Part shown: one piece after another, positions 1 through 21,776 of the stretch
Layout: the number at the start of each line of letters is the position of its first letter
How positions within the stretch are numbered: the first letter of the stretch is position 1
Source: a virus
DNA length: 21,776 nt
IMG/VR virus record: IMGVR_UViG_3300030085_004316
Location: 1-21,776 of that record
Strand: one strand, 5' to 3'
Notes under the pieces: model-generated
What the model was told of the DNA's origin: nothing
Database searches by the model: none
Seen by the model: only the letters and a program-made list of their open reading frames with translations
Translations under genes and position numbers: made by a program

Positions 1-264
1 AAGGTCAAGACTTATCGTGACAGCAATAAAGACGACATCATTGATTGTGATGTGGAGTCTATTACTGAAGGCTACTACGGCATCAACATTCACAAGGCCG
101 GCGCGCACTCGACGCAAGTAGATCGGTGGTCAGCTGGATGCCAAGTGTTTGCGAACGCCGATGACTTCGCCGAGTTCATGGACATCTGCTACAAGGCTCG
201 AGACAACTGGGGCAACTCGTTTAGCTACACCCTGGTGCCTGAAGAAGCCAAACGAGTGGTCTGA
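1..264 (+). CDS. Peptidoglycan-active enzyme, L,D-transpeptidase-like C-terminus (5' partial)
   Basis: The reading frame is open from base 1 (first codons K-V-K-T-Y-R), so the gene enters from the left and only about 87 C-terminal residues are visible. An internal GTG at position 52 is probably not the true start. The segment GINIHKAG, followed about 15 residues later by RWSAGCQVF, gives a His then a Ser-x-Gly-Cys arrangement like the catalytic region of YkuD-type L,D-transpeptidases and related phage cell-wall enzymes. A lysis role (endolysin) or a structural peptidoglycan-processing role is inferred from this motif and from the following membrane proteins. The stop TGA overlaps the next ATG by one base (TGATG), indicating translational coupling. 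The family call is from memory of the motif and is moderate only. Confidence 0.6.
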   Translation, partial: KVKTYRDSNKDDIIDCDVESITEGYYGINIHKAGAHSTQVDRWSAGCQVFANADDFAEFMDICYKARDNWGNSFSYTLVPEEAKRVV

Positions 265-572
265 TGGAGGCCCTCGTTGATTCCTTGTTGGCCGATGGTC
301 ACCTCGGTATCTTCGCGGCGTTTCTGGTGTTCCAGTTCATCACGATGCAGAAGCGATTGGACAAGCTCGTAGAGGGCTTCCAAGAGCAGATTGACGAGAT
401 TCGAAAAGACTACGATTTCAGAACTGAAAAGATGAGAGACAGATATGACCGCGTGATTCAAGAATATCGGGACAATGCCGACAGTCAGTCCAAAGATTTC
501 TTGATTGCTCGGACCAAAGTACACAACGACATTGTGTCTAAGCTCGATCGGATTCTTGACCGCGACAAGTAA
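264..572 (+). CDS. Small membrane protein with coiled coil, holin-like
   Basis: This 102-residue protein has one hydrophobic segment near the N-terminus (about residues 12-30, LGIFAAFLVFQFI). A long charged region rich in K, R, D and E follows and should form a coiled coil (about residues 33-80). A single transmembrane helix plus a highly charged cytoplasmic tail is typical of small phage holins of the BhlA type and of some inner-membrane spanins. There is no lipobox. The ATG overlaps the upstream stop by one base, placing it in the same lysis-like operon as the peptidoglycan-active gene. Holin function is inferred from size, topology and neighbours, not from a diagnostic motif. Confidence 0.6.
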   Translation: MEALVDSLLADGHLGIFAAFLVFQFITMQKRLDKLVEGFQEQIDEIRKDYDFRTEKMRDRYDRVIQEYRDNADSQSKDFLIARTKVHNDIVSKLDRILDRDK

Positions 573-583
573 GGAATACAGCT

Positions 584-1069
584 ATGCCATCACCAACAGA
601 AACTGCCACACCCGTCGACATCGCCAACCTCGATCTAGGCCAAGATCCCCCAGAGCTTTCAGAAACGCTCGGTGTGGCTTCCGACATTACGGCTGCCGCT
701 GATGCAGCTCAAGCACTCGGTGGTGACCACGCACCTGTGGTGGCCGTTGCCCTAGCGGGTATGGCCGTCGCCGGCGGCTCGAAAGCGTTCAAGCTGTACC
801 GTGACTGGGCTGAGCAGAAGCACGAGCGGGAGATGAAGAAGCTGGAGATTGAGTCCCAGAATCAGGGTCTTGAGGGTCAGCAGCCTCCTCCTTGTGCAGC
901 CAAGTGTGCTGCCATGCAGGCAGAGATTGAAGGGCTCAAGGCCAAGCTGGCAGGCATCGAGAAGAAGACATCTAGTATCTCTGCCGACTTCGATGGTGAT
1001 GACGTTGATCGTCAGATGAAGCGCATGAAGAAGCGCGTTGACGAGTTGTTTGACATCGTTGAAAAGTAG
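584..1069 (+). CDS. Unknown membrane-anchored coiled-coil protein
   Basis: This 161-residue protein is not recognised. Residues 1-48 are acidic and Ala-rich. Residues about 49-70 (APVVAVALAGMAVAGGSKAF) form one likely transmembrane helix. The rest is a heptad-like charged region (KHEREMKKLEIESQ, later IEGLKAKLAGIEKK) with a CAAKCAAM element containing two cysteines. The ATG at 584 is 11 bases after the preceding stop, with AAGGA upstream. Its position as last gene of a rightward block, next to a holin-like gene, suggests a role in lysis or envelope disruption (spanin-like), but no spanin signature is visible. It ends just before a strong inverted repeat. Confidence 0.6.
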   Translation: MPSPTETATPVDIANLDLGQDPPELSETLGVASDITAAADAAQALGGDHAPVVAVALAGMAVAGGSKAFKLYRDWAEQKHEREMKKLEIESQNQGLEGQQPPPCAAKCAAMQAEIEGLKAKLAGIEKKTSSISADFDGDDVDRQMKRMKKRVDELFDIVEK

Positions 1070-1078
1070 ATAGCCTAA

Positions 1079-1147
1079 CCCCCCCACCCGGTGGGAATCG
1101 CCCATGCTCACGCCCCGAGATGGGAACAGACGATATGGGTGGGGGGG
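1079..1147. terminator. Convergent-junction inverted repeat, possible bidirectional terminator
   Basis: CCCCCCCACCC at 1079-1089 is the exact reverse complement of GGGTGGGGGGG at 1137-1147. The two 11-base arms enclose 47 bases. The repeat lies between the stop of a rightward gene (1069) and the stop of a leftward gene (1159). Neither side has a T tract, so classical intrinsic termination is uncertain. A shorter competing fold (CCACC with GGTGG at 1084-1094) is possible. Confidence 0.45.
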
Positions 1148-1158
1148 TCAGGGGGACG

Positions 1159-1767
1159 TTACTTGCCAGCTGGAGCTGCAGCCACACCCTGAGTAGGAGC
1201 GATGGCGTCGTTCAGCATGTCCAGAACCCGTGACAATCCCTCTGGAGGACCGTCATCGCGAGCCACGACCTTCACGTCGTACTTGGCACTGTTGTCGCTG
1301 CTACGGGTGTTCTCGCTGTGGTTGGCTACAGAGCCATGCACGGTGACCTCGCAGGAGAACAGACCAGCGTTGTACTTAGCCTTGGCTGTAAGGTCAGCCT
1401 TGCTATCTGAAGTCTGCTTGCTCGAGGTGGAGGACTTCACCTCCATGGTGAACCGTACCTCGGCTTCCTTCACTGAAAGCGATGGCGTGTTGATGATGGC
1501 AAGCAGGGGTACCTGGAGGTCCACCTTCTCCATCTTCGTGTTGCCAGCAGCATCTTGGACTGGCTTGTTGAAGCCGAAGTCGACGGTACGAGCTGACAGG
1601 TTGCCCTTGCCATCGTCGTTGAGACCGACATCCTTGATGAAGTCGCTGGATGCCTTAGCCAGCAGGGTTTGAGCGTTACACGCAGCCTTGAGGGGACCAC
1701 CAATGAGTTGCTCCATTGGAAGGCCACCGAACTGCGATGACATTTGTACGAGGCCGGAATCTGCCAT
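1159..1767 (-). CDS. DUF2589 family protein
   Basis: The 202-residue protein shows the layout I associate with DUF2589: an N-terminal LPMEQLIGGPLKAACNAQ helix, a VDLQVPLLAI segment followed by SLSVKEAEVRFTMEV, and a C-terminal GPPEGLSRVLDMLNDAI helix after a beta strand. The family has no established biochemical function. The start ATG at 1767 has a TAGGAG site eight bases upstream, and that TAG is also the stop of the preceding gene. It is the last gene of the leftward operon that begins with the YqaJ/RecT pair. The gene at 2878 is a visible homologue: the V-PL, SL-V, EV and PPEG blocks occur in the same order. Neither has a signal peptide or membrane segment. Confidence 0.75.
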   Translation of the reverse strand: MADSGLVQMSSQFGGLPMEQLIGGPLKAACNAQTLLAKASSDFIKDVGLNDDGKGNLSARTVDFGFNKPVQDAAGNTKMEKVDLQVPLLAIINTPSLSVKEAEVRFTMEVKSSTSSKQTSDSKADLTAKAKYNAGLFSCEVTVHGSVANHSENTRSSDNSAKYDVKVVARDDGPPEGLSRVLDMLNDAIAPTQGVAAAPAGK

Positions 1768-1776
1768 GATGAGCTC

Positions 1777-2868
1777 CTATTTTTGTCTCATGTTTTCCAT
1801 GAGTGTTTCATTATCTGTAAGTCGTTGGGGTATACGGCGACGACCCTTAGGGGTATCGACCACCGGAAGCTCAAACAGTTCGAACGACGACCCTTTCTGC
1901 GAAGTAGCCTCCGTCGTCTGCGCGGTTTCAGTGGGCTCACGTTGCGGTTCTTGGGGTGAACGCGACGAGCCAGTAGACGCCTGTTTGTATGCATCTGCGA
2001 GATCTTTACCGGACAATCGAGGTCGTCGATCTGATCTTACCTCACTCCTGTCATACTCTGCCACCTGATGAGAATATGACCCCGGTGAGCCCGGTATTTT
2101 CAGCCTTCTTACCCTTTCTCCTAAACTTCGTTTGTCTTCAAGAGATCCAGTTTTATCGTAGAAGTAAACGGGCTTACCATCTACCGATACACCCGGAATA
2201 AAATGGAACCCTCCACCGACATTGATATGAGGGGTTACTACGGTCGCCAATCCGTCAGACCCTTCGGTTTTTCGATGCGTGGGGTTGTTCTTTGCGTATT
2301 TTTTGAACCAAGAGATCCATTCAGGGTTTTCTTCATTAACGCTGTAGAGCCAGTCTCTGTACTTGCTTCTGGTGATTCCTTGTTGGTCTAATCTACGCTT
2401 TACGCCCGGTTCTAAAGATTCGTATCGCGGGTTGGTTGACGCTCGACCGTTAGGACCAGCTTGAGGATTTATCATTCTGGCTGGTGCTGAAGGTATTGGT
2501 TCTTTTTTTCGACTCAAATACTCCCGAGATACGAAATCTGCTTCAGGCACTTCGGCGAATCCTGTCGCTTCATCATATGAAGGCCCGCCAACAAGTTCGC
2601 TATCTTCAGCGCTTCCACTGTAGGTTCTATATCCGTCGACCCCAGGGATTCCTGAAAGCTTTCGCAAATCGCTACTTGAAATTAAAACTACTTCCTCGTC
2701 TCCAGCCATAAAGGTTTCGAGAAAAACGTCTCCACTACCGTCGTATTGTCGTACGTCCGTCGTCCCGTATTGAGTTGTCCGTCGCTCTTGTGACAGAGGC
2801 GCAGCGCCTATAATAGTGGCGCCCTCCATTTCTATCTCTTGAGGAGGATTGGTTCTCTTGGTTGACAT
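1777..2868 (-). CDS. Unknown 363-residue protein between two DUF2589-type genes
   Basis: Not recognised. The N-terminal 150 residues and C-terminal 90 residues are polar, Ser/Pro/Arg/Gln-rich and probably flexible. The central part looks folded: residues about 155-200 (helical, ending WISWFKKYAKNN) and about 205-250, with VTPHINVGGGFHFIPGVSVDG followed by KPVYFYDKTG, look like a compact alpha-beta unit. By eye it is more A+T-rich than its neighbours. The ATG at 2868 lacks a Shine-Dalgarno site. An in-frame ATG at 2829 has AAGAGA five bases upstream and may be the real start. It lies nine bases after the upstream DUF2589-like gene and its stop forms part of the next ribosome site, so it belongs to the operon. 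Cargo, scaffold or tail-associated roles are all possible. Confidence 0.65.
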   Translation of the reverse strand: MSTKRTNPPQEIEMEGATIIGAAPLSQERRTTQYGTTDVRQYDGSGDVFLETFMAGDEEVVLISSSDLRKLSGIPGVDGYRTYSGSAEDSELVGGPSYDEATGFAEVPEADFVSREYLSRKKEPIPSAPARMINPQAGPNGRASTNPRYESLEPGVKRRLDQQGITRSKYRDWLYSVNEENPEWISWFKKYAKNNPTHRKTEGSDGLATVVTPHINVGGGFHFIPGVSVDGKPVYFYDKTGSLEDKRSLGERVRRLKIPGSPGSYSHQVAEYDRSEVRSDRRPRLSGKDLADAYKQASTGSSRSPQEPQREPTETAQTTEATSQKGSSFELFELPVVDTPKGRRRIPQRLTDNETLMENMRQK

Positions 2869-2877
2869 AAGATTATT

Positions 2878-3390
2878 TTAAGGAAGCAGTTTGATGAGCT
2901 GGTCGTCAATTCTTGCATAACCTTCAGGTGGTTCGCTGCCCTTGAAAACCAGCTTCAGTTTAGCAGCATTGCTCTCCTTTTTGAACCACGACGGCTTCGT
3001 GGCGCAGGGTCGCACCATCAGTTGACCTTTTTTCTTGTCCGCAGTGAGACCAGAGATCTCCACTGACATCTCAACCTCGAGCGTATCCACCCGTAGGCTC
3101 TGACCAGTCGTGAGGGACTGGAGCGGGACCGGAACTCTCTTGTGTACCAGTACTCCATTTTCCCATGTTGGGAGCTCCATGACGACCATGCGAGGTGCAT
3201 ATATGTGTCTTCCGTCGTCATCGGTAATCGGCTCTCCATTCTCATCAACCTTGAGCTCCCAGAACTCTTGGTTCGTAATCGAATCCAGTTCATGACGTTC
3301 CGCGATGTCGGTCGCCGCTATAACAGCGGACTGAATGGAGTGGACGATGTCGTCGAGAGAATGATCAGCCATCGGTCGAACCGTATCCAT
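2878..3390 (-). CDS. DUF2589-like protein
   Basis: This protein of up to 170 residues aligns by eye with the DUF2589 protein at 1159-1767: HSLDDIVHSIQSAVIAA at the N-terminus, VPVPLQSLTTGQSLRVDTLEVEMSVEI in the middle, and AKLKLVFKGSEPPEGYARIDDQLIKLL at the end. The acidic DENGEPITDDDG loop near residue 50 is its own. Two starts are possible. ATG 3390 overlaps the FmdB gene by 26 bases. ATG 3372 (MADHSL) overlaps by 8 bases. Neither has a clear ribosome site, so translation is probably coupled to the upstream gene. A tandem pair of family members flanking a 363-residue protein suggests they act together, perhaps as a hetero-oligomer. Function is unknown. Confidence 0.68.
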   Translation of the reverse strand: MDTVRPMADHSLDDIVHSIQSAVIAATDIAERHELDSITNQEFWELKVDENGEPITDDDGRHIYAPRMVVMELPTWENGVLVHKRVPVPLQSLTTGQSLRVDTLEVEMSVEISGLTADKKKGQLMVRPCATKPSWFKKESNAAKLKLVFKGSEPPEGYARIDDQLIKLLP

Positions 3391-3550
3391 CCTTGGCCCA
3401 GCCGCCGCCCTTTAGGACAAAGCTGGTCAGTGCGATTTGCTTCTCCATGTCCTTAGAGCACTTTTCGCAGCTGGGCTTAGGATCACCAAATGCTTGGAGG
3501 ACTTCGACTCTGACATCACAGTCCTCGCATTTGAATACGTATAGTGGCAT
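3365..3550 (-). CDS. FmdB-family zinc ribbon protein
   Basis: A 61-residue protein starting MPLYVFKCEDC, with Cys8-x2-Cys11 and Cys28-x2-Cys31, then the family hallmark SFVLKGGGWAKDGYG. This is a complete FmdB-type zinc ribbon of usual length. FmdB proteins are annotated as putative regulators, but the molecular function is not settled. The zinc ribbon suggests nucleic acid or protein binding in the cytoplasm. The ATG at 3550 overlaps the upstream stop by one base (TAATG), so it is translationally coupled to the 220-residue gene. Its end overlaps the DUF2589-like gene. The family assignment is strong; the role in the phage is inferred only from its place between recombination and DUF2589 genes. 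Confidence 0.85.
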   Translation of the reverse strand: MPLYVFKCEDCDVRVEVLQAFGDPKPSCEKCSKDMEKQIALTSFVLKGGGWAKDGYGSTDG

Positions 3551-4212
3551 TAGCCTTCGAAGTCGGTAGGCATCTCCACCTCTTCGGCGGGTGCCTCTGG
3601 CTTAGCCTCAGTCGTTGCAGATTCCTTCTGAATCATCAATGCAGCGAGCTGCTTCAGGAGCGCCTTCATTTCTGGGTCGCCACCGTTAGATGCTGCGTTC
3701 TGAGCCTGGATCGCCTCGATGAGCTCCTTGTTGGAGCCACTGACGTCGACCTTCACATCAACCAAGGGAACGCCGTTCTGATACTGCAGATCACGCTCGT
3801 TCTTGGCGTCGACAAACTTGACGGCAAGCATGATTGCGTCGTCACCTGCAGCGTTCGGTCGAATGTCTGCCTCATAGTCCATGATGCACCATTCACCATT
3901 TGGCTGCACAAGCTTGATGTGCTTCTTCATGCTCTGAATCGTCTTACCGATTTGCTCACGATACAGTGGCCCATCGACGAAGTTTAGCGTGCCCTTCAAA
4001 GTCCACTCAGTGGTCTTGAGCTTAGTGCGATATGTCGCAAACTCTTTCTTGGCTTTCTTGTCGATTACACGGCCATTCATCTCATCTTTGAGAATGTCCA
4101 TCAACCGTTGCGGCTGGATGATGAACTTGCGTTCTACTTCCTTGCCTGCCTTTTCAGACATCATCAGCTTGTATGGGGAAAGATTACTTGCGGCTTCGTC
4201 GAGTAGCGACAT
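3550..4212 (-). CDS. Unknown protein downstream of RecT
   Basis: This 220-residue protein is not recognised. Residues 1-165 look like a mixed alpha/beta fold (GKEVERKFIIQPQRL, TEWTLKGTLNFVDGPLYREQIGK, GEWCIMDYEADIRPN). The C-terminal 50 residues are helical, then acidic and Ala/Pro/Glu-rich, ending EVEMPTDFEG, which resembles a flexible interaction tail. It follows recT by nine bases on the same strand. Single-strand binding or recombination accessory proteins often sit here in phage operons and often carry acidic tails, but no SSB fold motif can be pointed to. The start ATG at 4212 is preceded by AAGGAG. Assign as recombination-operon protein of unknown function. Confidence 0.7.
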   Translation of the reverse strand: MSLLDEAASNLSPYKLMMSEKAGKEVERKFIIQPQRLMDILKDEMNGRVIDKKAKKEFATYRTKLKTTEWTLKGTLNFVDGPLYREQIGKTIQSMKKHIKLVQPNGEWCIMDYEADIRPNAAGDDAIMLAVKFVDAKNERDLQYQNGVPLVDVKVDVSGSNKELIEAIQAQNAASNGGDPEMKALLKQLAALMIQKESATTEAKPEAPAEEVEMPTDFEG

Positions 4213-4221
4213 GGGTGCTCC

Positions 4222-5106
4222 TTATGAGGTGAAATCTTCTTCTGGCTCTGGCAAGTCGTTTGCCTGAGCTCGTTCAACCAAGTCCTTCACTTTCGTCTTC
4301 CTCTTACGCTTGGGCTTGGCTTCTTGAACTTCAATAACATTTTCTGGTGCTGGCGTGTTGTCCGTTTCAGTAACGTCGGACTTAAAGGTTGCATCGAGCA
4401 CCGTTGGTTCGTTGAAGTCGCTAGCGATGTCGTGTTCGACGACTGCCTTTGTCTTCGGTGAAAGCGGCAAGTACTTGCAGATGCGACGAACAACAGTCTT
4501 GCGCCACATCTCCTCGGTGTGCTGCGCCCAAGGGCCTGAGTCAGGACTACGAGATGACTTGCGAATCTTGTTGATTTGGTCACGTCTCATGACCTCAACT
4601 TGATGGCCGCCATTCTTGAAGTGCGCCACTGCGTATGCCAGTCGAAGAGGACCAGGGTCACCATCGAAGAACTGCTTGTGATGCAGCTTCTTGCCACCCT
4701 CCAAATCAAACGAACACTCGAACTCGTCCTTCTCATAGACGACCTCAGCTGTGAAATGAGACACATCCCCAGAACGGAGCACAAGCTCCATCAATCCCGT
4801 GTATTCAATCCATAGCTCAGCATCATAGGTCTTCTTTGACTTGTTCCACATGGGCACCAACGAGGCTCGATGCAGCGCTCCACCAGCAACAAGGTCAAGC
4901 TCACAGGCCTTAGCCAGCGCCATGTAAACCGACGTTGGGCTGCATTGAACAAGGCGCTCGTTCTTTGACGCCTCAAACATCGCAGTCCGGATGATGCGGT
5001 CCACATCGGCGCCATCAGGCGCGACGCTAATCAGGCTGCCTTTCTTCTTTTCAAGGAAGTCGTTGAGATGTACCAGTTTATCTCTGGTTGTGATTGCTGT
5101 GCTCAT
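4222..5106 (-). CDS. recT: RecT-type single-strand annealing protein
   Basis: This 294-residue protein carries the RecT core: SPTSVYMALAKACELDL, an ALHRASLVPMWNK segment, then YDAELWIEYTGLMELVLRSGDVSHFTAEVVYEKDEFE, followed by a conserved helical MWRKTVVRRICKYLP segment. RecT proteins coat single-stranded DNA and anneal complementary strands during phage recombination and end repair. The last 60 residues are low in complexity and lysine-rich (KPKRKRKTKVKD), likely flexible. The start overlaps the exonuclease stop by four bases (ATGA), the classic pairing of a 5'-3' exonuclease with its annealing partner. Length and motif order are normal for the family. Confidence 0.92.
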   Translation of the reverse strand: MSTAITTRDKLVHLNDFLEKKKGSLISVAPDGADVDRIIRTAMFEASKNERLVQCSPTSVYMALAKACELDLVAGGALHRASLVPMWNKSKKTYDAELWIEYTGLMELVLRSGDVSHFTAEVVYEKDEFECSFDLEGGKKLHHKQFFDGDPGPLRLAYAVAHFKNGGHQVEVMRRDQINKIRKSSRSPDSGPWAQHTEEMWRKTVVRRICKYLPLSPKTKAVVEHDIASDFNEPTVLDATFKSDVTETDNTPAPENVIEVQEAKPKRKRKTKVKDLVERAQANDLPEPEEDFTS

Positions 5107-6059
5107 GTTGCCTCTTTTACTCGCAGTATGCGAGCTCCTGGTTTTTCAACGACGAACTTGTCGTATAACTTGGGATGCTTCTCACGAAAGGCATCCTTAT
5201 CGAACACCTTTCTTGGACGACTGACTTTCCAAGTTGCGATACCTTGGATGCCTGTGTCTTCACCGATCTTGGCGCGCAGGATGTTTTCCATCTCCCTGCG
5301 CTCTCCCTCAAGCTTTTTGATTTTCGACTTCACGTCGACAAGCTTTTCGTGCAGGTCTTTTTCAGCCACAGTCGCCACTCGAGGAGGAGTATCTTTGACG
5401 CGCTCGTTCATCATGCTCAAAACTTTCTTGCAAGCGTCTGTAGCGTCCACGTCTGGTGGAATCTCGTTTACGACATGCTTGTCCCACCACGCAGTTGCGA
5501 CGTCTAGAATCGATTCCCCGAGCTCTTTGTCACGTTCAATTCTGTAGACCCTGAAGTCATCGAGACTGAACAGCGTGGCGATGTCCCAGTATGGAGCGTC
5601 AAATATCTCCATGTACACTCGCATTTGAATCTCGACATCCAGTGGCACGTCAGTTGTGCCCGAGTGCCCCCACCCAAGCCTCATGCGGCGAGTCTTAGCG
5701 TCCATACCGAAACGCACACCGTCCTGCTCCACAAGCCGATCTGGTGTGCCAAAGATGCGTGGCCGAGTCGGATGCCATGTCAGTCCTTCTTCCCAGAGCT
5801 TGCAACCTTCCCCAAGATGGAGCTCGTAAAATTCGCAGACATACTTTTCCATGACCCGACCACGCATCAGAATCGCGTCGTCAATATCCTCTGTTGGATA
5901 CAGTCCAGTTTTTTCGGACCACAGCTTGAATAGGCTGTTTTCAAATGAACCAAGCTTTTCTGATGAATCAGCTCCAGACATCATAATAGCGGCGACATCA
6001 GTGCCACCCATGCCCTTACGACGTTCTGCGAGCCACGCTTCGCGTTCTGCTTGGTCCAT
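5103..6059 (-). CDS. YqaJ-type viral recombinase exonuclease
   Basis: A 318-residue protein of the YqaJ (lambda-exonuclease-like, PD-(D/E)XK) family. Visible motifs are MGGTDVAAIM at residues 17-26, Glu71 in RGRVMEKYV, FGTPDRL with Asp107, the catalytic D-A-K at 120-122, and Gln145 in EIQMRVYMEI. It would digest one strand from DNA ends to give the single strand used by RecT. A coiled coil (LHEKLVDVKSKIKKLEGE) lies near residues 230-265. A longer frame reaches 6161, but the ATG at 6059 has GAGAGG eight bases upstream and starts at the conserved Asp-Gln-Ala-Glu-Arg region. It is first in the leftward operon, directly behind a consensus-like promoter. Confidence 0.9.
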   Translation of the reverse strand: MDQAEREAWLAERRKGMGGTDVAAIMMSGADSSEKLGSFENSLFKLWSEKTGLYPTEDIDDAILMRGRVMEKYVCEFYELHLGEGCKLWEEGLTWHPTRPRIFGTPDRLVEQDGVRFGMDAKTRRMRLGWGHSGTTDVPLDVEIQMRVYMEIFDAPYWDIATLFSLDDFRVYRIERDKELGESILDVATAWWDKHVVNEIPPDVDATDACKKVLSMMNERVKDTPPRVATVAEKDLHEKLVDVKSKIKKLEGERREMENILRAKIGEDTGIQGIATWKVSRPRKVFDKDAFREKHPKLYDKFVVEKPGARILRVKEAT

Positions 6060-6078
6060 ATGTTCCTCTCTTCTGGTG

Positions 6079-6107
6079 AGAGTACTGAGTATCACAATGT
6101 GTGTCAA
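6079..6107 (-). promoter_or_regulatory. Sigma70-like leftward promoter of the recombination operon
   Basis: On the minus strand, TTGACA (6107-6102), a 17-base spacer and TACTCT (6084-6079) give a near-consensus promoter. Transcription would begin near 6072, about a dozen bases before the exonuclease ATG at 6059. The leader is CACCAGAAGAGAGGAACAT. Confidence 0.8.
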
Positions 6108-6117
6108 CCGGCCACAC

Positions 6118-6127
6118 CTACATGTAG
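6118..6127. promoter_or_regulatory. Palindromic operator candidate CTACATGTAG
   Basis: This perfect 10-base palindrome lies just upstream of the leftward -35 box and overlaps the start of the rightward -35 box. Its core matches the CTACAT-N-TAG element in the operator at 10257-10272. A repressor bound here could control both directions. Confidence 0.55.
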
Positions 6128-6153
6128 ACAAACTGCAGTCATTCCGATAGTCT
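6125..6153 (+). promoter_or_regulatory. Sigma70-like rightward promoter
   Basis: TAGACA (6125-6130), a 17-base spacer and TAGTCT (6148-6153) fit a moderate sigma70 promoter reading toward the gene at 6174. Initiation would be near 6160, giving a very short leader that barely includes the AAGGTG ribosome site at 6162-6167. Confidence 0.55.
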
Positions 6154-6173
6154 GCTTTCACAAGGTGTGTCGC

Positions 6174-6413
6174 ATGGTCATAGCTGAGTATCGTAAGAGC
6201 CTGCCGGGTCGAAGTACGAGAGCCAAGTTTGTCGTTTGGTTGAATGGTGAATTGGTCCGTTTCGATATGAAAATCAGTATCGGATACCTCAGAGATTTGG
6301 AATACGGACGCAAAACACCGTCACTGCCACTGGCAATCGGAATCGAGAGAGCTACTGGTGGCATAGTCTCTGTGAGAGAATGGCCTGGGCTGAATCCATG
6401 CCTACGAATATGA
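6174..6413 (+). CDS. Small putative DNA-binding regulator (Cro-like)
   Basis: A 79-residue protein. The segment KISIGYLRDLEYGRKTPSLPLAIGIERATGGIVSVREW resembles the second half of a small lambda-type helix-turn-helix regulator: a recognition-helix-like SIGYLRDLEYGRKTPS, then a helix choosing the cofactor-like ERATGG. The N-terminal part includes a basic LPGRSTRAKFVVWL helix. I chose ATG 6174 because AAGGTG lies six bases upstream; the longer frame from 6051 would run through the promoters. It diverges from the recombination operon, as Cro/cI-type genes do. It could repress the leftward promoter or its own. Target sites such as 6118-6127 are candidates. The fold call is by pattern only. Confidence 0.72.
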   Translation: MVIAEYRKSLPGRSTRAKFVVWLNGELVRFDMKISIGYLRDLEYGRKTPSLPLAIGIERATGGIVSVREWPGLNPCLRI

Positions 6414-6424
6414 AGGAGTCAAAC

Positions 6425-6751
6425 ATGAGTTTGAAAGACAAAGTAGACGCAATCATTGAAGCACGGAAGCCTGGGAGATTCGTCATTCCAGGATACGACA
6501 CAAACGATGTGCTCAATACACTCATTCGATACATCGTCGAGCTCGAGCAAGGAGTCAGCGAGGCCCAGCAACTTCGGGTCAAAGTTGGCATCCTAGAGGC
6601 AAAGATCGAGGCGGGTTCGGACGGTAAGTTCGGCACTAAGGATGACAAGGTCACCTTGACTAAGGCTAAGAAGCCTGCCGCCAAAAAGGCTGCTGCAAAG
6701 AAGCCCGCTGCAAAGAAGACGACCAAGCGCTCTACCAAGAAGAGTACTTAG
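6425..6751 (+). CDS. Coiled-coil protein with histone-H1-like lysine tail
   Basis: This 108-residue protein has two parts. Residues 1-70 contain an amphipathic segment (NDVLNTLIRYIVELEQGVSEAQQLRVKVGILEAKIEA) expected to form a dimeric coiled coil. From about residue 78 the chain becomes almost only Lys, Ala, Pro and Thr in repeated PAAKK-type units, ending TKRSTKKST. Such tails are known in bacterial H1-like and AlgP-like proteins and bind DNA nonspecifically. The ATG at 6425 has AAGGAG six bases upstream, overlapping the previous gene's stop. A nucleoid-binding or host-chromosome-modifying role is inferred. The stop codon overlaps the stop of the convergent gene at 6748. Confidence 0.8.
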   Translation: MSLKDKVDAIIEARKPGRFVIPGYDTNDVLNTLIRYIVELEQGVSEAQQLRVKVGILEAKIEAGSDGKFGTKDDKVTLTKAKKPAAKKAAAKKPAAKKTTKRSTKKST

Positions 6752-6975
6752 GCCTCTTCCTCTTCGCACATGGACAGTAGCAAGTCCAGATTTGCTACTG
6801 CCTGTGCTTCTTGTAGATGCTCTTGGATAGACTTTTCTACGCAGCTGTGTAGTGCTGAGCTCACGACTAGGTCGTTGTTTGAGTCACACACTCGTATGGT
6901 GTCTTGATCGACATCTACGGTCCAGTTGAGAGGTTGTATCCAATGCCTCTTTATGGTGCCGAGTTGTTGTTTCAT
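6748..6975 (-). CDS. Small unknown protein at the end of the primase operon
   Basis: A 75-residue protein, MKQQLGTIKRHW to LLLSMCEEEEA, with no recognised motif. It has a beta-like first half (WTVDVDQDTIRVCDSNNDLVVSS) and a helical second half ending in four glutamates. The start overlaps the preceding stop by four bases (ATGA), which supports it as a translated, coupled gene. Its TAA and the TAG of the convergent gene share the bases TTAG at 6748-6751, so no space exists for a terminator. Confidence 0.65.
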   Translation of the reverse strand: MKQQLGTIKRHWIQPLNWTVDVDQDTIRVCDSNNDLVVSSALHSCVEKSIQEHLQEAQAVANLDLLLSMCEEEEA

Positions 6976-7547
6976 GAAAGCAGCCTTGCCACTCCAACTC
7001 CCTTGAACGGAATGACTACACGGTCAGACCAAGCGTGGAGTGTGTCGATCATCATTGTATGCGCGGTATCGTTCGATTGAACACCGTGAGCCTTGCCTTT
7101 CATGACACAGGACGTCCACATGATGTCGACAATGTTGATGAGCTGCCTACGGATTGGCTCGGTCATCGCCATTGCTTCGTACGGACTGACGTTCAACCAA
7201 GCATACAGTTTATCGAGCTGCGACTCATCAAACGTGTGACCATCTTCCACAAGGTCCAATAGTGTGTTGCGTGTCTTTTCAATCAAGTCGAACCGACTCG
7301 GCATGTCCTCCCAATCGTGGGAAAAACCCCGGTTGATAAAGAAATCCACTCCAAACCCAATGACGGCGTAGTACGAACCGTTGTCGACGAACTTCTTCAC
7401 ACGATTCGCTTCTGCGTACAGCAAGAATTTTTCGCTACCTGGTAGTGCTCGAATGGTTTTCTTGCCGGACTTGGCGACGATTTGGTCTTTGTCCTCCTCG
7501 TTCAAATACCAGTCGGTAATCTTTGTGCCCTCTTCTGCTTCTGACAT
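6972..7547 (-). CDS. Unknown protein in the primase-helicase operon
   Basis: This 191-residue, soluble, mostly helical protein is not recognised. Features visible are an acidic N-terminus, a GSEKFLLYAEANRVKKF helix, YYAVIGFGVDFFINRGF, and a C-terminal VVIPFKGVGVARLLS. The start at 7547 lies five bases after the VapE stop, with GAGGA nine bases upstream. Its place directly behind the primase and helicase suggests a replication accessory role (loader, clamp or inhibitor of host replication), but no motif confirms this. Confidence 0.7.
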   Translation of the reverse strand: MSEAEEGTKITDWYLNEEDKDQIVAKSGKKTIRALPGSEKFLLYAEANRVKKFVDNGSYYAVIGFGVDFFINRGFSHDWEDMPSRFDLIEKTRNTLLDLVEDGHTFDESQLDKLYAWLNVSPYEAMAMTEPIRRQLINIVDIMWTSCVMKGKAHGVQSNDTAHTMMIDTLHAWSDRVVIPFKGVGVARLLS

Positions 7548-7552
7548 TGCTG

Positions 7553-8887
7553 CTAGTCCTCTGCTTTATTTTCAACCACTGCGGTCGGCTTTTCAATTGG
7601 TATGACGTTGTCGGGATTTATTTTTCTCCAGACGTATTTTCGCTCTCCGTATATTCGACGCCTTACCTTTTCGTAGTTGAGATCTCTCATGATGTCTGCG
7701 ACTCTCATCTCTGAAGCGCGAGTCATCTGGTACTTCTCAAGCTTGAGCGCCTCCGTCATGATGTCTGTAGTCGATGCACCGGATGTGCTTGTCACCAACC
7801 AGTTGTCGATGATTTCATGCCACGGGTCAATCTGCTTGAACTCAGAAGATTGGCTTTCCAGTTCCTTCTGACTTTCGTCTTGTAGGTACCACTTCTCTCC
7901 GTTGTTGTATGCAACCACTGCCTCCGCCCACAGCTGGGCGCGATTTGTTTCCGTCCATTCGGTGTCGATTGCTCCGATTTGAATCGGCCAGTAGCGTCTT
8001 GAACCAGTCTGATCTGTGATGAACTCAGCCTTGTTGGTCGTACCGCAGAACACGGTGTGTCGTTTCAGGCTCACTGGTTGGCGTGCATACGGCGCCCGGA
8101 ACGTGTCCTCTTGTGCAGACAAGAACGCCTTCGTACTTGAGTTACGAGCACGGTGAATCGAGTCCAGCTCGGCCACCTCGTAAATCCATGCTCGATGAAT
8201 CTGCATGTATGCATTGCTAGAACCGATGTCCATCGGCGTGTCACAGAAGTACTCTGGAGACGCTAGGATTCGGAATGTCGTGCTTTTACGAGCGCCTTGG
8301 GGTCCGACAAGGATGAGCACACAGTCGGCCTTACAGCCTGGTTCCATGGCTCTAGCGATGCATTGTACAAGCCATCTTCTGCCAATCTCTCTGGCAAGCT
8401 TCGTATCTTCCGTGCCGCAGCCACGAATCAACCATTCGTCCATGCGAGGCACACCGTCCCACACAATATCTTTGAGCCACGATACGAGTGGGTTTCGCCC
8501 ATTCTCCTCTGAAACAAAGTTGACTGCTTCGACTATCATGTCCGTACTGAAGTGGACTCCATACTGGTTGTACATCCACGTCTTGACCCGCGTATAGTCT
8601 GTGTCTTTCAGCGGTCGATCCACGTTGTAAATGGTGTTGCTGAACTCGTTCAACCAAATCTTTTTCTTCCAGCGTTTGTCGCGTTGAAGAATGATCAACA
8701 GGTTCGGCACCGTAGATTTAATTTTCTGTGTGCCGTCTTTGTTGGTCTGCATCTCAAGCATGCTCATGATGCGACCATCGGCTCCGGACTGGCCGTTCAC
8801 TTCATGATGCTTTTCTGCCATGGCCAACAGATCACTGAGTCGAGGTGACCCCTCTTTTCCGTCAATGACTGAATCAATATCAAGCAT
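7553..8887 (-). CDS. VapE-family P-loop helicase/ATPase
   Basis: A 444-residue protein of the virulence-associated protein E (VapE) family, the usual helicase partner of phage primases. The P-loop is GPQGARKST (residues about 195-203). WIYEVAELDSI provides the Walker B-like acidic pair, and HTVFCGTTNKAEFITDQTGSRRYWPI gives the sensor and arginine-finger region typical of the family. The region before the P-loop (VSWLKDIVWDGVPRMDEWL) is also family-typical. The C-terminus carries a winged-helix-like ATTDIMTEALKLEKYQMTRASEMRVADIMRDL segment. I prefer ATG 8887, with AGGTGG five bases upstream, over GTG 8896. It overlaps the primase end by eight bases. Confidence 0.9.
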   Translation of the reverse strand: MLDIDSVIDGKEGSPRLSDLLAMAEKHHEVNGQSGADGRIMSMLEMQTNKDGTQKIKSTVPNLLIILQRDKRWKKKIWLNEFSNTIYNVDRPLKDTDYTRVKTWMYNQYGVHFSTDMIVEAVNFVSEENGRNPLVSWLKDIVWDGVPRMDEWLIRGCGTEDTKLAREIGRRWLVQCIARAMEPGCKADCVLILVGPQGARKSTTFRILASPEYFCDTPMDIGSSNAYMQIHRAWIYEVAELDSIHRARNSSTKAFLSAQEDTFRAPYARQPVSLKRHTVFCGTTNKAEFITDQTGSRRYWPIQIGAIDTEWTETNRAQLWAEAVVAYNNGEKWYLQDESQKELESQSSEFKQIDPWHEIIDNWLVTSTSGASTTDIMTEALKLEKYQMTRASEMRVADIMRDLNYEKVRRRIYGERKYVWRKINPDNVIPIEKPTAVVENKAED

Positions 8888-9896
8888 CAGGACCACCTAC
8901 GAGCTCCTCAAGAGGAATCCTGTATGACACTCGATTGCCGAGCTGCACCTTGATTTTGTTGGCATATTCACGTCCCTGGTCATCAGGGTCCGTACCGATA
9001 TATATTTTCAGATTCTTTGGTATTTTGAGTTTCGATACCGAATCGAAGGCGCCGGACGCGCCGCCAAGGACGGCAAGTTTCAGGTTCAAATCCTCGACTT
9101 CAGCTGCACACTTCAAGAAGTCAGTCAGTCCCTCGACGAACAACACGCCATCCAGATCTACAGCAAGGCCTTTGAGCATCTTGACTGCAAATCGGTTTGG
9201 CATGAATAGTCCTTTCGCTTCGTAGCCCTTGGGCCACAACGTCTTTGGTGCTGATTCTGGGGTTCGAATCGCGCGTCCATGCAGACTAACAAAGTTGCCG
9301 AGCTCATCAAAAGCAGGAACGATGACCCGCCACAGTGAACTACGACCTGGCGGCCACCACGATGGCCATTGATACTTAGCTCTCTGCGGTGTGAATCGGA
9401 CGACGCCGGACTTGGCCAACGCCTTCAAATCAAGATTGCGGGTTTTAAGAAACTTGATGCATTCGTCATCCCGATCGAGTTGGTGCAACTGCATTGAACT
9501 CGTCCAGAGTGATTTCACCTCATCGAGTGGTGGTCGACTACCCCTGAGCTTTTGTGGCTCTGAACTCAAGTCAATACCAGAACTGATTTCTCCTTCGAAC
9601 CACTTACGAACCGCATCTTTGTTTGCACTGTCCAAGTCTTTAAACTTGGCGCCGCCAATATGAAAAGAGACCAAATCAATGCCAGATCCCTTGGCTTTAC
9701 ATCGATGACACTCCCAACCTTTGTTGTCGGTTCGAATGCCGATGGCACCGCGCTTGTCTTTAGAGCCTCTTTCCTTTGTTAGACAACTCGGGCAAGGTCC
9801 AAGGGAGTTGGCCTTCATCAAGGTCAAGCCAAGTCGTTGTGCTACTTCTGTTACTGCTACGCGCTCTGCTGCATGAATCCACACGGATCGCTCCAT
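8880..9896 (-). CDS. CHC2-Toprim DNA primase
   Basis: A 338-residue primase. The N-terminal zinc finger has CPSC (Cys35, Cys38) and CHRC (Cys63, Cys66), spaced with the usual basic linker and a following GSGIDLVSFH motif. The Toprim domain has VLFVEGLTD with Glu255, LGGASGA, and IGTDPDDQG around residues 301-308, the metal-binding triad. It would make RNA primers for phage replication, with the overlapping VapE helicase as partner. ATG 9896 is preceded by a TTG at 9899, and the frame is closed by TAA shortly upstream. No Shine-Dalgarno is present; instead there is a run of seven C just before the start. Confidence 0.9.
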   Translation of the reverse strand: MERSVWIHAAERVAVTEVAQRLGLTLMKANSLGPCPSCLTKERGSKDKRGAIGIRTDNKGWECHRCKAKGSGIDLVSFHIGGAKFKDLDSANKDAVRKWFEGEISSGIDLSSEPQKLRGSRPPLDEVKSLWTSSMQLHQLDRDDECIKFLKTRNLDLKALAKSGVVRFTPQRAKYQWPSWWPPGRSSLWRVIVPAFDELGNFVSLHGRAIRTPESAPKTLWPKGYEAKGLFMPNRFAVKMLKGLAVDLDGVLFVEGLTDFLKCAAEVEDLNLKLAVLGGASGAFDSVSKLKIPKNLKIYIGTDPDDQGREYANKIKVQLGNRVSYRIPLEELVGGPDA

Positions 9897-9926
9897 CAAT
9901 CGGGGGGGAAGGTTTTACCAAGAAGA

Positions 9927-10199
9927 TCAAACGCGCTCGATCTTCCATTTACATTTGCCGTCCGAAGTAATCAGCAGGTCCATGCTGACTCCAGCTCGCT
10001 CCTTCGCTAGGCTTGCATACCTGGCTAGAAGGTTTACCGAGATCGGATTGCGCCCCCCCTTAAGGGCGTGCCACAGATGTGTGTGCGAAACTCCCAACAC
10101 TCTGCCGACTTCACGGTACGAATCACCGAGCTCATCGAACAATGCTTTCAAGGCAGGGTTGGTATCGATTACGAATTTTTTCTGGTCTGCATCCGACAT
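9927..10199 (-). CDS. Helix-turn-helix repressor-like regulator
   Basis: A 90-residue protein with a clear XRE/lambda-type helix-turn-helix: GDSYREVGRVLGVSHTHLWHALKGGRNPISVNLLARYASL (residues about 25-65), where REVGRVLGVS and HTHLWHALKGGR are the two helices. The ATG at 10199 is chosen because AAAGGAGAT lies six bases upstream; the longer frame from 10256 would cross the promoter. It is the first gene of the primase/VapE operon and is expressed from a TTGACA promoter next to a perfect palindrome at 10257-10272. It is therefore the best candidate for the protein that binds the repeated CTACAT-N-T-R-G sites. Confidence 0.85.
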   Translation of the reverse strand: MSDADQKKFVIDTNPALKALFDELGDSYREVGRVLGVSHTHLWHALKGGRNPISVNLLARYASLAKERAGVSMDLLITSDGKCKWKIERV

Positions 10200-10221
10200 G
10201 TGATCTCCTTTTGGTGTAGCA

Positions 10222-10250
10222 ACAGTAGTGAACGGTCGTGGTTCTGTCAA
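10222..10250 (-). promoter_or_regulatory. Sigma70-like leftward promoter of the HTH-primase operon
   Basis: On the minus strand, TTGACA (10250-10245), a 17-base spacer and TACTGT (10227-10222). Initiation near 10215 gives a short leader containing CTACACCAAAAGGAG. The palindromic operator lies just upstream of the -35 box. Confidence 0.8.
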
Positions 10251-10256
10251 AGACAC

Positions 10257-10272
10257 TCACTACATTTAGTGA
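10257..10272. promoter_or_regulatory. Palindromic operator TCACTA-CATT-TAGTGA
   Basis: A perfect inverted repeat with 6-base arms and a 4-base centre. It lies between two divergent promoters, 6 bases from the leftward -35 box and 10 bases from the rightward one. A dimeric HTH protein bound here could switch between the two directions. Related sequences occur at 6118, 14837, 18722 and 18752. Confidence 0.7.
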
Positions 10273-10282
10273 TTGTCCTCGT

Positions 10283-10311
10283 TTGTTCAACGGACTAAGG
10301 TTTGGTAGAAT
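10283..10311 (+). promoter_or_regulatory. Sigma70-like rightward promoter of the beta-protein pair
   Basis: TTGTTC (10283-10288), a 17-base spacer and TAGAAT (10306-10311) are followed by a ribosome site GGGAG at 10326-10330 and the ATG at 10337. Initiation would be near 10318. Confidence 0.75.
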
Positions 10312-10336
10312 ACGATGTCTTCGCTGGGAGTATCTG

Positions 10337-10699
10337 ATGGCACTGACGGTAACTGGCTTTTCGAACACCTCTTTGAGCTACAAGATCGCCACCGAGTCCA
10401 ACGCGAGTGATTCGCTGAGCTCTGACATTTTTGGTGGCTCTGGAACGCTGTACGCTATTGATTTCGACAATCAGTCGTCTAACCCTGCCTTCCTCAAGAT
10501 TTATCTGCGTAGCGGAACAGTGACCGTCGGCACTACACAACCGGACCTGATGCTGCACCTTGAGGCGAACAAGGCGTCTACTCTTCAGCTTCCTGCAGGT
10601 CTTGCATTCACTCAGCTTTCTTTCTGGGTGACAGACGCAGCGGCAACTTCCGACACGGGCGATCCTGGCACCGTAGTCCTCACTTTCCTTTGCGCTTGA
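10337..10699 (+). CDS. Beta-rich protein, first of a paralogous pair
   Basis: A 120-residue protein with alternating hydrophobic and polar residues throughout, many Ser/Thr/Gly and no long helix, indicating a beta sandwich. The segment TLYAIDFDNQSSNPAFLKIYL, later LEANKASTLQLPAGLAF, and the end TVVLTFLCA match the next gene in order and spacing. No signal peptide or membrane span is present. Size and composition fit a virion decoration, spike or fibre subunit, or a small secreted-type antigen, but no family is recognised. The ATG at 10337 has GGGAG six bases upstream and follows a predicted promoter. It is transcribed against the surrounding replication genes. Confidence 0.78.
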   Translation: MALTVTGFSNTSLSYKIATESNASDSLSSDIFGGSGTLYAIDFDNQSSNPAFLKIYLRSGTVTVGTTQPDLMLHLEANKASTLQLPAGLAFTQLSFWVTDAAATSDTGDPGTVVLTFLCA

Positions 10700-10706
10700 G
10701 GTAAGC

Positions 10707-11075
10707 ATGGCTGTAACTACAACAACTGCATCCAACCCATTGGTCACCACAATCGTGGTGGATACTGATGCGGACCTCACCGTTGAAGCTGTTGCTTCTG
10801 GCAATAAAACTTTGTACGCAGTGGAAATCACCAACCCCAACACCGCTGACGCAGTGTATGTGCATGTGATTGAGAACACGTCTGGAACGACAGGAACTCA
10901 GCACGAGTTCCAGTTTTACTGCCCAGCAAACACATCTTGCTACTACTACTTCCCGACGGGTATTGAGACTGGCACAGGACTGATGGCGTATGCTTCTACT
11001 ACATCCGGTGGTGGTCAAAGCGCAACGGCTCCCGAAGAATCAGTCACCGTCACGTTCGGATTCACAGCTCGATAG
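10707..11075 (+). CDS. Beta-rich protein, second of a paralogous pair
   Basis: A 122-residue protein related to the preceding gene: TLYAVEITNPNTADAVYVHV corresponds to TLYAIDFDNQSSNPAFLKIY, and CPANTSCYYYFPTGIETGTGLMAY to EANKASTLQLPAGLAFTQLSF, each followed by a Gly/Ser-rich loop and a final VTVTF-type strand. It is Thr-rich at the N-terminus (TTTTASNPLVTTIVV). The start is seven bases after the previous stop, with GAGG overlapping that stop. Tandem duplication followed by divergence is inferred. The pair may form a hetero-oligomeric virion ornament. Its TAG directly abuts the TAG of the convergent gene, making the palindrome TAGCTA. Confidence 0.78.
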   Translation: MAVTTTTASNPLVTTIVVDTDADLTVEAVASGNKTLYAVEITNPNTADAVYVHVIENTSGTTGTQHEFQFYCPANTSCYYYFPTGIETGTGLMAYASTTSGGGQSATAPEESVTVTFGFTAR

Positions 11076-11339
11076 CTAGACCAGACAGTCAGCTGCGCCT
11101 TCTACAGCGTGCAGCTTCCTGTTCGTCCGGTTGGGTCCGTCTCCGTAGTACAGCAAGCCGCGCTGCCTGAGGTTCGACACCGCGTCGTACACGGCGTTGA
11201 ACACCCTCTTGCGTGTGCCAGTGCCATGGTAGAGATCATCAACGATACTGTTGACGGTCTCCTCACCTGGCTCTGAGAGGACGTAGGTGAGCACGGTGCC
11301 GCGCATCGAGCTCTTCTTCACGGTGGTAGTCATGAACAT
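11076..11339 (-). CDS. Small winged-helix-like protein
   Basis: An 87-residue protein. The order helix (SSMRGTVLTYVLSEPG), helix (EETVNSIVDDLYH), helix (RKRVFNAVYDAVSNLRQRGLLYYGDG) and a short strand resembles a winged helix DNA-binding domain: VFNAVYDAVSNLRQRGLLY is the recognition-helix-plus-wing pattern. DNA binding is inferred from this alone. The ATG at 11339 has AAGGGA five bases upstream; an in-frame ATG at 11333 would overlap the preceding stop as ATGA. It is the last gene of the helicase/SSB operon and may act as a late regulator of it or of the adjacent beta-protein pair. Confidence 0.68.
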   Translation of the reverse strand: MFMTTTVKKSSMRGTVLTYVLSEPGEETVNSIVDDLYHGTGTRKRVFNAVYDAVSNLRQRGLLYYGDGPNRTNRKLHAVEGAADCLV

Positions 11340-11803
11340 ATGGTTCCCTTTGATTTGATGTTGATGTCGTTAGTCAACGCCGCATACGTACTGAAGTACT
11401 CGGCTTCTGACATGTCTCCCCAGTCTACTATGCGAGGCTTGAGCAATGAGTCACAGCCATCTTCCGGTATGAACGGCGTCTCAATGTCGTTGAGGGCGCC
11501 ACACATCAGAGCTTTGTGCTCGTAACCCAACTCCATAATCAAGCGGACAAACTTGAGTAACGATAGGTCGAAGTCGTTTCTGTCGAACACGACCCTTTCG
11601 TCCAAAGTAATTGCGTCTTCAATGCCATCCCAATCTTTCAAGAAGTAGACTCGGACGTTCATAAAGTTCTGTCCAGACTCACTTCCCGGTTCCAGAACCA
11701 ACATGTTCTTGTTGCTTGCTTGAACCGCTTCCCAAAGGTTGGCAGTCAGCTTTTCGATGTTCAGTGTTCTGTAGTCAAGTTGTGTTTGTGTGGCGTCAGC
11801 CAT
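11330..11803 (-). CDS. Unknown acidic protein
   Basis: A 157-residue acidic, soluble protein without a recognised motif. It has mixed strands and helices (NMLVLEPGSESGQNFMNVRVYFLKDW, DERVVFDRNDFDLSLLKFVRLIMELGYEHKALM) and a Pro/Asp-rich loop near residue 115. The leader immediately upstream reads AAACAAGAGAAAACATC, giving AAGAGA as a ribosome site and resembling the leaders of other operon-first genes here. It follows the tRNA gene and overlaps the next gene's start. No function is proposed. Confidence 0.7.
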   Translation of the reverse strand: MADATQTQLDYRTLNIEKLTANLWEAVQASNKNMLVLEPGSESGQNFMNVRVYFLKDWDGIEDAITLDERVVFDRNDFDLSLLKFVRLIMELGYEHKALMCGALNDIETPFIPEDGCDSLLKPRIVDWGDMSEAEYFSTYAALTNDINIKSKGTICS

Positions 11804-11896
11804 GATGTTTTCTCTTGTTTGAGTTGTCGAAGCAGGGTCGCTTCACAATGGAGTACTCGGCCACGAGATTAGCTCCGACATGGCTTCTCAAAAAAA

Positions 11897-11969
11897 CTGG
11901 GGCGGATGGACTCGAACCACCAACTTCCTGGGTAACAACCAGGCGTTCTGCCGATTGAACTACACCCCA
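11897..11969 (-). tRNA. tRNA-Asn (GTT)
   Basis: A complete 73-base cloverleaf on the minus strand: acceptor TGGGGTG/CGCCCCA, D arm GTTC...GAAC, anticodon stem CCTGG/CCAGG around loop TTGTTAC (anticodon GTT), variable AAGTT, T arm GGTGG-TTCGAGT-CCATC, discriminator G. The CCA is not encoded. Seven T follow directly (11896-11890), suitable for termination. The first ten bases overlap the 3' end of the methyltransferase gene. Phage tRNAs usually offset codon-use differences with the host or replace tRNAs cut by defence systems; which applies here is not known. Confidence 0.93.
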
Positions 11970-12691
11970 TGATTTCTAGACCGATCCAGCGCCAGCCGGT
12001 CAACAGCTGAGCGATAACGATCTGCATCAATCTCAGCTCCGATGTATCTCCTGCCAGTACGCGCGCAAGCACGACCAACGCTGCAGAGGCCCGCGTAAAC
12101 GTCGAGCACGAGGTCACCGGGATTGGACCACACCTCAATCATGTTGGCTTGGTACGCAATCGGCTTCTCACTGTGTGCGAGTGCCTCTCCACTCTTCGAG
12201 TGTTTGCCCCGATGCTGTTCTGTGACGTGCGTCGAACGCAGCAGCTTGGTCGTACATGGCTTGGGTTTGCCCTTCCTGTAGATGAGGATGGGCTCAGCGT
12301 TGCCTCTCCAGTGAAATCCACTGCCTGGTGCTCCAGTCTTGGCCCATGCTCCGCCGGTCACGTAGGTCCACTGGATGTTCTCGGGGGTGGCCACCGCCAT
12401 CCACTCCGCCAGTAGGGGAAACGTGGCCCACACAACCATATAGGCATCGTCCGCAGCACAATCGTATGAGCTGCGGACGTGCCTAACGATGTCATCCATG
12501 GTCAAACATGGATAATGACTCGCTGCACTGCGAGTTTTGTCGCCACTGTTGCTGTATGTCCACGGTGGGTCAACGAAAACCATGCGAGCCCCGCTCACCT
12601 CACCAAAAAGTTTGTCGATCCCGCAGTTGCGAAGGTCGATACCCTCTGGTTGCTGAGGGGCAGGTACAGAAACGAGTGACAACTGCTCCAT
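11960..12691 (-). CDS. MT-A70-type N6-adenine DNA methyltransferase
   Basis: A 243-residue protein with the catalytic motif VFVDPPWTYSN (DPPW at residues 41-44) and, near the C-terminus, the AdoMet-binding VLDVYAGLCSVGRACARTGRRYIGAEID segment. This order, catalytic motif before the AdoMet loop, fits MT-A70-like phage adenine methyltransferases. It would put N6-methyladenine in DNA, probably to protect phage DNA from restriction. No restriction partner is adjacent. The ATG at 12691 overlaps the SSB stop by one base (TAATG). The stop TAG is part of the tRNA-Asn gene at positions 8-10 of the tRNA. The target sequence cannot be read from the protein. Confidence 0.9.
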   Translation of the reverse strand: MEQLSLVSVPAPQQPEGIDLRNCGIDKLFGEVSGARMVFVDPPWTYSNSGDKTRSAASHYPCLTMDDIVRHVRSSYDCAADDAYMVVWATFPLLAEWMAVATPENIQWTYVTGGAWAKTGAPGSGFHWRGNAEPILIYRKGKPKPCTTKLLRSTHVTEQHRGKHSKSGEALAHSEKPIAYQANMIEVWSNPGDLVLDVYAGLCSVGRACARTGRRYIGAEIDADRYRSAVDRLALDRSRNHGV

Positions 12692-13086
12692 TAGAACGGA
12701 ATCTCGTCATCGTTGTAGCTTGAGCCACCAGCTGGACGAGATGGAGCTCGCTCACCCATACCATTCTGTGGTTTGCTCATGAACTCTACGCGATTCGAGA
12801 TAATCTCGATGCTCTTGCGCTTGTTCCCTTCCTTGTCTTGGTAATCGCTGACACGAAGCCTACCTTCCACCAAAACCTTGGACCCCTTGTCCAAAAATCG
12901 CTCGCAGTTCTCGGCTTCCTTGCCAAACACAACCACTCGGTGCCACTGAGTCTCGTCAACGTACTCACCGTCGCGCTTTACACGATCATTCGTGGCCACA
13001 CTGAAGTTTCCAACCTTCATTCCGCCTTTTGTTTCACGAATCTCCGGCTTTTGCCCAAGATTCCCACTGATGATGACCTTATTCAC
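12691..13086 (-). CDS. ssb: Single-stranded DNA-binding protein
   Basis: A 131-residue OB-fold SSB. It starts (M)NKVIISGNLGQKPEIRETKGGMKVGNFSVATND, continues with ETQWHRVVVFGKEAENCERFLDKGSKVLVEGRLR, and ends in the acidic tip DDEIPF used to recruit partner proteins. It coats single-stranded DNA at replication and recombination intermediates. The start is GTG at 13086, preceded by GTAGGAGGTACA. Longer frames to 13149 lack conservation. Length, motif order and tail are all normal for bacterial-type SSB. Confidence 0.95.
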   Translation of the reverse strand: MNKVIISGNLGQKPEIRETKGGMKVGNFSVATNDRVKRDGEYVDETQWHRVVVFGKEAENCERFLDKGSKVLVEGRLRVSDYQDKEGNKRKSIEIISNRVEFMSKPQNGMGERAPSRPAGGSSYNDDEIPF

Positions 13087-13126
13087 TGTACCTCCTACGG
13101 TATTTGTTGGTCGTTTTGAAAACTGT

Positions 13127-13369
13127 TCATTGCTCTGGTGCATGACCATCGACTGCTTCTTGAATCATCGCGGATACGTCAGTCAGGATGAGCTCTGCCG
13201 TCATCATGACGTAGCCACAGTCCACGCACTTGCGGTTGCGCGCTACAAAATCACAGGTGTACCAGTCAACCACCTTGGCCACGCGGTTCACCTCGGAGCC
13301 TCGCCCTGGTTTGTTGATCGTGCGTGTAGAAACCACGCTGGTCTTGCCTCCGCACTTGCTACAAACCAT
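13127..13369 (-). CDS. NrdR-like zinc ribbon protein
   Basis: An 80-residue protein with two cysteine pairs, MVCSKCGG at the start and RKCVDCGYVMMTAE about 45 residues later. The region VVSTRTINKPG and the final RNRKCVDCGY-x-MMTAE resemble the N-terminal zinc ribbon of NrdR, the regulator of ribonucleotide reductase genes, but the ATP-cone domain is missing, so it is not a full NrdR. The start ATG 13369 has GAGGA nine bases upstream and overlaps the helicase end by 11 bases. DNA binding and regulation of nucleotide metabolism are possible but unproven; a replication accessory role is equally likely given its neighbours SSB and helicase. Confidence 0.75.
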   Translation of the reverse strand: MVCSKCGGKTSVVSTRTINKPGRGSEVNRVAKVVDWYTCDFVARNRKCVDCGYVMMTAELILTDVSAMIQEAVDGHAPEQ

Positions 13370-14807
13370 TGGGCACAGTCCTCGCCATGCCAAGCACTGT
13401 GCATCCGAGCTCTGTGTAGAACCGTGAACGCTTCTTATGCATATAGAACAGAGCTTTGACCGCATCGACACAGTCAATGACCAGTGGGTCACGCTTGTTC
13501 TCTGCGTACCTCATGATTCTTCCGATGCGCTGTTGAATCCTCCCCATCGACTTCGTCGGCGTGGTCAGTATCAGAGTGTCTAGACCTGGCAGGTCCAGTC
13601 CCTCGTCAGCCACCGTCGTGGCGAATACCGCCAACAACTCACGCTTGTCAGCGAGCTCGAGCACTTCTGCTCGTTGTTTCTTAGTCATCTTGCCCACGAG
13701 GGTTGCTGCAGGGATTCCCCTCTCAGCCATCGCCTCTGCCAGTTGCTGACAATGATTCACCCTATCACTCAACACCAACACCTGACGCCCTCCCCGACAA
13801 AACCGCTCAACCATATCGAGTATCTTCGCGTTGCGCTCTTGGTCCTCGACCATGCCCTTGATGAGCTTCGTCCACTCCCCATCAACCTTTGGCTTCCACA
13901 GCGTGGCGAAGAACTGCACCTTGGGTGCCAGTACCCGACCAGATGCAATGAGGTCAGTCGTGTGAATCTGCTTCACAGCTGAACCGAAGTGCCAGTACAT
14001 GATGTCGCTCAGCCCATCGGGCCGGTCAGGCGTAGCGGTCAGAGCCAGTCTCGCTCGTGCTGGCATACCGAACATGACGGCACTGAACGTCGATGCAGGA
14101 ACGTGGTGGGCCTCATCCACAATGCACAAACCGAACTGCTTACCAAACTCCAGGAGATCATCGAACCGCATCCGTGCCAAGGTCTGGAAGCTGGCGATGA
14201 CGATGTCCCCAGTGTCATCCTTCGTTCCATTCCCGTACATGGTGACATTGACGTCATCACCCGTGGGAACGGAACTACTGCCGTCTTCAGTGGTCAGTTG
14301 AGCTGCAATCCGTTCTTTCCATTGCACTGCTAGGTCAGAGGTGTGTACCAAGACAATCGTTTTCTGGTCGCAGATCTGAATCGCTCCGAGACCCATCATG
14401 GTCTTGCCTGCTCCACAGGGGGCCACGATGATGCCTTCGCATCCAGCCGTTTGCCATTTTCTAACTGCGTCCTGTTGGTAGTCTCGAAGCTGAATGCCTT
14501 CGCGGAATATGAAAGAAGGTGCGAGACCGAATGTTGTGTGTGAAACGTGATGGAGGTCCTCGTACTCGCTCAGGTCGATTCCCCTGGGAATCATCAGACC
14601 GCCACCCCACTTGTGCCAAAAAGGAATCGTGTGACATGCGTACACATGAGTATCGGGAATATCGACCCACTTGCCCTTGTCGCGCAGCGACTGAGCTTGA
14701 GCGAAAGCAGGGTTGTCGCACCTGTACTTACGCTGAATATTCTTCAGGTGGGGACTCCATGGCGGTATGAAATGTCCGCCGCTCTTCACGCATACATTGG
14801 TTGTCAT
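13359..14807 (-). CDS. Superfamily 2 DEAH-box DNA helicase
   Basis: A 482-residue helicase. Motifs in order: Q-motif-like LRDYQQDAVRKWQ (about 107-119), Walker A APCGAGKT (129-136), DEAHH (231-235), LTATPDRPDG (256-265), a second RecA-like domain with VLVLSDR, FATTVADEGLDLPGLDTLIL, and motif VI QRIGRIMR (425-432). The layout matches phage UvsW/XPB-like helicases, which unwind branched DNA and help origin or recombination processing. An extra N-terminal 100 residues contain several aromatic residues, without recognised fold. The ATG at 14807 has GAGAGA three bases upstream. It is the first gene of its operon, behind an operator-like site. Confidence 0.9.
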   Translation of the reverse strand: MTTNVCVKSGGHFIPPWSPHLKNIQRKYRCDNPAFAQAQSLRDKGKWVDIPDTHVYACHTIPFWHKWGGGLMIPRGIDLSEYEDLHHVSHTTFGLAPSFIFREGIQLRDYQQDAVRKWQTAGCEGIIVAPCGAGKTMMGLGAIQICDQKTIVLVHTSDLAVQWKERIAAQLTTEDGSSSVPTGDDVNVTMYGNGTKDDTGDIVIASFQTLARMRFDDLLEFGKQFGLCIVDEAHHVPASTFSAVMFGMPARARLALTATPDRPDGLSDIMYWHFGSAVKQIHTTDLIASGRVLAPKVQFFATLWKPKVDGEWTKLIKGMVEDQERNAKILDMVERFCRGGRQVLVLSDRVNHCQQLAEAMAERGIPAATLVGKMTKKQRAEVLELADKRELLAVFATTVADEGLDLPGLDTLILTTPTKSMGRIQQRIGRIMRYAENKRDPLVIDCVDAVKALFYMHKKRSRFYTELGCTVLGMARTVPNGL

Positions 14808-14831
14808 TGTTCTCTCTGTGTTGGTGTAGGA

Positions 14832-14850
14832 AGTATACTACATTTGGTGT
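14832..14850 (-). promoter_or_regulatory. Leftward promoter -10 region with operator-like element
   Basis: The plus strand holds ACTACATTTGGTG (14837-14849), 12 of 13 identical to the centre of the operator at 10259-10271. On the minus strand TATACT (14837-14832) is a plausible -10 box. No good -35 box is 17 bases upstream, so this promoter may need an activator or be repressed through the element. Confidence 0.55.
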
Positions 14851-14853
14851 ATT

Positions 14854-14883
14854 GAGGCATCTATTCGACCCACGACATGCCTC
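14854..14883. terminator. Hairpin after the 379-residue gene
   Basis: GAGGCAT (14854-14860) pairs exactly with ATGCCTC (14877-14883) across a 16-base loop. It lies just downstream of the leftward gene ending at 14917 and upstream of the next operon's promoter. No T tract follows, so termination is tentative. Confidence 0.35.
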
Positions 14884-14916
14884 CCTGCTCGCTCTCCAGA
14901 ATGTCCAACCCTTGGT

Positions 14917-16056
14917 CTAAACTGCCTGCTCTTCGATGTAGAAGGTCCAAGCCCCCTCGTCTGAGTCCCACTCCACCATGCGCTCGACGCCGTTGTCATC
15001 GAGGAAGAACGTCATGGTTGAGCTGAACACGAGCTCACGCTCATCCTCTTCCTCGGTCCCTTCAATCATGTTGACGAACCGTACCTTCTCCTTCTTGCGC
15101 TCAGGCTCCCCGTCCGTGAAGTCACCCATCTCTGACTGGGCAGGCCAAGGCAAGTCGTCATCGGGGTCCAGCTGCTCCTGACCTGACTTAGCAGACCTAG
15201 CTTCCCTCTCGGAGAGCTTGGGAATGACGTCAGCAATGATCTCAGCGGAGTGCTCCGTCGGGGCCTGGTCATCCTCTGGCTCGACTAGGGTGTCACGCTT
15301 TCGGAGTACAACCGAGTCAGGATCAATCACAGGTACGTCCTGCTCAAAGAACGAGTCGTCCTTCGGGTGCCATCCCCACTCTCCCTTCCGCATCCGCTTC
15401 TTCCAGCCCAGTGCCTTCATGGTTGAGCCCAGTGCCAGCTTCACCTTGTGCTGCACACCCTTCTCGGTCTCGGGACGAGCCAAGTCGTTGCCGATGAAGT
15501 CGTAGAAGCGCAGCGCGAGCTCAAGGGTAGAGATGTGGATGTCGTCACGAGTCAGGCGGTCTTCGCCTTGAGTCATGCGCCTGATCATCTCTTCGTCTGG
15601 CTTCACACCTGGTTTGCCTCGAGAGACATGAATCGTAGGCGCATCCTCTTCGTAGTTATCGGTCACCCAGTCCGAGTCGTCAGTGACAGTAGACTCCATC
15701 TCCACGGCCTCATCATCGTCAGGCTCTTCGTCGATGAACTGAACCGGCTCCTGAGCTGAGGCAGGCTCCTCAACTTGTGTCACGTCCTGACCAGCAATCT
15801 CACCGTACTCCTTCGATGCGGCGAGCAGCCCCAGCTCAACCTGCTCGATGGTCAGAGTCTTGGCGTACTGACCTGCCATGTACACCATGACATCAGCCAG
15901 TTGGCGCTTCGTTACGTGACGGCCATCGCGGCCCAAGAGGAACTGACCCTCCATGTGGTAGAAGCGGCCCGCCAGCTTCTGGTCCAAGCGTGCTGCCAGG
16001 AATACACTTCGTACCCCCAGAGCTCCGCTGATCTTTGCAGTATTATCCTGCGACAT
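14917..16056 (-). CDS. Unknown acidic protein with winged-helix-like middle
   Basis: A 379-residue protein, strongly acidic, with long Asp/Glu-rich linkers (about residues 95-145 and 265-320). Residues 10-90 look folded and helical, including LAGRFYHMEGQFLLGRDGR. The middle (about 175-235, STLELALRFYDFIGNDLARP then LGSTMKALGWKKRMRKGEWGWHP) resembles a winged-helix DNA-binding unit of the type attached to phage replication proteins. The C-terminal 60 residues are beta-rich. The ATG at 16056 has GGGAGG upstream and lies one base after the previous stop. A DNA-mimic, regulator or replication-initiation function is imaginable; none is established. Confidence 0.7.
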   Translation of the reverse strand: MSQDNTAKISGALGVRSVFLAARLDQKLAGRFYHMEGQFLLGRDGRHVTKRQLADVMVYMAGQYAKTLTIEQVELGLLAASKEYGEIAGQDVTQVEEPASAQEPVQFIDEEPDDDEAVEMESTVTDDSDWVTDNYEEDAPTIHVSRGKPGVKPDEEMIRRMTQGEDRLTRDDIHISTLELALRFYDFIGNDLARPETEKGVQHKVKLALGSTMKALGWKKRMRKGEWGWHPKDDSFFEQDVPVIDPDSVVLRKRDTLVEPEDDQAPTEHSAEIIADVIPKLSEREARSAKSGQEQLDPDDDLPWPAQSEMGDFTDGEPERKKEKVRFVNMIEGTEEEDERELVFSSTMTFFLDDNGVERMVEWDSDEGAWTFYIEEQAV

Positions 16057-16057
16057 T

Positions 16058-16456
16058 TCACACCTCCCTGTGTGTTTGGTTTTGTTCCCTCACCTTGGAC
16101 TTCAAGTCCGCAGCGAGGATGAATCGAATCTCGTTGAGCAGGCTGTAGTTCATTGAGCAGAGTGCGTATGACTTGAGCCTGAGGTACTGCTCACCCATGA
16201 TCATCAGGCCGGCAGCAAGACCCAGCGGATGCTCAAGGTCGATGGTCACAGCCTCCCACGGCACCGGCATGCTCGTGCCTTCGTCATCGATGATGAGGCA
16301 GTGCGTGGCATGGTCCTCTCCCCACGGGCGGACGGTCAGTACCTGGTTGTCCTTCTCGACCCAACCCACAGGCATGTGCTTCGGTCGGATACGCACCGGC
16401 GTGCCGACAATCACGTCGAGTTCCGCCAGCGACGGCATGATTTCAATCCAGTTCAT
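16058..16456 (-). CDS. Unknown 132-residue protein
   Basis: Not recognised. The N-terminal 75 residues are beta-rich (DVIVGTPVRIRPKHMPVGWVEKD, QVLTVRPWGEDHATHCLIIDDEGTSMPVPWEAV) and look like a small barrel, possibly SH3- or KOW-like. The C-terminal half is helical (GLAAGLMIMGEQYLRLKSYALCSMNYSLLNEIRFILAADLKSK, in parts). The start overlaps the previous stop by four bases (ATGA) and has GAGGAGG upstream. No membrane segment is certain. Confidence 0.65.
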   Translation of the reverse strand: MNWIEIMPSLAELDVIVGTPVRIRPKHMPVGWVEKDNQVLTVRPWGEDHATHCLIIDDEGTSMPVPWEAVTIDLEHPLGLAAGLMIMGEQYLRLKSYALCSMNYSLLNEIRFILAADLKSKVREQNQTHREV

Positions 16457-16644
16457 TGCTTGCCCTCCTCTTCGCGTTGACGCTTCAGGGTCACATGGTT
16501 GAAGCGATGCTCAGCCTTCCGGGCGAGAGTCCAGAACCTCTGGACCTGCGCCTCCTTCATGACCTTGCGTGGTTCGTACCCCTCAGACTCCAGCTGAGCC
16601 CAAGGGATGGTCTTGCGGTGGAACCTCTCGTCACTCAGGTCCAT
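16453..16644 (-). CDS. Small basic unknown protein
   Basis: A 63-residue, Arg/Lys/Glu-rich, mostly helical protein (MDLSDERFHRKTIPWAQLES to LKRQREEEGKQ). Start ATG 16644 is chosen over GTG 16647 because GGAGG lies four bases upstream and the ATG overlaps the prior stop by one base (TGATG). Possible small nucleic-acid or host-protein binder; no family is recognised. Confidence 0.65.
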   Translation of the reverse strand: MDLSDERFHRKTIPWAQLESEGYEPRKVMKEAQVQRFWTLARKAEHRFNHVTLKRQREEEGKQ

Positions 16645-16865
16645 CACGCCTCCGCAGGGACGATGGTGCTCTCCATCTTGTGAAAGAGCACTGCATGGTT
16701 GGTCAGACTAATCAGAACCATAGCCACCTGGACATCGCCATCAGCGAACGCCAAGGCCTCCTCGCACCAGTCGCTGTCAGCCATTGGCTGGTCTTTATCA
16801 GCCACGTACTGGATGAACTGCTTCCAGAGTTCGATTGTCGATGAGTTTGTCACGTCATTATCCAT
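16644..16865 (-). CDS. Small acidic unknown protein
   Basis: A 73-residue acidic helical protein (MDNDVTNSSTIELWKQFIQY to VPAEA). The chosen ATG 16865 lies inside the end of the preceding gene (8-base overlap) with GGAG further upstream; longer frames to 16973 overlap that gene more. Its last codons (GCG GAG GCG) also form the ribosome site for the next gene. No recognised domain. Confidence 0.62.
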   Translation of the reverse strand: MDNDVTNSSTIELWKQFIQYVADKDQPMADSDWCEEALAFADGDVQVAMVLISLTNHAVLFHKMESTIVPAEA

Positions 16866-17325
16866 TGATGAGCCACTCCAGTTGGTATGGGTACACGGTT
16901 CCGCCCGTGCATGAGGGGATGGGATTATCGAGCTGGGTGGTGTCGACGGGGCGGTTATCCTCGTCAAAGCCAAGCAGCCCGTTGTCGATAGCAGTCTGCA
17001 CGATGAACTCGTCGTCCCACTGGAAGGCGTACGGCCTCAGCTCATCTGCGAACTCCGGCAGGCCCTTCATCTTGTTGAACAGAAGGTGGGTGCAGAAGTA
17101 CCAGGCGTCCCGCTCGTCGTCGTCGGTGTAGCCGTAGTCACCCAGCACCGAGGGCTTCTTGGCCTGACCATTACGGACGCCCTCGTTCTTGTCCGCTGTG
17201 TACCAACCGTCGAACACCCGGTGGGCCAGGTCCTTGTCGTAGCAGAAGAACATCGGAATGATCTTGCCTTGGTACTCGACCGCGAATGCGACGTGCGGGG
17301 TTATCTTCTCAATCTTCAATGGCAT
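16858..17325 (-). CDS. Unknown 155-residue protein, first of its operon
   Basis: A 155-residue soluble protein with mixed beta and helix (ITPHVAFAVEYQGKIIPMFFCYDKDLAHRVFDG) and a C-terminal WDDEFIVQTAIDNGLLGFDEDNRP helix. Not recognised. ATG 17325 follows a leader AACACCAAACAGAGAGAGG that resembles other operon leaders here, and a TTGCAC-17-TACTCT promoter lies upstream. This makes it the first gene of an early operon of five genes running to 14917. Confidence 0.7.
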   Translation of the reverse strand: MPLKIEKITPHVAFAVEYQGKIIPMFFCYDKDLAHRVFDGWYTADKNEGVRNGQAKKPSVLGDYGYTDDDERDAWYFCTHLLFNKMKGLPEFADELRPYAFQWDDEFIVQTAIDNGLLGFDEDNRPVDTTQLDNPIPSCTGGTVYPYQLEWLING

Positions 17326-17354
17326 AGCTGCCTCTCTCTGTTTGGTGTTTTCGT

Positions 17355-17383
17355 AGAGTATCTAGGAAACGCCTTGGGTGCAA
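17355..17383 (-). promoter_or_regulatory. Sigma70-like leftward promoter
   Basis: On the minus strand TTGCAC (17383-17378), a 17-base spacer and TACTCT (17360-17355). Initiation near 17348 gives the leader before the ATG at 17325. The promoter overlaps the end of the 59-residue gene. Confidence 0.7.
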
Positions 17384-17541
17384 TGACCTTTGGCGTGGAG
17401 GTTCTGAGCACGCACGATCTTGTACGAGATGCTCTCGTTGAAGGGGGGACGGCCCAGACGGGCACGGGTGCATCGAATGCAGTTGCACAGCCGCTCCGCC
17501 TGGTCGTCGTCTTTCGGGGTTGTCTCGGTGCGCTCAGTCAT
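17362..17541 (-). CDS. Small cysteine-rich protein, 59 residues
   Basis: Translation from ATG 17541 gives a 59-residue protein beginning MTERTETTPKDDDQAERL. Then comes CNCIRCTRARLGRPP, with three Cys close together, and a fourth Cys (HC) near the end. Cys-x-Cys-x2-Cys plus a downstream His-x-Cys-type group suggests a small zinc-binding module. The start overlaps the preceding stop by four bases (ATGA) and has GAGA eight bases upstream. It is short enough to be missed by ORF calling with a 60-residue cutoff. It fills an otherwise empty 170-base gap and keeps the dense gene packing of this operon. Function unknown. Confidence 0.6.
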   Translation of the reverse strand: MTERTETTPKDDDQAERLCNCIRCTRARLGRPPFNESISYKIVRAQNLHAKGHCTQGVS

Positions 17542-17786
17542 CGGATTCTCGGGTTTCGCCAGTCGACTAGGTCACCGCGACCCTTGCTCTCAAGGAAGTC
17601 GTCGAGCTCAGGACCCTCGACACGCTTGAGTTCCTCCGGCGTGAGTTCCACCTCGGAGTCGTCTGAGGTGTCGTAGCACTTGAGAATCTCGAGCGAGTCC
17701 CAGTCCTCTTGGTAGAAAGCCTCGATGTTGATCTCGACCCAATCATCGCTGAGCCGGTTCCTGTAGATGGTGATGTACACATCCAT
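17538..17786 (-). CDS. Small acidic unknown protein
   Basis: An 82-residue acidic protein with a beta-rich first half (MDVYITIYRNRLSDDWVEINIEAF) and an acidic helical second half (LTPEELKRVEGPELDDFLESKG). ATG 17786 overlaps the preceding stop by one base and is preceded by AAAGGAGGTGAGTG; the GTG at 17789 is rejected because of that spacing. Acidity and size fit a host-takeover or anti-defence peptide, but no motif supports a specific role. Confidence 0.68.
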   Translation of the reverse strand: MDVYITIYRNRLSDDWVEINIEAFYQEDWDSLEILKCYDTSDDSEVELTPEELKRVEGPELDDFLESKGRGDLVDWRNPRIR

Positions 17787-18016
17787 CACTCACCTCCTTT
17801 TTCGTTATCTGTACCGATGTTGTCGGGGTGTACATACACGTACGTACCTACTCCAGGGCAGTCTAAGCCTTGGTCCTTTCTGTCGAGCTTGACCACGCAG
17901 ATACCTTCGTCCTGTCCGTAGTCACCTCCCATCATGTGTCCGGTTTCACCAGCCCATGAGCCGCTCACGATTCGTACGTGACTCCCCTTCAAGTCTGCTT
18001 CAGATTTACTCGCCAT
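17786..18016 (-). CDS. Small KOW-like domain protein
   Basis: A 76-residue protein. LKGSHVRIVSGSWAGETGHMMGG followed by ICVVKLD and TYVYVHPDNI resembles the KOW motif of ribosomal and NusG-type proteins (G-x-x-V-R-I-x-x-G-x-x-x-G-x-x-G). Such small barrels bind RNA or protein. ATG 18016 overlaps the upstream stop by one base with GGGAGGTGAGTG before it. Its own last codons GGA GGT GAG encode Gly-Gly-Glu and also form the ribosome site of the next gene. Confidence 0.7.
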   Translation of the reverse strand: MASKSEADLKGSHVRIVSGSWAGETGHMMGGDYGQDEGICVVKLDRKDQGLDCPGVGTYVYVHPDNIGTDNEKGGE

Positions 18017-18684
18017 CACTCACCTCCCTTTGCTTTGGCGATTGCGTCACGGCAGGCAGCGAACACGGTGCTCGCGTTTGCAATCTTGTTCAACGGCGCG
18101 CAGAACGCCTCGAAGGCTATGACCGCCTCAAGCGCAGCAAGCATGTCTGGTGCTGCCTCGGACAGGCGGCAGCCATCGTCGCCGTCTGGAAACCACTGCC
18201 TTTCTTCCTCGGGGATGCCCGAGTACTTTTCACCGAAACAGTTCTCACACTTGTACTCGGTCTCCCCGTCGGGTTTGTCGTACCCCAGGTACTCGTCCTC
18301 TCGAACAGGGACACCGCAACCATCGCATGGGTGTGACGCCAAATCGTTGTCGTGTACACAGTCAGAGCAGATGAATGCACCCTCGTGAATCATCCCGTCA
18401 GCAGTAGGAGCATACGCCCCACACATCGAGCAGGTACTGCCATCCCGAGCAGGACCAAAGGTGTGGACGTAGGTCCCCTCACCCAGCAAACCCGTCACCA
18501 CTTCGGTCCCGCCACGGAGCCAGTCAAGGATCATTGCCAACTCCACTGCGGCATTGTGGTGGTTCTCTTGGGCAGTGAGGCCCGACTTCCAGGCGAGGGT
18601 CATCGACTCGCCACCGGCACTCACTTTGATGCGAGGACCGAGTGTGTCGGTAGGACTGATGAAGGTGGTCTGAATAGCTTGCAT
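18016..18684 (-). CDS. Double zinc-ribbon protein
   Basis: A 222-residue protein. Residues 1-75 form an N-terminal domain (IKVSAGGESMTLAWKSGLTAQENHHNAAVELAMI) of unknown type. A first zinc site is CSMC...CSDC (Cys85, 88, 106, 109). A second is CDGC...CENC (Cys120, 123, 146, 149), within PCDGCGVPVREDEYLGYD. The C-terminal part ends APDMLAALEAVIAFEAF...CRDAIAKAKGGE, a helical tail often seen in small phage proteins. The second zinc site closely resembles the one in the gene at 21135. ATG 18684 is preceded by AAAGAGAACATC and by an operator-like region; longer frames to 18756 run through that region. Nucleic acid or host-protein binding is inferred. Confidence 0.75.
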   Translation of the reverse strand: MQAIQTTFISPTDTLGPRIKVSAGGESMTLAWKSGLTAQENHHNAAVELAMILDWLRGGTEVVTGLLGEGTYVHTFGPARDGSTCSMCGAYAPTADGMIHEGAFICSDCVHDNDLASHPCDGCGVPVREDEYLGYDKPDGETEYKCENCFGEKYSGIPEEERQWFPDGDDGCRLSEAAPDMLAALEAVIAFEAFCAPLNKIANASTVFAACRDAIAKAKGGE

Positions 18685-18716
18685 GATGTTCTCTTTGTTT
18701 GTGGTGTTTGAGAGAG

Positions 18717-18764
18717 AGTGTACTAAATCTTGTGCATTCGTGATTAGATTCCACAAGATGTAGT
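18717..18764. promoter_or_regulatory. Operator pair and leftward -10 box
   Basis: Two copies of the repeated element face each other: ACTAAATCTTGTG at 18722-18734 and its near reverse complement CACAAGATGTAGT at 18752-18764 (12 of 13 matching), 17 bases apart. On the minus strand TACACT (18722-18717) could be a -10 box for the gene starting at 18684. No -35 match is seen. Confidence 0.55.
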
Positions 18765-18921
18765 ATCACCCTCGACCAGTATCTAACGACACAATCGGTG
18801 CCGTCAAGGGATTATTTTCGGTATATGCGGTCAGAAAATGTCCGATTTGACCAATCAGTGGGATAGCACCTGGGACAAATGGATGATCGGGGGGACGTGC
18901 AAAAACGCTGTACTGCTCTAA

Positions 18922-18939
18922 TGTCCTAACTGTCCTAAC
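18922..18939. repeat. Tandem repeat TGTCCTAAC x2
   Basis: TGTCCTAAC occurs twice head to tail (18922-18930 and 18931-18939), followed by CTTGC. Paired short direct repeats in an intergenic region can be protein-binding sites. No function is visible. Confidence 0.6.
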
Positions 18940-18999
18940 CTTGCTCCCTATATAAAGGTCAGAGATAGCTGTAGAGCAGGAAGATAATAGGATCCAGAA

Positions 19000-19013
19000 C
19001 CCCTCTATAGGGG
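19000..19013 (-). terminator. Possible terminator hairpin after the gene at 19059
   Basis: CCCCT (19000-19004) pairs with AGGGG (19009-19013) around a 4-base loop CTAT. On the minus strand it lies about 45 bases after the stop of the leftward gene and is followed by TTCT, a weak U-rich end. Confidence 0.35.
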
Positions 19014-19058
19014 GAGCAGGGGGACGCTGGGACAGTCGAGGGTCTGGAATCTGATACC

Positions 19059-19526
19059 TCACTTTGAACCTACACTATCGAGTGGACCAACCTCTATGGG
19101 CGATACGATGGGCTCAATCTGACCACCCGGATGCAAGATCACATGCACCTGGTACCCATCTGAAATCCAGTGCCGAGTCAGCAAACAACACCAACCATGG
19201 AGCTGGTCAGACGTGTACCGAGTCTTGCCAGAACCACCGCGCAAGAAGTTAAAGACCTTCGTGGTACTCTCATTGACCACACCAGCAAACTGATGGAATG
19301 CACCAGAACGACCCAACGATGACTCGAGCTCCCTCCAAATCAGGTACAGACGAACAGCTCCAGCCTGAACCTCACTCCGAAGCTTCAAACCACTCAGGTG
19401 ATTCTCCAGCTGACGATGGAAAGATTCAATCCCACCCGGCGGGATCTCACGAAGCATCTCAGGGTTCTTCGATATCAATCGACCCCACCGCAAAGAGCGA
19501 GGGGCATCAGGGTACAGGTCAGTCAT
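19059..19526 (-). CDS. Unknown protein with helix-turn-helix-like C-terminal half
   Basis: A 155-residue protein from ATG 19526, which has GGGAG five bases upstream; the frame to 19682 lacks coding character in its first 52 residues. The first half is helical (REIPPGGIESFHRQLENHLSGLKLRSEVQAGAVRLYLIWRELES, in parts). Residues about 78-120, FHQFAGVVNESTTKVFNFLRGGSGKTRYTSDQLHGWCCLL, look like an HTH of the phage repressor kind (NESTTKVFNFLRGG as recognition region). A beta segment ends the protein (GYQVHVILHPGGQIEPIV). Codon use looks like the neighbouring genes. It diverges from the plus-strand gene at about 19553, suggesting a regulator with its target nearby. Identification is by pattern only. 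Confidence 0.62.
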   Translation of the reverse strand: MTDLYPDAPRSLRWGRLISKNPEMLREIPPGGIESFHRQLENHLSGLKLRSEVQAGAVRLYLIWRELESSLGRSGAFHQFAGVVNESTTKVFNFLRGGSGKTRYTSDQLHGWCCLLTRHWISDGYQVHVILHPGGQIEPIVSPIEVGPLDSVGSK

Positions 19527-19552
19527 TAGGGCTCCCAGGGTGTTACTACTCT

Positions 19553-19831
19553 TTGTCAAGGTATCTTCATAATCAGTACGACGACGAGTGGATTGATGAG
19601 CTGGATTCCTTCGGTGGACAGATTGTCCGGGCGGCCATCGAAAATGCCTCGCCAAATGTATGGGACTGTGCGATTGATGCACGTCGCCATTTTATAGGTA
19701 GAACCTACCATATGGAGCGCAGCCTCTTGGAGGAGAGGTCCGGCAACCCGAAAAATGCTCGCGCCACGCCATCAGGACGGGTGCGTAGGGCTGCAAGGCT
19801 ACGGGCCAAGAAGGCTCGAGGAGGGGGCTGA
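19553..19831 (+). CDS. Unknown basic-tailed protein (start uncertain)
   Basis: From TTG 19553 the frame gives 92 residues: SRYLHNQYDDEWIDELDSFGGQIVRAAIE, then NVWDCAIDARRHFIGRTYHMERSLLEERSGN, and a strongly basic tail (GRVRRAARLRAKKARGGG). The middle resembles residues 20-45 of the protein at 14917-16056 (GR-x-YHME-x2-LL-x2-R-x-G). The frame is open back to ATG 19298, but that extension is low in complexity and lies antisense to the leftward gene, so I favour the short form. No good Shine-Dalgarno is present for either. It ends before a GC-rich hairpin. Nucleic-acid binding through the basic tail is inferred. Confidence 0.5.
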   Translation: MSRYLHNQYDDEWIDELDSFGGQIVRAAIENASPNVWDCAIDARRHFIGRTYHMERSLLEERSGNPKNARATPSGRVRRAARLRAKKARGGG

Positions 19832-19860
19832 GCCACGCCAGGTGAACCCAGCCCCCCTCT
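19821..19860. terminator. GC-rich hairpin between convergent genes
   Basis: GGGGGCTG (19823-19830) pairs with CAGCCCCC (19849-19856) across an 18-base loop, and GAG/CTC extend it with one bulge. It lies between the stop of the plus-strand gene (19831) and the stop of the minus-strand gene (19884). No T tract follows. Possible bidirectional terminator. Confidence 0.5.
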
Positions 19861-19883
19861 CGCATGTGCGTCTGTGGCGTTTG

Positions 19884-20207
19884 CTACGCGACAACGCGGT
19901 AGAACTTGATCATCTCTTCGAGCTCGCTGATGACCAACTCGTACAGCTCGGTGGCTGCGATGAGCTTGGGCTTCTCGCTGGTCTGGATGTCTTGAAGTGT
20001 GAACCTGAGCTCACCGCAGAGGTTCCGCAGCACTTCAATCGTGCGGAAACCGCCAGCTGAGTACACCGCGGACCAGACTTCATATTGACCGAACTCGCCT
20101 GTCGGCAGGTCCTCCTCCATTTGCAGGATCCCGACCGTGTAGTTTTCGACCGGCGTGTCCATGAGGGTCAGCTTCATCAGTGATTCTGGTAGTTGTATTT
20201 CTTCCAT
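19884..20207 (-). CDS. Small acidic unknown protein
   Basis: A 107-residue acidic protein starting MEEIQLPESLMKLTLMDTPVENYTVG. It has a beta-rich first half and a helical second half (FRTIEVLRNLCGELRFTLQDIQTSEKPKLIAATELYELVISELEEMIKFY, in parts). ATG 20207 is chosen because GGAAAG lies three bases upstream; the long frame back to 20540 would run through the repeat and hairpins. Not recognised. It stands alone, separated from the upstream gene by 176 bases of GC-rich structured DNA. Confidence 0.68.
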   Translation of the reverse strand: MEEIQLPESLMKLTLMDTPVENYTVGILQMEEDLPTGEFGQYEVWSAVYSAGGFRTIEVLRNLCGELRFTLQDIQTSEKPKLIAATELYELVISELEEMIKFYRVVA

Positions 20208-20261
20208 CGTCTTTCCAATGTGTGGGTTGCTCGACCCGGCCTGTCGAGTTGGGCGTGGTAT

Positions 20262-20297
20262 GCGCGAGTGCGCGCGCGTGTGCCTGTCTGATAGGGC
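20262..20297. repeat. 36-bp GC-rich direct repeat, copy 1
   Basis: This 36-base element matches 21739-21774 at 32 of 36 positions, with the last 11 bases (TCTGATAGGGC) identical. It contains a 16-base alternating purine-pyrimidine run, GTGCGCGCGCGTGTGC (20268-20283). It lies upstream of the gene at 19884-20207 in its transcription direction. Confidence 0.8.
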
Positions 20298-20321
20298 GTG
20301 CGCGTGCCCGCCAGGTGATGT

Positions 20322-20361
20322 GCTGGCTGGGGGGAGGACACCACTCCGACCCCCAACCAGC
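20322..20361 (-). terminator. Strong hairpin after the methyltransferase-like gene
   Basis: GCTGGCTGGGGG (20322-20333) pairs with CCCCCAACCAGC (20350-20361) over 12 positions with one wobble or mismatch and a 16-base loop. It is followed on the upstream side by the palindrome at 20362-20377. Leftward transcription from the gene ending at 20384 meets both. No T tract. Confidence 0.5.
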
Positions 20362-20377
20362 TGAGCTGGCCAGCTCA
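20362..20377. repeat. Perfect 16-bp palindrome TGAGCTGGCCAGCTCA
   Basis: A perfect 16-base palindrome six bases after the stop of the methyltransferase-like gene. It could be a protein-binding site or part of a compound terminator with the hairpin next to it. Confidence 0.7.
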
Positions 20378-20383
20378 ATCTCA

Positions 20384-20938
20384 TTACGCGCCCCACTGCT
20401 GGGCCATCGCTTGCGCGACGCCGGCAAAGGTCTTGCTGCGGAGCTTCCATCGGTCCTCGCTGGGCGGCAGTTTCCAGATGCGCTGCTCGCGCCCGTCCAC
20501 GATGTCGGTGGGGGTGAGCTGCGGCAGACCCTTGAGCCACAGGCAGGTCGCCTTGGTCTCACCGTGACCGAACTGCCATGGCTGGATGATCTGGTCGGGC
20601 TTGCGCCACTGGGTAGACATGATGCACACCGGGTTCTCGATGGCGATCTTGGGGATGTCAGCGTTGGCGAGCGCCATGAAGAAGTCGATGGCTTGCTGCT
20701 GTCGCCCGTCCGCGCGCTTGGCTGCGAACCAGCGAGCTCCGCTGACAGCGAGATGGGTGCAGGGTGGGAACGCAATCATCATGTCCCACCCGTCGTTGAT
20801 GATGTCGAGCACAGAGCCTTGGTAGTGAGGCCCCGGAACATCGGTCGGGAGCAGGTCACAGGACACGGCGTCGTGTCCCATGGCCCTGAAAGCATCGCGG
20901 ACTGCTCCGCTGTATTCGCATGCTACGAGTACGCGCAT
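20384..20938 (-). CDS. Cytosine-C5 DNA methyltransferase-like protein
   Basis: A 184-residue protein of a short phage family annotated as DNA cytosine methyltransferase. RVLVACEYSGAVRDAFRAMGHDAVSCDL is the AdoMet-binding motif I region. IAFPPCTHLAVSGARWF holds the Pro-Pro-Cys of motif IV, with the catalytic cysteine. IAIENPV corresponds to the ENV motif VI. The target-recognition domain of full-length enzymes (usually over 300 residues) is absent, so sequence-specific methylation is uncertain; it may modify free nucleotides or need a partner. ATG 20938 has GGAGGT six bases upstream and overlaps the prior stop by one base. Confidence 0.8.
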   Translation of the reverse strand: MRVLVACEYSGAVRDAFRAMGHDAVSCDLLPTDVPGPHYQGSVLDIINDGWDMMIAFPPCTHLAVSGARWFAAKRADGRQQQAIDFFMALANADIPKIAIENPVCIMSTQWRKPDQIIQPWQFGHGETKATCLWLKGLPQLTPTDIVDGREQRIWKLPPSEDRWKLRSKTFAGVAQAMAQQWGA

Positions 20939-21135
20939 CACGCACCTCCCAAGGCATTCTCTGCGGCCAGTACAATCTCACACTCCTCGCAGTTTTCGTC
21001 CGTGCAAGCGTGGTCTTCGCGGTAGACACTGAGGAGTTTGAGCGCATCCCGAAGCGCAGCCAGAAGCATCTTGTTCTTTGCATTCAAGTCTGAACACTCT
21101 GCAAGCAACTCAAGGTATCCTCCACGGTAGTCCAT
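20938..21135 (-). CDS. Small helical unknown protein
   Basis: A 65-residue helical protein (MDYRGGYLELLAECSDLNAKNKMLLAALRDALKLLSVYRED) with a late C-x5-C-x2-C group (ACTDENCEEC) that might bind a metal. ATG 21135 is preceded by AAGGAGGTGAGTG and overlaps the upstream stop (TGATG). The GGA GGT GCG codons at its end give Gly-Gly-Ala and form the ribosome site of the methyltransferase-like gene. Function unknown. Confidence 0.68.
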   Translation of the reverse strand: MDYRGGYLELLAECSDLNAKNKMLLAALRDALKLLSVYREDHACTDENCEECEIVLAAENALGGA

Positions 21136-21584
21136 CACTCACCTCCTTGGGTCTTGAAAATGGTGGGGGCCGTCTGGCCGTCTATGAGTCCGCTATCGAC
21201 CAAGCAATAGACCGCGTTCACGTCAGCATGCAGACCATCAATGTCGTCCATGCCGAGCGTGTGCGCGGATGTGCCGGGTCCGAACCGCGAGATGTCGTCG
21301 TCGGGGTCGGGTGATGAGCAGTCTGCGATGTCGATTGTCTTCGCCGTGGCGACCTCTTTGTGGATGGCGACTCGAACGTCTGTTGTCCAGTCGAAGTCCA
21401 CGAGCACGATGAGCCAATCGTGGATGTACTTGCGATCTGCGAGTTGCTGACCGTAGCAGTCAAAGCACAGGTACTTGCCATCTTCGCCGCAGTACTCGTC
21501 GGTGGGTACCATCACGCCGCATGACTCGCACGGGCGGGAGACTGTGACGCGCATAGCGTCGTCGATTTCGATTCTGAGTTTCAT
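21135..21584 (-). CDS. Zinc-ribbon protein
   Basis: A 149-residue protein. Residues 1-16 are beta-like. A zinc ribbon follows: PCESCGVMVPTDEYCGEDG...CFDCYGQ (Cys19, 22, 40, 43). The rest is acidic with a helical segment. The ribbon matches the second zinc site of the 222-residue protein at 18016-18684 (PC-x2-CGV-x-V-x2-DEY-x-G). ATG 21584 has GAGAGG six bases upstream; the frame to 21716 is not supported. It is the first gene of a leftward operon of three genes. It ends in Gly-Gly-Glu, whose codons form the next ribosome site. A nucleic acid- or protein-binding role is inferred. Confidence 0.72.
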   Translation of the reverse strand: MKLRIEIDDAMRVTVSRPCESCGVMVPTDEYCGEDGKYLCFDCYGQQLADRKYIHDWLIVLVDFDWTTDVRVAIHKEVATAKTIDIADCSSPDPDDDISRFGPGTSAHTLGMDDIDGLHADVNAVYCLVDSGLIDGQTAPTIFKTQGGE

Positions 21585-21738
21585 GGTGTCCTCTCGGTTT
21601 GTGGGGTTGATTCCCCGGTGGTTCAATGTCCAATAATGACTGTAGCACAAGAGCGCAACAGAATCATCAAAAAAACTTTGGGTCAGGCCTTTCCGATCGC
21701 GATTGTGCGCGCGCATGCCCGTCGTCCAGCCGAATCCC
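21585..21738. other. Non-coding leader and promoter region
   Basis: No gene is supported. On the minus strand the leader CCCCACAAACCGAGAGGACACC precedes the ATG at 21584. A run of seven T (minus strand) at about 21669-21675 and alternating GC near 21700-21712 are the only other features. No convincing promoter boxes were identified. Confidence 0.5.
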
Positions 21739-21774
21739 GCGCGAGCGCGCGCGTGTGTGCCCCTCTGATAGGGC
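21739..21774. repeat. 36-bp GC-rich direct repeat, copy 2
   Basis: Second copy of the element at 20262-20297 (32 of 36 identical), lying at the right edge of the window in non-coding DNA. It contains a 15-base alternating purine-pyrimidine run (21746-21760). Confidence 0.8.
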
Positions 21775-21776
21775 CC

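Follow-up and report, generated by a model that had tools for sequence, protein, structure and literature searches.

The stretch of viral DNA analysed here (the window, 21,776 nucleotides of an IMG/VR virus record) contains two adjacent rightward genes, located at 10337-10699 (+) and 10707-11075 (+), that encode proteins of 120 and 122 amino acids, respectively. The first (A-type) gene is preceded by a ribosome-binding-like GGGAG, read from the sequence at 10326-10330 (+), and the second (B-type) gene meets a convergent leftward gene at 11076-11339 (-), directly right of the pair. Divergently oriented from the first gene is its conserved partner, the gene of a small helix-turn-helix (HTH) protein (9927-10199 (-), 90 amino acids from the ATG at 10199), whose Xre/HTH_31-like match falls below the Pfam cut-off. 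Downstream of the HTH gene lies that of a DNA primase with a Toprim domain (8880-9899 (-)). This divergent layout, with HTH protein and primase encoded leftward and a pair of unknown proteins encoded rightward, is the one given in the initial annotation, and both open reading frames are present at the lengths it proposed. The two proteins share ~23% identity in direct comparison, and their relation as remote paralogs is confirmed by profile-profile comparison (E 2.6e-15 over 116 columns). They have an acidic predicted pI of ~4.1, and both genes are under purifying selection, with dN/dS of about 0.05-0.2 (~0.1 for the first and ~0.1-0.2 for the second).

The pair had been described as standing alone against the direction of the surrounding replication genes. 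It does lie on the opposite strand, but it is not the sole rightward insertion, since small + strand genes are also located behind a second early promoter near position 6107. That promoter, a second conserved leftward TTGACA-N17-TAnnnT sequence (6080-6110 (-)), precedes the RecE/RecT operon and has the highly conserved GGTGTGGC just upstream of it. Behind it, the gene at 6380-6751 (+) encodes a protein of 123 amino acids with a lysine/alanine-rich, histone-H1-like tail (KKPAAKKAAAKKPAAKK), and + strand genes recur at the same position in relatives (clusters c12 and c13). A single tRNA-Asn (GTT) is located inside the replication region at 11897-11969 (-), and two DNA methyltransferases that differ in their PHROG matches are predicted at 11960-12691 and 20384-20941 (-).

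The region between the HTH gene and the pair contains a conserved promoter in each direction. The leftward promoter, TTGACA-N17-TACTGT (10250-10222 (-)), belongs to a TTGACA-N17-TAnnnT pattern that, in the region alignment of related IMG/VR contigs, was present in 16/16 and then in 36/36 contigs examined; the window contains two sites of this pattern, against 0.1 expected from shuffles. For the rightward promoter, an extended -10 element of the type TGnTAnnnT (TTTGGTAGAAT, 10301-10311 (+)) is kept across contigs at ~36-50 nt before the start codon; that of contig L060 was identified by direct reading of its sequence. The -35 proposed for it (TTGTTC, 10283-10288) showed no conservation in the related contigs. 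Hence, of the two consensus-like promoters originally proposed, the leftward one stands exactly as described, and the rightward one is retained as an extended -10 but loses its -35. The comparative evidence also bears out the proposal that the pair is provided with a promoter of its own. A generic sigma-70 scan placed neither promoter above threshold because each contains one weak hexamer. Two other candidates were discarded: a conserved TACATT as a + strand -10, whose upstream -35 is not conserved, and the rightward motif as a general late promoter, whose few other matches are scattered, none of them ahead of structural genes.

Located between both -35 regions, ~50 bp upstream of each predicted start, is an inverted repeat, GACACTCACTA-CATT-TAGTGATTGTC (10252-10277), whose conserved inner dyad constitutes a candidate regulator site. 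The initial annotation had called it a perfect palindrome flanked by the promoters; the location was correct, but the arms are complementary at 10/11 positions, with one mismatch and a loop of 4 nt. Taken in this single sequence the repeat is weak evidence, because 0-3 inverted repeats of equal quality are found per shuffled window. The conserved dyad is the stronger evidence. In 34 distinct sequences the dyad score at the repeat centre was 0.575, vs a mean of 0.27 over all centres and 0.376 for the next best. The inner dyad pairs in these sequences are 74-100% complementary and include an A-T to T-A exchange that stays in register; dyad position 17/20 is almost never complementary, and the outer arms are without conservation. 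The second early promoter has a comparable dyad of its own (CTACATGTAG, near 6107), which was rejected because relatives do not retain it.

These features had been interpreted as an operator-controlled switch. Divergent control with a conserved symmetric site is retained from that interpretation, but the dyad at 10252-10277, the one site to which this comparison applies, overlaps neither promoter. A repressor covering either promoter is not indicated by this dyad. Because it lies between the -35 regions and ~50 bp from the starts, an activator would suit its position no less well than a repressor would, and so would a regulator shared by both directions. The protein that binds the candidate site is probably the HTH protein, to judge from the adjacency of its gene. 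As in a switch of the lambda OR type, a small HTH gene accompanies two promoters that diverge around a symmetric site. The arrangement differs from that system in that the putative regulator site lies between the -35 regions, not over the promoters, and in that the product of one arm is probably a structural pair instead of a rival repressor.

The association of the pair with the HTH gene was followed in relatives. A primase-profile scan yielded 47 loci, 44 of which reach past the HTH gene while three end before the site. The pair is divergent from the HTH gene in 44/44 contigs extending past that gene, and for one of the three shorter contigs it was found in another locus (L117). Presence and absence in relatives were compared, and the pair proved constant at the site, being missing only in a distant lineage (three contigs from the HTH scan, HTH proteins of 37-38% identity); the contig of this lineage read in detail contains a co-directional gene in place of the pair. 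From this absence, gain or loss is evident only at great depth. In a Mantel test over primase identities as low as 50%, the distances of the two pair proteins correlated with those of the primase (r 0.77 and 0.75, 0 of 2000 permutations), and the GC content of the two genes (0.53/0.51) compares with 0.50-0.52 for HTH, primase, helicase and RecT. The terminator scan gave no clear terminator just after 11075, the sites found falling inside genes, and the hairpin at the convergent end is without a U tract. From this comparison of contigs, the pair is a fixed part of the HTH-primase locus.

Profile searches recovered the family, here and elsewhere, as tandem first/second pairs. Phages in which no replication copy was seen usually contain two of them, pairs A and B, located between the tail-side genes on one side and the endolysin with a holin-like gene on the other; the gene preceding these structural pairs matches a tail fibre weakly. 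The left edge of the window falls within the endolysin gene, of which it leaves the 3' part (1-264 (+)); any structural pairs that this virus has would therefore be located beyond that edge. In replication-pair contigs with sufficient upstream sequence, one or more additional pairs occur, ~9-12 kb away from the replication pair, and the distant lineage without the pair at the site has two pairs elsewhere in both contigs searched whole. The link to the virion, which the initial annotation had discounted, gains support from these positions, because other members of the family are found at the end of the structural module. Being encoded with structural genes, as expected of a cement or decoration protein, applies to the paralogous pairs A and B and not to the replication copy.

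Two further features of the structural region were observed. A conserved small protein of membrane type, ~63 amino acids long, is encoded between pairs A and B (L034:8369-8566, L052:11359-11556, and others), and it persists in several phages missing pair A. A third, divergent pair of the family is located upstream of the terminase in a contig of 75 kb (L056:8798-9559 (-)).

Sequence searches of Pfam, PHROG and PDB gave chance-level matches only, with no family that fits, and a scan of genome contigs gave no relatives. The sole annotated relative, returned by tblastn of phage collections, is gene 171 of Virus Rctr197k (KX853510, 12001-12360; L021), a hypothetical protein with 33.6% identity (E 3e-12). 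This lone gene is located on the strand opposite its neighbours and beside large structural-type genes, so that the position against the grain recurs in a distant genome. It differs from the replication pair in being a single gene and in having no annotated HTH-primase neighbour.

The relation of the replication pair to the structural pairs was analysed with a tree of 98 proteins and with a classification of the structural slots by profile. The second proteins of the replication pairs form one clade (100/100, 22 rows). Their first proteins are placed beside structural pair A and require two changes, which is compatible with one origin. Pair B was present in all replication-pair phages examined. 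Pair A was missing from its usual slot in 9/13 replication-pair phages with the slot visible (G004, G005, G011, G024, G029, G030, G032, G033 and G036) and present in 8/8 contigs that showed no replication pair (Fisher p 0.005, uncorrected for kinship, and with some of the eight contigs being fragments that may hide a replication pair). Replacement of pair A is not general, as four replication-pair phages keep it (G001, G006, G008 and G009). The simplest account of these distributions would be the transfer of a copy of pair A to a site beside HTH-primase, with loss of the original in many lineages.

The beta-sandwich-like folds proposed initially were predicted by AlphaFold for both proteins, a jelly-roll beta-sandwich with pLDDT 91.7 for the first and a beta-sandwich with pLDDT 73.8 for the second. 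Among solved proteins of phages or other viruses, those closest in the fold search were a cement protein and a turret. The second protein aligned with the trimeric cement protein of Helicobacter phages KHP40/KHP30 (7dou, 7dn2) at Z 7.6 (rmsd 3.3, 105 residues aligned), a value among the range of unrelated jelly rolls, and the first protein matched KHP40 cement at Z 6.6, within the same range. The cement protein (124 amino acids) is of the same size as the pair proteins and of a jelly-roll-like fold, to which the models bear a resemblance at the level of unrelated jelly rolls; it differs in showing 7-9% identity, with no sequence homology found, and the family described here occurs as an A/B pair. 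The first protein also aligned with the turret of Haloferax tailed virus 1 (HFTV1; 8qpg chain TD, 114 amino acids) at Z 7.1 (rmsd 3.1, 88 residues aligned), a level common to generic folds. HFTV1 turrets consist of a hexameric base (gp30) and a trimeric head (gp31) on capsid hexamers (PMC12494034). The likeness to the turret is one of length and beta-sandwich fold; HFTV1 is an archaeal virus, and the proteins have 12% identity and no sequence link. Equal Z scores were obtained from nucleoplasmins, spore appendage pili and picornavirus coats, and matches to nucleoplasmin and cupin folds were set aside as generic. Common folds ordinarily reach Z scores of 7-8. The alignments from Foldseek against PDB were poor (TM 0.3-0.4), and BFVD contained close structural matches in uncultured phages. 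Given the equal scores above, the function of the pair is not fixed by its fold alone.

Taking these results together, we favour with moderate confidence the reading in which the pair is a relocated or duplicated pair A under its own promoter, likely forming a hetero-oligomer of the virion surface, with a control coupled to the HTH protein. Pair A of a jelly-roll family that is inherited as A/B pairs at the boundary of structural and lysis genes would have been copied or moved beside the HTH-primase operon. There it would be transcribed rightward from its own extended -10, with HTH and primase transcribed leftward, and both directions would be coupled through the symmetric site that separates the promoters and that the HTH protein probably binds. 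The likeliest product would be a hetero-oligomer of both proteins on the virion surface, as a capsid decoration or a tail ornament, and the amount or timing of the pair would thereby be set apart from the late operon. A virion role appears likely. The virion surface is the best reading because the paralogs lie beside structural genes, the proteins are inherited pairwise, constraint on them is strong and pair A is apparently substituted.

The duplicated pair beside the replication genes could nevertheless have gained a function outside the virion. It is possible, if on the unlikely side, that it was recruited to act early, in replication or host takeover, for instance as a chaperone-like or DNA-associated jelly roll, and was fixed beside HTH-primase for that reason. 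Such a recruitment would agree with the strict synteny with HTH-primase, the promoter adjoining genes of early type, the nucleoplasmin-like fold matches at Z ~7 and the acidic pI of ~4.1. However, jelly-roll matches at such Z are generic, and in phages without pair A the replication pair alone represents the A type, suggesting an identical task. Rather improbable is a receptor-binding or tail-tip pair placed on a separate promoter so that adhesion proteins would vary independently of the late operon. The gene ahead of the structural pairs does show a weak tail-fibre match, and one weak BFVD match is to a protein named tail fibre, but the genes are under purifying selection (dN/dS ~0.1) and solved receptor-binding proteins gave one chance-level match and no sequence link. 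Far less probable is the likeness to a moron cassette drawn by the initial annotation, here read as a recently acquired accessory unit that is expressed independently of the phage programme and gives a host-fitness or exclusion function. The own promoter and the orientation opposite to the neighbours would suit it, but it appears already largely refuted by the presence of the pair in all contigs tested, neither sporadic occurrence nor deviant base composition being found, the divergence following that of the primase and no clear terminator being seen just after 11075.

Returning to the relocated pair A as the favoured reading, its separation from the late genes has a bolder version, which we regard as improbable: a jelly-roll pair of virion type would have come permanently under a primase-linked HTH regulator and would act early, coupling replication to decoration or to a new host-directed role. 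No description of this arrangement was found in literature searches covering pairs of paralogous decoration proteins and structural genes with early expression. Although many uncultured phages contain the family, it matches no Pfam or PHROG model, and it duplicates as an A/B pair. One such pair would have departed from the late structural block and become fixed beside replication genes, behind a conserved regulatory region. Moreover, phages with pair A in place, with pair A and the copy, and with the copy only would offer a natural comparison for asking why one component of the particle is regulated separately.
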